From Hydrogenophaga sp. (lineage in GTDB: Bacteria > Pseudomonadota > Gammaproteobacteria > Burkholderiales > Burkholderiaceae_C): a stretch of 64,000 nucleotides of DNA. Numbering within the stretch: position 1 is the stretch's first letter; every line of letters starts with the position of its first letter. Shown one piece after another: positions 1 to 64,000 of this stretch. The DNA lies in the NCBI RefSeq assembly GCF_026125785.1, contig NZ_JAHCKL010000011.1:1-64000 (forward strand), given 5' to 3'. Made by a program: the position numbers and the translations under genes. The notes under the pieces were generated by a model. The model was not told where the DNA came from, made no database searches, and saw nothing but the letters and a program-made list of their open reading frames with translations.

Positions 1-2
1 TC

Positions 3-92
3 ATGCACAGCCCGCCCTGCCGTTGCTTGTCGACCGAAGACTATGCCAAGCCGTTTGCTGAAATGCAACGTCTGTTTGAGCCAGCCCCCTGA
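3..92 (+). CDS. C-terminal tail of an unidentified ORF, running in from the left edge
   Basis: An open frame enters from the left edge and ends at a TGA at 90-92. The visible peptide includes [20 protein letters not shown]. The last residues and the stop lie inside the apparent left end of the IS3-type element, which starts near 77. The host gene may therefore have been cut by the insertion and borrowed its stop codon from the IS. Product not recognised; it could also be a chance open frame. Confidence 0.25.
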
Positions 93-139
93 ATAACCGG
101 ACACGGTCCATCGCTTATCTTCTGGATAGGAGCAGGACT

Positions 140-535
140 GTGAGTACGACCAGGCATACAGAGACGATCGAAGTGGTGACGACGGACCAGCGCCGCAGGC
201 GCTGGTCCGTCGCAGAGAAGGCCGAACTGGTGCGACGCACCTACGAGCCGGGAATGACGGTTTCCCTTGTGGCCCGTCAAAGCGGTGTGGCCGCCAGCCT
301 GCTGTTCCAGTGGCGCAAGCTGGAGCGCCAAGGCGCCCTCACGGCGGTCTCTGCCGGTGAGGCTGTGGTGCCCGCCTCCGAGTTGGCCGCTGCGCGCGCC
401 GAGATCGCCAAGCTGCAACGCGTGCTGGGCAAGAAGACCCTGGAGAACGAGATCCTCAAAGAGGCTGTGGAGTACGCCGCCGAAAAAAAGTGGATTGCGC
501 GCTCGCCCTTGCTGCCCAAGGACGATGGCCAATGA
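140..535 (+). CDS. IS3-family transposase OrfA
   Basis: 131 aa, a usual OrfA length. An N-terminal helix-turn-helix (about residues 20-60, with [16 protein letters not shown] and [12 protein letters not shown]) should bind the terminal repeats. A heptad-like segment at about 80-115 ([20 protein letters not shown]) is the leucine-zipper oligomerisation region typical of the family. The start is GTG. The stop at 533-535 overlaps the orfB ATG at 532. An A-AAA-AAG slippery heptamer at 484-490 would give the OrfAB fusion by -1 frameshifting. OrfA looks intact, but its partner is truncated. Confidence 0.88.
484..490 (+). promoter_or_regulatory. Programmed -1 frameshift slippery site (A AAA AAG)
   Basis: In the orfA frame the codons read GAA AAA AAG, so the heptamer A-AAA-AAG is correctly phased for a -1 slip into the orfB frame (GTG GAT TGC ...). 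This is the classical IS3-family signal for making the OrfAB transposase. Confidence 0.7.
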
Positions 536-700
536 AAGCCGTCTGCGAAGCACTGGGGCTGGCGCGCTCGCACGTTCACGCTCTCAAACATCGACCCGCG
601 TCCTGGAGCGATGGCCGCAAGAGACGCACTCCGGCAAGCGATGGGCAATTGCTGATCGAGCTGCGCGAGCACATCGCCGAGCTGCCCAGCTACGGCTATG
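532..700 (+). pseudogene. Truncated IS3-family transposase OrfB (5' fragment)
   Basis: The frame opens with [19 protein letters not shown] and continues to ELPSYGY near 699. This is the N-terminal HTH_21-type region of IS3-family OrfB, which normally runs on for about 220 more residues into an rve (DDE) integrase core. After 700 the translation no longer resembles transposase in any frame, and the catalytic residues are absent. It is a remnant left by a deletion or recombination joint at about 700. Confidence 0.8.
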
Positions 701-956
701 TGTGCAGAAGCTCAAGGAGGCTTGCGTGGACACAGCTCCGGACGACGCAACGGAGCGCGAGGTACTTGCGAACATGTTCACCAGCCTTGGGTATTGGGTA
801 GAGGCAATGCACGACTACAGACATGGACAAAGATCCCATGCCCCTGTTTCGCCGAGCGAGGAGTTGGCAGTGTTGGCTCTATCAGCCGGAACGGCGTTCT
901 TGCGCCAACTTGGGCAGTCCGCAGCGCGTATGCCCCACCTAGTAGCCGCAGCATGA
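700..956 (+). pseudogene. Unidentified ORF fragment fused to the IS remnant
   Basis: From the joint at about 700 an open frame runs to the TGA at 954-956. It contains KLKEACVDTAPDD and EREVLANMFTSLGYWVEAMH, a protein-like composition, but has no start codon or ribosome-binding site of its own. It is probably the 3' part of an older gene that the IS remnant now abuts. No family recognised; it may be non-functional. Confidence 0.3.
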
Positions 957-1286
957 GATAGAGCTGGCATCGGGCGCGGGTAAAGCTCTATACATGCCGG
1001 CCACCTTTACGTTGGACGACCGTTTGCGAGCGTCGAATTCTGCAAAGCGGAGGACCGCACCCGCTGCACATCTGCCGCTCGAGAAGCACGCCTTGGGCGA
1101 GGCACTATGACACCTGCGCTGAGATCAGCGATCCAGTGCGCCTACGCCGTATGTGTATCGGCGAAACTACAAATCAGAGAGATGTCTGCCTGCAAGCAGG
1201 GCTGAGAGAGCTGCTGGCGGTATCTCTGAGAGCCAGAAGCACATCGCAACTGGCTGAAATCCCGCGCCGCGCCGGGCGTGCCGCCA
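957..1286. other. Intergenic stretch without recognisable genes
   Basis: About 330 bp between the ORF fragment and the tRNA-Ser terminator. Open frames here lack ribosome-binding sites and family motifs. I see no RNA gene or clear repeat. It lies on the 3' side of a tRNA-Ser, a common place for decayed mobile DNA. Confidence 0.5.
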
Positions 1287-1313
1287 ACAAAAAAGCCCCT
1301 GCACTGCAGGGGC
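1287..1313 (-). terminator. Rho-independent terminator of the tRNA-Ser gene
   Basis: On the minus strand a stem CCCCTGCA/TGCAGGGG with a minimal loop is followed by CTTTTTTG. It lies about 12 nt past the tRNA 3' end, so it fits an intrinsic terminator for that transcript. Confidence 0.85.
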
Positions 1314-1324
1314 CTCAGACTCGC

Positions 1325-1414
1325 TGGCGGAGAGAGAGGGATTCGAACCCTCGATACGGAAAACCGTATACGGGATTTCGAGTCCCGCGCATTCGACCAC
1401 TCTGCCATCTCTCC
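1325..1414 (-). tRNA. tRNA-Ser (CGA anticodon)
   Basis: The minus strand folds as a type-II tRNA. The acceptor stem is GGAGAGA/TCTCTCC, the D-arm begins TGGCAGAGTGG, the anticodon loop is CTCGAAA (anticodon CGA, reading UCG), and there is a long variable arm (TACGGTTTTCCGTA) and a T-arm GGTTCGAATCC. Discriminator G and an encoded CCA follow at 1325-1328. The 3' end faces the IS remnant and the gene-poor stretch on the left, which suits an old integration site. Confidence 0.96.
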
Positions 1415-1523
1415 GCGTCGAAGCCCGCCATTCTAGCAGCAGGCCGAAGTGCCTCTGCCTGCTCGCGCAAGCTGTCGCGTGCGGTGAGACAATGCGCCCA
1501 CTTCCGGATGCTGCGCCACTCCC

Positions 1524-2951
1524 ATGCTTGTCGATACCCAGCCCGCCACTTACCAGCACGTGCCTGCTTCGCCCGAGGTCCGCGACCAGTGGGTGAATTC
1601 CCGTCTTATTGGTGTTCTCATGGACCACGTGGGGCCTTCGCTGATGGCGACGGCGCTGTCGGTGCCGTTGCTGGTCTACCTCATGGCGGGGCAGGTCCCT
1701 ACCTGGGCGTTGGCCGTCTGGGCGGTGCTGATGGCCGCGATGCTGGTCTACCGGTACCGCCTGATGGGGGTCTACCGTGTGCGCTACGACAGCCAGGACG
1801 GCCCGCAGCGCGAAACCTTTGTCGAACGCTACCGCTGGACCTGGACCGTCTCGGCGCTGCTGTGGGGCGGGCCCGTGTTGCTGAGCTACCAGGAAGCACC
1901 GCTGGTGACCCAGTTCATCTGCGGCCTGGTGGTGCTGGGCCACGCCTTGCTGACCCTGATTTCCTTCAGCGCCTACCTACCGGTGTTTCGTCTTTATGCG
2001 TGCATGCTGGTGTTGTCCGTGGCGGCGGGCCTGGCATGGCACACCGTGCAGTTGCTGCACAAGCCCGATGCGCTGCAGACCGGCCTGGTGCTGCTGGCTT
2101 TGCTGCTGGTTTTCTGGGGCCTGATGGTCATTGCCGGGCGGCGTCTGCACGAGGTGCACCGTTCCAGTTTCGAGCTGCAATTCTCCAACCAGGAGCTCAT
2201 CGATTCCCTGACGCTGCAAACCCGCGCCTCGCTGCGTGCGGTGGCCACCAAGAACCGCTTTCTGGCGTCGGCCGCCCACGACCTGCGCCAGCCGGTGCAT
2301 GCCCTGAGTCTGTATGCGGACTGGCTGGCCACCGAGCCCGAGATGGCGCGCGACATCGCACCGCGCATCCTGCAGTCCACCCGTGCCATCAATGAGCTGT
2401 TCGATTCGCTGTTCGACCTGACGCGCATCGACGCCGGCAACTACAAGGTGCGCCTGCAGCATGTGGATGTGCGCAAGCTGTTTGCCGATCTGTCCCTGCA
2501 GTTCGAACCGGTGGCCCAAGGCAAGTCGCTGCGCCTGCGCACGTACGCGCAGCCGTGCACGATCTGGTCGGATCCGGTCGTGCTGCGGCGCATCCTGGGT
2601 AACCTGCTGTCCAACGCCCTGCGCCACACCCACAAGGGCGGTGTTCTGTTGGGGTTGCGCCGCCGTGAAGGCATGCTGGTGTTCGAGGTCTGGGACAGTG
2701 GCGTGGGCATTGCGCGCGAGCACCAGCAGGCCATCTTCCAGGAGTTCTTTCGCGTGTCGCAGCATCAGGGCACGGAGGACAGCCTGGGCCTGGGCCTGAC
2801 CATCGTGTCCAAGCTGTCCTCGCTGATGGGCTACCGGCTGGCGCTCAATTCCGTGGCCAACCGGGGCAGCGTGTTCCGGGTGATGTTGCCTGCGTTCACG
2901 CAGCAGCCGCCCAAGGAGGACGCACCCGCGCAGGCTGCGGGCGCCACCTGA
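1524..2951 (+). CDS. Membrane-bound sensor histidine kinase
   Basis: 475 aa. The N-terminal half holds about six hydrophobic segments (roughly residues 35-80, 108-122, 128-176 and 186-205) with no periplasmic sensor domain, so it may sense the membrane or an intramembrane signal. A dimerisation/phosphoacceptor segment follows (FLASAAHDLRQPVHALSL, His252). The ATPase domain has an N-box (LRRILGNLLSNALRHT), a G1 box (VWDSGVGIA) and a G2 box (GLGLGLTIV). There is no receiver domain. It converges with the response regulator at 2974-3567, its likely partner. No strong ribosome-binding site is seen at this ATG. Confidence 0.88.
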   Translation: MLVDTQPATYQHVPASPEVRDQWVNSRLIGVLMDHVGPSLMATALSVPLLVYLMAGQVPTWALAVWAVLMAAMLVYRYRLMGVYRVRYDSQDGPQRETFVERYRWTWTVSALLWGGPVLLSYQEAPLVTQFICGLVVLGHALLTLISFSAYLPVFRLYACMLVLSVAAGLAWHTVQLLHKPDALQTGLVLLALLLVFWGLMVIAGRRLHEVHRSSFELQFSNQELIDSLTLQTRASLRAVATKNRFLASAAHDLRQPVHALSLYADWLATEPEMARDIAPRILQSTRAINELFDSLFDLTRIDAGNYKVRLQHVDVRKLFADLSLQFEPVAQGKSLRLRTYAQPCTIWSDPVVLRRILGNLLSNALRHTHKGGVLLGLRRREGMLVFEVWDSGVGIAREHQQAIFQEFFRVSQHQGTEDSLGLGLTIVSKLSSLMGYRLALNSVANRGSVFRVMLPAFTQQPPKEDAPAQAAGAT

Positions 2952-2973
2952 AGAGAGCCGAGGGGCGCGCCAG

Positions 2974-3567
2974 TCAGAGGTCCAGCAGCCCGGCCGTGCG
3001 GGCCAGGTGGCTGGCCTGCGAGCGGCTCTTCACGTTGAGGCGGCGGAACAGGCGCCACAGGTGCACCTTGACGGTGTGCTCGCTGATCTGGAGTTGTTCT
3101 GCGATATCGCGGTTGCTCAGGCCGCGGTCGAGCATGACGAGCAATTGCTTCTGCCGTTTCGACAGCTTCTCCGGGATGGTCGGTGCGTTCTCGTCATCGC
3201 CCTCGTCGGCGAGGAACTCGCGCAGCACTTTGGCAATCTGGGCCGCGCCGGCGGATTTCTCCACGTAGGCGTCGGCGCCGGCTTCGCGCGCCAGGTCTTC
3301 ATAGTCGGAGGAAGGGGACGCCGACAACACGATGAGTGAGGTGTCGGGCAACATCTGGCGGACTTCGCGCACGCCGGAAACGCCGTTGGTATCAGGCAGC
3401 TTGAGATCCAGACAGACCAGTTCGGGTTCGCCATGTTCGGCGATGGCTTTGCTCACCGCAGCCAGACGCTCGAGCTCCACCACCTGGGTGGACGCTCGCA
3501 GACGACGAAGCAGCATGACGACGGCCTCGCGCATCAGCGGATGGTCGTCGATGACGAAAATACTCAT
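2974..3567 (-). CDS. NarL/FixJ-type two-component response regulator
   Basis: 197 aa. The receiver domain has acidic residues Asp7-Asp8 (VIDDHP), phospho-acceptor Asp54 (CLDLKLPD), switch residue Ser82 (VLSAS) and Lys104 (YVEKSAG). A C-terminal LuxR-type helix-turn-helix (about 134-190) shows LSKRQKQLLVMLDRGLSNRD and the recognition helix SEHTVKVHLWRLFRRL. It should act as a phosphorylation-controlled transcription factor. It is encoded tail-to-tail with the sensor kinase, 22 bp apart, so the pair are not co-transcribed. The roughly 250-bp AT-richer region upstream (3568-3817) probably carries its promoter. Confidence 0.9.
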   Translation of the reverse strand: MSIFVIDDHPLMREAVVMLLRRLRASTQVVELERLAAVSKAIAEHGEPELVCLDLKLPDTNGVSGVREVRQMLPDTSLIVLSASPSSDYEDLAREAGADAYVEKSAGAAQIAKVLREFLADEGDDENAPTIPEKLSKRQKQLLVMLDRGLSNRDIAEQLQISEHTVKVHLWRLFRRLNVKSRSQASHLARTAGLLDL

Positions 3568-3817
3568 GTCAAGCGCGTAGTAATAATTGGTTTCGCTTCA
3601 ATCCAGCAGCGTATCCCGGCCCGTCTTGCCTAGCGAAAGCCAACACAGCCGGGATGCTGCCATTCTTTTTACTTTTGTATGGCTTTTGGATCACTAATCT
3701 GACCCATGACCCAAAGCCAGCCGGATGAGCGGCTAAGGGACGAATGTACATGACTCAGGAACATATCGGGGAGGATTTTCCACGAATATCTTTTCTGCGG
3801 TGGTGCCTCCCTGCCAG

Positions 3818-5113
3818 TCAGCCCTCCACAGACTGAAAATGGGCCAGGGCCTGGGCCAACGCTCCGGAATCGGCCGCAGGCTCCAATTGGGGCTGAAGGG
3901 TCTCCAATGCGCCGCTGCCGAGTTGCTGCAGGCGGGCAATCGCCTGGCCGGCTTCACGGGGTGACGCGAATCCTTTGCTTTGCAGCAGCAATTGCCCGGC
4001 GGCATCGAGCAGCTTGAAATAGAAAAGGCCATCGGATTCCCGGTATTGCTTGAATGCCGGGGCCGAGGCCTTGCTCGATTTGGTCTGCCGCACGACAGCC
4101 TGGGCACTGTCCAGGCGGCGCAGTCCGACCGCCTCGCGCAGCCGGGCGGTGAAGGGGGTGGCGATGGCGCGGGCCTTGCGGGCGCCCGCCAACAGGATCT
4201 GCTCGATCCGGGCGGGGTCCTGGATCAGTTCGTCGTACACCTGCCGCATGGGGGCGATTTCCTGGTCCAGGCGCTCGAAGACCCGCAGCTTGGCATCGCC
4301 CCAGGCTATGCCATCGGCATAGGCTTTGGCGAGCGCCATGGTTTCCTCGGGCGTGGCGAAGGCCTGGTAGAGCTGGAACAGCGCCGAACCTTCGGTGGAC
4401 TTGGGCTCTCCAGGCGCGCGCGAGTCGGTCACGATGCCCATGATGAGCTTGCGCAATTGCTCGCGCGGCGCGAACAGCGGGATGGTGTTGTCGTAGCTCT
4501 TGCTCATCTTGCGGCCGTCCAGGCCGGGCAGGGTGGCCACGTGCTCCTCGATGGCGGCCTCAGGCAGCGTGAAGTGCTCGCCATAGAGGTGGTTGAAGCT
4601 GGCGGCGATGTCGCGCGCCATCTCGATGTGCTGGATCTGGTCACGGCCCACCGGGACCTGGTGGGCGTTGAACATCAGGATGTCAGCGGCCATGAGCACC
4701 GGGTACATGAACAGGCCGGCGGTCACGCCGGCGTCGGGCTCTTCGCCGGTGGCGGTGTTCTTGTCCACCGAGGCCTTGTAGGCATGGGCCCGGTTGAGCA
4801 GGCCCTTGCCGGTGACGCAGGTCAGCAGCCAGGTGAGCTCGGGGATCTCGGGGATGTCGGACTGGCGGTAGAACGTCACGCGTTCGGGATCCAGGCCACA
4901 GGCGAGCCAGGTGGCCGCGATCTCCAGCGTGGACCGCTGCACGCGCGCGGGCTCACCCACTTTGATGAGGGCGTGGTAGTCGGCGAGGAAGTAGAAGCTC
5001 TCCACCTCGGCCAGGCGGCTGGCGCGCACGGTGGGACGGATGGCGCCCACATAGTTGCCCAGGTGGGGGGTGCCTGAAGTGGTGATGCCGGTGAGGACGC
5101 GTTGGGTTTTCAT
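3818..5113 (-). CDS. trpS: Tryptophan--tRNA ligase with a C-terminal extension
   Basis: 431 aa. Class I aminoacyl-tRNA synthetase charging tRNA-Trp. The HIGH-like motif is TPHLGNY (about residues 15-21) and the KMSKS loop is intact (GRKMSKSYDN). The start MKTQRVLTGI was chosen because the family begins here; the upstream open frame is shadow sequence. It is about 90 residues longer than a usual TrpS. The extra tail includes YRESDGLFYFKLLDAAGQ and KGFASPREAGQAIARLQ, which resembles one DUF1508/YegP repeat. It is last in a minus-strand run with yciO and the M50 protease. Confidence 0.96.
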   Translation of the reverse strand: MKTQRVLTGITTSGTPHLGNYVGAIRPTVRASRLAEVESFYFLADYHALIKVGEPARVQRSTLEIAATWLACGLDPERVTFYRQSDIPEIPELTWLLTCVTGKGLLNRAHAYKASVDKNTATGEEPDAGVTAGLFMYPVLMAADILMFNAHQVPVGRDQIQHIEMARDIAASFNHLYGEHFTLPEAAIEEHVATLPGLDGRKMSKSYDNTIPLFAPREQLRKLIMGIVTDSRAPGEPKSTEGSALFQLYQAFATPEETMALAKAYADGIAWGDAKLRVFERLDQEIAPMRQVYDELIQDPARIEQILLAGARKARAIATPFTARLREAVGLRRLDSAQAVVRQTKSSKASAPAFKQYRESDGLFYFKLLDAAGQLLLQSKGFASPREAGQAIARLQQLGSGALETLQPQLEPAADSGALAQALAHFQSVEG

Positions 5114-5124
5114 GGGGTCGGTGG

Positions 5125-5793
5125 TCAGAGCAGCAGCATGCGAAGGGGGGTGAGCAGGGCTTCGATGGCGCTGCCCGTGAGTGCCATGAGCGGACGCAGC
5201 CAGAGGTTGCCCACCACACCGGTGATGACCAGCGCCATGACGATGAAAAACCCCCAGGGTTCGATGCGTGACACCAGTTCGGCCTGCTTCCACGGCAGCA
5301 GCCCTACCAGGATGCGGCCGCCGTCCAGCGGGGGCAGGGGAAAGAGGTTGAAGGCGAACATCACCAGGTTGACCAGCAGGCCGGCCTGGCACATCTTGAG
5401 GAAAAAGGGCTCCTGTACCCCGGTGGCCAGCAGCACGTAGAACACCACGGTCCAGCCGATGGCCTGTACCAGGTTGGCGCCCGGGCCGGCCAGGGCCACC
5501 CAGATCATGTCGCGCTTGGGGTTGCGCAGGCGGCCGAAGTTGACCGGCACGGGCTTGGCGTAACCGAACAGGAAACTGCCCGCCGTGGCGAAGTACAGCA
5601 GCAGCGGCATGGCGATCGTGCCCAGCGGGTCGATGTGCTTGGCCGGGTTGAGCGTGATGCGCCCCAGCATTTCTGCGGTGTTGTCACCAAAATGCTTCGC
5701 GGCGTAGCCGTGCGCCGCCTCGTGCAGGGTGATGGCGAACAGCACCGGAAGGGCGTAGATGGCAACGGTCTGGATGATCTGGGCGAAATCCAT
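5125..5793 (-). CDS. Site-2 protease family (M50) intramembrane metalloprotease
   Basis: 222 aa from MDFAQIIQ; an ATG eight codons upstream is an alternative start. Multi-pass membrane protein with the zinc-binding HExxH motif (TLHEAAHGYAAKHFGD) in the first membrane segments and the third-ligand motif NLFPLPPLDGG near residue 160. There is no PDZ domain, so this is the short bacterial M50 subgroup with unknown substrate. It lies 11 bp upstream of trpS and downstream of yciO, in the same orientation. Confidence 0.92.
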   Translation of the reverse strand: MDFAQIIQTVAIYALPVLFAITLHEAAHGYAAKHFGDNTAEMLGRITLNPAKHIDPLGTIAMPLLLYFATAGSFLFGYAKPVPVNFGRLRNPKRDMIWVALAGPGANLVQAIGWTVVFYVLLATGVQEPFFLKMCQAGLLVNLVMFAFNLFPLPPLDGGRILVGLLPWKQAELVSRIEPWGFFIVMALVITGVVGNLWLRPLMALTGSAIEALLTPLRMLLL

Positions 5794-5871
5794 GGCAGGT
5801 GGGGGGGCAACAGGCAAACGCGTATTGTCACAGAGGGCGTGCGCGGGCCGGTGCTAGGGGCTCGGAGCCCT

Positions 5872-6507
5872 TCAGAGGCCCAATGGCGCCAGCGCTCCCT
5901 GGCCGCTGCGCAGCACCTCGGGCTCGCCGCCCGTGCCCATGGGCGTGAGATCGACCACCGTGGTGGGGTCGAGTGCGCAGGCGCCCGCATCGATCACCCC
6001 GGCCAGATCGTGCTCCAGCCGCTCGCGGATGTCCTGGGCATCGTTCAGCGGTGCCGCCTCGCCCGGCAGGATCAGCGTGGTGGCCAGCAGTGGCGCATCG
6101 TGCAGATCCAGCAGGTCCCGCAGCGTGCGGTGGTCAGGGACCCGCAGGCCGATGGTCTTGCGCGAGGGGTGGCTCACGCGCCGAGGCACCTCCTTGCTGG
6201 CTTCCAGGATGAAGGTGTACGGCCCGGGCGTGGCGAGCTTGAGCAGGCGGTACTGCCGGTTGTCCACCTTGGCATAGCTGGCCAGTTCGCTCAGGTCGCG
6301 GCAGAGCAGGGTGAGGTGGTGCTTGTCGTCCACCTGGCGGATGCGTCGCAGCCGGTCGGCGGCGGCCTTGTCGTCCAGATGGCAGACCAAGGCATAGCTC
6401 GAGTCGGTGGGCACGGCCAGCACGCCGCCGCGCTCGAGCAGTTGCACGGCCTGGCGCAGCAGGCGCGGCTGGGGGTTGTCGGGATGGACTTCGAAGTACT
6501 GAGACAT
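5872..6507 (-). CDS. yciO: YciO/Sua5 family protein (threonylcarbamoyl-AMP synthase-like)
   Basis: 211 aa, a single Sua5/YciO/YrdC domain without the C-terminal Sua5 domain. PTDSSYALVCHLDD and KHHLTLLCRDLSEL match the ATP/threonine-binding fold, as does PGPYTFILEASKEVPRR. Canonical TsaC/Sua5 proteins make threonylcarbamoyl-AMP for the t6A37 modification of tRNA; the role of YciO paralogues is less certain. First gene of the yciO-M50-trpS run, with about 166 bp separating it from the divergent Bug-protein gene. Confidence 0.88.
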   Translation of the reverse strand: MSQYFEVHPDNPQPRLLRQAVQLLERGGVLAVPTDSSYALVCHLDDKAAADRLRRIRQVDDKHHLTLLCRDLSELASYAKVDNRQYRLLKLATPGPYTFILEASKEVPRRVSHPSRKTIGLRVPDHRTLRDLLDLHDAPLLATTLILPGEAAPLNDAQDIRERLEHDLAGVIDAGACALDPTTVVDLTPMGTGGEPEVLRSGQGALAPLGL

Positions 6508-6546
6508 GGATCTATTGTCGGCCCGGCGAGCCTCCGGCTGGATAGC

Positions 6547-6561
6547 TGATATCGATATTCA
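6547..6561. promoter_or_regulatory. Candidate operator palindrome TGATATCGATATTCA
   Basis: A near-perfect palindrome around TATCGATA, in the divergent region between yciO and the Bug/sulfatase genes. Its core TGATATCGATA is identical to a sequence at 59848-59858 beside the MarR gene and is nearly repeated at 62618-62633. A shared MarR-type operator is inferred. Confidence 0.45.
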
Positions 6562-6673
6562 TGGGGCACCCCGGGCCCACCCGAGACCTACACTGCCCGC
6601 GAACCGGCCAAGGGCCTGGCGTTTGCCGCCAACCGACATTCCGGACCGTGCTTGAACCTCTAGGAGACAACCC

Positions 6674-7642
6674 ATGAACGCTCTCAACCGACGCCTGGCG
6701 CTGGCCGCCTTGCTCGCCGCTGGTGCGCTGCCCTTGCACGCGCAGACTTTTCCCTCCAGGTCCGTCCAGATCGTGGTCCCGTTCGCCGCGGGTGGTTCGG
6801 CGGACGTGATGGCTCGCTTGCTGGCCCAGCACCTCGCTCCGCGTCTGGGGCAGCCGGTGATCGTGGAAAACCGCACCGGTGCCGGAGGGACGGTGGCGGC
6901 CACCTATGTCGCTCGCGCGGCGCCGGACGGTCTCACCCTGCTGCTGACGGCCGCTTCGCACGCGGGGTCCAAGGCCATGTACCCGCAGGTTGCCTATGAC
7001 CCGGTCAAGAGTTTCGCGCCGGTGGCGGGCCTGGTGTCCTATCCCGTCGTGCTGCTGGTCAAGCCGGAGTCGCGCTACCAGTCGGTGGAAATGCTTGCGG
7101 CGGACATCCAGGCCCAGCCAGGCAAGTACAACAACGCCAGCCCTGGCCCATCTACCGTGCCCGGCCTGGCGGCAGAGATGTTCAAGCGCCGCTACAAGCT
7201 GGAGTTCACTTCCGTGCCGTACCGGGGGTCCAGCCCCGCGCTCAACGCCGTGCTGGCGGGCGAGACGGAGTTCGCCTTCAACGAGACCGGAAGCGCCACC
7301 GCGCTCGTCAAGGGAGGCCGCCTGCGCGGACTGGTGGTCATGCACAAGGAGCGTGTGCCAGAGATCCCCAACGTGCCCGCGATCGACGAGACCCGCATGG
7401 CCGGTACCTATGCCTCGGCCTGGCTCGGCGTGCTCGCACCCGCCGGCACACCGGCGGCGATCGTCGAACGCCTCAATGCCGAAATCGGCCAGGTCATGCA
7501 GATGCCCGAGGTCAAGTCGCGCATGCAGTCGTTTGGCGGGGTATCCCTGTATGACACCGCGGCGGCCTTCGGTACGCACCTGGAGCGAGAGTCCGAGCGT
7601 TGGTCGTCCCTGATCAAGGAGCTGGGGCTCAAACCCGAGTGA
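6674..7642 (+). CDS. Bug-family (TctC-like) periplasmic substrate-binding protein
   Basis: 322 aa. A Sec signal peptide (MNALNRRLALAALLAAGALP, cleavage likely after HAQ) is followed by the family signature PSRSVQIVVPFAAGGSADVMAR. Bug proteins are the periplasmic binding components of tripartite tricarboxylate transporters and are greatly expanded in Burkholderiales. No TctA/TctB membrane genes are in the window, so it is an orphan component or uses distant partners. The start has a clear ribosome-binding site (TAGGAGAC). The stop abuts the sulfatase gene, suggesting co-transcription and a sulfated or carboxylated ligand (inference). Confidence 0.93.
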   Translation: MNALNRRLALAALLAAGALPLHAQTFPSRSVQIVVPFAAGGSADVMARLLAQHLAPRLGQPVIVENRTGAGGTVAATYVARAAPDGLTLLLTAASHAGSKAMYPQVAYDPVKSFAPVAGLVSYPVVLLVKPESRYQSVEMLAADIQAQPGKYNNASPGPSTVPGLAAEMFKRRYKLEFTSVPYRGSSPALNAVLAGETEFAFNETGSATALVKGGRLRGLVVMHKERVPEIPNVPAIDETRMAGTYASAWLGVLAPAGTPAAIVERLNAEIGQVMQMPEVKSRMQSFGGVSLYDTAAAFGTHLERESERWSSLIKELGLKPE

Positions 7643-7677
7643 TGACCCGCGATCCAGACACGGAAAAGGAACCTTTT

Positions 7678-9885
7678 GTGAGCAGTACACAGCGGCCAGC
7701 CTGGCCCCAACGCAAAAAGGCCCGCGAGGGCGCCCCCAATGTGATCGTCTTCCTGACCGACGATGTGGGCTACGGTGCCTGCAGCACCTTTGGCGGTCCG
7801 ATAGACACACCTCACCTGGACCGACTGGCCGAACGTGGCCTGCGGTTCACCCAGTTTCACACCACGGCCATGTGCTCGCCCACGCGCGGCGCGCTGCTGA
7901 CGGGGCGCAACCCCCACCGCGTGAGCATGGGGCGCATCACCAACCGGCCCACGTACTACGACGGCTACACCAGCGTGATTCCGAAGTCGGCGGGCACGGT
8001 CGCGGACATCCTGCGCCAGGCCGGCTACACCACCGCCATGTTTGGCAAGGGCCACATCACGCCGGAGTGGGAAATGAGCCCGCTGGGGCCTTTTGACCGC
8101 TGGCCGACCGGCCTGGGTTTCGACTACTTCTATGGCTTCCTGGGTTACGACACCAACATGTGGGCGCCCAACCTGGTGGAAAACACCAGCTACATCGAAC
8201 CGCCGCACGAGGACCCGCCGCGCCATTTTGACGAGCTCATGGCTGAGCGCGCGGCCGACTGGATGGCGCAGCAGCGCACCCTGTCGCCGGAGAAGCCCTT
8301 CTTCGTCTACTACGCCACGGGCACGGCGCATACGCCGCACCACGCGCCGCCGAAATGGTTGCAGAAGTACCGTGGCCGCTTCGACCAGGGCTGGGACGCC
8401 GTGCGTTCACAGACGTTCGAACGGCAGAAGAAGATGGGCGTGATTCCCTCTGATGCCGAACTCACCGCGCGGCCCGACGACCTGCCAGCCTGGGACTCCC
8501 TTTCGGACGGGCAGCGCATCCTGGCTGCGCGGTTGATGGAGGCCTACGCAGCTGCTCTCGATCACCTGGATCACCAGGTGGGGCGTCTGGTGGCGTCGCT
8601 GGAAGAGAGCGGTGAGCTCGACAACACCCTCATCATGTTCATACAGGGTGACAACGGCGGCAGTGCCGAGGGCGGCTTCAACGGCCTGCTGTTCGAGCAG
8701 TCCTGGACCAATGGCTTTGACGAGGAGCTGGAGGAGCAGCTTCAGCACCTGGACGAGATCGGCGGACCGGCGGCCTACAACCACTTTCCCGCGGCCTGGG
8801 GCTGGGCCATCAACAGCCCGTTCAAGTACTACAAGCAGGTGGCCTCGCATTTCGGGGGCACGCGCAACGGACTGGTGGTCTCCTGGCCCAAGGGCATCCG
8901 GGAAGCCGGCGCCATCCGCTCGCAGTTCCACTTTGTCTCTGACATTCTGCCCACCGTGCTGGAAGCGGCAGGCGCGGTGCTGCCGGAGTCGATCAATGGG
9001 GTCCCGCAAGACCCCATCGACGGCGTGAGCATGATGTACGCCATGTCCGATGGCGGTGCGCCATCGCGCCGCAAGACCCAGGTGTTCGAGTGCCTGGAGA
9101 ACTTTGGCGTGTACCACGACGGCTGGTTCGCCTCGACCACCCCGGCGAACAACCCCTGGGACAGCCTATCCACCCGCAAGCCCACGCAGCCCGACCAGCG
9201 AGACTGGGAGCTCTACGACGTGCAGCGAGACTACAGCCAGGCGCACGACCTCGCGCAAGCCGAGCCGGCGAAGTTGGCCGAGATGCAGGCGCTGTTCTGG
9301 CGCCTGGCGGAAGAGAACAAGATCCTGCCCATCCACCCGCCCACGGTGGCCTTCGAAGGTCGCCCGAGCATCGCGGCGGCGCGCACCTCTTTCACCTACC
9401 GACGGCGTGTGCGCCGCGTGCATTCCGATGCCGCGCCGCACACGGTGGGTCGGTCCTTCTCCATCGAGTGCGAGGTGGTGGTGGGCCCGCACGGTGGCCA
9501 GGGTGTCATCGTCAGCCACGGCAGCAACGTCAACGGCTATGCGTTCTACCTGCAGGAGGGCGTGCCCACCTTCTACTACAACGCGATCGCGCCCCACCAC
9601 TGCAAGGTGGCTGCCGCCTCGCCGCTGAGCTCGGGCAGGCATCACCTGAAGGTGGAGGTGCTGCTGGATGAACACAAGCCCGCGTCCGGTGCCCGCATCG
9701 TGCTGCAGGTGGACGGCGCCGAGGTCGCCCAGGGCCGCTTGCAGCGCACGCTCAGGACCTTCATCAACCAGGACAGTTTCAACATCGGCGCGGACTCCAT
9801 CAGCCCGGTGTCTCCCGACTACGGCATCACCAGCAGCGAGTTCGACGGCGAACTGCCGCGCGTGCAGATTGAACTGAAGGCCTGA
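7678..9885 (+). CDS. Sulfatase (arylsulfatase family, Cys-type)
   Basis: 735 aa from a GTG preceded by AAGGA at 8 nt; an upstream in-frame ATG at 7642, overlapping the previous stop, is the alternative. The N-terminal sulfatase domain starts with NVIVFLTDDVGYGACSTFGG (metal Asp pair). The modification motif is AMCSPTRGALLTGRN, so the Cys must be converted to formylglycine. IQGDNGG supplies further metal ligands. Residues after about 560 form a beta-rich C-terminal domain (SFSIECEVVVGPHGG). No signal peptide is seen, which suggests a cytoplasmic enzyme hydrolysing imported sulfate esters. No formylglycine-generating enzyme is in the window. Confidence 0.92.
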   Translation: MSSTQRPAWPQRKKAREGAPNVIVFLTDDVGYGACSTFGGPIDTPHLDRLAERGLRFTQFHTTAMCSPTRGALLTGRNPHRVSMGRITNRPTYYDGYTSVIPKSAGTVADILRQAGYTTAMFGKGHITPEWEMSPLGPFDRWPTGLGFDYFYGFLGYDTNMWAPNLVENTSYIEPPHEDPPRHFDELMAERAADWMAQQRTLSPEKPFFVYYATGTAHTPHHAPPKWLQKYRGRFDQGWDAVRSQTFERQKKMGVIPSDAELTARPDDLPAWDSLSDGQRILAARLMEAYAAALDHLDHQVGRLVASLEESGELDNTLIMFIQGDNGGSAEGGFNGLLFEQSWTNGFDEELEEQLQHLDEIGGPAAYNHFPAAWGWAINSPFKYYKQVASHFGGTRNGLVVSWPKGIREAGAIRSQFHFVSDILPTVLEAAGAVLPESINGVPQDPIDGVSMMYAMSDGGAPSRRKTQVFECLENFGVYHDGWFASTTPANNPWDSLSTRKPTQPDQRDWELYDVQRDYSQAHDLAQAEPAKLAEMQALFWRLAEENKILPIHPPTVAFEGRPSIAAARTSFTYRRRVRRVHSDAAPHTVGRSFSIECEVVVGPHGGQGVIVSHGSNVNGYAFYLQEGVPTFYYNAIAPHHCKVAAASPLSSGRHHLKVEVLLDEHKPASGARIVLQVDGAEVAQGRLQRTLRTFINQDSFNIGADSISPVSPDYGITSSEFDGELPRVQIELKA

Positions 9886-9915
9886 ACCGAGCGGCGCGGC
9901 GGGCACGCGTCGGCG

Positions 9916-10827
9916 TCAGAGGCCGATGGTCCGCAGCGTGACGTCCTCGATGCAGCGGCGCAGGACGCGGGATGCCTCGCGCGAGGCCAGGCTGGCAGGG
10001 CGGGTATTGGTCATCGAGACCCCGATCGATCGCTTGATCATGGGGTCCACGATGCGCGCCGCGCCAAGCCGGCCCTGCTGCATGGCGCTGTGAAAGGCAT
10101 ACGGCCCCAGGATGGTGTACAGCCGCCCTGACATGGCCAGATGCAACTGGGTCCAGAAACAATCGGTCTCCAGCTCGACGCGCAGTTGCACGCCGGCCTG
10201 GCGGGCCGCATCGTCGAGCAGCGGCCGGATGCCGCTGGGTTGCCCGGGCAGGATGAGCGGCAGTCCGGCCATCTCACGCACGCCGATGTCGGCCCGTTGC
10301 AGCAGCCGGTCTCCCGGTGCGCCAATCAGGTGCAGCACCACGGCGTCGTGCAATACCCAGTCGGCACCGCGTGCACCCTGGTTGCGAACCACCATGCCGA
10401 TGTCGATCTTGCCGGTGGCCAGCCACTCTTCCAGTTGACCGCTGGAGCCGTCAAAGATCTTCAGCCGCACCTGAGGCAGCGCCCGCCGCAATTCGCCGTA
10501 GAGGGGCACGGCCATGGGTTCGACGAAAGACGAGAGGATGCCTATGCCCACCTCGCCCATGGCTACGCCGCTGGCATCGCGCAGCGCCAGCTCGAGCCGG
10601 TCGGCGTCGGCGAGCAGTTGCAAGACCTGCGGGTAGACCATCCGGCCCAGCTCCGAGAGCGTTACGCCGCGACCGGTGCGGTGGAGCAATTGGCCGCCGT
10701 ACCTGCGTTCGAGTTCGAGGATCTGGCGGCTGACCTGGGATTGAGGCATGCCCAGCAGGGATGCGGCCTTGGCCACACCGCCCGCCTCGACCACCTGGAC
10801 CAGCAGTTTCAATGCTTGCAGATCCAT
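9916..10827 (-). CDS. LysR-family transcriptional regulator (sulfatase block)
   Basis: 303 aa from MDLQALKLLVQVVEAGGVAK. The N-terminal winged HTH has the recognition helix GMPQSQVSRQILELERRYGG; the C-terminal co-inducer domain contains GEVGIGILSS and PLILPGQPSGIRPLLDD. It is tail-to-tail with the sulfatase gene (30 bp gap) and 40 bp downstream of trpH in the same direction. It probably controls the Bug/sulfatase genes, but at a distance rather than from the usual divergent position. Confidence 0.92.
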   Translation of the reverse strand: MDLQALKLLVQVVEAGGVAKAASLLGMPQSQVSRQILELERRYGGQLLHRTGRGVTLSELGRMVYPQVLQLLADADRLELALRDASGVAMGEVGIGILSSFVEPMAVPLYGELRRALPQVRLKIFDGSSGQLEEWLATGKIDIGMVVRNQGARGADWVLHDAVVLHLIGAPGDRLLQRADIGVREMAGLPLILPGQPSGIRPLLDDAARQAGVQLRVELETDCFWTQLHLAMSGRLYTILGPYAFHSAMQQGRLGAARIVDPMIKRSIGVSMTNTRPASLASREASRVLRRCIEDVTLRTIGL

Positions 10828-10867
10828 GCGCGGGCGGTCGTCTGAGAAGGCGCGTCTCGGGGCTGCG

Positions 10868-11722
10868 TTACAGGACGCGCGAGGCCAGCAGCGTCCATAC
10901 GGGCGTGACACTGCCGGGGAGGTCGGGCAACTGACCGAGGTCGGTGTGGCTCTCCTCGGGGCTGTGGAAGTCACTGCCGCGCGATGCGGCGAGGCCGAAC
11001 TCCTGGCAGAAACCGGCGTACTTCGCGTAGTCGGCCTGTCCATGGGCGCCGGTCATCACTTCCACGCCCTGGCCACCGTGCGCCTTGAACTCGGAGAACA
11101 GTGCGTATTCTTCGCTCGGGGTGAACTTGTAGCGGCCCGGGTGGGCGATCACCGCCACGCCGCCGGCGCCGGTGATCCATCCCACGGCATCGCGCAGGTT
11201 GGCCCAGCGGTGAGGCACATAGCCGGGCTTGCCCTCGGTGATGTACTTGCGGAACACCTCGCTCACGTCCTTGCAGACGCCGGCTTCGACGAGGTAGCGC
11301 GCGAAGTGCGAGCGCGAGATCAGTTCCGGATTGCCCACGTACTTCAGCGCGCCTTCGTAGACACCCTTGATGCCCACGCGGGCCAGGTCGTCGCTCATCT
11401 CACGGGCGCGCGCCTCGCGTCCGCCGCGGGTGGCTCGCAGGCCGTCAAGCAGCGCGGTGTTCTGGTGGTCCATGCCCAGTCCCACGATGTGCACGGTGAC
11501 CCCCGCGAAGGTGACCGAGATCTCCGTGCCCGTCAGGTAAGGCAGACCGATCTGGCGCGCGGCTTCGATGGCACGGTCCTGGCCGCCCAGTTCGTCGTGG
11601 TCGGTCAAGGCCCAGAGTTCCACGCCATTGGCCTTGGCGCGCTGCGCCAGCACCTCGGGCGCGAGCGTGCCGTCGGAGATGACGGAATGGCAATGCAGGT
11701 CGGCGTTGGTCAGGGTGTTCAC
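10868..11722 (-). CDS. PHP-domain phosphoesterase (RNase AM / nucleoside bisphosphatase type)
   Basis: 284 aa from a GTG. The PHP motif order is visible: ADLHCHSVISDGTL (metal HxH), ALTDHDELGG, LTGTEISVTF, AVIAHPGRYK and RGSDFHSP. E. coli TrpH/YciV of this family removes phosphate from 3',5'-bisphosphonucleosides and acts on RNA 5' ends. The family is usually next to yciO/trpS in Burkholderiales (recalled); here those genes are about 4.3 kb away, beyond the sulfatase block. It follows ppc by 47 bp. Confidence 0.93.
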   Translation of the reverse strand: MNTLTNADLHCHSVISDGTLAPEVLAQRAKANGVELWALTDHDELGGQDRAIEAARQIGLPYLTGTEISVTFAGVTVHIVGLGMDHQNTALLDGLRATRGGREARAREMSDDLARVGIKGVYEGALKYVGNPELISRSHFARYLVEAGVCKDVSEVFRKYITEGKPGYVPHRWANLRDAVGWITGAGGVAVIAHPGRYKFTPSEEYALFSEFKAHGGQGVEVMTGAHGQADYAKYAGFCQEFGLAASRGSDFHSPEESHTDLGQLPDLPGSVTPVWTLLASRVL

Positions 11723-11769
11723 GGTTCCATTCTAGGTTTTAGCGGCGCATCTCGCTGAAGATGCCTGCG

Positions 11770-14589
11770 TCACCCCGTGTTGCGCAAACCCGCGGCGATG
11801 CCATTGATGGAAATGTGGATGCCCCGTCGCACGCGCTCGTCGCGGTCGGCCTGATTCTCGCCCGCGCGGTAGCGCCGTATCAGTTCCACCTGCAGGTGAT
11901 GCAGGGGATCGATGTAGGGGAAGCGGTGGCGCATGGAGCGCTGGAGCGCGGCGTTGTTCACCAGGCGCTGCTTCTCGCCCGTGATCAGGGCCAGGGCGTC
12001 GGCCGTGCGGCGCCATTCGGCGTCGATGGCGGCGAACACCTTGGTTCGCAGCCGACGGTCCTCGACCAGTTCGGCATAGAGCGAGGCCAGGGCGAGGTCG
12101 CTCTTGGCCAGCACCATGTCCATGTTGGAGAGCAGGGTGCTGAAGAAGGGCCATTGCTTGACCATCTTTTGCAGTTGCGCCTTGCGCGGGGCCACCCCGC
12201 GCGGGCCGTCGCGGTGCAGGAAGGCGTGCACCGCGGACCCGAATCCGTACCAGCCCGGCAGCGTGAGGCGGCATTGACCCCAACTGAAGCCCCAGGGGAT
12301 CGCGCGCAAGTCCTCGATCTTCTGGGTGGCCTTGCGAGAGGCCGGGCGCGAACCGATGTTGAGCTCGGCGATCTCCCGAATCGGTGTCGCGGCGAAAAAA
12401 TACTCGGCGAAGCGCGGGGTCTCGTAGACCAGCGCGCGGTAGGCCGCCATGCTTTCGCGGGAGAGCTCGTCGGCCGCGGCCAGGAAGGCGGCCGGGGCGT
12501 CGCGCGTGGGTTGCAGCAGGGTGGCCTCCAGCGTGGCGGCCACCAGTGTCTCCAGGTTGCGGCGGCCGATCTCGGGGTTGGCGTACTTGGAGCCGATCAC
12601 TTCGCCCTGTTCGGTCAGGCGGATCTGGCCACGCACCGTACCCGGCGGCTGCGCCAGGATGGCCTGGTAGCTGGGCCCGCCGCCGCGTCCCACGGTGCCT
12701 CCCCGGCCATGGAACATGCGCATGGCGATCGGCCGGGTGTTCTTTTCCTGGTTGAGCGCATCGAACAGCGAGACGAGCGCGATCTCCGCCCGGTACAGCT
12801 CCCAGTTGCTGGTGAAGATGCCGCCGTCCTTGTTGCTGTCCGAGTAGCCCAGCATGATGTCCTGCTCGCCGTAGCCATCGGCTGCACCGCGCTGCACCAT
12901 CGCGCGGATGCCTGGCAGGGCGTAGTAATCGCGCATGATGGGCGCGGCGTTGCGCAGGTCTTCGATGGTTTCGAACAGCGGCACCACGATCAGGTCGCAC
13001 ACGGCGTCATCGCCCAGCGTGCCGCGAAGCAGGCCGGTCTCCTTCTGCAGCAGCAGCACCTCCAGCAGGTCGCTCACCGTCTCGGTGTGGCTGATGATGG
13101 CGTGGCGGATGGCCTGCGGCCCGAAGCGCTGGCGGCCGCTGCGCGCGGTGTCGAAGATCGCAAGTTCGCTGCGCGTGTGATCCGAATACGGGAGGCCGGG
13201 CACGCGCAGGGGCCGCGCATCGTTGAGCTGGCGCAGCAGCAGCGCGCGCTTGGCGGCTTCGTCGAGGGCCGAGTAGGCCGGCTCGATGCGTGCCTGGGCC
13301 AGCAACTCCGCGACCACTTCCTCATGCTTGTCGGAGCTTTGGCGCAGGTCCACGGTGGCCAGGTGGAAGCCGAACACCTGGACCGAGCGGATCAGCGGGC
13401 GCAGCCGCGCGCGCGCCAGCGCGGCGCCGTGGTTCGCGCGCAGCGAGGCTTCAATGGTGCGCAGGTCGGCCAGCAACTCGTCGGCGCTGGCGTAGGGGTC
13501 CTGTGGCGCCACCGCATGCCGGGCGGCCTCGCCGCCCGTGAGGTGCCGCAGCGTCGCGGCCAGGCGCGCATACATGCCGGTCAGGGCCCGGCGATAGGGT
13601 TCGTCCTGGCGGTGCGCGTTGGTGTCTGGTGAGCGTTCGGCCAGTGCCTGCATCGCCGGGCTCACGCTGGTCAACATGGCGGATACCGACAGCTCGGCGC
13701 CCAGATGGTGCAGTTGCGTGAGGTGATGCCGCAGCACCATCTCGGCCTGGCTGCGCAGCGCGAGTTCGAGCGTTGGCGCGGTGACGTTGGGGTTGCCATC
13801 GCGGTCGCCACCTATCCACTGGCCCATGCGCAGAAACGGGGCCAGGCCGGCGGGCTCGTCGCCGCTCAGCTCCAGGCCTTCTTCCAGTTCCCGGTACAGG
13901 CGTGGAATCTGGCTGAGAAAGGTGGCCTCGTAGTAGCTCAGCGAGTTCTCGATCTCGTCGGCCACCGTGAGCTTGGTGAAGCGCAGCAGCCGTGTCTGCC
14001 AGAGCTGCGTGACCCGGGCGCGGATCTGTGCTTCGTTGTCGGCGCGTTCGCGCAGGCCGATGTCCCGCTCGTCGCGTTCCGCCAGCAGGCGGGCGATGGC
14101 GCGCTCCGCGTCCAGGATGCTTTTGCGCTGCACCTCTGTGGGGTGCGCGGTGAGCACGGGCGAGATGTGGCTTTGCGCCAGCACGTCCACGACCTTGGCC
14201 GATGCGATGCCGGCCTTGCGCAGGCGTTGCAGCGTACGCGCCAGGCTGCCTTCCTGCAGGCTGCCGGTGCGCTCATGCACGGCCCGGCGGCGAATGTGGT
14301 GGCGGTCCTCGGCAAGATTGGCCAGGTGGCTGAAGTAGGTGAAGGCCCGGATCACGCTCACGGTCTGGTCACCACTCAGGCCCTTGAGCAGTTTCTTGAG
14401 CGCTTTGTCTGCGGACTGGTCCGCGTGACGCCGGAAGGCCACCGAGAGCTGGCGGATCTGCTCAATCAGATCGAAGGCCGCCTTGCCTTCCTGTTCGCGG
14501 ATGACGTCGCCCAGGATGCGGCCGAGCAGCCGGATGTCCTCGATCAGCGGCTGGTCCTTGTCGGTGCGGGAGGGAGTGCGCGTCGTCAT
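11770..14589 (-). CDS. ppc: Phosphoenolpyruvate carboxylase
   Basis: 939 aa, full length. Carboxylates phosphoenolpyruvate to oxaloacetate, refilling the TCA cycle. Signatures seen in order: [12 protein letters not shown] (catalytic His), [45 protein letters not shown] and the conserved C-terminus AAGLRNTG. The start [12 protein letters not shown] was preferred over an ATG 18 codons upstream because PEPC N-termini are short and variable. Divergent from hemC with 127 bp between them. Confidence 0.98.
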
Positions 14590-14716
14590 GTCGTTCCAGG
14601 GAGGGAGGGCTGCTTCGCCGTGGGCAAACGGCCATGCTAGCATCCAAAAGTCTTTCTTCAGTTACCAGTGGGGTACCAGTGCGCATGCTGCGCCCACGCT
14701 GTTTTTTTCCTTCCCC

Positions 14717-15673
14717 ATGTCCTCTCGCACAGCCCCCCTGGCCATCACCATCGCCACCCGCGAAAGCCGGTTGGCGCTCTGGCAGGCCGAGCACGTCAAG
14801 GCCTTGCTGGAGGCACAAGGCCACCAGGTGACGCTGCTGGGCATGACCACCCTGGGCGACCAGATCCTGGACCGCAGCCTGTCCAAGGTGGGTGGCAAGG
14901 GCCTGTTCGTCAAAGAACTGGAGCTTGCACTGGAACAAGGGCGGGCCGATATCGCGGTGCATTCGCTCAAGGACGTGCCCATGGAGCTTCCGCCCGGATT
15001 TGCGCTGGCCTGCGTGATGGAACGCGAAGACCCGCGCGACGCCTGGGTGTCGCCGCAGTGCGCGGGGCTGGCCGATCTGCCCGCCGGCGCCGTCATCGGA
15101 ACGTCCAGCCTGCGCCGCCTGGTGCTCTTGCGCAACGCGCTGGATGCGCTGGGTCGCCGCGACGTGCGCATCGAGCCGTTGCGCGGCAACCTCGACACCC
15201 GCCTGCGCAAGCTGGACGAAGGCCGTTACCACGCCATCGTGCTGGCCGCCGCCGGTCTCAAGCGGCTGGGTCTGGCGCACCGGATTCGCCGCATCTTCGA
15301 GCCCTCCGATTCGTTGCCGGCGGCGGGGCAGGGGGCATTGGGCATCGAGGTCCGGGCGGATCGCGCGGACCTCTGCGCTGCGCTGGCGCCACTGGCCCAT
15401 GCGCCCACCTGGCATCGCGTCGCGGCCGAACGCACGGTGTCGCGCGCCATGGGCGGCAGTTGCTCCATGCCCCTGGCCGCCTACGCCGATTGGCGGGAAG
15501 ACGGCCGCCTGCGTCTGCAGGCCGCCTGGGGGGATCCCGACGGCCGCCAGCCCCTGGTGCGCGCCTCGGGAGAGGCGGCGGTGGGTACGCTCGACGAGGC
15601 CGAGACCCTCGGTCGGCGCGTGGCCGACGACCTGCGAGCGGCGGGTGCCCGGCCGCCCGCCCAGGAGGCCTGA
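14717..15673 (+). CDS. hemC: Porphobilinogen deaminase (hydroxymethylbilane synthase)
   Basis: 318 aa. Condenses four porphobilinogens to hydroxymethylbilane in haem/sirohaem synthesis. [19 protein letters not shown] opens the enzyme; [15 protein letters not shown] and [14 protein letters not shown] contain substrate contacts, and [12 protein letters not shown] carries Cys249, which holds the dipyrromethane cofactor. The start [17 protein letters not shown] was chosen from homology; upstream in-frame codons are within the promoter region. First gene of hemC-hemD-hemX-hemY. Confidence 0.98.
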
Positions 15674-15676
15674 GCC

Positions 15677-16555
15677 TTGACCGCGACCCAGGACACGCCG
15701 GCCGGCCTGCGCCGGCTGGAGCGCCTCGTCGTGACACGGCCTCAGCCGGAAGCCGCTGTGTGGGTTCAGGCCTTGCGCGCTCGCGGCTGGCCTGCGCAGG
15801 CGCTGCCGCTGATCGAGATCGCCGAACCCGGGTCGGCGTCTGAACGCGAAGGCCTGCGGCACTGGCGCGCGCATTGGCCGCAGGCCGACGCCATCCTGTT
15901 CGTCAGCGGCGCGGCCGTGAGCCACTTTTTCGCCGGTGGCGTGGCTTCGCCGCCGCCTGGCAACGCCACGCGTTTCTGGGCACCTGGGCCTGCAACCGCG
16001 CGGCAATTGGCACAGGCGCTGGCGGCCCTGGGGCTGGAGACGGGTCGCATCGATGCCCCGGACAGCGAAGCCAGCCAGTTCGACTCCGAACACCTCTGGC
16101 CCCAGGTGTCGGCGCAGGTGGGGCCCGGGCGACAGGTGTTGATCGTGCGTGGTGGCTCGGCGGGCCCGCCGAGCCCGCCAGCCGAGGGCGCTGCGGCCCC
16201 TGGTGTGCCTGGCCGCGGCCGCGACTGGCTGATCCGCCAGTGCCAGGCCGCTGGGGCGCGCGTCGAAGGCTGTGCTGCCTATGTGCGGCGCTGGCCCCAA
16301 CCCACGGATGCCGATCTGGCACTCGCCCGGCAGGCCCGTGGCGCCGGCAGCGTCTGGCTGTTCAGCAGCTCCGAGGCCCTCGCTCCCCTGCAAGCCTGGT
16401 TTCCGGATGGCGGCTGGTCCGCCGCGGGCGCGCTGGTCACCCATCCGCGCATCGCCACGGCGGCGCTCGAAGCCGGCTTCGGTCAGGTGGTCACCACACG
16501 GCCGACCCTGGAAGATGTGCTTCGCAGCCTAGAATCGGTTGGATACCGACCATGA
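15677..16555 (+). CDS. hemD: Uroporphyrinogen-III synthase
   Basis: 292 aa from a TTG three bases after the hemC stop. Cyclises and inverts ring D of hydroxymethylbilane. HemD is poorly conserved; the recognisable parts are the N-terminal VVTRPQPEAAVWVQALRARG, the middle AILFVSGAAVSHFF and the late VWLFSSSEALAPLQ, matching the two-lobed fold. Position directly after hemC makes the assignment firm. The start codon is uncertain: a GTG at 15731 is possible but would remove the conserved N-terminus. Confidence 0.93.
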   Translation: MTATQDTPAGLRRLERLVVTRPQPEAAVWVQALRARGWPAQALPLIEIAEPGSASEREGLRHWRAHWPQADAILFVSGAAVSHFFAGGVASPPPGNATRFWAPGPATARQLAQALAALGLETGRIDAPDSEASQFDSEHLWPQVSAQVGPGRQVLIVRGGSAGPPSPPAEGAAAPGVPGRGRDWLIRQCQAAGARVEGCAAYVRRWPQPTDADLALARQARGAGSVWLFSSSEALAPLQAWFPDGGWSAAGALVTHPRIATAALEAGFGQVVTTRPTLEDVLRSLESVGYRP

Positions 16556-17703
16556 GTGCCTCTCCTCAAGACGATCCCGTTGCCGTCCGGCCCGCCGAAC
16601 CCGCCGCCGCGCCGAACCCCACGCCCAGAACACGCGGTGGCGGGGTGGGCCTTGCCCTGCTGGGCCTGGCGCTGGCGGTCGCGGCGCTGGTGTTTGCCGG
16701 CCTGCTCTGGCAAAAGCTCTCGGTCACGCAGCAGGAACTGGCTCGCCGAGCTCAGGACTCCGCCACGGAAGCGGCGGACGCGCGTCGGCTGGCCGAGCAA
16801 GCAGAGGCCCTGACACAGGAACTGCAGGCCCGGCTGGCCGTGGCCGAGCTGCGGCTTTCGGAAGTCAGCCTTCAGCGCAGCCAGCTTGAAGAGCTCATGC
16901 TCTCCCTCTCGCGTTCGCGCGACGACAACCTGGTGCAGGACCTGGAGTCCGCGCTGCGGCTTGCACTGCAACATGCCCAGCTTACCGGCAGCGCGCAGCC
17001 GCTGATCTCGGCGCTGCAGGCGGCGGACCAGCGCATCGCGCGGGCCGCGCAGCCACGCCTGAACCCAGTGCAGCGCGCCATTGCGAGGGATGTCGATCGC
17101 TTGCGTGGCTCGGCTCTGGCCGATATTCCGTCCCTCGCCCTCCAACTGGACGAACTCGCCCGCCAGGTGGACGACTGGCCGCTGCTCAACCAGGTCGGAC
17201 CTGGCCACCCGGTGACCCCTGCGAGGCCCCGCAAGGAAGTACCCGGAGCCACCCAGCCAGTGGCCCGGGACGTGCAGGCCACCGAAGCGGATGCTGCCCC
17301 GCCTGCCCAAGGGTGGACGCGTGTCACGGCCTGGTGGTCCACGTGGTGGGAGCGCATCGTGGCCGACGTCACCCGCAGCGGTCGCGAACTCGTGCGCGTC
17401 AGCCGCATTGACCGGCCCGAGGCCCTGTTGCTGGCGCCGGACCAGGCGCTGTTCCTGCGCGAGAACCTCAAGCTCAAGCTGCTCAATGCCCGCCTGGGGC
17501 TGTTGGCCCGCCATATGCGCTCTGCGCAGGCCGACCTCATCGCCGTCGAAACCGCCCTGGTGCGCTATTTCGATACCTCGGCCACCTCGATCAAGCAGGC
17601 CCAGACCAGCCTGAGCCAGTTGCGCAAGGAACTCGGACAGAGCGACATGCCACGCCCTGAAGAGACCCTGGCCGCGCTCAGCGCCGCCGCGGGAGGCCGT
17701 TGA
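16552..17703 (+). CDS. hemX: HemX-like membrane-anchored protein
   Basis: 383 aa, starting inside an ATGA overlap with hemD. It has a short Pro/Ala-rich cytoplasmic N-terminus, one transmembrane helix at about 25-47 (VGLALLGLALAVAALVFAGL), then a long heptad-type coiled coil (about 50-120). The C-terminal domain ends in YFDTSATSIKQAQ. Annotated in databases as 'uroporphyrinogen-III C-methyltransferase', but it has no SAM-binding methylase motif; a scaffold or regulatory role in tetrapyrrole synthesis is more likely. Confidence 0.9.
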   Translation: MSASPQDDPVAVRPAEPAAAPNPTPRTRGGGVGLALLGLALAVAALVFAGLLWQKLSVTQQELARRAQDSATEAADARRLAEQAEALTQELQARLAVAELRLSEVSLQRSQLEELMLSLSRSRDDNLVQDLESALRLALQHAQLTGSAQPLISALQAADQRIARAAQPRLNPVQRAIARDVDRLRGSALADIPSLALQLDELARQVDDWPLLNQVGPGHPVTPARPRKEVPGATQPVARDVQATEADAAPPAQGWTRVTAWWSTWWERIVADVTRSGRELVRVSRIDRPEALLLAPDQALFLRENLKLKLLNARLGLLARHMRSAQADLIAVETALVRYFDTSATSIKQAQTSLSQLRKELGQSDMPRPEETLAALSAAAGGR

Positions 17704-19013
17704 TGGCGACCCGCATCGGCGGCGCCATGCGCAGCGTGTTCTGGCTGCTGGGCCTGGCAGCGCTGGCCGTGGCCTTGGCACTGCTCGTTGGCCACAACGA
17801 GGCCACGCTCACGCTGTTCTGGTCGCCCTACCGGTTCGATGTCTCGTTCAATTTCGTCATCTTCTGCCTGATAGCGGGTTTCGTGCTGCTCTACGCGGCG
17901 CTGCGCGCCATCGGCATCCTGCGTGAGCTGCCGGCCCAGGCGCGGCGCTGGCGCAGCCAGCAGGTGGAACGTGTCGTCGTCGGCCACGTGCTGGATGCGC
18001 TGTCCCACCAACTCGCAGGCCGCTTCGTGCGTGCCCAGTCGGCGGCGCAGCATGCGCTGGACCAATTGCGCTCGGTGCCTGCCGGTCAATGGCCGCGCCG
18101 CGATCAGATGCAACTGCTGGCCCATCTGCTGGTGGCTGAAAGCGCGCAGTCGCTGCAGAACCGCGAACGCCGCGACCAGAACCTGCAGGCGGCACTTGAC
18201 GTACGGCTGTCGCGCAGTGCCCCCGATGCCCGCGAAGGCGCCCTGCTGCGCGCCGCGCGCTGGGCCGTGGAGGACCGCGATGCCGAGGCCGCGCGAGCGC
18301 GTCTGGCGGAACTGCCGCAAGGTGCCGCACGGCGCATCCAGGCCTTGCGGCTCAAGCTGCGGGTGGCGCGCCTGGGCGGTGCCACGGCCGAAGCCCTGGA
18401 AACGGCCCGTCTGCTCGCCAAGCACCGCGCTTTTTCGCCCGAAGCCTCGCGCAGCATCGTGCGCGGCTTGGCGCTCACCGCCTTGAACGAGGCGCACGAT
18501 CTGGCCCAGCTCGACGCGTCATGGAACGACCTCGATGCCAGCGAGCGTGCCATGCCCGACCTGGCCCTGGCTGCTGCGCGGCGTGCCAATCAGTTGCTCC
18601 CGGTCCAAGCCGATGCCCAGGCGCCCGAACATGCGCCCACCGCGCAACGCGTGCGAATCTGGCTAGAACCGCTGTGGCCTCAATTCGACGCACTCGACCC
18701 CGGGCAACAACGGCAGATGGTGCTGGCACTGGAACCCGGGCTGGCCTTGATGGAGCCACAAGGGCTTGCGCAACTGGAACAATGGCAGCGGCAATGGCCG
18801 CAGAACGCCTGCCTGCAGTACCTGGCAGGACAGGCCTGCCTGCAACGCCAGCTCTGGGGCAAGGCCGCCCAGATGCTGGGACAGGCCAGCCACAGCCTGC
18901 GCGATGCCACCCTGCTGCGCCGCACCTGGCGCGGCCTGGCCCGCCTGGCCGAAGAGCGCGGCGACGCCACCGCCGCCCAGGCGGCCTGGAAACAGGCCGC
19001 CCTGCAAGACTGA
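17703..19013 (+). CDS. hemY: HemY-like inner-membrane TPR protein
   Basis: 436 aa. ATGA overlap with the preceding gene indicates translational coupling. Two N-terminal transmembrane segments (about 11-28 and 42-65) carry the HemY_N signature around FVIFCLIAGFVLLYAALRA. The remainder is Ala/Leu/Arg-rich helical repeats of TPR type. Proteobacterial HemY is unrelated to the Bacillus protoporphyrinogen oxidase of the same name; its exact role in late haem synthesis is unsettled. Last gene of the hem operon. Confidence 0.9.
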   Translation: MATRIGGAMRSVFWLLGLAALAVALALLVGHNEATLTLFWSPYRFDVSFNFVIFCLIAGFVLLYAALRAIGILRELPAQARRWRSQQVERVVVGHVLDALSHQLAGRFVRAQSAAQHALDQLRSVPAGQWPRRDQMQLLAHLLVAESAQSLQNRERRDQNLQAALDVRLSRSAPDAREGALLRAARWAVEDRDAEAARARLAELPQGAARRIQALRLKLRVARLGGATAEALETARLLAKHRAFSPEASRSIVRGLALTALNEAHDLAQLDASWNDLDASERAMPDLALAAARRANQLLPVQADAQAPEHAPTAQRVRIWLEPLWPQFDALDPGQQRQMVLALEPGLALMEPQGLAQLEQWQRQWPQNACLQYLAGQACLQRQLWGKAAQMLGQASHSLRDATLLRRTWRGLARLAEERGDATAAQAAWKQAALQD

Positions 19014-19106
19014 TCGACGCACACAGCGGGCCGGCGCGGGGGCTCTTCAGATCCCACCACCAGACATTCCCAAGACAGGCCAGCGCCCACAAGGCGATGC
19101 GGCCAC

Positions 19107-19375
19107 CGGCGGAGCGTGGGGGCCACCCACCCCACCGCCGGGCCGCCCCCAGGCGGGGTCAGCCCCCTTGGGGGGCAGCGACCCGCGAAGCGGCGGAGCG
19201 TGGGGGCCACAGACCCCGCCGCCGGGCCGCCCCCAGGCGGGGTCAGCCCCCTTGGGGGGCAGCGACCCGCGAAGCGGCGGAGCGTGGGGGCCACGGACCC
19301 CGCCGCCGGGCCGCCCCCAGGCGGGGTCAGCCCCCTCGGGGGGCAGCGACCCGCGAAGCGGCGGAGCGTGGGGGC
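19107..19375. repeat. 84-bp GC-rich tandem repeat, three copies plus a partial fourth
   Basis: Units begin at 19107, 19191 and 19275, with a 17-base remnant at 19359, each starting CGGCGGAGCGTGGGGGC. Copies differ at only a few bases. Every unit holds the inverted repeat GCCCCCTTGGGGGGC (CTCGGGG in copy 3) and a second GC-rich inverted segment. It fills the gap between the convergent hemY and rne 3' ends, so it could act as a bidirectional terminator or 3'-end block. The unit is a multiple of three, which creates open frames, but none has a ribosome-binding site. Confidence 0.92.
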
Positions 19376-19379
19376 GTAC

Positions 19380-22370
19380 TTATTTCTCTTCGAAAGGCAG
19401 AGCCATGCCGCGCAGATCCTTGCGCGTTTCGACCATCACCAGCGGGCCTTCGTCGATCACCACCGGCGGGCGGGGTTCGCGGGGAACGTGGATGGCTTTG
19501 GGTTCGGCCGCGATGGCGGCCTGGACCTGAGCGACCTTGCCCGGGTCGGAGTTGACCCATTCGAGGCCGCTGGATTGGGCCACCTGGAGCAGGTCCTGGA
19601 CCGAGAGGGTGTAGGGCTGCACCTTGGGCAGTCCGTTCACCGCTTCTGTTTTTGCTGCCGCCTGAGGCGCAGGGACTGCAGAAGCCACCACAAGTGGTGG
19701 CGGGACAGGCGTGGGCAGCGGCGCTGCCGCGGGCGCTTCAACGGCCACCACGGTGGCGTCCGGCGTGGTGAGCGCCGGCGTGCTGACAGCCACGTCCTGA
19801 GCCACTGGCGGCACGGTGAAGTAGCTGCGCATCGGTGCTTCGTAGGCCGCGGCTTCCGCAGGCGCACTCACCATCGGGGCATCTTCTGTGGTCGCTTCGT
19901 TCGAGATGGTTGCAGCGTCCGCAGCTTCTCCTTCACGGGGTGCGCGCTCACGGCGATCGCGTCCATAGCGATCGCGGCTGCGGCGTTCACGGTTGCCACT
20001 GCGCGGCGCGTTGCCCTCGGCGTCCGGCGCGCGTGGCGTATCGGCTGCAACGGTCTCACTCGCGTTGGCACCGTCTGCGGGTGTGGCCTGGGCGTCTTGG
20101 GCCTCTGAGCGCACACCTTCCTGGCCTTCTGCGCGAGGCTGTCGGCGGCGTTGTTCGTTGCGGCCGCGTCGTTCGCCACGCGCCTGGCCTCCTTCGGTGG
20201 CCTGCGTCGCGGTGTCGGTACCGGTCGCGCCCTCGTTCACGCCGATGCCAGCGGTGGTCACCTCCGTGCTGGTGCCCGCGTCGCGGCGGCCATCGCGGCG
20301 GTTGCCCTGCGATCGCGTTTCGCCGCCTCGGTTGTTGTCGTTGCGGCCACCGTTCTCTCCACCGCGTCGGCCTTCCTGCCGCGGCTCCCCGTTGGCCCGG
20401 GCCTCGCCGCCACGGCCACTGCGCTGGTTACCGCCTTCGCGGTTGCTACCCTCGCGGTTGCCACGTCCTTCGCCGCCACCGCCGTGTCGGGCTTCCTGGC
20501 CATTGCGGCGGCCCCGGCCGTCGCGGCGACCTTCGCTACCACGTTCTTCGCGCGCCGCCGCGCTCTTGCCCGCACCGCTGGGCGCGGTACCTGCGTTAGC
20601 CGCAGGTTGGGTGGGCGCGGCCGGTTCGCCGCTGAACAGGCTCTTGAGCCAGCCGAAGAAGCCCTTTTCAGCCGGTGCCGGTGCGGGCGCAGGTTTGGCT
20701 GCGACCGGCGCAGCGGCCACCACCACGGGCGCCGGAGTCTCGGGGCGTGGCGCTGCCACCGGGGCGGGGCCGTCGGGCAACACGCCCTTGATCACCGGCT
20801 CCTGCTTGTTGGTGCGTTCCTGGCTGCGGCGTGTGAAGCTGGCAACGTCGTCCACCTCCTCCGCCAGCTTGTAGCTGGAGTCGAGGTTGTCCAGGCGAGG
20901 GTCGTCGTGCTTGAGGCGTTCGAGCTTGTAGTTGGGCGTATCCAGCGACTTGTTGGGCACCAGCAGCACATTGATGCGCTGCTTGAGTTCGATCTTGGTG
21001 ATCTCGGTCCGCTTCTCGTTGAGCAGGAAGCTGGCCACTTCGACGGGCACCTGCACCAGAACGGCGGCCGTGCTTTCCTTGAGCGATTCTTCCTGGATGA
21101 CACGCAGGATCTGCAGCGCCGACGATTCGGTGTCGCGGATGTGGCCGGAACCGCCGCAGCGTGGGCAGGGGATGGAGGCGCCCTCGCTGAGCATGGGCTT
21201 GAGGCGCTGGCGACTCATCTCCAACAGGCCGAACTTGCTGATGGAGCCGAACTGCACGCGTGCGCGATCCTGGCGCAGCGCGTCGCGCAGGCGGTTTTCC
21301 ACTTCACGGCGGTTCTTGCTTTCCTCCATGTCGATGAAGTCGATCACGATCAGGCCGCCAAGGTCGCGCAGGCGGGCCTGGCGCGCCACTTCATCGGCGG
21401 CTTCCAGGTTGGTGCGGGTCGCGGTTTCCTCGATGTCGCCGCCCTTGATCGCACGCGCCGAGTTCACGTCCACCGCGACCAGCGCTTCGGTCTGGTCGAT
21501 CACGATGGCGCCGCCGCTGGGCAATTGCACGATGCGGCTGTAGGCGGTCTCGATCTGGTGTTCGATCTGGAAACGCGAGAACAGCGGCGCGTCATCGCGG
21601 TAGCGCTTCACGCGGTGCCCGTGCTCAGGCATCACGTGGCTCATGAACTGGTGAGCCTGTTCAAAGATGTCGTCGGTGTCGATCAGGATCTCACCGATGT
21701 CGCTGTTGAAGTAGTCGCGGATGGCGCGGATCACCAGGCTGGATTCCTGGTAGATCAGGAAGGCGCCCTTGCCGCTCTTGGCCGCGCCGTCGATGGCGTT
21801 CCAGAGCTTGAGCAGGTAATTCAGGTCCCACTGCAGCTCGGCGGCGTCGCGGCCGATGCCGGCGGTGCGCGCGATGATGCTCATGCCATTGGGGTATTCC
21901 AACTGGTCCAGTGCCTGCTTGAGCTCCTGCCGGTCCTCGCCTTCGATGCGGCGGCTCACGCCGCCGCCACGCGGGTTGTTGGGCATCAGCACCACATAGC
22001 GGCCGGCCAGACTGACGAAGGTGGTGAGCGCGGCGCCCTTGTTGCCGCGCTCTTCCTTCTCCACCTGCACCAGCAGTTCCTGGCCTTCCTTGATCACGTC
22101 GTTGATGCGTGCCTGGTTGACCGAGACGCCTGGGGCGAAATACTGGCGTGAGATTTCCTTGAATGGGAGGAAGCCGTGCCGGTCCTCGCCATAGTCCACG
22201 AAGCAGGCTTCCAGCGAGGGTTCCACTCGGGTGACCACCGCTTTGTAGATGTTTCCCTTGCGCTGTTCGCGCCCTTCGATTTCGATTTCATAGTCGAGCA
22301 GTTTCTGCCCGTCCACGATCGCCAGGCGGCGCTCTTCGGCCTGCGTGGCGTTGATCAGCATGCGTTTCAT
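19380..22370 (-). CDS. rne: Ribonuclease E
   Basis: 996 aa. Essential endoribonuclease for mRNA turnover and rRNA/tRNA maturation. The catalytic N-terminal half has an S1 domain at about 35-120 ([19 protein letters not shown]), metal-binding Asp regions [13 protein letters not shown] and [12 protein letters not shown], and the Zn-link CPRCGGSG. The C-terminal half is long, Pro/Ala-rich and Arg-rich ([20 protein letters not shown]), as expected for the disordered degradosome scaffold. It ends in a conserved-looking short tail ([17 protein letters not shown]). Minus strand, with an unusually long leader that probably carries autoregulation. Confidence 0.97.
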
Positions 22371-22401
22371 GATGAATGTCCTTCGTTCCAGCTCACAACG
22401 A

Positions 22402-22424
22402 CGCCTGGGCGAAAAACCCAGGCG
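22402..22424 (-). promoter_or_regulatory. Hairpin in the rne 5' leader close to the start
   Basis: Inverted repeat CGCCTGGG / CCCAGGCG with a 7-nt loop, about 32-54 nt upstream of the rne ATG and just above its ribosome-binding site (AAGGA). It is not followed by a T-run on the minus strand, so it looks like leader structure rather than a terminator. Confidence 0.5.
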
Positions 22425-22483
22425 CCAACTCGCCGTGAATCAGCGGGGCAAGCGAACGAAGGGAGGAATTGCCGGAGAGCCGT

Positions 22484-22550
22484 TGACTGGCGGTTCGGGC
22501 GTTCAGACGGGCATGCACCGGGGTGCATGCGCATCGAACCGCCAAGTCAG
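22484..22550 (-). promoter_or_regulatory. Long imperfect stem-loop in the rne leader
   Basis: Outer arms TGACTGGCGGTTCG (22484-22497) and CGAACCGCCAAGTCA (22535-22549) pair with one bulge. They enclose a perfect inner hairpin GCATGCACC-GG-GGTGCATGC (22511-22530). In E. coli the rne leader folds and is cut by RNase E for feedback control. This structure is a plausible functional counterpart, though the sequence is unrelated. Confidence 0.5.
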
Positions 22551-22957
22551 GGCGTAGGCGCGTGGAGCTCGGTGAACAGGGAGGGCTCGATGTCTGTCGG
22601 TGACATGGATCTGGCCGGTCTCGATGTTTTCACTGGGGTCCTCGCCCAGCCTCCTGTGCCGGGGCTGGGCGATTGGGGTATTCCGTATTCGGGTTCGCGT
22701 TGTCTTCAGCGGATTCGCCCGCAGCTTCCACCGTGTCCGCACCAGTTCTGCAAGCGCGCAAAGGGGCATGCAGCCTGGGTGCCGGACCTGGGTGCTGAGG
22801 GTGGCAACCAACCCGTGTGCGGCCTCTTGCCCGGCAAGATCAGGCCCCTGCTTCAGGTGACTGGCTTAAACTCGAAACAAATCAATCACTTACGGCACAC
22901 GACGGGTGTGACGCATTATAGTCAGCTCCCGCCTTCCTGGTGGCCCCATTTCGCATC
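22551..22957. other. Remainder of the long rne-rluC intergenic region
   Basis: The divergent gap from 22371 to 22957 is about 590 bp. Besides the two leader hairpins I see no protein family in it. A perfect minus-strand -10 hexamer TATAAT occurs at 22915-22920 without a good -35. On the plus strand the overlapping CATTAT lies about 40 bp before rluC. These are candidate divergent promoters for rne and rluC. Confidence 0.4.
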
Positions 22958-23956
22958 ATGTCAAGCCCCACGTCGCATGCGGAAGTCCGCCTGATCACGG
23001 TCGACGAGGAATCGACCGGCCAGCGTCTGGACAATTTCCTCATACGTATCCTCAAAGGCGTACCCAAATCCCATATTTACCGCATCATTCGCTCGGGTGA
23101 GGTGCGCCGCAACAAGGGCCGTGTGGGTGCGGACGACAGGGTGGTTGCTGGTGATTTGCTGCGCATACCACCGATCCGGTTGTCTGAAAAAGTGTTGGAA
23201 AAAAGCGCCAACCCGGCTCCCGCCCGTGAATTCCCCGTGGTGTACGAGGACGCGTCCTTTCTGGCCATCGACAAGCCCGCGGGTGTTGCGGTCCACGGTG
23301 GCAGCGGGGTGAGTTTTGGCGTTATCGAGCAAATCCGCCAGTCGCGCCCGGAGGCCCGTTTTCTGGAATTGGCGCACCGTCTGGATCGGGAAACCAGCGG
23401 ACTGCTGTTGATTGCCAAGAAAAAAAGTGCCCTCAAAGGCTTGCAGGATCAATTCCGCGAGCGCGTGACCGGCAAGACGTACCTGGCCATGGTGAAGGGG
23501 CGCTGGCCCGCGCGCCTGAAGGTGCTGGACCAGCCCTTGCACAAGTACCTGCTGCCGGACGGCGAGCGCCGCGTGCGGGTGGCGGGCCGCGACGATCCCG
23601 ATGGCATGCGCGCCATCTCCCTGGTGAAGGTGGCTGCGCGCTGGAAGGCGCCGGTGGACCTGGCGACGGCCGCGCCCGAGGGGTTTTCCCTGCTGGAAGT
23701 GACCATCAAGACCGGGCGGACCCACCAGATCCGGGTGCACCTGGCCAGCGCCGGCCATCCCATCCTGGGTGATGATAAATACGGTGATTTCGAACTCAAT
23801 CGCCAATTGGTACGCAATGGTATGCGCCGCATGTTTCTCCATGCTTGGCGGCTCTCGTTGACCCATCCGGCCACGCAGGCCGTGGTGGCGTTACAAACTG
23901 AATTACCTTCGGAGCTGCAAAACTGGATGGAATCGATGCCACCTTATTTAGAATGA
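22958..23956 (+). CDS. rluC: 23S rRNA pseudouridine synthase, RluC type
   Basis: 332 aa from ATG 22958; an upstream GTG lies in the promoter area. Converts uridines in 23S rRNA to pseudouridine (positions 955, 2504 and 2580 in E. coli RluC). An S4 RNA-binding domain comes first (GQRLDNFLIRILKGVPKSHI). The catalytic RluA-family motif is ELAHRLDRETSGLLLIAKK, with the catalytic Asp; the conserved GRTHQIRVHLASAGHPILGD follows. Gene order rne / rluC divergent is the common proteobacterial pattern. Confidence 0.95.
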   Translation: MSSPTSHAEVRLITVDEESTGQRLDNFLIRILKGVPKSHIYRIIRSGEVRRNKGRVGADDRVVAGDLLRIPPIRLSEKVLEKSANPAPAREFPVVYEDASFLAIDKPAGVAVHGGSGVSFGVIEQIRQSRPEARFLELAHRLDRETSGLLLIAKKKSALKGLQDQFRERVTGKTYLAMVKGRWPARLKVLDQPLHKYLLPDGERRVRVAGRDDPDGMRAISLVKVAARWKAPVDLATAAPEGFSLLEVTIKTGRTHQIRVHLASAGHPILGDDKYGDFELNRQLVRNGMRRMFLHAWRLSLTHPATQAVVALQTELPSELQNWMESMPPYLE

Positions 23957-24017
23957 CAGCCGCATCGTTGGGATGCAATGGTCGATTCCGAACCGATATC
24001 CGAAGAAGGACTTTTCA

Positions 24018-24323
24018 ATGGCAACGTATTCCGAACTGATGGCGCAAGCCCAGAACCTGATGGCTCAGGCTGAGCAGGCCCGCAAGAACGAAATCGCCTC
24101 CGTGATTGCCGACATCAAAGCCAAGATGAAACAATTTGGCATCACCACTGCCGACCTCGGAGGTGCTTCGGGTGGCAAGAAAGCGGGCAAATCCAAGTCG
24201 AGCGCGCCGGCCAAGTACCGGGGCCCGAACGGCGAACTCTGGGCCGGTGGTCCGGGTCGCAAGCCTGAGTGGGTGCGCGCGGTGCTGGCCTCGGGCAAGA
24301 GCCTGGACAGCTACCGCATCTGA
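24018..24323 (+). CDS. H-NS family nucleoid-associated protein
   Basis: 101 aa. The N-terminal coiled coil (about 5-40, LMAQAQNLMAQAEQARKNE) gives dimerisation. The C-terminal DNA-binding domain has KYRGPNGELWAGGPGRKPEW, in which the AT-hook-like loop normally reads WxGxGRxPxW; here it is AGGPGRKP. Likely a gene silencer of AT-rich or foreign DNA of the MvaT/BpH3-like short betaproteobacterial type. Ribosome-binding site AAGAAGGA; followed by a strong terminator, so monocistronic. Confidence 0.93.
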   Translation: MATYSELMAQAQNLMAQAEQARKNEIASVIADIKAKMKQFGITTADLGGASGGKKAGKSKSSAPAKYRGPNGELWAGGPGRKPEWVRAVLASGKSLDSYRI

Positions 24324-24346
24324 GTCTCGGCGCTCAGTACCTCAAG

Positions 24347-24369
24347 GCCCGCCTCTGGCGGGCTTTTTT
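24347..24369 (+). terminator. Rho-independent terminator after the H-NS gene
   Basis: Stem GCCCGCC / GGCGGGC with a 3-nt loop and six T residues, 23 bp after the H-NS stop codon and just before the phosphatase gene. Confidence 0.9.
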
Positions 24370-24397
24370 GTCTTCGTGGCTTTGGTAACCTCGGTGC

Positions 24398-24874
24398 ATG
24401 TTCCGGATACTGGTTGTTTGCATGGGCAATATCTGCCGCTCGCCCACCGCGGCGGCGGTGATGCAGGCCCAAGTCGCCCGCTTGCAGTTGCAGCACGCGG
24501 TGGCGATCGACTCGGCGGGCACCTATGGTGGGCACGAGGGCGAGAAGCCTGACCGGCGGGCTCGCGAGCTGGCCAAGGCCCAGGGTTACCCGCAGATCGA
24601 TGCCCTGCGTGCGCGCCGCGTGCGTGACGAGGATTTCGCAGCGTTCGACCTGATCCTGGCGATGGACCGGCAGAACCTGGCGCACCTGCAACGCCAGTGT
24701 CCGCCTGAGCACCTGCACAAGCTGCACCTCTTTCTGGTCTATGCCGGCCAGCCCGATGGCAGCGAGGTGCCCGATCCCTACTATGGCAACGCCGAAGGCT
24801 TCATGGTCGTGCTGCGGTTGTGCGAGGCTGGCGGCGAAGGCGTGCTGCGGCGTGTGGCGATGCAGCGGGGCTGA
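24398..24874 (+). CDS. Low-molecular-weight protein-tyrosine phosphatase
   Basis: 158 aa, typical length. The P-loop CMGNICRS (Cys8, Arg14; C-x5-R-S) is at the N-terminus, and the general acid is in VPDPYYG near residue 128. It dephosphorylates tyrosine in bacterial kinases or exopolysaccharide regulators, but no tyrosine kinase is in the window. Convergent with the epimerase gene 15 bp away; a link with surface polysaccharide is possible but unproven. Confidence 0.94.
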   Translation: MFRILVVCMGNICRSPTAAAVMQAQVARLQLQHAVAIDSAGTYGGHEGEKPDRRARELAKAQGYPQIDALRARRVRDEDFAAFDLILAMDRQNLAHLQRQCPPEHLHKLHLFLVYAGQPDGSEVPDPYYGNAEGFMVVLRLCEAGGEGVLRRVAMQRG

Positions 24875-24889
24875 TGCCGGCGGCGAGGG

Positions 24890-25867
24890 TCAGACCCGGT
24901 GGTACCCGCGGTACCAGTGCACGAAGCGTTCGATGCCTTCGCGCAAAGGTGTGGCCGGCGCGAAGCCGACCCAGCGGTGCAGTGCATCGGTGCTGGCATA
25001 GGTGGCCGGCACGTCACCGTCCTGCATGGGGAGAAATTGCTTCACAGCCGACCTGCCCAGGGCGGTTTCGATGCAGCCGATGAAGTCCAGCAGCGGGACC
25101 GGGTCGTGGTTGCCGATGTTGAAGATGCGGTAGGGTGCCCCGCCCGCCGTTTCTGGTGTGGCGGGCTTGTCGAGTACGCGGACCACGCCTTCCACGATGT
25201 CGTCGATGTAGGTGAAGTCGCGCTTCATCTGGCCGTGGTTGAAGACCTGGATGGGCCGACCTTCGAGCACCGCACGTGTGAAGCTGAAGTAGGCCATGTC
25301 CGGCCGGCCCCAGGGGCCGTAGACCGTGAAGAAGCGCAGGCCCGTGGTGGGCAGGCCATAGAGATGGCTGTAGGTGTGGGCCATCAGTTCATTGGCTTTC
25401 TTGGTCGCCGCGTACAGGCTCACGGGGTGGTCCACCGGGTCCGTTTCCTCGAACGGCATCTTGGTGTTGCCGCCGTACACGCTGGAACTGGACGCATAGA
25501 CGAGGTGATCGGGCTTTTGCGCGCGGCAACCCTCCAGCACATGGCCGAAGCCTGCGAGGTTGCTGTCCAGGTAGGCCATGGGGTGGCTGATGGAGTAGCG
25601 CACACCGGCCTGTGCGGCCAGGTGCACCACGGCGTCGAAGCGCGGGCCTTCGAAGAGCCTGGCCATGGCCGTGCGGTCGGCCACGTCGATCTGCCGTAAG
25701 TCGAAACCCGGGTGCGCGGCGAGGGCGGCGAGCCGCGCCTGCTTGAGGGACACCTCGTAGTAGTCGTTGAGGTTGTCGATGCCCAGCACCGTGTCGCCGC
25801 GCGCCAGCAGGCGCTGGGCCGTGTGCATGCCAATGAAGCCGGCCGCGCCGGTGAGGAGGATGTGCAT
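24890..25867 (-). CDS. NAD-dependent sugar-nucleotide epimerase (UDP-glucuronate 4-epimerase-like)
   Basis: 325 aa. Extended short-chain dehydrogenase: Rossmann motif TGAAGFIGMHTAQRLL at the N-terminus and catalytic YAATKKANE (YxxxK) near residue 148. The N-terminal NLNDYYEVSLKQARL is characteristic of UDP-glucuronate 4-epimerases, which supply UDP-galacturonate for surface polysaccharide. It stands alone, without glycosyltransferase neighbours. Confidence 0.9.
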   Translation of the reverse strand: MHILLTGAAGFIGMHTAQRLLARGDTVLGIDNLNDYYEVSLKQARLAALAAHPGFDLRQIDVADRTAMARLFEGPRFDAVVHLAAQAGVRYSISHPMAYLDSNLAGFGHVLEGCRAQKPDHLVYASSSSVYGGNTKMPFEETDPVDHPVSLYAATKKANELMAHTYSHLYGLPTTGLRFFTVYGPWGRPDMAYFSFTRAVLEGRPIQVFNHGQMKRDFTYIDDIVEGVVRVLDKPATPETAGGAPYRIFNIGNHDPVPLLDFIGCIETALGRSAVKQFLPMQDGDVPATYASTDALHRWVGFAPATPLREGIERFVHWYRGYHRV

Positions 25868-25913
25868 GGGGCGGTATGTTAGGGCCGCCCAGGCCCACGG
25901 GTCGCCGTGCGCC

Positions 25914-27605
25914 TCAGTCCTTCTGCCAAATCACACGCTTTCCGGACGTTTCCCACGCTTCGTAGTGGCGTGAATACAAGTCTTCGATGCGGTTGCGCTT
26001 GACCTTGAAAGTGGGTGTGATGATGTCGTTGTCCACCGTCCAGGCGGTGGTGACCACCACGATGCACTGCAACTGTTCGTGCGGATCCAGCGTGGCGTTG
26101 ATGGCTTTGAGGTGTTCCGCCAGGGAGGTCTCCAGCGCGGCCCGCTGGCCGGGGTCGGCAGCGCGCGCGACAGCGTCGGCGTTGAGCATCACGATGCCCA
26201 GGGGCTGTCCCAGGTTGGCACCGGTGACCACGCAGGCCTCAACCGCTTCGTGCATGACCAGCTTGTCCTCGATAGGCGCTGGCGAGACGTACTTGCCCTT
26301 GCCGGTCTTGAACAGGTCCTTCACCCGGCCGGTGATGCGCAACAGGCCCTGGGCATCGATGACACCCTTGTCTCCGGTCCTGAGCCAGCCGTCGGTTGTG
26401 AAGGCCTCGCGGCTCTTCTCGGCTTCCTTGTAGTAGCCGAGCATCAGCGCGTGGCTGCGCATCTGCACTTCGCCGGTGTCGGGGTCTATGCGTTGTTCCA
26501 CGCCTTCGTAGACCGGGCCAACGGTGCCTTGCTGGTTCTTGCCTGGCTCGGTGATGTGGGAGAGCGCGAGATTCTCCGTCATGCCATAGCCTTCGTTGAT
26601 GTTCAGGCCCAGCCTGCTGTACCACTGCAGCAGCGCGATCGGCATGGGTGCGGCGCCGCCGGCCGCGAAGTGGCATTGGTCCAGACCGAGAGCCTTCATG
26701 ACCTTTCTGCGCACGATGCCGCCCAGGATGGGGATGCCCAGCAGGCGGTTGAGCTTGGCCGGCGGCATCTTGTGGTGTATGCCTTGCTGGAACTTCACCC
26801 ACAGGCGCGGTACAGAGAAGAAGATGGTCGGTCGGGCGCGTTGCAGGTCGGCCGCGAACGTGTCCAGGGACTCGGCGAAGAACACGTGCATGCCAGTGCG
26901 CAGCCAGCCGTGTTCCACCAGCATGCGCTCGACCACGTGAGCCAGCGGCAGGTAGGAAAGCATGCGGTCGCCGCCCGACATGGGAATGCGTTTGAGGCCC
27001 GAGTCCAGGGCCCAGGCGAAGTTGCCGAAGCTGTGCATCACGCCCTTGGGCATGCCGGTCGTGCCCGAGGTGTAGATCAGGGTGGCCAGCTCCTCCGCCG
27101 CGCGCACTGGCTGGCCTTGCAGCGGTGCGCTGCGGGCGCATACCGCGTCCCAGTCCTCGTAGGCCTGCAGCGCATCGGGTGGCGAAAGCGGGTAGCTGAT
27201 GCAGGGCAGGTCGGCGGGTACGCCTGGCTTCATGCTCTCCCAGCCATCGAGCTTGCCGACAAAGCAGGCCCTGGACTCGCTGTGGGTGAGGATCTGCCGC
27301 ACCGTCTCTGCCGCCAGCGTGGGATAGAGGGGCACCGAGACGTAGCCTGCCATCCAGATGGCGAGGTCGCTCATCATCCACCAGGCGCAGTTCTTGGACA
27401 GGATGGCCACTTTGGAGCCTGGTTCCCAGCCTTGGGACTGCAGGTGCATGGCCATGCGGCGGACTTGCTCACCGACCTGGCCCCAGGTGAAGTCCTGCAC
27501 CGTGCCGTCGCCCATGGGCTGTGTCAGCGCGACACGGGTGGGGGCCGTTTTCTCCCAGTGGTAGAGGCGCTGAAGGGCCAGCAGTTCGGGGGGTACATGG
27601 CTCAT
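25914..27605 (-). CDS. AMP-forming acyl-CoA synthetase (long-chain fatty acid type)
   Basis: 563 aa. ANL-superfamily enzyme activating a carboxylic acid with ATP and CoA. The phosphate-binding loop is LIYTSGTTGMPKGVM; NEGYGMTENLALS is the adenine/substrate motif A5, and WLRTGDKG, followed by RITGRVKDLFKTGKGKY, marks the hinge and C-terminal domain. Ribosome-binding site AAGGAG at good spacing. Close to long-chain acyl-CoA ligases of FadD15 type, but the chain length cannot be told from sequence. Followed about 46 bp later by the epimerase gene. Confidence 0.92.
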   Translation of the reverse strand: MSHVPPELLALQRLYHWEKTAPTRVALTQPMGDGTVQDFTWGQVGEQVRRMAMHLQSQGWEPGSKVAILSKNCAWWMMSDLAIWMAGYVSVPLYPTLAAETVRQILTHSESRACFVGKLDGWESMKPGVPADLPCISYPLSPPDALQAYEDWDAVCARSAPLQGQPVRAAEELATLIYTSGTTGMPKGVMHSFGNFAWALDSGLKRIPMSGGDRMLSYLPLAHVVERMLVEHGWLRTGMHVFFAESLDTFAADLQRARPTIFFSVPRLWVKFQQGIHHKMPPAKLNRLLGIPILGGIVRRKVMKALGLDQCHFAAGGAAPMPIALLQWYSRLGLNINEGYGMTENLALSHITEPGKNQQGTVGPVYEGVEQRIDPDTGEVQMRSHALMLGYYKEAEKSREAFTTDGWLRTGDKGVIDAQGLLRITGRVKDLFKTGKGKYVSPAPIEDKLVMHEAVEACVVTGANLGQPLGIVMLNADAVARAADPGQRAALETSLAEHLKAINATLDPHEQLQCIVVVTTAWTVDNDIITPTFKVKRNRIEDLYSRHYEAWETSGKRVIWQKD

Positions 27606-27717
27606 GAAGGTGTCTCCTTGTGTGTGGGTAGCCTGGACGAATCTACCAAGCCAGCCACGGCCTGTTTAGAGGGTTTCACCTGTCAGGGCCGCGCACGTTG
27701 CGGCGGGAGGCACCGTC

Positions 27718-28518
27718 TCAATCGCTGAACGTGGCCGTCAAGGTCCCGAGCGGTGCGGAAAAGCAGGCCGTCCAGCGTTCGCCCGGTGCCACGGGCCAGG
27801 CGTCGGTCCAGGTACCGGTGGTCACCACGTCGCCGGCCTGCACATCGGGCGCGCCGGGGCAGGCACGCAAGGCAGGCAGGAAGTGGTGGAGGGCGCGGAG
27901 CGGGCTGTCCAGCACGTGGGCGCCAGCGCCATGGTCGATGCGTTGACCGTCGCGCGAGAGGGTGACGGTGGCGCGCGCGAGCAGCGCGTCGAGTTCCGCG
28001 GCATCGCTCGCCACCTGGTCCACCGGGATGCGCCGCCCCACCAGCAGGCGCGCATGCAGCGCGCCGTCGGCGACGGTATCGGCCGGCAGGAACTTCCAGT
28101 CGGGCAGGTGCGACTGCACGATTTCGAAGCCTGGCGCGACCCACTCGATGGCCTCGAAGAGCGTCTGCAGCGATGCGCCCGGTGCGGGGCAGCTTCTCAT
28201 GCCGAAAACGGTCTCGGGTTCCAGCCTGGGCTGGCACGTGGCCGCCAGCGAGAGCTGGCCTTCTTGCTCGCACAGGCTCAGTGTGGTGTTCCATACGCTG
28301 CCCCAAATGGGCGCGTGCACGTTGTAGCGGTCCCAGATGGTGCGGTTGGTGAAGCCGATCTTGAAGCCGCGGGGTTGCTCGCCGCGCGCCATGCGCAGGG
28401 CGCGCACCGCGAGTGCGCTGGCGTAGGCGTCGTCAAGGCCGAAGCCGGCCTGGTCTGTCAGCGGCCTGTCCCACAGGTGGCCGTGGTCCTGGTGGTCGAG
28501 AAGGGCCTGTGGCGTCAT
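27718..28518 (-). CDS. 2-keto-4-pentenoate hydratase / fumarylacetoacetate hydrolase family
   Basis: 266 aa from MTPQALLDHQDHGHLW; the long upstream in-frame stretch is inside the LysR gene region and was discarded. GFKIGFTNRTIWDRYNVHAP and PAIWGSVW-type segments match the MhpD/HpaH-like hydratases of meta-cleavage pathways, and EPETVFGMR holds metal ligands of the fold. Such enzymes hydrate 2-hydroxypenta-2,4-dienoate. No ring-cleavage dioxygenase lies nearby, so the actual substrate is open. Confidence 0.85.
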   Translation of the reverse strand: MTPQALLDHQDHGHLWDRPLTDQAGFGLDDAYASALAVRALRMARGEQPRGFKIGFTNRTIWDRYNVHAPIWGSVWNTTLSLCEQEGQLSLAATCQPRLEPETVFGMRSCPAPGASLQTLFEAIEWVAPGFEIVQSHLPDWKFLPADTVADGALHARLLVGRRIPVDQVASDAAELDALLARATVTLSRDGQRIDHGAGAHVLDSPLRALHHFLPALRACPGAPDVQAGDVVTTGTWTDAWPVAPGERWTACFSAPLGTLTATFSD

Positions 28519-28558
28519 GTTCGGGCGGAAGTCGTCTGGGGCATGCGATGCATGATAG

Positions 28559-29491
28559 TCAGGCCTCGGCCTGGGCGCGGCCAAACAGCCGGTGCACCTG
28601 CGAACGGATCCACTGATGCGCCGGGTCGCGGGCCGTGCTCTCGTGCCAGACCAGCCGGACTTCGTAGCGCGGTGCGGCCGACCGCGGCAGTTCCCAGACA
28701 CGCAGGTCGCGGCGCTGGCCCAGGTTGGCGGCGTACATCTGGGGCACGATGGTCATCAGATCGGTGCTGAGCGCGAGGTCGGGCAGGGCGCCAAAGTGGC
28801 GTGCGCGCAGCACGATGCGTTCGGAAAGCTTCAGGCGCACCAGCATCTTCTCCACGCTGCCGTGGAACGTGGCTGTGGGCGAGGCCACCACCAGCGAGGC
28901 CTCGGCGAGCTGCCGCGCGCTCAGGGTGCGGCCCACCTTCCCGGAGGCGGGGCGCCAACCGGTCGAGGTCAGGGCGACGTAGTGCTCGCGGAACAGCAGG
29001 TCCGAACGCACGCCGCGGTGGCGCGGCTGCAGGATGCCGATGGCGAAGTCGATCTCACGCGATTCCAGCGCCGTGGGCACGTCCTCGGCGGCCACGGACA
29101 CATTGGTCAGATGCGCCAGCGGTGCCTGCTGGCGCAGCACCGAAGCCAGTCCGGGCAGGAACATGATCTCGCCCAGGTCCGACAGCGACAGGCGCCAGCG
29201 CATCTCGGTGCTCGCGGGGTCGAACTCGTCGCGCCGGGTCACCGCGGCCTCCAGCAACTTGAGCTGCATCTGTACTTCGGGTGCGAGGCGTTCGCACAGC
29301 CGCGTGGGCTGCAGGCCGCCTGGGGAGCGCACGAACAGGTCGTCCTTGAAGTAGTCGCGCAGGCGGGCCAGCGCATTGCTCGTGGCGGGCTGGGACAGGG
29401 CCAGTGCCTTGCCCGCCGCGGTGACCGAGCCGGTGCGGTGGATGGCCGAAAGCACGCGCAACAGGTTGAGATCGAGCTGCCGGAAGTTCAT
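28559..29491 (-). CDS. LysR-family transcriptional regulator, divergent from iorAB
   Basis: 310 aa. HTH region NLLRVLSAIHRTGSVTAAGK with recognition helix LSQPATSNALARLRDYFKDD; C-terminal effector domain follows. The DLNLLRVL opening and SNALARLR helix are typical of the NahR/LinR-like branch, which often senses aromatic acids. It is divergent from iorA with about 123 bp between the start codons, so it is the likely regulator of iorAB and perhaps of the hydratase 40 bp downstream. Confidence 0.92.
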   Translation of the reverse strand: MNFRQLDLNLLRVLSAIHRTGSVTAAGKALALSQPATSNALARLRDYFKDDLFVRSPGGLQPTRLCERLAPEVQMQLKLLEAAVTRRDEFDPASTEMRWRLSLSDLGEIMFLPGLASVLRQQAPLAHLTNVSVAAEDVPTALESREIDFAIGILQPRHRGVRSDLLFREHYVALTSTGWRPASGKVGRTLSARQLAEASLVVASPTATFHGSVEKMLVRLKLSERIVLRARHFGALPDLALSTDLMTIVPQMYAANLGQRRDLRVWELPRSAAPRYEVRLVWHESTARDPAHQWIRSQVHRLFGRAQAEA

Positions 29492-29614
29492 GGTGCAGGC
29501 TCCTAGGGTTGACCCGGATTATCCGCTTTGTGAATGAGTGACATCCGATCAATCTATTTGCCAGATGCCGGACGGACTCCTACATTGCGCGGCATAACGA
29601 CAGGAGACCCACGG

Positions 29615-31762
29615 TTGGAACGTTCATTCCACGCGCAGATCGAGGCGCTCAAGCTCGGCGATGGCGAGACCTTTCACGGCGAAGGCATCCTGGCGGTGAC
29701 CAAGGCCCTGCTGCAGTCCGGCGTGACCTATGTGGGCGGCTACCAGGGATCACCGATCTCGCACCTGCTCGATGTGATGGTGCAGGCCAAACCCTACATG
29801 GACGAACTGGGCGTGCATGTCGAGGCCTGCACCAACGAGAGTTCTGCGGCGGCCATGCTGGCAGCGTCCATCATGTACCCGGTGCGCGGCGCGGTCACGT
29901 GGAAATCCGTGGTGGGCACCAACGTGGCGTCGGATGCGTTGTCCAACCTGGCTTCGCCGGGCGTGATGGGCGGCGCGCTCATCGTGGTTGGCGAGGACTA
30001 TGGCGAAGGGGCGAGCGTGATCCAGGAGCGCACGCACGCCTTCGCCATGAAGTCTGCGCTGTGGCTGATGGATCCCCGCCCCAACCTGCCGACCATCGTG
30101 CGCATGGTGGAGAAGGGGTTCGAACTCTCCGAGGCGTCGAGCACGCCGGTGATGCTGGAGTTGCGCATCCGCGCCTGCCATGTGCAGGGCAGCTTCGTGG
30201 CCCGTGACAACGTGGCTCCCGCCATTTCCAGCCGCCATCTGCAGCAGGAGGCGGCCTCCTTCAGCTACGACCGGCTGTCGCACCCGCCATCGACCTTCCG
30301 GCACGAGAAGCACAAGTACGAGGTGCGCATGCCGGCGGCGCGCCGCTTCATTGCCGAAGCGGGGCTCAACGAACACTTTGATGGCCGCCATGCGGAAGTG
30401 GGGCTGATCGTGCAGGGCGGGCTCTACAACACCACCGTCCGCGCGCTGCAGCAGGCCGGACTGGCCAATGCCATGGGCGAGACCGAGGTGCCCATCCTGG
30501 TGCTCAACGTGGTCTACCCGCTGGTGCCGGAGCAGATCACCGCGTTCTGCGCGGGCAAGCGCGCGGTGCTGGTGGTGGAAGAGGGGCAACCCGAATTCAT
30601 CGAGCAGGACATCGCCACGCAGTTGCGCCGCGCCGACCTGCAGACCCGCCTGCATGGCAAGGACCTGCTGCCCATGGGCGGCGAATACACCGCCGAGATC
30701 GTGTTGGCGGGCCTGAGTGCCTTTTTGGGTGAACACTTGCCTGGTCTGGACGGTGGCGGCGCGCAGCGCTTCGGTGCCGAACTGGCTGCGGTGCGGCAGC
30801 AGGCCCAGGCGGCGCTGGGCAGTGCCGTGCCGCCACGCCCACCCAATTTCTGCACGGGCTGCCCGGAGCGGCCGGTGTTTGCCGCGCTCAAGCTGGTGGA
30901 GCGCGAGGTGGGCCGCCTGCACATCTCCACCGACATCGGCTGCCATTCCTTCGCCACCTTCGAGCCCTTCTCGTTTGGCAATTCCATCCTGGGCTATGGC
31001 ATGAGCATGGCGTCCAGCGCGGCGGTGAAGAACTTCTCTGCCCGCCGCCCGGTGGCCATCATGGGCGACGGCGGCTTCTGGCACAACGGGCTGCTCTCCG
31101 GCGTGAGTTCGACCCTGTTGAACCAGGGCGACGGTGTGCTGGTGATCATGAAGAACGGCTACACCTCGGCCACCGGCACGCAGGAGACCATGTCCACGCC
31201 GGCCTCCGAGGCCAAGCGGGTGGCCGAAGGGTCCAGCGCCACGGCGGACGAGGTGACCATCGAGAACACCTTGCGCGGCATGGGCGTGAAGTGGATCCGC
31301 ACGGTGCACAACTACCGTGTCTCCCGCGTGCGTGACGCGCTCAGGGAAGCGGTGGACACCCCATTCGCAGGCCTCAAGGTGGTGATCGCCGAAGGCGAGT
31401 GCCAGTTGGAGCGTCAGCGCCGCCTGCGGCCCATCCGCGCGCGCCGCCTCAAGGAAGGCCTGCGCACTGTGCGCACCCGCTACGGCGTGGACGAGGACAC
31501 CTGCACCGGTGACCATTCCTGCATCCGTCTCTCGGGCTGTCCCACGCTCACCGTCAAGACCTCGGCCGATCCGCTGCGCCGCGAGCCCGTGGCCCATGTC
31601 ACCAACGGTTGCGTCGGCTGCGGCCTGTGCGGCGAGGTGGCCGACGCCGCCGTGCTGTGTCCCTCGTTCCACAAGATCGAGGTCATCACCCATCCGGGCT
31701 GGTGGGACCGCCTCACCGACCGCCTCAACCGCTTCTTCATCGGCCTGCTGCAGCCTGCATAG
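29615..31762 (+). CDS. iorA: Indolepyruvate ferredoxin oxidoreductase, alpha (IorA-like) subunit
   Basis: 715 aa from TTG 29615, which has AGGAG at 8 nt; an ATG at 29534 lacks a ribosome-binding site. Oxidatively decarboxylates aryl-2-ketoacids to aryl-acyl-CoA. N-terminal pyruvate-oxidoreductase-type domain (YVGGYQGSPISHLLD), a ThDP-binding part (IMGDGGFWHNGLLSGV) and a C-terminal ferredoxin-like tail with CVGCGLCGEVADAAVLCPS. The first cluster motif reads CTGDHSCIRLSGCP, one cysteine short of the archaeal C-x2-C-x2-C-x4-CP pattern. Confidence 0.92.
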   Translation: MERSFHAQIEALKLGDGETFHGEGILAVTKALLQSGVTYVGGYQGSPISHLLDVMVQAKPYMDELGVHVEACTNESSAAAMLAASIMYPVRGAVTWKSVVGTNVASDALSNLASPGVMGGALIVVGEDYGEGASVIQERTHAFAMKSALWLMDPRPNLPTIVRMVEKGFELSEASSTPVMLELRIRACHVQGSFVARDNVAPAISSRHLQQEAASFSYDRLSHPPSTFRHEKHKYEVRMPAARRFIAEAGLNEHFDGRHAEVGLIVQGGLYNTTVRALQQAGLANAMGETEVPILVLNVVYPLVPEQITAFCAGKRAVLVVEEGQPEFIEQDIATQLRRADLQTRLHGKDLLPMGGEYTAEIVLAGLSAFLGEHLPGLDGGGAQRFGAELAAVRQQAQAALGSAVPPRPPNFCTGCPERPVFAALKLVEREVGRLHISTDIGCHSFATFEPFSFGNSILGYGMSMASSAAVKNFSARRPVAIMGDGGFWHNGLLSGVSSTLLNQGDGVLVIMKNGYTSATGTQETMSTPASEAKRVAEGSSATADEVTIENTLRGMGVKWIRTVHNYRVSRVRDALREAVDTPFAGLKVVIAEGECQLERQRRLRPIRARRLKEGLRTVRTRYGVDEDTCTGDHSCIRLSGCPTLTVKTSADPLRREPVAHVTNGCVGCGLCGEVADAAVLCPSFHKIEVITHPGWWDRLTDRLNRFFIGLLQPA

Positions 31763-31873
31763 CATGAGAAACCCCCGGCGCGCCTTCGGCACTGTCCCCT
31801 GGAATGGGGGCGATACCAGGGCGGAACCTTTTCATGCGATGCGTGTGGCGCTCCGGTGCCATAGACCACTGAC

Positions 31874-33451
31874 ATGACCCCATACGACAAGTCCTTCGGC
31901 ATCCTGATCGCGGCCCTCGGTGGCGAGGGCGGCGGCGTGCTCGCTGACTGGCTGGTGCACTGCGCGCGGCAACAGGGCTTGCCCGTCCAGGCCACTTCGG
32001 TGCCCGGCGTGGCGCAGCGCACTGGCGCGACCAGCTACTACATCGAGTTGCTTCCCGAACCGCTGCCGCCTGGCTCGGCGGCACCGGTGTTGGGTCTCAC
32101 GCCCGTGGCCGGCCGGGTGGACGTGGTGGTGGCCAGCGAACTGCTCGAAGCCGCGCGCATGGTCGAGCGCGGCTTCGTCACCGAACGGACCACGCTGCTG
32201 GCGTCCACGCACCGGGTCTACACCACGCTGGAAAAGATGCACATGGCCGACGGCCGCCAGAACCCGCAGCGGCTGGCCGACGCCGCGCGCGCGCTGGCGC
32301 GCCGCGCCGTGCTGTTCGACATGGAGGCGGTGACGGTACAGCATGGCACGGTGGTGTCGGCGGTGATGTTCGGCGCGCTGGCGGGTGCCGGCACACTGCC
32401 TTGGCCGCGCGAGGTCTGTGAAACGGTGATCCGCGCATCGGGCAAGGGGGTGCAGGCCAGCCTCGCGGGCTTCGCCGCCGCTTTCGAGCAGGCCCGCGAA
32501 CCGACGCCCGCTCGGGCGCCGGTGGCGCGTGAAGCCGCGCAGGTCCTGGCCGATGCCGCGCTGCCATCGGAGCAGCGATCGGCGTGGGAACGGATGCTGC
32601 GGCCCTGGCCCGCGTCGGTTCAGTTGCTGGCCGCTCACGGTGCTCTGCGCTGCCTCGACTACCAGGACGCGCGCCTGGCGGACAGCTTTCTCGCGCAGGT
32701 GCAGGGCCTGGTCGGGGCGAGCCCGGCAGATGCCACGCAGGCGCTGGACGAAGCCGTGCGCCAGCTTGCTTTGTGGATGTGCTTCGAGGACGTGATCCGC
32801 GTGGCCGACCTCAAGACCCGCCGCAGCCGCTTCGAGCGCGTGCGCCGCGAGGCACAGGCACAGACCACCGACGTGGTGCGGGTGACCGAGCACTTCAAGC
32901 CCGGCATCGATGAGGTGGCGGCCGTGCTGCCACGCGCCCTGGGCGAACGCCTGCTGGCACTTGCGCAGCGCCGTGGCTGGACGGGCAAGGCCCACGTTGG
33001 CCTGCATATCCGTTCGTCCAGCCTGTGGGGCTACCTGATGCTGCGCGGTCTGGCACGCCTGCGCCCGCTGCGGCCTCGCTCGCTGCGCCACGCGCAGGAG
33101 CATGCCGCCATGGCGGTCTGGCTGGACGCCATGCACCAGGTGCTGCCGCGCTCGCCCGCGCTGGCGCTGGCGCTCGCGGGGCTGCCGCAGGTGCTCAAGG
33201 GCTACGGCGACACGCAACTGCGTGGCCGAGAGAACTACCAGCGCCTCTGGGCCACGCAGGTAGAGCCAGCCTTGCGCAACGACGTACCCGCCGACGAGGC
33301 GGCTGCCCGGCTGCGCGAGGCCCTCAAGACCACGCTCGCCGATCCCGAGGGCCGCCTCAACCAGGCCCACCGCGACGGTGGCGTGAAGGCCCAGCCTGTC
33401 TTCTGGGCCGCCAAGCCCCCCCGGGAAACCCCCATTCCCCCAGCCGCATGA
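31874..33451 (+). CDS. iorB: Indolepyruvate oxidoreductase, beta (IorB-like) subunit with a long C-terminal domain
   Basis: 525 aa. The first 200 or so residues are the gamma-type oxidoreductase domain (IAALGGEGGGVLADWLVHCA, then VPGVAQRTGATSYYIELLPE). The remaining 300 residues form an extra helical domain (DUF6537-like) seen in proteobacterial IorB proteins but not in the short archaeal subunit. It follows iorA by 111 bp and precedes the TRAP genes, so a shared transcript is plausible. Confidence 0.9.
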   Translation: MTPYDKSFGILIAALGGEGGGVLADWLVHCARQQGLPVQATSVPGVAQRTGATSYYIELLPEPLPPGSAAPVLGLTPVAGRVDVVVASELLEAARMVERGFVTERTTLLASTHRVYTTLEKMHMADGRQNPQRLADAARALARRAVLFDMEAVTVQHGTVVSAVMFGALAGAGTLPWPREVCETVIRASGKGVQASLAGFAAAFEQAREPTPARAPVAREAAQVLADAALPSEQRSAWERMLRPWPASVQLLAAHGALRCLDYQDARLADSFLAQVQGLVGASPADATQALDEAVRQLALWMCFEDVIRVADLKTRRSRFERVRREAQAQTTDVVRVTEHFKPGIDEVAAVLPRALGERLLALAQRRGWTGKAHVGLHIRSSSLWGYLMLRGLARLRPLRPRSLRHAQEHAAMAVWLDAMHQVLPRSPALALALAGLPQVLKGYGDTQLRGRENYQRLWATQVEPALRNDVPADEAAARLREALKTTLADPEGRLNQAHRDGGVKAQPVFWAAKPPRETPIPPAA

Positions 33452-33504
33452 TGGTCCGCAGCATGCGATTTCCCTTGAGAGAACTTCAACCACAGGAGAC
33501 AACC

Positions 33505-34536
33505 ATGATCCACCGACTCTCTTTCCCTGTTCGCGCCGTGGCCCTGGCCACCTTGATGCTGGGTGCGCTGGGAGCGCAGGCGCAGGACAAGCCGGTCGAA
33601 CTCAAGTTCGCCCACTGGCTGCCGGCCTCGCACCCGCTGGCCAAACTGGGTTTCGAGCCTTGGGCCAAGTCGGTGGAGGCGGCATCCAAGGGGTCGATCA
33701 AGGTGGCGCTGTTCCCTGCCCAGCAACTGGGCAAGGCGGCCGACCATTACGACATGGCGCGCGACGGCATCGCGGAGATGACCTGGGTCAATCCGGGCTA
33801 CCAGGCCGGTCGCTTTCCCATGATCGCCGCAGGTGAACTGCCTTTCCTGATCGCCAAACCCGGCCCGGGATCGGCTGCGCTGGACCAGTGGTACCGCACC
33901 TATGCAGGCTCCGAGATGAAAGATGTGAAGTTCTGCTTCGCGCACGTGCACATCGGCACCTTCCATGCCAAGAAGCCCATCACCGAGCCGGGTCAGCTCA
34001 AGGGCATGAAGATCCGCTCGGCCAACGGCACCGTGGCGCAGACCATGACCCTGCTGGGCGCGACCAATGTGCAGGTCTCGGCACCCGAGGCGCGCGACGC
34101 GCTGGAGAAGGGCGTGGCCGATGCCATCACCTTCCCCTGGAACTCCATCGTCACCTTCGGCATCGACAAGGCGGTCAAGTTCCACAGCGACATGCGCTTC
34201 TATGCGTCTGACTTCGTGTGGGTGATGAACAAGCCCTGGTACGACAAGCTGGCCGCGGGGCAGAAGAAGGTCATCGACGACCACTGCAACAACGAATGGG
34301 CCGCCAAGGTCGGCGGTGCCTGGGGCGACGAGGAGGACTCGGGCCAGGGCAAGCTGGAGAAAACCGCGGGCCACACCATCGTGAAAATCACACCGGCCCA
34401 GTTGGATGCCTGGAAGAAGGCGGTGGAGCCGGTGTATGCGCAATGGACCAAGGCGGCCGATGCCTCGGGCAACCCCGGTGCCGCTGCGCTGGAGGCTTTG
34501 CGCAAGGAACTGGCAGCCCGGCAGGCCGGCAACTGA
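33505..34536 (+). CDS. TRAP transporter solute-binding protein (DctP family)
   Basis: 343 aa. Signal peptide MIHRLSFPVRAVALATLMLG with a likely cut after AQA. The mature part carries LKFAHWLPASHPLAK, the ligand-binding region GMKIRSANGTVAQTM (Arg expected to hold the ligand carboxylate) and VADAITFPWNSIV. It binds a carboxylate, probably an aromatic or branched 2-ketoacid given the iorAB neighbours (inference). Strong ribosome-binding site CAGGAGA. Confidence 0.94.
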   Translation: MIHRLSFPVRAVALATLMLGALGAQAQDKPVELKFAHWLPASHPLAKLGFEPWAKSVEAASKGSIKVALFPAQQLGKAADHYDMARDGIAEMTWVNPGYQAGRFPMIAAGELPFLIAKPGPGSAALDQWYRTYAGSEMKDVKFCFAHVHIGTFHAKKPITEPGQLKGMKIRSANGTVAQTMTLLGATNVQVSAPEARDALEKGVADAITFPWNSIVTFGIDKAVKFHSDMRFYASDFVWVMNKPWYDKLAAGQKKVIDDHCNNEWAAKVGGAWGDEEDSGQGKLEKTAGHTIVKITPAQLDAWKKAVEPVYAQWTKAADASGNPGAAALEALRKELAARQAGN

Positions 34537-35042
34537 TGCGCCGCCTGTTCTCGGCCATCGAAACGGTGGCCGCGTTGTTCCTGCTGCTGATCGCGTTGCT
34601 GACGGCGGGCAACGTGCTGCTGCGCTACGCCTTCAGCATGCAGATTCCCGACTGGTTCGACGGGACGCAGATGCTGCAGGGCATAGCCATGTTCTGGGGC
34701 ATCGCGCTGGCCACCTACTACGGCACCCATATCGGTGTGGACATCGTGTGGGAGCACCTGGGGCGGCCAGGGCGTCGCCGGGTGGACCTGTTCGCCACCG
34801 TGGTCACCGCCGCGTTCCTGGCTCCGCTGGCCTGGATGGTCTGGGTCAAGGTGGGTGGTACCGGCAGCCAGGGCACCATGGACTTGCGCCTGCCGCTCAA
34901 GTGGTTCTACAGCGCGGGCGCCGTGGGTGCCAGCGTGGCGTCGCTGCTGGCGCTGGTGCGCCTGTGGCAGTTGTGGCAGGGGCGGGAAGCCAGCCCCGAG
35001 CCGCTGGAAGAAGACGTGCCGGGAGCCGCGCATGGATCGTGA
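34536..35042 (+). CDS. TRAP transporter small permease (DctQ)
   Basis: 168 aa, four transmembrane helices (about 5-27, 45-65, 85-108 and 125-147). Begins in an ATGA overlap with the DctP stop. FLLLIALLTAGNVLLRYAF matches the family's N-terminal helix, and the central GTQMLQGIAMFWGIAL is typical. Forms the membrane complex with the downstream DctM. Confidence 0.92.
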   Translation: MRRLFSAIETVAALFLLLIALLTAGNVLLRYAFSMQIPDWFDGTQMLQGIAMFWGIALATYYGTHIGVDIVWEHLGRPGRRRVDLFATVVTAAFLAPLAWMVWVKVGGTGSQGTMDLRLPLKWFYSAGAVGASVASLLALVRLWQLWQGREASPEPLEEDVPGAAHGS

Positions 35043-36333
35043 CGTCGTGGCCCTCGTGGGCTTTCTGGCCATGTTCGGCCTCATGGCCCTGCGCGTGCCG
35101 ATTGGCATCGCCATGGGCATCGCCGGCGTGGGCGGCTTCGCGCTGCTGTCGGGCGCCAAGCCTGCGCTGAACCTGCTGGCGAACGTGCCGCTGTCGGTGC
35201 TGACGGACTACAACCTCAGCGTCATTCCCATGTTCATCCTGATGGGGGCTTTCGCTTCGCACTCTGGCATGAGCACCGAGCTGTTCACCGCCGGCCGTGC
35301 CTGGCTCGGGCACCGGCGCGGCGGGCTGGCGCTGGCGTCGGTCGCTGCCTGCGGGGGGTTCTCGGCCATCAACGGTTCCTCGGTCGCGACCGCCGCCACC
35401 ATGACCCAGGTCGCGCTGCCGGAGATGCGCCGCGCAGGCTACAGCCCGGGTTTTTCCGCAGGCCTCATCGCCGCGGGGGGCACGCTGGGCATCATGATCC
35501 CGCCTTCGGTGATCATGGTGCTCTACGGCATCATGACCGAGACCGACATCACCAAGCTGTTCGCGGCGGGCGTCATTCCCGGTCTGATGGCCATCGGCTT
35601 CTACAGTGCGGTGGTGGCCATCGTGGCGCGGCTGCGGCCGCAGGCCATGCCGCGCGGTGAACGCGTGGGCTGGGGTGAGCGCTTCGCCTCCTTGCGTGCG
35701 CTGTGGGCGGTGCTGCTGCTGTTCATGTTCGTGCTCGGCGGCATCTACGGTGGCCTCTTCACGGTGCAGGAAGCGGCCGGCGTGGGCGCCATCGGCACGC
35801 TGCTGATCGGCCTGATGCGCCGCCGCCTGCGCTGGCCGCAGGTCAGGGCGGCGCTCATCGGTGCATTGCGCGTGTCCTCGGCCATCATGATGATCGTCGT
35901 CGGCGCCTACCTGTTCGGCTACTTCCTCACCATCACGCAGTTCACGCAGAACGCGGTGGACTTCCTGGTGCACCTCCCCGTGGGGCCTTATGGCGTGCTG
36001 GCGCTGGTCATGATCGGCTACCTGATCCTGGGCGCGGTGATGGATGAGCTGGCGATGATCCTGCTCACCGTGCCGATCGTTTTCCCGGCCATGATGCAGC
36101 TCGGCTTCGACCCGATCTGGTTCGGCGTGATCGTGGTGATGGCCGTCACCTTCGGCATGATCTGTCCGCCCGTGGGCATGAATGTGTTCGTGATCAGTTC
36201 CATCGCGCGCGACGTGCCGCTGGGTGCGATCTACAAAGGGACCATGCCCTTCATCGCGGTGGACGTGTTGCGCCTGTTCATCCTCTGCGCCTTTCCCGCA
36301 CTCTCGCTCTGGCTGCCCGGGTTTGTCGAGTAG
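35032..36333 (+). CDS. TRAP transporter large permease (DctM)
   Basis: 433 aa, about 12 membrane segments. Overlaps dctQ by 11 bp. The family signature FAALSGSSVATAATM-type loop appears as FSAINGSSVATAATM, with IPPSVIMVLYGIMTETDI and MICPPVGMNVFVISSI. The sodium-driven transport channel of the DctPQM system. Confidence 0.94.
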   Translation: MDRDVVALVGFLAMFGLMALRVPIGIAMGIAGVGGFALLSGAKPALNLLANVPLSVLTDYNLSVIPMFILMGAFASHSGMSTELFTAGRAWLGHRRGGLALASVAACGGFSAINGSSVATAATMTQVALPEMRRAGYSPGFSAGLIAAGGTLGIMIPPSVIMVLYGIMTETDITKLFAAGVIPGLMAIGFYSAVVAIVARLRPQAMPRGERVGWGERFASLRALWAVLLLFMFVLGGIYGGLFTVQEAAGVGAIGTLLIGLMRRRLRWPQVRAALIGALRVSSAIMMIVVGAYLFGYFLTITQFTQNAVDFLVHLPVGPYGVLALVMIGYLILGAVMDELAMILLTVPIVFPAMMQLGFDPIWFGVIVVMAVTFGMICPPVGMNVFVISSIARDVPLGAIYKGTMPFIAVDVLRLFILCAFPALSLWLPGFVE

Positions 36334-36377
36334 CGCCCGCCGCCGCCCGGGCCGCGGCAGGCGCTATGCTGCGGCCC

Positions 36378-37082
36378 ATGAACGCTTCATCCCCGATCGA
36401 CGTCCTGGAACTGGTCAGCGGCGGCAGCCCTACCGCCGAACCCGTGGCCTCCATCATCGTGCTGCATGGCCTGGGCGCCGACGGCAACGATTTCGTGCCC
36501 ATCGCGCAGGAACTGGACCTGCGTGCCCACGGCCCGGTGCGCTTTGTGTTTCCCAGCGCACCGGTGCGCCCGGTCACCCTCAATGGGGGCTACCGCATGC
36601 GCGCCTGGTACGACATCTTCCCGCCGCCGTCGCGGCCCGGCGAACCCAGGCCGGAAGACGAGCCGGGCTTGCGTGCCTCGCAGGCGCTGGTGCAGGGATT
36701 GCTGGACCGCGAAGCCGCGCGTGGCGTACCGGCTCACCGTACCGTGCTCATGGGCTTCTCGCAGGGCTGCGCCATGACGCTCATGACTGGCCTTCGCGCA
36801 CCCCACCGGCTGGCGGGCCTGGCGGGGCTCTCAGGCTACCTGCCGCTGGCCGACACCACGGCTGGCGAATGCAGCGCCGCCAACCGCGACGTGCCCATCT
36901 TTCTCGCGCATGGCGAACACGACCCCATGGTGGTCATCGAGCGCGGCCAGGCTTCCCGGGACCGGTTGCAGGCCCTGGGGTACGCCGTGCAGTGGCACAG
37001 CTACGCCATGGAGCACTCGGTGTGCGCCGAAGAGGTGGCAGACCTCAACGCGTGGCTGTTGAAGGTGCTCGGCGGCGCATGA
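36378..37082 (+). CDS. Alpha/beta-hydrolase, phospholipase/carboxylesterase family
   Basis: 234 aa from MNASSPID; an ATG four codons upstream is the alternative. Abhydrolase_2 domain: oxyanion region VLHGLGADGNDFVP, nucleophile elbow GFSQGCAMT, Asp in GEHDPMV and His in MEHSVCAEE. Resembles bacterial carboxylesterase EstB-like enzymes acting on short acyl esters. Its 3' end overlaps the convergent DMT transporter gene by 38 bp. Confidence 0.92.
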   Translation: MNASSPIDVLELVSGGSPTAEPVASIIVLHGLGADGNDFVPIAQELDLRAHGPVRFVFPSAPVRPVTLNGGYRMRAWYDIFPPPSRPGEPRPEDEPGLRASQALVQGLLDREAARGVPAHRTVLMGFSQGCAMTLMTGLRAPHRLAGLAGLSGYLPLADTTAGECSAANRDVPIFLAHGEHDPMVVIERGQASRDRLQALGYAVQWHSYAMEHSVCAEEVADLNAWLLKVLGGA

Positions 37083-38004
37083 TCCCGCCCGTGAAGCGGG
37101 CCAGGTCTCTCCCATACAGGATCAGTGCCAGCGCCAGCAGGATCAGCGGCATCGCCAGGAACACCCAGCCGGTCAGGCGTTCGCCGCCCAGCAGCACGCC
37201 CACGCACAGCGCCACCAGCGGATTGACGAACGAATAGCTGGCGGCCAGCGCGGCCGAGGTGTTCTTGAGCAGCCAGAGGTAGGTGTTGAGAGTGACCATG
37301 GTGCCCATGACCACCAGGTAGAGCCAGGCCAGCGCCGACGCCAGCGACACCTGCGACCACGCCACTTGGTGCGCGGCGGGCTCCCACAGCCAGGCCACAC
37401 CCAGGCCCAGCAGGCCACCCAGCAGCCACTGCGCGCCCGAGGCCATGGCCGGCGGCGGCAGGGCCAGCCGGCGCGAAGCGTAGGAGCCCAGGCTCCATGC
37501 CAGCGGCGCGCCGAAGGCGCACAGCGTGCCAGCCAGGGTGGTGGAGAAATCACCTTCAAGCGCCAGCAGCACCGCGCCACCGGCGCCCAGCGCCAGGCCT
37601 ATCCAACTGGTGAACGGCACCCGCTCGCCGCCCCAGCGCGTCCACAGCGCCAGCCACATCGGCATGGTGGTGACCACCGTGGCCATCAGGCCCGAGCCTA
37701 TCCCCAGCTTCTGCGCCAGCATCACCAGGCCCATGGCCACGCAGGCCATCAAGGCGCCGATGAGCGCGCTCGCACGCCATTGCGCCGCGTTGGGCCAGGC
37801 CTGCCCCTGCCAGCGTGCGATGCCCAGCATCAGCAACCCGGCAACCACGAAGCGAGCCCCGTTGAGCAGCAGCGGCGGCAGGGTTTGCATGGCGACGTCG
37901 AGCGCGAAGTAGGTCGTTCCCCAGACGAGGTACACGATGAGCAGGGCGCCGCCCAGCCGCCATGTCTGGCGATCCAGGCGTTTGAGGTTGAAAATGGATG
38001 GCAT
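37045..38004 (-). CDS. EamA/DMT-family exporter
   Basis: 319 aa, ten hydrophobic segments in two EamA repeats (first about 18-150, with IVYLVWGTTYFALDVAMQ; second about 160-295, with NTYLWLLKNTSAALAASYSF). RhaT/YdcZ-like drug/metabolite exporters usually secrete amino acids or related compounds. Divergent from the Lrp-type regulator with a 70-bp promoter region, so control by it is likely. Confidence 0.92.
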   Translation of the reverse strand: MPSIFNLKRLDRQTWRLGGALLIVYLVWGTTYFALDVAMQTLPPLLLNGARFVVAGLLMLGIARWQGQAWPNAAQWRASALIGALMACVAMGLVMLAQKLGIGSGLMATVVTTMPMWLALWTRWGGERVPFTSWIGLALGAGGAVLLALEGDFSTTLAGTLCAFGAPLAWSLGSYASRRLALPPPAMASGAQWLLGGLLGLGVAWLWEPAAHQVAWSQVSLASALAWLYLVVMGTMVTLNTYLWLLKNTSAALAASYSFVNPLVALCVGVLLGGERLTGWVFLAMPLILLALALILYGRDLARFTGGIMRRRAPSTATR

Positions 38005-38074
38005 GACCGGGAGTTGGGAGGATAATTTCCGGCGAGGTAGATGGATTCCGTATTTTGATCAGAAATCATCCGAT

Positions 38075-38548
38075 ATGCAAGCAAATATACAGTTGGACGA
38101 GTTGGATGCCAGAATTCTTACGGCTTTGAGCGGAGACAGCCGACGTTCCTACGCCGACGTGGCTTCCGAGGTGGGGCTGTCCACGGCCGCGGTGCACGAG
38201 CGGGTGAAGAAAATGGTCGAGCGCGGAGTGATCGAGCGCTTCTCGCTGCGCGTGGACCCGGACCGCGTGGGCCTGCGCTTCACCGCGTTCGTGGCCATTC
38301 GCAACGACGGCGGCGTGCATTGCCGCGAGGTTGCGCCGCGCTTGCGCGAACTGCCCGAGGTGCTGGAGCTGCACAGCGTGGCGGGAGAGTTCGATTTCCT
38401 GGCCAAGATCCGCACCACGCACGCGCGCGCCCTTGAAGACGTGCTCTACCAGATCAAGGCGATTCCTGGCGTAGCGCGCACCACCAGCACGGTGGTGCTC
38501 AACACCGAGTTCGAGGAGCGGCCGCAGAAGTTCAACAGCACCGGTTGA
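38075..38548 (+). CDS. Lrp/AsnC-family transcriptional regulator
   Basis: 157 aa, usual length. N-terminal HTH (LDELDARILTALSGDSRRSY, recognition helix STAAVHERVKKM) and a C-terminal RAM ligand-binding domain (VLELHSVAGEFDFLAKIRT). Likely senses an amino acid and regulates the divergent EamA exporter, a common pair. The ATG at 38075 was chosen because the HTH begins 8 residues later. Confidence 0.93.
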   Translation: MQANIQLDELDARILTALSGDSRRSYADVASEVGLSTAAVHERVKKMVERGVIERFSLRVDPDRVGLRFTAFVAIRNDGGVHCREVAPRLRELPEVLELHSVAGEFDFLAKIRTTHARALEDVLYQIKAIPGVARTTSTVVLNTEFEERPQKFNSTG

Positions 38549-38566
38549 AGCGGGTTCGAGTCGGTT

Positions 38567-39814
38567 TCAGAGACGGCAGAGGGATGGCATGACCGCCAGC
38601 GTGGCCCACAGCCCCACCAGCGCCATCAGCATGCTCAGCCCGCCTGCCCAGACCAGCGAGAGCAGCCAGCCCGAGAACCCGCCGTAAGGGCCGCCCAGGC
38701 GCACCGACACCACCGAAGCGGTGGCCACCGCCGCTACCGCATGCCAAGGCAGCCAGCCACGCAGCGCCTCCATGCCCGGTGGGCGCCAGCCGCTACCGTG
38801 CAGCGACCACAGCCAGTGAAGGAACGCATCTCCACCGCGAAAGGCATAGATTGCGCCCAGCAGCAGGGCGGCATGCAGCAGCAGGCCCAGCAGGCAGGTG
38901 CCGTAGCCGCCGCTCAGGCGCAGGCCGCCAGGCATGGCGCGCGGCAGCAGGCGCAGCGCAAAGGCCAGCAGCGCCGCGCTCACCAGCAGCCATATCACCA
39001 GGGACGTGGCCGCCGCCGGCCCCAGGCAGTCCAGCGGCAGGCGCCGGCCTGGCACCAGGGGCTGGGCCTGCGGAATCAGCCAGACCGCCAGTACCGCGGC
39101 GAGCGAGACGCTCACCAGCAGCATCGCGACGGCGGTGGCCAGCGCACGCAGGCCACCCAGCCAGCCCCAGTACGGCGGACCGATGCGCCGGCCCAGGATC
39201 AACACCATGACCAGCAGCGCGGGCACCTGCGTGACCAGCAGCGCCAGCCCGATGGCCCGCGGATCGCGCACGCCGGGCGCCTGCAGGACGGCGTCGAGCG
39301 CCATGTGCGCCGGACGCCCCATGGCCTGCTGGTACAGGTCGTTCAGCAGCATGTGGGGCACCGAGCTGGCCATCGCGGCATCGCGCAGCAGGCCGGGCAG
39401 TTGCAGGTGGTTGAGCGTGAGCCAGAACAGGCCGGACTGCAGTGCCATATGGATCAGCCCATAGGCGAGAAAGGCGTAGAACGCGGTGCTGTAGCTGCGC
39501 CCGAAGGGCGGCAGGCGCTGAAGGCTGCCGGCCATCAGAGGCGTGAGCAGCATCAGCACCAGGGCCCCTGGCACCGCGAGCACGGCCGAGGGCACGATGA
39601 CCAGGAGCAGCGCGACCGCGAGCACCAGCACGATCAGGGCGCCGCCGCCTCCACCGCCTCCGCCCCCCATGGGGACACCCGAGCCACCGCCCTGCCGGCG
39701 TGCCATTTCATCGTCCCAGCGCGCCCGATCGTTGCGGCCTTGCTGGAACGCGTCCCAGTTGCCGCCTGAGAAGGGGCCCTTGTTGTGACCTGATCGGTAC
39801 GAGTCGTTGTTCAT
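38567..39814 (-). CDS. Polytopic membrane protein of unknown function
   Basis: 415 aa. The N-terminus is hydrophilic (MNNDSYRSGHNKGPFSGG) and leads to a run of nine glycines at about 51-60, followed by 8-10 transmembrane segments. No recognised family; YIP1-like topology is possible. The ATG overlaps the stop of the amidohydrolase gene by 4 bp (ATGA), so the two are translationally coupled. Longer readings reaching into the upstream gene are out-of-frame artefacts. Confidence 0.8.
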   Translation of the reverse strand: MNNDSYRSGHNKGPFSGGNWDAFQQGRNDRARWDDEMARRQGGGSGVPMGGGGGGGGGALIVLVLAVALLLVIVPSAVLAVPGALVLMLLTPLMAGSLQRLPPFGRSYSTAFYAFLAYGLIHMALQSGLFWLTLNHLQLPGLLRDAAMASSVPHMLLNDLYQQAMGRPAHMALDAVLQAPGVRDPRAIGLALLVTQVPALLVMVLILGRRIGPPYWGWLGGLRALATAVAMLLVSVSLAAVLAVWLIPQAQPLVPGRRLPLDCLGPAAATSLVIWLLVSAALLAFALRLLPRAMPGGLRLSGGYGTCLLGLLLHAALLLGAIYAFRGGDAFLHWLWSLHGSGWRPPGMEALRGWLPWHAVAAVATASVVSVRLGGPYGGFSGWLLSLVWAGGLSMLMALVGLWATLAVMPSLCRL

Positions 39815-41265
39815 GCGGCGTTGTCCTGCAATGTCCGGGCCAGCCGATTGTGGCGCTCGACCAGCGGACCCAGGTCCACGGTGGTCGGTTGTCCGTCGCG
39901 CACGACGACCCGGCCATGCACCACGGTGTGGGAGGCCTGCGGGCTGGCGCACAGCAGCAGGCTGGCCACCGGGTCGTGGACTGCGCCGCCCGCAAAGCCC
40001 AGGGTGCGCAGGTCGAACAGCGCCAGGTCGGCGCACATGCCCGGTGCGAGGTGTCCGATGTCGCTGCGTCCCAGCACGCGCGCGCCACCGCGCGTGGCCA
40101 TGTGCAGCGCATCGCGCGCGGTCATCTCTGCAGGACCGAGGTCGCAGCCGAAAAAGGTGCGGCCCTCGCGCACTTCTGGCGGTTGCAGGGCGCGGCCCAC
40201 GCGTGCCAGCAGCAGCGCCTGCCGAGCTTCGTTGACCATGTGCGCGCCGTCGTTGCTGGCGCTGCCGTCCACACCCAGGCCCACCGGCACGCCGGCGTCC
40301 AGCAGGCGCCGCACCGGCGCGATGCCCGATGCCAGGCGCATGTTGCTGCAAGGGCAGTGCGCCACCCCTGTGCGCGTGGCGGCGAACAGCGAGATGCCTT
40401 CCGGGTCCAGCTTCACGCAGTGCGCGTGCCAGACGTCGTCGCCCAGCCAGCCCAGTTCTTGCGCGTACTGCGCGGGCGTGCGGCCGAAGGCCTCGCGGCT
40501 GTAGGCGATATCGTGGTCGTTCTCGGCCAGGTGGGTGTGCAGGCGCACGCCCATGCCCTTGAACGAACGGGCCAGGGCGGCGCTTTCTTTCATCAGGTCC
40601 GGGCTGACCGAGAACGGCGAGCACGGCGCCAAGGCCACCTGCAGCATCGCGCCGTGCGCGGCATCGTGCCAGGTCTCGACCAGGCGCTGGCTGTCCTTGA
40701 GGATCGCGTCCTCCCGTTCCACCACGCCGTCGGGCGGCAGGCCGCCGGCGCTGGCGCCCACGCTCATGCTGCCGCGCGTGGCGAGGAAACGCATGCCGAT
40801 CTGCTGCGCGGCCTCGATGCTGTCCTCCAGCCGCACGCCGTTGGGGTAGATGTAGAGGTGGTCGCTGCTGGTGGTGCAGCCGCTCATCAGCAGCTCGGCC
40901 ATGGCCACCTGGGTGGATACCTGCACCATCTCGGGCGTGAGCCCTGCCCAGACCGGATAGAGCCCGCGCAGCCAGCCGAAGAGCTCGGCGTCCTGCACAC
41001 CGGGCAGGGCCCGTGTCAGGCTCTGGAACATGTGGTGGTGGGTGTTCACCAGGCCCGGCGTCACCAGGTGGCCGCGCGCGTCGATCACCTCGTCTGCCGC
41101 ATCGCGCAGAGCCGGGGGCAATTCGGCGTCGGGTCCTATCCATTCGATGGCATGGCCGCGCACGAGCAGGGAGGCGTCTTTCAACTCCCGGCTCAGCGAC
41201 GGCTCTTCGTGGTCGAAGGTGGCGATGCAGGTGGCGTTGCGGATGAGCAGGGTGGTTGGGGTCAT
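39811..41265 (-). CDS. Amidohydrolase, 8-oxoguanine deaminase-like
   Basis: 484 aa. TrzN/AtzB branch of the amidohydrolase superfamily. The metal site begins VTPGLVNTHHHMFQSLTRAL (HxH), with HTHLAENDHD, WHAHCVKLD and GLGVDGSASNDG giving the remaining ligands. NTHHHMFQSLTRA with the DAELFGWLRGLYPVW segment is what I recall from 8-oxoguanine deaminases, which convert 8-oxoguanine to urate. An alternative is another N-heterocycle deaminase. Coupled to the membrane protein downstream; the LysR gene lies 12 bp upstream on the same strand. Confidence 0.85.
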   Translation of the reverse strand: MTPTTLLIRNATCIATFDHEEPSLSRELKDASLLVRGHAIEWIGPDAELPPALRDAADEVIDARGHLVTPGLVNTHHHMFQSLTRALPGVQDAELFGWLRGLYPVWAGLTPEMVQVSTQVAMAELLMSGCTTSSDHLYIYPNGVRLEDSIEAAQQIGMRFLATRGSMSVGASAGGLPPDGVVEREDAILKDSQRLVETWHDAAHGAMLQVALAPCSPFSVSPDLMKESAALARSFKGMGVRLHTHLAENDHDIAYSREAFGRTPAQYAQELGWLGDDVWHAHCVKLDPEGISLFAATRTGVAHCPCSNMRLASGIAPVRRLLDAGVPVGLGVDGSASNDGAHMVNEARQALLLARVGRALQPPEVREGRTFFGCDLGPAEMTARDALHMATRGGARVLGRSDIGHLAPGMCADLALFDLRTLGFAGGAVHDPVASLLLCASPQASHTVVHGRVVVRDGQPTTVDLGPLVERHNRLARTLQDNAA

Positions 41266-41276
41266 GGCGGGTGGGG

Positions 41277-42185
41277 TCAGGCGCCGAGCCAGTAGTTTGG
41301 ACGCGCATACACCTTCTTCAGGTGCTCGATGAAAAAGCGGATCCTGGCCGGCAGGTGGCGTTGCTGCGGGTAGACGGCGAGGATGTCGTAGGCGGGCAGG
41401 GCGAATTCGTCGAGCACGGTGACCAGTTCGCCGCGCCGCAGTTGTGCCTGTATCTCCCAGGTGGAGCGCCAGCCCAGCCCCAGGCCCTCGCTGACCCAGC
41501 GGTGCAGCAGCTCGCCGTCGTTGCAGTCCAGGTTGCCTTCCACCCGCACCGTCACGGTCCGTCCGTCCTGCAGGAAGTACCAGCCCCGCTGCTGGCCGCC
41601 TTGCAGGTTGAAGGCCAGGCAGTTGTGCTGCCGCAGGTCGTCCAGTGTCCTGGGCTTGCCGTGCTTGCGGAAGTAGGCCGGCGTGCCGCACACCACGCGC
41701 TGGTTGGTGGCCAGGCGCACCGCCACGAAGTTCGGGTCGATGGCGCCGCCGATGCGCAGGCCCAGGTCGTAGCCCTCGCGCACCAGGTCGACCACGCGGT
41801 CCGTCAGGTTGAAAGAGATCCGCACTTCCGGGTTGGCCTTGAGAAAGGCCGCTGCGTGCGGGGCCACGTGCAGCCGGCCGAAGGCCGCGGGCGCCGACAC
41901 CACGAGGTGCCCGCTGGCACGGTGCTTCTGCGCCGACACCGTGGCCTCGGCCTGCGCCCACTGCGCCAGCAGCGTGCGGCACTCGTCCAGGAAGCGCGCA
42001 CCCTGTTCGGTGAGGGCCAGGCGCCGTGTGGATCGGTGGATGAGTTGCGTGCCCAGGCGCCGTTCCAGCGCGTCGATGCGGCGGCCCATCATCGCTGGCG
42101 TGATACCGGCATGCAGCGCGGCGGCGGCCAGGCTGCCGTGTTCCATCACCTGCACGAAGGCCTCGATTTCCTTGAAGCGGTCCAT
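41277..42185 (-). CDS. LysR-family transcriptional regulator, divergent from gcl
   Basis: 302 aa. HTH MDRFKEIEAFVQVMEHGSLA with recognition helix GITPAMMGRRIDALERRLGT; effector domain with HLVVSAPAAFGR and ARLATNQRVVCGTPAYF-type motifs of the PA2220/DsdC-like group. Divergent from gcl by 136 bp and upstream of the deaminase gene, so it may control both purine-related deamination and glyoxylate use. TGCA-N8-TGCA at 42211-42226 lies in the shared region and could be its site. Confidence 0.9.
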   Translation of the reverse strand: MDRFKEIEAFVQVMEHGSLAAAALHAGITPAMMGRRIDALERRLGTQLIHRSTRRLALTEQGARFLDECRTLLAQWAQAEATVSAQKHRASGHLVVSAPAAFGRLHVAPHAAAFLKANPEVRISFNLTDRVVDLVREGYDLGLRIGGAIDPNFVAVRLATNQRVVCGTPAYFRKHGKPRTLDDLRQHNCLAFNLQGGQQRGWYFLQDGRTVTVRVEGNLDCNDGELLHRWVSEGLGLGWRSTWEIQAQLRRGELVTVLDEFALPAYDILAVYPQQRHLPARIRFFIEHLKKVYARPNYWLGA

Positions 42186-42210
42186 GGCGGCATGTTAAAC
42201 GCGCCAGAGG

Positions 42211-42226
42211 TGCATTGCATACTGCA
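42211..42226. promoter_or_regulatory. Candidate LysR operator TGCATTGCATACTGCA
   Basis: Palindrome-like TGCA-N8-TGCA in the 136-bp divergent region between the LysR gene and gcl. It fits the general shape of LysR sites (short inverted arms), but the T-N11-A core is imperfect. Evidence is positional only. Confidence 0.3.
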
Positions 42227-42321
42227 GGTACCGAATCAACGTACCGGCGGTGGCATTCTCAAGAGAGCGGGTCTTCCCTAGCATCGATCCCAGTCCATCA
42301 ACGCTGGTAAGGAATCGAACC

Positions 42322-44112
42322 ATGGCCCGTATGACCGCGGCGCAGGCCGCCATCTGTGTGCTGGAGAAGGAAGGCATCACCCAGGCTTTCGGCGTGCCCG
42401 GCGCCGCCATCAACCCGTTCTACGCCGCCATGCGCCAGCGCGGCAGCATCTCGCACATCCTGGCCCGTCATGTGGAGGCCGCCTCCCACATGGCCGAGGG
42501 CTACACGCGGGCGAGGGCCGGCAACATCGGTCTGTGCGTGGGCACCAGCGGCCCTGCCGGAACCGACATGATCACAGGCCTGTACTCCGCGCAGGCCGAC
42601 AGCATCCCCATCCTTTGCGTTACCGGGCAGGCGCCGCGCGCACGCCTGTACAAGGAAGATTTCCAGGCGGTGGACATCGAGCGCATCGCCCAGCCGGTGA
42701 CCAAGTGGGCCGTGACCGTTCGCGAGCCTGCGCAGGTGCCACGCGCGTTCCAGCAGGCCTTTCATCTCATGCGTTCGGGGCGCCCGGGGCCGGTGCTGAT
42801 CGACCTGCCCTTCGATGTGCAGATGGCCGAGATCGAATTCGACCCCGAGACCTACGAACCGCTGCCGGTCTACAAGCCGGCGGCGAGCCGCCGCCAGATC
42901 GAGCGCGCGCTGGACCTGCTGGCCGCTTCCACCAAGCCCTTGATCGTGGCCGGCGGCGGGATCATCAACGCCGATGCGGCCGACCTGCTGGTGTCGTTCG
43001 CCGAGATCACTGGCGTACCGGTCATTCCTACGCTGATGGGCTGGGGCGCCATTCCCGACGACCATTGGCTCATGGCCGGCATGGCCGGTCTGCAGACCAG
43101 CCACCGCTACGGCAATGCCACGCTGCTGGCCAGCGATTTCGTGCTGGGCATTGGCAACCGCTGGGCCAACCGGCACACCGGTTCGGTGGAGACCTACACG
43201 CGCGGCCGCAAGTTCGTGCATGTGGACATCGAGCCCACGCAGATCGGGCGCGTGTTCGAGCCGGACTACGGCATCGTCTCCGACGCGAAGGCCGCGCTCG
43301 AACTCTTCGTGGAGGTGGCGCGCGAGCGCAAGGCAGCCGGACAGTGGCCAAGCTACGCCGACTGGGCCGGCCGCTGCGCGGAGCGCAAGCGCGTCATGCT
43401 GAGGCAGACGCATTTCGAGCAGATTCCCATGAAGCCGCACCGTGTGTACGAGGAGATGAACCAGGTGTTCGGGCGCGACACGGTGTACGTGAGCACCATC
43501 GGCCTGTCGCAGATCGCGGGTGCGCAGTTTCTTCATGTGTACGGCCCGCGCCAATGGATCAACTGCGGCCAGGCCGGCCCGCTGGGCTGGACGCTGCCGG
43601 CCGCGCTGGGCGTGGTGGCGGCGGAACCCACGAAACCGGTGGTCGCGCTCTCCGGCGACTACGACTTCCAGTTCCTGATCGAAGAGCTGGCCGTGGGCGC
43701 GCAGTTCCGCCTGCCCTACGTGCATGTGCTGGTGAACAACGCCTACCTGGGCCTGATCCGCCAGAGCCAGCGGGGGTTTGACATGGACTACTGCGTGCAA
43801 CTGGCTTTCGACAACCAGAACATGGTGAGCGACGAAGCGGGTGGGCTGCGCGGCTATGGCGTGGACCATGTGGCCGTGGTCGAAGGCCTGGGCTGCAAGG
43901 CCCTGCGCGTGACCGACCCGGAACAGCTGCAGGGCGCCCTGCGTCAGGCACAGCAGTTGGCCGCTCAGCACCGTGTGCCGGTGGTGGTGGAATGCATACT
44001 GGAGCGCGTGACCAACATCGCCATGGGGACAGAGATCGATCGCGTCAACGAATTCGAGGCCATCGACTGCCGTGCGCCCCAGGGGCTGGAGACCGCCGGC
44101 CTGCTGGATTGA
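42322..44112 (+). CDS. gcl: Glyoxylate carboligase (tartronate-semialdehyde synthase)
   Basis: 596 aa. ThDP/FAD enzyme joining two glyoxylates to tartronate semialdehyde with loss of CO2. The family-specific Val51 replaces the usual catalytic Glu ([17 protein letters not shown]), exactly as in E. coli Gcl. The ThDP motif is [20 protein letters not shown], and [19 protein letters not shown] is characteristic. The start was taken at [10 protein letters not shown], with AAGGAA upstream. First gene of gcl-hyi-glxR-ttuD. Confidence 0.97.
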
Positions 44113-44136
44113 ACAGGAAAGACAAGGACCGACACC

Positions 44137-44949
44137 ATGCCCAAGTTCGCCGCCAACCTCTCCATGCTCTGGAATGAGCTGCCCTTTCTGGACCGCTTCG
44201 GCGCCGCCGCGCGCGCCGGCTTCCAGGCGGTGGAGTTTCTGTTTCCCTACGACTTCGCGACCGAGGAGATCGCGCATCGCCTGCGCGAGAACCGGCTGGC
44301 GCTGGTGCTGCACAACATGCCCCCCGGCGACTGGGCGGCCGGTGACCGCGGCACCGCCTGCATACCTGGGCGGGAGACCGAGTTCCGTACCGGTGTGGCG
44401 CAGGCGCTGGACTGCGCGCAGGCGCTGGGCGTGCCGCAATTGCATTGCATGGCGGGCATCGCGCCGGCGGGTGTGAGCGAGGCGCAGGCCCGGGCCACGC
44501 TGGTGGCCAACCTGCGCCATGCGGCCCAGGCCGCGCGCGAACACGGCATCCGCGTGCTGCTCGAACCCATCAACACCTTCGACATGCCAGGCTTCTTCGT
44601 CAGCCGGCCGGCGCAGGCGCTGGCCATCCTGGACGAGGTGGGGTCGGACAACCTGTTCCTGCAGTACGACCTCTACCACGCCTGGCGCATGGGCGACGAC
44701 CTTGCCCGCACCCTGCGCACGCAGTTGCCGCGCATCGCGCACATGCAGCTCGCCGATTCGCCGGGTCGCCATGAGCCCGGCACCGGCGACATGGACTACC
44801 GCAGCCTGTTCGATCTGATCGACGAACTCGGCTACGGTGGCTGCATCGGTTGTGAATACCGGCCGCGCGATGCCGGCGCGGGCGGTACCGACGTCGGGCT
44901 GGCCTGGGTGGCGGCGCATGGCCAGGCCTTGCAGGGAGAACACGCATGA
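44137..44949 (+). CDS. hyi: Hydroxypyruvate isomerase
   Basis: 270 aa, TIM-barrel xylose-isomerase-like fold. Interconverts hydroxypyruvate and tartronate semialdehyde. Typical motifs: FAANLSMLWNELPFLDRF, LHNMPPGDWAAGDRG, LLEPINTFDMPGFF (Glu metal ligand) and LQYDLYHAWRMGDD. It is 24 bp after gcl and overlaps glxR by 4 bp. Confidence 0.96.
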   Translation: MPKFAANLSMLWNELPFLDRFGAAARAGFQAVEFLFPYDFATEEIAHRLRENRLALVLHNMPPGDWAAGDRGTACIPGRETEFRTGVAQALDCAQALGVPQLHCMAGIAPAGVSEAQARATLVANLRHAAQAAREHGIRVLLEPINTFDMPGFFVSRPAQALAILDEVGSDNLFLQYDLYHAWRMGDDLARTLRTQLPRIAHMQLADSPGRHEPGTGDMDYRSLFDLIDELGYGGCIGCEYRPRDAGAGGTDVGLAWVAAHGQALQGEHA

Positions 44950-45845
44950 CCCGCGACGGACTCAAGGTGGGGTTCATCGGCCTGGGCATCATGGGCACGC
45001 CCATGGCGCTGAACCTGATGAAGGCCGGGCACGCGCTTTTCGTGGCCAGCCGCAGCCGCGTTCCGGAGGTGTTCGCCGAACAGGGCGCCACGGTCTGCAC
45101 CAACGCCAGCGAGGTGGCGCGCCGCGCCGATGTCGTCATCACCATGGTGCCCGACACGCCACACGTGGAAGAGGTGCTGTTCGGCGAGAACGGCGTGGCC
45201 CGGGGTCTCGGCAAGGGCAAGCTGGTGATCGACATGAGCTCCATCAGCCCCACCGCGACCAAGGCCTTCGCGCAGAAGATCGGTGCCCTGGGCTGCGACT
45301 ACCTGGATGCACCGGTCAGCGGCGGCGAGGTGGGCGCTAAGGCTGGCAGTCTCACCATCATGGTCGGCGGCCCGCAAGCCGCCTTCGATCGCGCCCGGCC
45401 GCTGTTCGAGGCCATGGGCAAGAACATCACCCTGGTGGGGGCCAACGGCGATGGGCAGACCACCAAGGTGGCCAACCAGATCATCGTGGCGCTGAACATC
45501 GAGGCCGTGGCCGAGGCCCTGCTGTTTGCCAGCAAGGCCGGTGCCGACCCGGCCAAGGTGCGCCAGGCCTTGATGGGGGGCTTCGCGGCCAGCCGCATCC
45601 TGGAGGTGCACGGCGAGCGCATGGTCAAGCGCGCCTTCGAGCCGGGTTTTCGCATCGAACTGCACCAGAAAGACCTGAACCTCGCACTGCAGGGTGCGCG
45701 CGAGTTGGGCCTGAGCCTGCCGCACACCGCCAGCGCCGCCCAGCTCATGCAGAGCTGCGCAGCCCACGGCCTGGCCGGTCTGGACCATTCGGCGCTGTGC
45801 CGCAGCCTGGAGATCGCGGCCAACCATGCCATCGCGCCGGACTGA
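44946..45845 (+). CDS. glxR: 2-Hydroxy-3-oxopropionate (tartronate semialdehyde) reductase
   Basis: 299 aa. Beta-hydroxyacid dehydrogenase: Rossmann VGFIGLGIMGTPMALNLMKAG at the N-terminus, substrate motif YLDAPVSGGEVGAKAG and catalytic Lys in NGDGQTTKVANQIIVALN. Reduces tartronate semialdehyde to glycerate with NAD(P)H. ATGA overlap with hyi. A divergent paralogue is at 56154-57059. Confidence 0.95.
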   Translation: MTRDGLKVGFIGLGIMGTPMALNLMKAGHALFVASRSRVPEVFAEQGATVCTNASEVARRADVVITMVPDTPHVEEVLFGENGVARGLGKGKLVIDMSSISPTATKAFAQKIGALGCDYLDAPVSGGEVGAKAGSLTIMVGGPQAAFDRARPLFEAMGKNITLVGANGDGQTTKVANQIIVALNIEAVAEALLFASKAGADPAKVRQALMGGFAASRILEVHGERMVKRAFEPGFRIELHQKDLNLALQGARELGLSLPHTASAAQLMQSCAAHGLAGLDHSALCRSLEIAANHAIAPD

Positions 45846-45937
45846 CGAGGCGGGAACGTTCAGACGGGCCAGGGGCTGGCAGGCCACCCGTTGAAACCGG
45901 TGCGTGCCGGCGCAGGCCCGCACTACACTCATCCCCC

Positions 45938-47254
45938 ATGCCCAACCCGCCCTGCCTGAACGATCCCCGCGCCTTGCTGCGCCAGCTCTACGACGTGGCG
46001 GTGCGCCGTGCGCTGCCGCTGCACAACACCGCCGCTTTTCTGCCGCCACCGCCCCAGGGCCGCACCCTGGTGCTGGGCGCGGGCAAGGCCGGGGGCGCCA
46101 TGGCGCAGGCGGTGGAGGCGCTGTGGCCCGCCGATGCGCCGCTCAGTGGCCTGGTGGTCACCCGCTACCACCACACGCCGCCGCGCCCGCCGGGCCTGGC
46201 GCAGCGCATCGAGGTGGTGGAAGCCGCGCACCCGGTGCCGGACGCCGCAGGTCTCGCGGCCGCGCAGCGCGTCCTGGCGCTCACGCAAGGTCTCACTGCC
46301 AACGACCTCGTGCTGTGCCTCATCTCGGGGGGCGGCTCGTCGCTGCTCACGCTGCCTTGTGACGGCCTCACGCTGGAGGACAAGCAGCGCATCAACCGCC
46401 AGTTGCTCGAAAGCGGCGCGCACATTGGCGAGATGAACACCGTGCGCAAGCACCTCTCCGCCATCAAAGGCGGGCGGCTCGCGGCGGCCTGCGCGCCCGC
46501 GCGCGTGGTCACGCTGACCATCAGCGACGTGCCGGGTGACGACGTGAGCGTGATCGCCAGCGGCCCTACCGTGGCCGACGCCAGCACCTGCGCCGAGGCG
46601 TTGGATATCCTGCGCCGCTACCGCATCGATGTGCCCGACGGCGTGCGCGCCGAGCTCGAACGCGGCACCCTGGAAACGCCCAAGCCCGGTGACCCTCGCC
46701 TGCAAGGGAACGAGGTCCACCTCATTGCCACCCCCCAGCAGAGCCTGGAAGCCGCCGCCGAGGCGGCCCGCGCGCTCGGGCTGCATGCCGTGGTGCTCAG
46801 CGACGAGATCGAAGGCGAGTCGCGCGAGGTGGGCAAGGTGCACGGGGCACTGGCGCGTTCCACCGCGCAGGGGCGCAGCAGCTTTGCGCGGCCCTGCGTC
46901 ATTCTCAGCGGCGGTGAAACCACGGTGACCGTGCGCCCCCGCACCGAAGGCCAGGCCCGCGGACGCGGTGGCCGGGCCGGCGAGTTCTGCCTGGGCCTGG
47001 CGCAGGCCCTGGGTGTGCAGACCGGCGTCTGGGCCCTGGCGGCCGATACCGACGGCATCGACGGCGTGGAGGACAACGCTGGCGCGGTGGTCACGCCCGA
47101 TACGCTGGCGCGGGCCGAAGCCCTGGGCCTCAAGCTCACCGACCACCTGGCCCGCAACGACGCCTATGGCTTCTTCGAGCCGCTCGGCGATCTCGTCATC
47201 ACCGGGCCCACGCACACCAACGTGAACGACTTCAGGGCGGTGCTGGTGTTCTGA
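45938..47254 (+). CDS. ttuD: Glycerate 2-kinase / hydroxypyruvate reductase (TtuD, MOFRL family)
   Basis: 438 aa. The DUF4147/GckA-type N-terminal domain includes VLGAGKAGGAMAQAVE and LISGGGSSLLTLP. The C-terminal MOFRL domain has ALAADTDGIDGVEDNAGAV and GPTHTNVNDF. Members phosphorylate glycerate at carbon 2, completing glyoxylate to 2-phosphoglycerate, though many are annotated hydroxypyruvate reductase. It follows glxR by 92 bp and converges with the amidohydrolase, overlapping its 3' end by 23 bp. Confidence 0.93.
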   Translation: MPNPPCLNDPRALLRQLYDVAVRRALPLHNTAAFLPPPPQGRTLVLGAGKAGGAMAQAVEALWPADAPLSGLVVTRYHHTPPRPPGLAQRIEVVEAAHPVPDAAGLAAAQRVLALTQGLTANDLVLCLISGGGSSLLTLPCDGLTLEDKQRINRQLLESGAHIGEMNTVRKHLSAIKGGRLAAACAPARVVTLTISDVPGDDVSVIASGPTVADASTCAEALDILRRYRIDVPDGVRAELERGTLETPKPGDPRLQGNEVHLIATPQQSLEAAAEAARALGLHAVVLSDEIEGESREVGKVHGALARSTAQGRSSFARPCVILSGGETTVTVRPRTEGQARGRGGRAGEFCLGLAQALGVQTGVWALAADTDGIDGVEDNAGAVVTPDTLARAEALGLKLTDHLARNDAYGFFEPLGDLVITGPTHTNVNDFRAVLVF

Positions 47255-48158
47255 GAGGCTTCGGCTCTTGCGGCGGCGTCACCAGCCTGAGCAGGTTGAC
47301 GCGCGCCACCAGGGTCTGTGCCGAGGGACTGAGCTGGCGCAGGAAGTTCTGCACGCTGCGGGCTTTCATGGCCTCGCTCTCGGCGGAACGGTGGCTGGCG
47401 TCGGTGCCGACGATGAAGCGCTCCGGCCGGGCTTCGATGAGCGCCAGCCATTGGGGCCACACGTTCTGGCCGTCGCGCAGGAGGGTGTAGTCGGGTGACC
47501 GGGGGTGCACCGGCCAGGTGCGCGCACTGAGTTCGTAGGTCAGGTTGGGGTGCTGATCGAGCATCCGCTGTGCCACGAAGAGGGGTGTGTAGCCACCGTG
47601 CGCCCAGATCACCGGCACGTCGGGGAACGCCGCCAACAGGGCCGAGAACTCGCGCAGGCGTGTCCACTCCGCATGCACCATCACCGGCACGCGGTGCTTG
47701 CGCGCCAGGCCGAGGATGCCGCGCAGCGTGGCGCCGTTCGGGTCGAAATCGGCCTCTGGCAGGCCGGGCGAAGGAAAGTGCGTGACCGATATTTCACCGA
47801 TGCCGCGGAACCGGCCCGAGGCCAGCAGCGCATCGAGCGTGTCCAGCAGGCGCGGATCGTCCTGTGCCCAGGCTTGCCGGTAGGCGGCGCGTTCCGGTGA
47901 CACCGATACGAAGGGGATGAAGCGCTCCGGTTGCCGCTGCGCGGCAGCGGCCACGGACCCGTTGTCGCTGTGGCGTCCCCAGAACACCACGGCTTGCTCG
48001 ATGCCATGTCGCTGCATCAGTTCGAGCTGCATGCCCTCGTCGTTGAGGTGCACATGGGCATCGATGAAGGGAATGGGCGGTGATTCGTCTGCGCTGGAGG
48101 CCGTTGCGGCCCATGTCACGGCGGTGGCCAAGGCGAGGAGGGACAGCAGCTTGTTCAT
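47232..48158 (-). CDS. Secreted amidohydrolase_2-type metal-dependent hydrolase
   Basis: 308 aa from MNKLLSLLALATAVTWAATA, a Sec signal peptide; the longer reading lacks sense. Amidohydrolase_2 TIM barrel: metal HxH in FIDAHVHLND, His in VMVHAEWTRLRE, His in VIWAHGGYTPL and Asp in VGTDASHRSA. Members include decarboxylases and lactonases, mostly cytoplasmic, so periplasmic export is unusual. Physiological substrate unknown. Confidence 0.86.
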   Translation of the reverse strand: MNKLLSLLALATAVTWAATASSADESPPIPFIDAHVHLNDEGMQLELMQRHGIEQAVVFWGRHSDNGSVAAAAQRQPERFIPFVSVSPERAAYRQAWAQDDPRLLDTLDALLASGRFRGIGEISVTHFPSPGLPEADFDPNGATLRGILGLARKHRVPVMVHAEWTRLREFSALLAAFPDVPVIWAHGGYTPLFVAQRMLDQHPNLTYELSARTWPVHPRSPDYTLLRDGQNVWPQWLALIEARPERFIVGTDASHRSAESEAMKARSVQNFLRQLSPSAQTLVARVNLLRLVTPPQEPKPLRTPAPP

Positions 48159-48189
48159 GTTCTGCCATATGCCCGTGAAGGTTCCGGCC

Positions 48190-48615
48190 TCAGCCCAGCG
48201 CGGCCAGCCCCGGGTTGAACACCACTTCCCAGAGGTGTCCTTCGGGGTCCAGGAAGTAGCCGGCATAGCCTCCGTAAAAGGTGTCCTGCGCGGGCTTGAC
48301 GGTGCGCGCGCCGGCCTGCGCGGCACGCCGCATGAGGGTGTCCACCGCGTCCCGGCTGTCCACGTTGTGGCCCAGCGATACCTCCAGCGCGCTGGTGGGC
48401 TGTTGTGGTGGCAGGCCGGTGTCGGCAGCGAGGCTGCGGCGCGGCCACAGTGCCAGGCGCAGGCCGCCCTGCAACGAGAAGAAGGCGACCGCGCCGTTCT
48501 CGAACTCGGTGCCGATGATGCCCTGCGTGGGCCAGCCCAGGCCGTCGCGGTAGAAGGCGACGGCGCGCTCCAGGTCGTCCACGCCCAGGGTGATGACGGT
48601 GATGCGCGGCTCCAT
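48190..48615 (-). CDS. VOC-superfamily (glyoxalase/bleomycin resistance-like) protein
   Basis: 141 aa, two beta-alpha-beta-beta-beta modules. [20 protein letters not shown] opens the fold and [20 protein letters not shown] ends it, with metal-ligand candidates His/Glu. Function of this subgroup not identifiable. Lies between the secreted hydrolase (31 bp) and the ABC-2 permease (14 bp) on the same strand. Confidence 0.88.
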
Positions 48616-48629
48616 GGCGGACTCCGGGT

Positions 48630-49390
48630 TCAGCGGCGCAGCCGGTAGCCGGTCTTGAACACCCACCAGACCACGGCCAGGCAGGCGGCCAGGAAGACCA
48701 GCGTCATGCCGGTGCTCACGCCAATGTGCACGTCCGCCGCGCCATAGAAGCTCCAGCGGAAGCCGCTGATGAGGTAGACCACCGGGTTGAACAGGGAGAG
48801 CGTCTGCCACACCGGTGGCAGCATCTGGATGGAATAGAACGCGCCACCCAGGAAGGTCAGTGGCGTCACCACCAGCAGCGGGATCACCTGCAGCTTCTGG
48901 AAATTGTCGGCCCACAGGCCGATGATGAACCCGAACAGGCTGAAGGTGACCGCGGTGAGCAGCAGGAAGCCGACCATCCACACCGGGTGGGCGATCTCGT
49001 AGGGCACGAAGACGCGCGCCGTGCCCAGGATCAGCAGTCCCAGCATGACCGACTTGGTGGCCGCCGCCCCCACGTAGCCCAGCAGCACCTCCACCCAGGA
49101 AACCGGCGCGGACAGCAGTTCGTAGATGGTGCCCGACCACTTGGGCATGTAGATGCCGAATGAGGCGTTGGAGATGCTTTCGCTCAGCAGCGAGAGCATG
49201 ACCAGGCCGGGGATGATGAAAGCGCCGTAGGTGACGCCGTCGATCTCGCCCATGCGCGAGCCGATCGCGGTGCCGAAGACGATGAAATAGAGCGAGGTGG
49301 TGAGCACCGGTGCCACGATGCTTTGCATGAGCGTGCGGAAGGTGCGGGCCATCTCGAAGCGGTAGATGGCCTTGATACCGTGGATGTTGA

Positions 49391-49394
<4 letters not shown>
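48630..49394 (-). CDS. ABC-2 type transporter permease (YadH-like)
   Basis: 254 aa, six transmembrane helices with the ABC-2 motif ([16 protein letters not shown] preceding the last helices). The N-terminus [19 protein letters not shown] is typical of YadH-like export permeases. Start overlaps the ATPase stop (ATGA), so the two are made together. Substrate not inferable; the family includes drug and polysaccharide exporters. Confidence 0.91.
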
Positions 49395-50362
<968 letters not shown>

Positions 50363-50391
50363 GGAGTCTCCTGAGGCGCTGCACTTTAGCA

Positions 50392-50407
50392 CTGTTTTTG
50401 TGTACAG
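50392..50407. promoter_or_regulatory. LexA (SOS) box, CTGT-N8-ACAG
   Basis: The sequence CTGTTTTTGTGTACAG is an exact match to the proteobacterial LexA consensus arms (CTGT-N8-ACAG). It lies 10 bp before the radical SAM gene ATG and about 30 bp before the divergent ABC ATPase start. PA0069 is a LexA-regulated gene in Pseudomonas aeruginosa (established knowledge), so the site is credible here. Confidence 0.8.
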
Positions 50408-50417
50408 TGTCCGGACC

Positions 50418-51512
50418 ATGCGCATCATCCCCATTCCCGTTCAGGCCATCAAGGGCCGGGGCGTGTCCCACCGGCAAGCCCACCGCTTCGAGCGCGACGC
50501 GCGCGAGGCCTTCGACGATGGCTGGGGCGCATGGGACGAGGCGGCCCGCGCGCGCGACGAGGCCGTCCCGCCGGCCACCGAAGTGAGTTGGGAGGACTGC
50601 CGCAGCGCCATCACCCGCAACGACTCGCCCGACGTCGGCTTCGCACTCGGCCTCAACCCCTACAGGGGGTGCGAACACGGCTGCGTGTACTGCTATGCAC
50701 GGCCCACGCACAGCTACCTGAATCTTTCGCCGGGGCTGGACTTCGAGACGCGGCTCGTCGCCAAGCGCAACATCGCTGCGGTGTTGCGGCGGGAACTCGC
50801 CAGCCCCAGGCACGTGCCCGGCCTGCTGGCCATCGGCACCGTGACCGATGCCTACCAGCCCATCGAACGCGAGCTGCGGCTCATGCGCGAGGTGCTGCAG
50901 GTGCTGGCCCAGTCGCGCCACCCGCTGGCCATCGTCACCAAGGGCAGCGGCGTGGAGCGCGACATCGACCTCCTCGCGCCCATGGCCGCGCAAGGGCTGG
51001 CCGCCGTTTACGTCACGGTCACCACGCTGGACCCGAAGCTCGCGCGCACCCTGGAACCCCGCGCGGCCGCGCCCCACAGGCGCCTGCGCACCATCCGGAC
51101 CCTGTCCGAAGCGGGCATTCCGGTGGGCGTGAGCGTGGCACCACAGATCCCCTTCATCAACGAAGACATGGAACAGGTGCTGGAGGCGGCCTGGGAGGCC
51201 GGCGCACGGCGTGCCTTCTACACCGTGCTGCGCCTGCCCTGGGAGCTCAGCCCCATGTTCCGCCAGTGGCTGGAGCTGCACTACCCGGACCGCGCCGCGC
51301 GCGTGATGGCCCGCGTGCAGGAGATGCGCGGCGGCAAGGACTACGACGCCGACTTCGCCCAGCGCATGCGCGGCAGCGGCATCTGGGCCGACCTGATCCG
51401 GCAGCGCTTCGACAAGGCCTGCGCCCGCCTGGGCTTGAACCGCGAAAGGGAGCCGCTGGATGCCTCGCAGTTCAGGCCGCAGGCGCTGCGGGCACAGCAG
51501 GAGCTGTTCTGA
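50418..51512 (+). CDS. PA0069-family radical SAM protein, SOS-linked
   Basis: 364 aa. Radical SAM cluster [11 protein letters not shown] (C-x3-C-x2-C) at about residues 89-100 in [20 protein letters not shown], followed by a TIM-barrel-like body. The N-terminal [15 protein letters not shown] motif is family specific. Related by its cluster motif to SplB photoproduct lyases, though DNA repair function is not shown. Promoter carries a LexA box. Its 3' end overlaps the convergent DUF1653 gene by 41 bp. Confidence 0.92.
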
Positions 51513-51975
51513 GCGGGAGGGCCGGCATGGCCGCCAGCGCGTCCTCGCGCCAGAAGCCCAGCGCCGCGTAGTAACCCTCCCACACGCAGCCGTTGCAGCC
51601 GCGTCCGCAACAGGTCTGGGGCTCCGGTGGCGGCGGGCGCAGGGCGGTGTCCAGGTCCTGGCCCTGGCGCCGTGCGAGGCCGCGCAGGTGGGCCACCAGC
51701 GCGCGTGCCGTGGGCAGATCCACCAGCGGCACGGTGGCCGGGTCGTGCCGGCTGAAGCGTGCCTGCTCGCGCCCTTCGAACACGCCGACTTCGGCGAACA
51801 TCGCCGCTGGCCGCACCCACAGGCCGAAGCCGCCGTACAGCGCCCGGTACAGCGTCATGCCCTGCAGTGTCTCGCTGCAGCGCACGGTGTCCAGCACCTC
51901 GTACCAGCCACCCTTGTAGTGGCGGTAGAGGCCCGGTGGCGTGGGCAGCAGCGTGGGCAGGTCGTCGTCGGTCAT
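51472..51975 (-). CDS. DUF1653 protein fused to an oxidoreductase-like Cys motif domain
   Basis: 167 aa. The N-terminal DUF1653-like part is clear in LYRHYKGGWYEVLDTVRCSE, then TLYRALYGGFGLWVRP and a Met-Phe-X-Glu motif. The C-terminus has PPPPEPQTCCGRGCNGCVWE, the Pfam 'oxidoreductase-like' (N-terminal) domain with four cysteines. The two are normally separate proteins as I recall. Antisense overlap of 41 bp with the radical SAM gene. Function unknown. Confidence 0.83.
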   Translation of the reverse strand: MTDDDLPTLLPTPPGLYRHYKGGWYEVLDTVRCSETLQGMTLYRALYGGFGLWVRPAAMFAEVGVFEGREQARFSRHDPATVPLVDLPTARALVAHLRGLARRQGQDLDTALRPPPPEPQTCCGRGCNGCVWEGYYAALGFWREDALAAMPALPLRTAPAVPAAPAA

Positions 51976-51985
51976 GCCGGGAAGT

Positions 51986-54070
<2,085 letters not shown>

Positions 54071-54129
54071 AGTGTAAGCGCATGGTGTGCCGACACGGCA
54101 CCTTCACGCGGCTCGCTTACAGTGCCCGC

Positions 54130-55479
<1,350 letters not shown>

Positions 55480-55491
55480 GGCCGGTTCTGC

Positions 55492-55920
55492 CTACAGGCT
55501 GAGCAGTTTGCCCAGGCCGGACACGGCAAACGCGATCCACAAGAGCAGGAGCAGCGAGAACAGGGCCCCGGGTGCCGCCAGCAGCACGGCCATGACCTTG
55601 CGCGTGCCCGAGCTGGTCAGCGCCAGCCGGATGGCGTACAGGCTGAGCATCGATTCCGCCATCGTGGCCATGGCCAGCAAGGCCAGGGGAAGCGCATTCG
55701 TTTTCAGGTGGCAGCCCCCCCAGCAGTGGGCGACGGTCAGGGCGGTCAGTCCGGTCAGGAGCACGAGGCCGAGCAGAGAAACGATGGCCAGCGGGATCGG
55801 TTGCCAGGCCGGCTGGACTGGGGCGGGCGTGTCGCATTCCCCGCAGGCGGGGCAGCCCAGCATCGGGCCGGGGATGGAGGCCTTGCAGCGGGGGCAGGTA
55901 CGTGAAGAGGCTTCGTTCAT
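55492..55920 (-). CDS. Small zinc-ribbon membrane protein, unknown function
   Basis: 142 aa from MNEASSRTCP. A zinc-ribbon lies at about 9-29 (TCPRCKASIPGPMLGCPAC, C-x2-C-x13-C-x2-C), followed by three hydrophobic segments (about 44-66, 76-96 and 112-135). Zinc-ribbon plus membrane domains are common in unassigned housekeeping proteins. Convergent with chrA, 12 bp apart. No family recognised. Confidence 0.75.
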   Translation of the reverse strand: MNEASSRTCPRCKASIPGPMLGCPACGECDTPAPVQPAWQPIPLAIVSLLGLVLLTGLTALTVAHCWGGCHLKTNALPLALLAMATMAESMLSLYAIRLALTSSGTRKVMAVLLAAPGALFSLLLLLWIAFAVSGLGKLLSL

Positions 55921-56153
55921 GTGGTGTCCCAAGGGCGGTGGTGGAGAGCTGACGGAGGCTAGTCGTCTCCCCGTGTCCTGTGTGGCGTTGGCAGACGGCA
56001 TCTGTTTTCGACCACGGATGAACCTTGGCGTGGCATGGTGTGCGAGCAGGCCATGCAAAGGCATCCCGCGTTGCGCGGATAACCGAAGGTCATAGGCCGC
56101 CGACAAGTTGACATACGACAGATCTGGCGAGCCGCCGTACAGTGCCCGGCGGC

Positions 56154-57059
56154 ATGAACACGACCTCCACAATCCCTGACTTCACACACGTGGGTTTTAT
56201 TGGCCTGGGCATGATGGGCATGCCCATGGTCGAGAACCTGACCCGTACCGGTGGCCTCGACGTCGTGGCGCACGATGCGCTGGACACCCACCGCGCCACC
56301 CTTCAGGGCTGGAGTGCCTGGGGGCGGCACCTGCATTGGGCCGAAAGCCTGGAAGGGTTGGCGCGCTGTGGCCTGGTGATCACCATGCTGCCCAACAGCG
56401 GCATCACCAACGGCGTCGTGGCGCGCCTGCTGCCCCTGCTGGCGCGTGGTGCGGTGGTGGTCGACATGGGTTCATCCAACCCCGCCGATACGCAGGCTCT
56501 GGCCAACGACGCTGCCGCGCGTGGTATCGAGTTCGTGGATGCGCCGGTCTCGGGTTCGGTGGCCAAGGCCAGGACGGGTGAGCTGTCCATCATGCTCGGC
56601 GGCAGCGATGCGGCGATCGAACGCATCGACGCCGTCATGCGCCGCATGGGCAGCAAGCTCATCCGCACCGGGGCCGTGGGTTCTGCGCACGCCATGAAGG
56701 CGCTCAACAACTATGTCTACGCTGCCGGGCTTCTGGCCATGGCAGAGGCCGTGACGGTGGCCAGCAAAGCCGGGCTCGACCTGGACGTGTTCGCCAGCGT
56801 GCTCAACGCATCCAGTGGCCGCAACGTTGCCACCGAAACCAAGCTGACCCAGTTCGTGATCCCGCGTACCTTCAATGGCGGCTTCCAGTTGCGCCTGCAG
56901 GCCAAGGACATCGCCACCGCGCGGGAACTGGCCAGCCGCTGCGGCGTGAGAACGCCCCAGATGGTGCTGTGCGAAGACCTCTGGCGCCAGGCCGTCCAGA
57001 CCCTGGAGCCGGGCGCCGACAACACCACCATTGTCCGTTTCATCGAGAACCTTGCCTGA
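56154..57059 (+). CDS. Beta-hydroxyacid dehydrogenase (3-hydroxyisobutyrate dehydrogenase/GarR family)
   Basis: 301 aa. Rossmann VGFIGLGMMGMPMVENLTRT, substrate motif FVDAPVSGSVAKARTGELS, catalytic Lys in AHAMKALNNYVYAAG. It reduces or oxidises a beta-hydroxyacid; substrate unknown. It differs from GlxR at 44946-45845 and sits with an AA_synth protein and a LysR gene, suggesting a separate small catabolic unit. 7 bp separates it from the next gene. Confidence 0.9.
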   Translation: MNTTSTIPDFTHVGFIGLGMMGMPMVENLTRTGGLDVVAHDALDTHRATLQGWSAWGRHLHWAESLEGLARCGLVITMLPNSGITNGVVARLLPLLARGAVVVDMGSSNPADTQALANDAAARGIEFVDAPVSGSVAKARTGELSIMLGGSDAAIERIDAVMRRMGSKLIRTGAVGSAHAMKALNNYVYAAGLLAMAEAVTVASKAGLDLDVFASVLNASSGRNVATETKLTQFVIPRTFNGGFQLRLQAKDIATARELASRCGVRTPQMVLCEDLWRQAVQTLEPGADNTTIVRFIENLA

Positions 57060-57066
57060 GCGCGCC

Positions 57067-57648
57067 ATGTCCCTGATCCAGATCCGCAAACGCCACCTGC
57101 TCATCGAGACCACCTACCACGAGGGCGGTCCGCCGCCGCAGAAACCTCTGCGCCTGGCCGCTGCCTGTGCCGTCATCCACAACCCCTTTGCCGGTCGCTA
57201 CGAGCCCGACCTCATGCCCTTCATGCAGGCGCTGCGCTCGCTCGGGACCGAACTCGCCACGGAGCTGGTGGACACCCTGGGCGGTCGGCAGAACGTGGAG
57301 GTGTACAGCAAGGCCGCCATTGTGGGCATCGATGGCGAAATGGAGCATGGCGCCGTCTGGCACGAAGCCGGGGGATGGGCCATGCGCACCGTGCTGGGCG
57401 AGCCCAAGGCCATGGTGCCCGCGGTCAAGGCCGTGGCCAGCGCGGGCTACCGCGTGATGGTGCCAGTGCACTATGTGCATGCCTCTTACGTGCGCAGCCA
57501 CTTCAACAGCATCGAGATCGGCATCCAGGACGCACCGCGTCCCAAGGAAATCCTGTTCGCGCTCGTCATGGGCGACGGCGGCCGTATCCACTCCCGCCTG
57601 GGAGGGCTGACCAAGGACAAGGTGTCGGTGCACGACGGCCAGCGCTGA
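57067..57648 (+). CDS. 'Amino acid synthesis' family protein (PF06684-like)
   Basis: 193 aa. Opens IQIRKRHLLIETTYHEGG, then CAVIHNPFAGRYEPDLMPFM and VPVHYVHASYVRSHFNSIE, features of the PF06684 family whose members often sit beside transporter and dehydrogenase genes of poorly known catabolic clusters. Biochemical role unproven despite the name. Likely co-transcribed with the dehydrogenase. Confidence 0.82.
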   Translation: MSLIQIRKRHLLIETTYHEGGPPPQKPLRLAAACAVIHNPFAGRYEPDLMPFMQALRSLGTELATELVDTLGGRQNVEVYSKAAIVGIDGEMEHGAVWHEAGGWAMRTVLGEPKAMVPAVKAVASAGYRVMVPVHYVHASYVRSHFNSIEIGIQDAPRPKEILFALVMGDGGRIHSRLGGLTKDKVSVHDGQR

Positions 57649-57707
57649 CGCCGCGAGCGCCTCTTCGCCTATAGTGCCCCGATGGCGGGCACACAGGCGT
57701 TGGGGTC

Positions 57708-58601
57708 ATGAAGTTCAAGCTGCGGCACATGGAGGTGTTTCGGGCGGTCATGCTGACCGGCTCGACCAATGGCGCCGCGCAGTTGCTTTTCGTGTCCCAA
57801 CCCGCGGTGAGCCGCCTGCTGGCCTACACCGAACAGAGCCTGGGCTTCAAGCTCTTCGAACGCGAGAAGGGCAAGCTCGTGCCCACGGCCGAGGCGCGCC
57901 TGCTGTTCCTGGAGGTGGATGCGCTGTATGAGCGGGCGGTGCAGGTGGACGATTTCGCACGTCAGCTCGCCGCCCGGCCACAGGGCGTGCTCTCGCTGTG
58001 CACCAGCCCGAGCCTGGCGCTGAACTTCATTCCACCGGTGGTAGCGCGCCTGCGCGAGACATGGCCACAGGTGCGCCTGCGTTACCACACCACGCTGATC
58101 TCGGACATGCCTGGAGAGTTGCTCGCGCGCAAGGCCGAGCTGGCGGTGGCGGTGCTGCCATTGGAGAACCCCAACCTCAGCACCGAACCCCTGGTGGCCG
58201 GGCGCATGGTGTGCATCGTTCCCGAAGGCCATGCGTTGGCCTCGCGGCGGTCCGCCAGCCTGGCGGACATCGCCACGCATCCGCTCATCCTCTACAGCCG
58301 CCATATCCCGTTCGGGCAACTGGTCTGCGGCGCCCTGCAGCACGCGGGCGTTCCCTGGGAGCCGGTGGTGGACATCGAACGGGCAGAGAACGCCTGTGCC
58401 CTGGTCCGCGCTGGCGTGGGGGTGGCCATCGTCGATGAGTTCTCCGTCGGCGGCCCGGGATGGCCTGGCATCAGGGTGGTGCCCATCGAGGAACACATCC
58501 CGCTGACCCTGAGCATCGTGCGCTCGCGCTACGAGCCCATGAGCCGGCTGGCGCAGGCCTTCATCGAACTGCTCAAGGCGCACGCGGCCCGGTGGGCCTA
58601 G
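57708..58601 (+). CDS. LysR-family transcriptional regulator, downstream of the AA_synth gene
   Basis: 297 aa. HTH MKFKLRHMEVFRAVMLTGST with recognition helix VSQPAVSRLLAYTEQSLG; C-terminal domain has LSLCTSPSLALNFIPPVV. It is 59 bp downstream of the AA_synth gene on the same strand rather than divergent, and may regulate the pair or itself. Converges with the MscS gene. Confidence 0.92.
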   Translation: MKFKLRHMEVFRAVMLTGSTNGAAQLLFVSQPAVSRLLAYTEQSLGFKLFEREKGKLVPTAEARLLFLEVDALYERAVQVDDFARQLAARPQGVLSLCTSPSLALNFIPPVVARLRETWPQVRLRYHTTLISDMPGELLARKAELAVAVLPLENPNLSTEPLVAGRMVCIVPEGHALASRRSASLADIATHPLILYSRHIPFGQLVCGALQHAGVPWEPVVDIERAENACALVRAGVGVAIVDEFSVGGPGWPGIRVVPIEEHIPLTLSIVRSRYEPMSRLAQAFIELLKAHAARWA

Positions 58602-58608
58602 TGTTCAC

Positions 58609-59193
58609 TCAATCCAGCACGGAGCCGACCACGTCGGCGTTCGTGCGCAGCCGCATGGCGCGCTGGAAGAACAGGCTGTTGGGCACGCGCAGGTAACTGG
58701 GCTCGCGGCCAGCCACCGGGGTCTCGCGCAGCGTGGTGTAGATCAGGGTGATGTCCATGACCTCGCCGCCCAGGCCAGGTTTGTCGCCGCTTTCCAGCAG
58801 CTCCACGTGGTCGTGCAGCCCGAAGGGCCGCGTGGTGTAGATCAGCACCGCGCAGAAGATGTTGGAGAGCACGCTCCAGGCGGCGAAGAAGGCCACCGCC
58901 GCCACGGCGGCGAAGCCGGTGAAGGCGGTCCAGATCACGGTGCCGGAGACGCCCACGCGGTCCATCGCCAGCAACAGCGCGGCTCCAAAGAGCACGATGC
59001 TGACCAGCCGGCGGCTGCCCACCATCAGCTCCAGTGGCAGGTGCCTGTCTTCGCCCAGACGGTTGATGATCCGGTGCAGCAGCGAGCGCAGCAACAGCGC
59101 CACGAGCACGATCAGGGTGATCTGCAGCGCGATGGTGATGACGTCGATCCAGGGGTGCGCCCAATCGGGCAGGAAATTCTTCATGTGTTGCAT
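58609..59193 (-). CDS. Small-conductance mechanosensitive channel (MscS family, truncated type)
   Basis: 194 aa, with membrane helices at about 18-40, 62-82 and 88-113. The pore helix TM3 motif appears as AVAFFAAWSVLSNIFCAVLI, followed by the beta domain (TLIYTTLRETPVAGREPSYL). It is shorter than E. coli MscS (286 aa) and lacks most of the C-terminal alpha/beta domain, like several short bacterial homologues. A start at 59184 is equally possible. Confidence 0.88.
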   Translation of the reverse strand: MQHMKNFLPDWAHPWIDVITIALQITLIVLVALLLRSLLHRIINRLGEDRHLPLELMVGSRRLVSIVLFGAALLLAMDRVGVSGTVIWTAFTGFAAVAAVAFFAAWSVLSNIFCAVLIYTTRPFGLHDHVELLESGDKPGLGGEVMDITLIYTTLRETPVAGREPSYLRVPNSLFFQRAMRLRTNADVVGSVLD

Positions 59194-59244
59194 GGGTCAG
59201 GCCCGAGCATAACGGGCTTGACACATGGCGCGGCGGGCACGGTG

Positions 59245-59769
59245 TCACTCGTCCCGCGTGATTTCCTCGGCGCGAGCGGTCAGCTTCTCCAGCGTGCGCG
59301 TGAAGCTGGCCAGTTCCTCGGCGCTCAGCACATCGAACAGGCGTCGGTTCTGGGCTTCCGAATGCGGAGCGATGGAAGCGAAGAGATCTTCACCCGCTCG
59401 GGTCAGCCACAGCAGCATGCGACGGTGGTTGTCGGGGTCGCGCGCCTCCTCGACCAGGCCGCGCTTGCGCAACGCGATCACCGCACGGCTGATGTTCATC
59501 GGGTGCAGGCCCGTCGCGGCGCTCACGTCCTGGGCCGCGCTGCCTGGCCGGCTGGACAGCACCACGATGGAGCGCCACTCGTTCAGCGTCAGCGCATGCT
59601 GCCGCGCGAACTGGCCAAAGAAAGGGCGGCTCATCAGGTTGGTCAGCTTGAGCAGGCGAAAGCCCGCCATGTCCGGCGCCAGTGTCTGTGCGCCTTCGGT
59701 CGCGCGCTCGGCCACCCTGGCGCGGCGGGCGGGCGAGGCGGTGCTGGAGGATCGGGACAGGGCTTTCAT
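59245..59769 (-). CDS. MarR-family transcriptional regulator
   Basis: 174 aa. Winged HTH: LTNLMSRPFFGQFARQHALT, recognition helix GLHPMNISRAVIALRKRGLV and wing VEEARDPDNHRRMLLWLT. MarR dimers bind short palindromes and are released by small ligands, often aromatic. Divergent from the ABC transporter genes with a doubled TATCGATAAC repeat in the intervening region, so autoregulation and transporter control are likely. Confidence 0.93.
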   Translation of the reverse strand: MKALSRSSSTASPARRARVAERATEGAQTLAPDMAGFRLLKLTNLMSRPFFGQFARQHALTLNEWRSIVVLSSRPGSAAQDVSAATGLHPMNISRAVIALRKRGLVEEARDPDNHRRMLLWLTRAGEDLFASIAPHSEAQNRRLFDVLSAEELASFTRTLEKLTARAEEITRDE

Positions 59770-59832
59770 GGTGTCGGACGGAAGGATACGGGGGACATTC
59801 TGTGCGCAAGACGCAAGTTTAGGGTAAACACC

Positions 59833-59864
59833 GATATCGATAACATTTGATATCGATAACATTT
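59833..59864. promoter_or_regulatory. Duplicated MarR-type operator (two 16-bp direct repeats)
   Basis: The 16-bp unit GATATCGATAACATTT occurs twice without spacer at 59833-59848 and 59849-59864. Each contains palindrome TATCGATA. It lies between marR and the ABC binding-protein gene. Same core (TGATATCGATA) at 6547-6557 and a one-base variant at 62619-62633. Confidence 0.7.
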
Positions 59865-59916
59865 GACCCATATCAAACAGCTTGCCTCTGCGAGCCCACC
59901 CAGCAGGAGACTTCCG

Positions 59917-60825
59917 ATGCCATCCAGACCTTCCCACTCCCGTGCCCTGGCGGGTGCTGGCCACTTGCTGTACCGCGCGCTGTGCCTGGGTGCATTGACT
60001 TGGGCCCTTGGCACCACCGCGTCCGCTCAGACGGTTCAGGCCCCGTTCTTCGACCGCCTGCCCGCATCGGTCAAAAGCACCAAGGTGCTGCGCATGGTCG
60101 GTGACTCTTTTGCTCCCTACCGCATCGTGGGAGACGATAGCAAGACCGTCACCGGGATCGACGCCGACATGGCGCGGGCGCTGGAGCCGTTGCTGGGCGT
60201 GAAGATCGAGCTGACCATTGTCAGCAACCTGCCGGCCATGCTGGCCGGCATTGACACCGGCCGCTACGATTTTTCCGCCGGTCCGCTGCTATCCACCAAG
60301 GCGCGCGAAGAGCGCTACGACATCCTGACCTGGCTGCTGAGCAAACCGGCTTTCGTGTTGCCTGTGGCTGGCGGGCGCAAGACCTCCCGGCTGGAGGACC
60401 TGTGCGGCCTTCGCATTTCCTTCCCTGCAGGTTCCGCGCAAGAGGAATATGCGCGCAAGGTCAGCGAACGCTGTGTCAGCAGCAAACAGCCGACCATGCA
60501 ACTGGTGCCGCTGGCGGACCAGAATGCCACCGTGCTGGCGGCTCAGTCGGGCCGGGCCGATGTGGCCGGGATGCAGCTCGCTGCCGCGCTGTACCTGCAA
60601 CAGCGCAACCCTGGCAAGTTCACCATACAGACGGACGAGACCGACGGTCTGGGCATCCTCAACCAGGGCTTCGTGCTCAAGAAGAATGCCGAGCTCAGCC
60701 CGGTGCTGCACGACGCGCTCAAACAGGTGTGGGCGTCCGGTGAATACGGGCGCATCATGGACAAATGGGGCCTGACGCTGGCCAAGGCACCCGAACCCCG
60801 CTTGAACCCATCCAGCGGAAAGTGA
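59917..60825 (+). CDS. ABC transporter substrate-binding protein (family 3)
   Basis: 302 aa. Signal peptide with the long positively charged start MPSRPSHSRALAGAGHLLYR and cleavage near ASA. LRMVGDSFAPYRIVGDDSKT and GIDADMARALEPLLGVKIEL are family-3 amino-acid-binding signatures. It has a good ribosome-binding site (CAGGAGA). With the next two genes it forms an importer, likely for a polar compound; ligand not known. Confidence 0.93.
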   Translation: MPSRPSHSRALAGAGHLLYRALCLGALTWALGTTASAQTVQAPFFDRLPASVKSTKVLRMVGDSFAPYRIVGDDSKTVTGIDADMARALEPLLGVKIELTIVSNLPAMLAGIDTGRYDFSAGPLLSTKAREERYDILTWLLSKPAFVLPVAGGRKTSRLEDLCGLRISFPAGSAQEEYARKVSERCVSSKQPTMQLVPLADQNATVLAAQSGRADVAGMQLAAALYLQQRNPGKFTIQTDETDGLGILNQGFVLKKNAELSPVLHDALKQVWASGEYGRIMDKWGLTLAKAPEPRLNPSSGK

Positions 60826-60835
60826 TGCGCCAGCC

Positions 60836-61768
60836 ATGACACAGGGAAGCGTTGCCATGCCTGTCCATCCCCGCCTGTCCGCAGCCGCAGGTGCCACCGA
60901 ACCGGTGGACGTCGCGACGGCCCGCCACCGCACGAGTCCGCTGCGCTGGGGCATGACCTTGCTGCTGTTGGTGGTGGCCCTGCAGGTGGTCTACTTCCTC
61001 TTCACCAACCCGCGCTTCGAATGGGCCGTGGTGTGGAAGTACCTGTTCTCGGTCAACATCTTGCTGGGCCTGGGCACCACTCTGATGCTCACTGCGCTGG
61101 CGATGGTGATCGGCATCGTGATCGGCACCATCGCCGCGCTGGCCCTGATCTCGGACTTCAAGCCGGGTCGGTGGGCGGCCCAGACCTATCTGTGGGCCTT
61201 CCGCGGAACGCCCCTGCTGATCCAACTGATCTTTTGGTACAACCTGGCGTACCTGATTCCGAACATCTCCATCGGGCTGCCTTTCCTGCCGCCACTGGCG
61301 CAGTGGTCGACGAACACGGTCATCACGCCCTTTCTGGCCGCCTTGCTGGGCCTGGGCCTGGCCGAAGGGGCCTACATGACGGAGATCGTGCGGGCAGGGC
61401 TGTCGTCGGTGGACCCGCGCCAGCACGATGCGGCCAAGGCTCTGGGCATGACGCCATCCAAGTCTTTCTTCCGCATCATCTTTCCGCAGGCCATGCGTTT
61501 CATCATTCCGCCCACGGGCAACCAGATCATCGGCATGGCCAAGGCCACTGCGCTGGTCAGCGTGATCGCCATGAACGACCTGCTGCATTCGGTGCAGATC
61601 ATCTACAACCGGACCTATGAAATCGTGCCGCTGCTGCTGGTGGCCGTGTTCTGGTACCTGGCGGTCATCACCTTGATGTACGCCTTCCAGTCCCGGCTGG
61701 AACGCCACTACTCCAAAGGCCATCGCCGCGATGCCGCGCCGTCCGCCACGCCGACCGGACAGGCATAG
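60836..61768 (+). CDS. ABC transporter permease (HisM/GlnP type)
   Basis: 310 aa, with five or more membrane segments. N-terminal leader of about 35 residues, then LGTTLMLTALAMVIGIVIG. The EAA loop is EGAYMTEIVRAGLSSVDPRQ, followed by HDAAKALGMTPSKSFFRI. Starts 10 bp after the binding-protein gene. Appears to be the only permease gene, so it probably homodimerises. Confidence 0.93.
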   Translation: MTQGSVAMPVHPRLSAAAGATEPVDVATARHRTSPLRWGMTLLLLVVALQVVYFLFTNPRFEWAVVWKYLFSVNILLGLGTTLMLTALAMVIGIVIGTIAALALISDFKPGRWAAQTYLWAFRGTPLLIQLIFWYNLAYLIPNISIGLPFLPPLAQWSTNTVITPFLAALLGLGLAEGAYMTEIVRAGLSSVDPRQHDAAKALGMTPSKSFFRIIFPQAMRFIIPPTGNQIIGMAKATALVSVIAMNDLLHSVQIIYNRTYEIVPLLLVAVFWYLAVITLMYAFQSRLERHYSKGHRRDAAPSATPTGQA

Positions 61769-61783
61769 GTCGTTGGAAATTCC

Positions 61784-62575
61784 ATGCAGAACCTTCATTC
61801 TTCTTCCGGCCCGCAGGGCCACGTGCTCCGACTGCACAAGATCGTCAAACGCTATGGCAGCCTTCAGGTTCTCAACGAAGTCTCTCTGGACATCGACGAA
61901 GGCGAGGTGGTCGCGGTGATCGGCCCATCGGGTTCGGGCAAGTCGACGCTTGTGCGTTGCATTCACCAACTCGAAACCATTGAGGGGGGCTCCATCTGCC
62001 TGAACGGCGAACTGCTGGGCTACCGGCAGGAGGGCGAGCATCTTCGCGCCCTCAGCCCCAGAGAGCTGGCCCGGCAGCGGCAGCAATTGGGCATGGTGTT
62101 CCAGCAGTTCGGCCTCTTTCCCCACATGACGGTGGAGGAAAACGTCATGGAAGGACCGGTGCAGGTGCTGGGTGACACCGTTGCCGATGCGCGCACACGT
62201 GCCCACCACCTGCTGGGACGGGTGGGGCTGGCCGACAAGGTGCATGCCTACCCGCAGATGCTCTCCGGCGGGCAGCAGCAGCGCGTGGCGATTGCCCGCG
62301 CCCTGGCGATGCGGCCCAAGGTCATGCTGTTCGACGAACCGACCAGCGCGCTGGACCCCGAGTTGGTCGGTGAGGTTCTCAACGTGGTGTCGGACCTGGC
62401 CAAGGCGGGCAAGACGATGGTGATCGTCACGCACGAGATCGCCTTCGCCCGTGAGGTCGCGTCCCGTGTCGTGTTCATGGAGGGCGGGCGCATCCTGGAA
62501 CAGGGTGACGCACGTGAAACCTTGTCGAACCCGAAGACCGAGCGTCTGCGCACGTTTCTCTCCAGGGTGATGTGA
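61784..62575 (+). CDS. ABC transporter ATP-binding protein (polar amino acid type)
   Basis: 263 aa. Walker A GPSGSGKSTLVRC, Q-loop VFQQFGLFPHM, signature LSGGQQQRVAIARAL, Walker B VMLFDEPTSALDPE and H-loop VTHEIAFARE. GlnQ/HisP type. Follows the permease by 15 bp. Ends about 95 bp before the AtuA-type gene; a T-run at 62596-62603 lacks a convincing stem. Confidence 0.95.
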   Translation: MQNLHSSSGPQGHVLRLHKIVKRYGSLQVLNEVSLDIDEGEVVAVIGPSGSGKSTLVRCIHQLETIEGGSICLNGELLGYRQEGEHLRALSPRELARQRQQLGMVFQQFGLFPHMTVEENVMEGPVQVLGDTVADARTRAHHLLGRVGLADKVHAYPQMLSGGQQQRVAIARALAMRPKVMLFDEPTSALDPELVGEVLNVVSDLAKAGKTMVIVTHEIAFAREVASRVVFMEGGRILEQGDARETLSNPKTERLRTFLSRVM

Positions 62576-62617
62576 GCGGGTCGCGGCGTCTCTCCTTTTT
62601 TTTGCCCACTCAGTAAC

Positions 62618-62633
62618 TTTTGATATTGATAAC
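62618..62633. promoter_or_regulatory. Operator variant upstream of the AtuA-family gene
   Basis: TTTTGATATTGATAAC differs by one base from TTTGATATCGATAAC at 59846-59860 (14 of 15 bases). It lies about 40 bp upstream of the AtuA-family start, consistent with control by the same MarR protein. Confidence 0.6.
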
Positions 62634-62670
62634 AAGCAGTGCCAATGAAGCCATCAAGGAAACCCAAGAC

Positions 62671-64000
62671 ATGACTCGCCATATCCGCTACCTGTCGCCC
62701 ACCGGCGTGTTGGGCGTGGGCTTCTCCGAGAGCCACTTTCGCGCGGCACTCTCGCGTGGCCTGGCCTTCATCGGCTGCGATGCGGGTTCCACCGACGGTG
62801 GCCCCGCCAACCTGGGCGGCAACAAGCCTTTCTTCTCCCGAGCGGCGATCAAGCGCGACCTGCGCATCCTGGTCACCGGTGCGCGTTCCATCGGGGTGCC
62901 CCTGCTGATCGGCTCGTGCGGCGGCAGCGGCGGCAACTGGAACCTGAACTGGGTGCGCGAGATCGTGCTGGAGATTGCCCGCGAAGAGGACCTGCATTTC
63001 CGTATCGCTGTGATCGAGTCCGAGCCGCCACGCGAGCTGCTGCTGAAGAAGTACCGCGAGGGCCGCATCCGCCCGCTGGACCCGGCGCCCGAAATCAGCG
63101 AGGCCGTGCTGGAGAATGCCGACCACATCGTTGCCATGATGGGCGCGGAAGCGTACGTCGCCGCGCTGGAGGGCGGGGCGGACGTGGTCCTGGCCGGCCG
63201 TTCCACCGACGCCGCCATCTTCGCCGCGCTTCCGGTGGCGCGGGGCTTTCCGCCGGGGCTGTGCTGGCATGCCGCCAAGATCATGGAGTGCGGTGGCGCC
63301 GCGGTGGTCACGATGGAAAAGCCCGAAGGCATGATCTGCACGATCACCGACGAGCACTTCACGCTGGAGCCGGTGAGCCCTGTGCAGCGCTGTTCGCCGC
63401 TCAGCGTGGCCGCGCACGCGCTGTACGAAACTGCGGACCCCTACCGCATGCTGGAGCCTGGTGGCGAAATGGACCTCACCGGGGCACGCTACGAGGCCGT
63501 CAACGACCGCGAGGTGCGCGTCAGCGGCAGCGAGTTCCGGCCCATGCCCTACACCGTCAAGCTCGAAGGCGCGAGCCTCATCGGGTACCGGGCCATGGTG
63601 CTCGGTGGCGTGCGGGACCCCGTGATCCTGGAGCAGTTCGACACCTGGTTCGATGGCCTCAAGGACCACATCGCCGAAAACGTCGAGGCGGTCTACGGGC
63701 CGACCATCCGCGGGCAGTACCAGATCCACTACAAGCTGTACGGCAAGTCCGGTGTGATGGGCGAGCGAGAGCCCTGTGCCGGGCAGACGGGTCACGAGAT
63801 CGGGCTGCTCATGGTGACGCTGGCGCAAAGCCAGGAAGTGGCCTACGCGATTGCGGGGCAGGCCGCGCACATGGTGCTCCACCACGCGGTTCCGCAGTGG
63901 CAGGGCCTGCTCTCCAACCTGGCTTTCCCCATCGCGCCGCATTTCTGGAACCTGGGCGAGGCCTACCAGTTCGTGCTCAACCACGTGGTCGAACTCGACC
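62671..64000 (+). CDS. AtuA-family (DUF1446) protein, 5' part, cut by the window end
   Basis: 443 residues visible, continuing past 64000. Starts MTRHIRYLSPTGVLGVGFSE with AAGGA 10 nt upstream. DUF1446 signatures CDAGSTDGGPANLGG, IGSCGGSGGNWNLNW and ADVVLAGRSTDAAIFAALPV are clear. In Pseudomonas AtuA belongs to acyclic terpene (citronellol) utilisation, but members occur in many clusters and the activity is unknown. Usually paired with a DUF4387 gene, which should lie just outside the window. Confidence 0.9.
   Translation, partial: MTRHIRYLSPTGVLGVGFSESHFRAALSRGLAFIGCDAGSTDGGPANLGGNKPFFSRAAIKRDLRILVTGARSIGVPLLIGSCGGSGGNWNLNWVREIVLEIAREEDLHFRIAVIESEPPRELLLKKYREGRIRPLDPAPEISEAVLENADHIVAMMGAEAYVAALEGGADVVLAGRSTDAAIFAALPVARGFPPGLCWHAAKIMECGGAAVVTMEKPEGMICTITDEHFTLEPVSPVQRCSPLSVAAHALYETADPYRMLEPGGEMDLTGARYEAVNDREVRVSGSEFRPMPYTVKLEGASLIGYRAMVLGGVRDPVILEQFDTWFDGLKDHIAENVEAVYGPTIRGQYQIHYKLYGKSGVMGEREPCAGQTGHEIGLLMVTLAQSQEVAYAIAGQAAHMVLHHAVPQWQGLLSNLAFPIAPHFWNLGEAYQFVLNHVVELD

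Follow-up and report, generated by a model that had tools for sequence, protein, structure and literature searches.

We found that two promoter regions near the end of the window (the whole stretch of 64,000 nucleotides analysed here) carry 20-bp dyads with an identical core, and it is likely that a MarR-type repressor acting on these dyads controls both the import of one carboxylic acid and its breakdown by an oxygenase, a PrpD-type protein and a lyase. This reading is based on the gene content of the cluster, the conservation of the dyad, its rarity in the genome and the homology of both lyase subunits to proteins of solved structure. The features within the window are listed in Table 1.

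Table 1. Features of the cluster within the window
Feature	Position	Strand	Remark
MarR-family protein of 174 aa, proposed to repress the cluster and its own gene	59245..59769	-	Pfam MarR_2
16-bp direct repeat	59833..59864	+	the two words join within the dyad, each giving one arm
20-bp candidate operator dyad TCGATAACATTTGATATCGA, main site of marR/ABC promoter region	59837..59856	.	core 59840-59853
FNR/CRP-like box TTGACCCATATCAA, between operator and ABC operon	59863..59876	.	TTGAYNNNNRTCAA match
Periplasmic binding protein, SBP_bac_3	59917..60825	+	domain match
ABC permease	60836..61768	+	BPD_transp_1
ABC ATPase	61784..62575	+	ABC_tran
T8 tract	62596..62603	+	fixed 9-bp distance upstream of dyad core
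20-bp candidate operator dyad TCAGTAACTTTTGATATTGA, before catabolic operon	62610..62629	.	core 62613-62626
AtuA-family gene, CmlA-like lyase subunit	62671..64000 in window, ends 64041	+	PF07287, PDB 9erq_A

An earlier note on this DNA reported the word GATATCGATAACATTT twice at 59833-59864 and TTTGATATTGATAAC at 62619-62633; these positions were correct, as were the flanking MarR-type gene, ABC operon and AtuA-family gene. In the 4.17-Mb genome, exact GATATYGATAAC was present at three places only, namely the three noted copies, and allowing one mismatch gave 8 further match lines, corresponding to 7 places. With up to three mismatches, TTTGATATYGATAAC matched the window three times (0.16 expected), a number that was reached in none of 100 shuffles. 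However, the 15-mer or 16-bp direct repeat that had been taken as the motif did not hold as the conserved unit: relatives keep the 15-mer in part only, and a 12-mer with up to two mismatches was absent near atuA in L031, L032, L033, L035 and L037. We therefore adopted as the unit the dyad TCRRTAAC-WWWW-GWTAYYGA, which is the best-conserved element and is centred on an A/T spacer adjoining the noted words. Its core RTAACWWWWGWTAY is exact at both sites and occurs nowhere else in the genome. On the marR/ABC side a second, weaker dyad overlaps the first (core 59856-59869, 2 mismatches), and the direct repeat is a chain of overlapping dyads at 16-bp phase. When one mismatch was allowed, the dyad showed no excess across the genome, giving 4 forward matches and 3 reverse ones vs 7 and 5 with the pattern reversed. 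One such match, C7:22787, lies inside a mechanical open frame of 152 aa, and another, C18:27778, is close to the end of one of 335 aa. A search for sigma-70 promoter-like sites gave none in the marR/ABC or the atuA promoter region.

Further comparison of the window with eight orthologous clusters revealed dyads at both promoters in all nine loci, one atuA-side copy being weak. The marR-side dyad was exact in seven loci and had 2 mismatches in two; the atuA-side dyad was exact in four, had 1 mismatch in four and, by inspection, 3 mismatches in L037, where it scored 20.62 bits in a matrix of the dyad. These operator counts exclude L036 (43% AtuA identity), whose 10.4-kb contig has no marR match, and the distant AtuA loci L038-L046, in which no marR match was found either. 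The matrix was trained on ten sites, with positions picked by eye, from five loci outside the test group. In a scan of the 64-kb window, it ranked the atuA-side dyad first (32.26 bits) and the marR-side dyad second (31.42 bits), whereas the maximum across 100 null sequences was 19.27 bits. It should be noted that the dyad pattern was composed with all nine loci in view, two pairs of which are congeneric, so that no test other than the matrix scan is even partly independent.

Such conservation could also have arisen if the motif had no regulatory role and were kept merely through recent horizontal sharing of promoters. AtuA is indeed 77-91% identical among the close loci. The cluster also has a patchy distribution: only two (G000 and G176) of 299 genomes of the family have a close copy, and no match at E <= 1e-60 came from the three genomes listed for the same genus. 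Nevertheless, by inspection the remaining intergenic DNA diverges between groups while the dyads stay, and the dyad recurs before other genes, namely upstream of an MFS-linked marR in L031 and, as an exact copy, upstream of a porin-like gene in L034, which makes mere sharing very improbable. Moreover, in Paraburkholderia and Cupriavidus an MFS carrier replaces the ABC importer (two of eight full loci; none of the ABC genes of this set was found in L031 or L034), and the dyads are retained. Because the dyads persist through this exchange, a single regulon is supported. Thus, the proposal in the earlier note that one MarR protein governs import and metabolism is supported by the nine-locus conservation, the matrix test and the transporter swap.

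The regulator itself belongs to the MarR family (PF12802, MarR_2: 28.0 bits, cut-off 27), with a PF01047 score of 23.3 bits, under the 24.6 cut-off. Its gene was present in all nine loci; the orthologues in the remaining eight close loci, of which one is partial, were 55-76% identical, and the string M-N-x-S-R-A was invariant among the 8 aligned sequences. The best NCBIfam match was the HpaR equivalog (TIGR02337), whose cut-off of 121.2 bits rules out HpaR identity at a score of 47 bits. HpaR-type MarR regulators have an autoregulated gene adjoining their targets and A/T-rich dyad operators; likewise, this marR lies next to its proposed targets with A/T-rich dyads, and autoregulation is proposed.

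We also considered whether the repeated words might be sites of an FNR/CRP-family regulator rather than of the MarR protein, since TTGATATCGATAAC resembles TTGAT-N4-ATCAA. An FNR-like box (TTGAYNNNNRTCAA, at most one mismatch) accompanies the operator in all seven ABC-bearing loci, and 26 such boxes were found genome-wide vs 8 for the reversed control. However, in six of the seven ABC loci the box lies downstream of the dyad as an element of its own, overlapping it only in L037, and the best match in the two MFS-bearing loci has 2 mismatches and sits on a dyad. The FNR form fits poorly at the marR promoter of L031 (TCATTAACAATTGTTAATGA), and inspection shows the same for most atuA promoters; at these sites the RTAAC-N4-GWTAY dyad is kept. 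An FNR/CRP-type reading of the words is thus hardly likely and binding by the MarR protein is preferred, with the box as a possible second regulatory input. At the atuA promoter, a T tract precedes the dyad; of the 10 dyad promoters in the comparison, 9 had a run of at least 6 T at equal spacing. An intrinsic terminator between the ABC operon and atuA was considered and none was found; the T tract is also present in L034, which has no preceding ABC genes.

Proteins of the SBP_bac_3 family mostly bind amino acids, with a conserved Arg holding the carboxylate and an Asp holding the ammonium group. In all seven orthologues of the binding protein, Arg is retained and Gln replaces Asp. The Asp column was located by six printed domain alignments covering five solved chains, of which four place Asp there and two one residue off in an insertion. 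The protein thus seems to have lost its ammonium-binding Asp, and the imported compound is probably a carboxylic acid without a free amino (alpha-ammonium) group. This also bears on the alternative that importer and AtuA operon share their regulation yet serve different compounds. In its favour, amino acids are the usual ligands of the family; but the apparent absence of Asp, together with the MFS carrier standing in for the ABC genes as one shared substrate predicts, renders separate compounds unlikely and a common substrate the favoured reading.

The rest of the cluster lies past 64000, with gene annotation reaching 69663, and encodes a DUF4387 protein, a TauD-type oxygenase, an MmgE/PrpD protein, a class II aldolase and a PanE-like dehydrogenase, together with a porin-like gene. 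DUF4387, carboxylase or CoA-ligase genes had been envisaged for this region; the first was present, and a scan of ten proteins, from marR to panE, found neither a carboxylase nor a CoA ligase. The order atuA-DUF4387-tauD-prpD-aldolase-panE was the same in all eight loci of sufficient length. The oxygenase retains the His-X-Asp, His and Arg residues of Fe(II)/2OG oxygenases (TauD/TfdA) in all eight close orthologues. The MmgE/PrpD protein fell far below the 2-methylcitrate dehydratase PrpD equivalog (NF042438; 64 bits vs 950), and its nearest solved structure is IDS-epimerase.

The chemistry of the AtuA family, described as unsolved in the earlier note, is no longer so for this branch: in the structures 9erq and 9evf its homologue is named subunit A of citramalate lyase (CmlA) and a DUF4387 protein subunit B (CmlB), the function being taken here from these PDB names. 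The cluster AtuA (PF07287, 82.9 bits in two stretches, cut-off 22.8; 415.5 bits for the paralogue G000:C23:101615) matched 9erq_A over residues 1-446 of 456 (E 8.3e-102), and the DUF4387 protein, encoded directly downstream (64044-64364), matched 9erq_B (E 6.1e-18), so that both are homologous to the chains at nearly full length. An E. coli protein from a methylaspartate cluster scored 966.8 bits across all of 9erq_A and is likewise followed directly by DUF4387; the cluster AtuA is ~39% identical to it. The E. coli cluster has glutamate mutase, methylaspartate ammonia-lyase and class I fumarase, whereas here the partners are the oxygenase, MmgE/PrpD, aldolase and PanE-like proteins; none of the three E. 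coli enzymes was found in the scan of ten proteins from marR to panE, and the mesaconase/methylaspartate genes accompanying the E. coli pair are missing from this cluster. The pair appears to belong to the same lyase family as CmlAB, and we do not assign it as a citramalate lyase.

The AtuA family is shared with acyclic terpene utilisation in Pseudomonas. That system has a TetR-type regulator, AtuR, and a CoA thioester substrate, in contrast with the MarR-type regulator and the lack of a carboxylase among the genes scanned here. The AtuA of terpene degradation is counted as a lyase that releases acetate (characterised or tentatively identified), and a repressor is described that binds two inverted repeats of 13 bp in the atuA-atuR interval (PMC4847356).

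On the basis of these results, we infer repression, ligand release, the type and order of the reactions and the substrate class as follows. The MarR repressor would occupy the dyads between its own gene and the ABC operon, as well as that of the six-enzyme operon promoter, until a pathway-related ligand frees it. The ABC importer would take up the acid, and the oxygenase would hydroxylate it using 2-oxoglutarate. The MmgE/PrpD protein might then add water, remove water or isomerise, and the AtuA-DUF4387 pair, acting as a CmlA-CmlB type enzyme, could split the resulting beta-hydroxy acid into acetate and an oxo acid, with side products processed by the aldolase and the PanE-like dehydrogenase. 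Whether this combination, with non-amino acid import, 2OG hydroxylation, MmgE/PrpD rearrangement and a CoA-independent, acetate-releasing lyase under one MarR repressor, constitutes an undescribed aerobic pathway is evenly balanced in our judgement. No description of the cluster or operator was found in the open-licence papers searched (DUF1446/DUF4387, AtuA, citramalate lyase, the cluster genes, operator), and no paper on the 9erq/9evf structure was found in the same literature. If such a pathway exists, AtuA-DUF4387 pairs would be general acetate lyases supplied by interchangeable hydratases, PrpD in this cluster and class I fumarases in others. Two proteins whose annotation still reads 'acyclic terpene utilization' and 'DUF4387' are now tied to lyase chemistry, a defined candidate operator and a small group of partner enzymes, and a compound that frees the MarR protein from the 20-bp dyad should be either the substrate or a pathway intermediate.

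Beyond the close loci, there were 11 distant AtuA matches, of which all but those in G082 and G186 were extended; the short G082 stretch, L026, gave no DUF4387 match. AtuA homologues were also present in 51 plasmid records, and DUF4387 adjoined AtuA in all eight records opened.

Comparison of the nine close loci (the window, L029-L035 and L037) revealed that the conserved unit is a dyad, with the core RTAAC-WWWW-GWTAY and the outer arms TCR/YGA, which is shifted from the repeated words described in the earlier note. These words were confirmed at their positions (GATATCGATAACATTT twice at 59833-59864 and TTTGATATTGATAAC at 62619-62633), and the dyad is centred on the A/T spacer adjoining them. 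With up to three mismatches, TTTGATATYGATAAC had three matches in the window versus 0.16 expected, a number reached in none of 100 shuffles. High frequency of the motif at unrelated sites, which the earlier note had named as evidence against its proposal, was not observed: all three exact copies of GATATYGATAAC in the entire genome (4,167,306 bases in 46 contigs, completeness 93.84%; the window corresponds to C3:1-64000) belonged to the cluster of the window, and no further motif copies were found downstream up to 78999. Dyads overlap at a spacing of 16 bp in the marR/ABC region, which explains the 16-bp direct repeat. The second core there is weaker in the window, and L032, L033 and L035 have a second marR-side core with one mismatch.

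The marR-side core was exact in seven of the nine loci and had two mismatches in the other two, one of which (L031) carries a perfect palindrome, TCATTAACAATTGTTAATGA. The atuA-side core was exact in four loci, had one mismatch in four and three mismatches (by inspection) in L037. It should be noted that the nine loci are not independent, since L029/L030 and L033/L035 are congeneric pairs. Using the dyad pattern, which was composed after the loci had been inspected, we found the exact core only at the two cluster sites of the genome, and one mismatch added two places. With one mismatch allowed, a reversed control pattern was more frequent than the dyad pattern (7 forward and 5 reverse matches genome-wide versus 4 and 3); thus, the position of the dyad rather than its number is telling. 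The exact core was present in 25 of 200 family genomes, including the genome studied here (G000) and G176. To test the dyad in a partly independent way, we built a symmetrised 20-bp matrix from ten sites of L031-L035 and applied it to loci outside the training set. In the 64-kb window, the two dyads scored highest, at 32.26 and 31.42 bits, followed by a position of 12.78 bits overlapping the marR-side dyad; the maximum across 100 first-order Markov sequences, each 64 kb long, was 19.27 bits. The top two positions were also both promoter dyads in L029, L030 and L037, the atuA-side one of L037 being weak (20.62 bits).

The earlier note had proposed that one MarR protein controls import and metabolism of a single compound, which is supported by comparative evidence, namely conserved dyads and importer exchange. 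No ABC-gene matches were found in the fetched stretches of L031 and L034. The clusters of these two loci contain an MFS carrier, which matched aromatic acid/H+ symport best, although under the cut-off of that model, and the dyads persist. Retention of the operator when the importer is exchanged argues for a single compound that would be both imported and metabolised by the cluster. In L034 (Cupriavidus lacunae), an exact dyad core with a T tract at 17520-17539 lies upstream of a porin-like gene, which is probably a third regulon member there. The cluster is thus a putative catabolic one under MarR control, and its set of enzymes is unusual. The marR open frame (59245-59964) reaches a GTG at 59964 and spans the operator; homologue alignment favours the ATG at 59769.

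Between the operator and the ABC operon lies a TTGAYNNNNRTCAA box, which we take to be FNR/CRP-like. It was exact in the window, L030 and L037 (where it overlaps the dyad) and had at most one mismatch in L029, L032, L033 and L035, and its best match in the MFS loci L031 and L034 was no better than two mismatches. When intergenic DNA was shuffled 300 times for each locus, 1-12% of the shuffles reached one mismatch, so the box is no more than suggestive of a second regulatory input. In addition, a run of 6-8 T was found at a fixed 9 bp ahead of the dyad core in nine of ten promoters compared, with equivalents of the window's run in L029, L030, L032, L033, L034 (two), L035 and L037. The run is also present where no ABC gene ends upstream, and no terminator-like stem was found at it; it is perhaps part of the promoter.

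Operator elements and downstream genes (annotated up to 69663) on the contig of the window
Feature	Position	Remark
Dyad core ATAACATTTGATAT	59840-59853	marR side; arises at the junction of the two direct repeats
Second, weaker core	59856-59869	two mismatches; overlaps the main marR-side dyad
TTGAYNNNNRTCAA box	59863-59876	downstream of the operator
T run	62596-62603	
Dyad core GTAACTTTTGATAT	62613-62626	atuA side
atuA	ends at 64041	
DUF4387 gene	64044-64364	
TauD-type oxygenase	64412-65428	
MmgE/PrpD protein	65453-66832	
Class II aldolase	66839-67600	
PanE/ApbA-like dehydrogenase	67603-68607	
Porin-like protein	68647-69663	NF040479, 37.1 bits, under cut-off 480

A DUF4387 gene, suggested by the earlier note as a target beyond 64000, is indeed the next gene after atuA. 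A protein scan of genome contigs identified eight loci with AtuA, seven of which showed 77-91% identity: Hydrogenophaga bins (L029, L030), Paraburkholderia solitsugae (L031), an Alcaligenaceae bin (L032), Advenella mandrilli (L033), C. lacunae (L034) and Advenella faeciporci (L035); the eighth (L036) had 43%. AtuA homologues (E <= 1e-60) occurred in 12 of 299 family genomes, with a close one only in G000 and G176 (L037, 86% identity), and none was found at this threshold in three listed same-genus genomes. All nine close loci, window counted, contain marR, and the order atuA-DUF4387-tauD-prpD-aldolase-panE was kept in all eight sufficiently long ones (L030 stops within atuA; panE of L031 is divided between two frames). 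The genome also has a second, canonical AtuA-family gene (G000:C23:101615-102985, L057; PF07287, 415.5 bits), and the genome scan found no exact dyad core on its contig.

AtuA-family chemistry, regarded as unsolved in the earlier note, now appears less mysterious, as both chains of the PDB structures 9erq/9evf, deposited as citramalate lyase, were matched. Residues 1-446 of AtuA aligned with chain A (E 8.3e-102), named 'Acyclic terpene utilization AtuA family protein | Citramalate lyase, subunit A (cmlA)', and DUF4387 aligned with chain B (E 6.1e-18), named 'Citramalate lyase, subunit B (cmlB)'. Since no paper describing 9erq was found in open-licence literature, this assignment rests on the depositors' names. 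An AtuA-family protein in the methylaspartate cluster of E. coli plasmid CP088669 matched the full length of 9erq chain A (966.8 bits). In E. coli O157:H7, an unnamed DUF1446 gene adjoins mal, and the fate of citramalate was still termed unclear in 2015 (PMC4682846). AtuA of terpene degradation is listed as a characterised or tentatively identified acetate-releasing lyase (PMC4847356), whereas a review assigns this step to LiuE instead (PMC4097962). The AtuA-DUF4387 pair would most likely catalyse acetate release from a beta-hydroxy acid.

Among solved structures, the TauD protein is closest to FrbJ and the PrpD protein to IDS-epimerase, but both are too distant for the substrate to be named from them. 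The binding protein retains an Arg at the position of the carboxylate-binding Arg of solved amino-acid binders, and 7/7 orthologues have Gln where these binders have Asp; in such binders, the Arg and Asp hold the carboxylate and ammonium groups. The Asp occupied this column in four of six printed domain alignments, which covered five chains, and lay one residue off, within an insertion, in the other two. These residues suggest, though not firmly, that the substrate is an acid lacking a free alpha-ammonium group, and a branched di- or tricarboxylate is our low-confidence first guess.

DUF4387 adjoined AtuA in all eight plasmids opened among 51 plasmid records with AtuA matches; a gene of the fumarase type was also present in three of the eight (E. 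coli, Neorhizobium and, at a distance of about 5 kb, Klebsiella) and MmgE/PrpD in one. The same adjacency was seen in all nine loci extended (L038-L046) from 11 distant family matches; a short stretch (L026) had AtuA without a DUF4387 match. PrpD homologues were nearby in four distant loci (L038, L040, L041 and L042), two of which (L038 and L040) also had an MFS carrier together with a homologue of TauD; thus, the combination of oxygenase, PrpD, lyase and MFS recurs. Among the close and distant loci compared, aldolase and PanE accompanied oxygenase, PrpD and lyase in the close group only. In the TauD homologue of L040 (11614-12600), Arg and Tyr replace two iron-ligand His in the alignment, and this protein may be inactive, repurposed or misaligned. 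Finally, the DUF4387 domain of L066 (G554:C4:25837-26100) lies within a 242-aa open frame, a possible fusion, versus 106 aa in the DUF4387 protein encoded after atuA in the cluster studied here.
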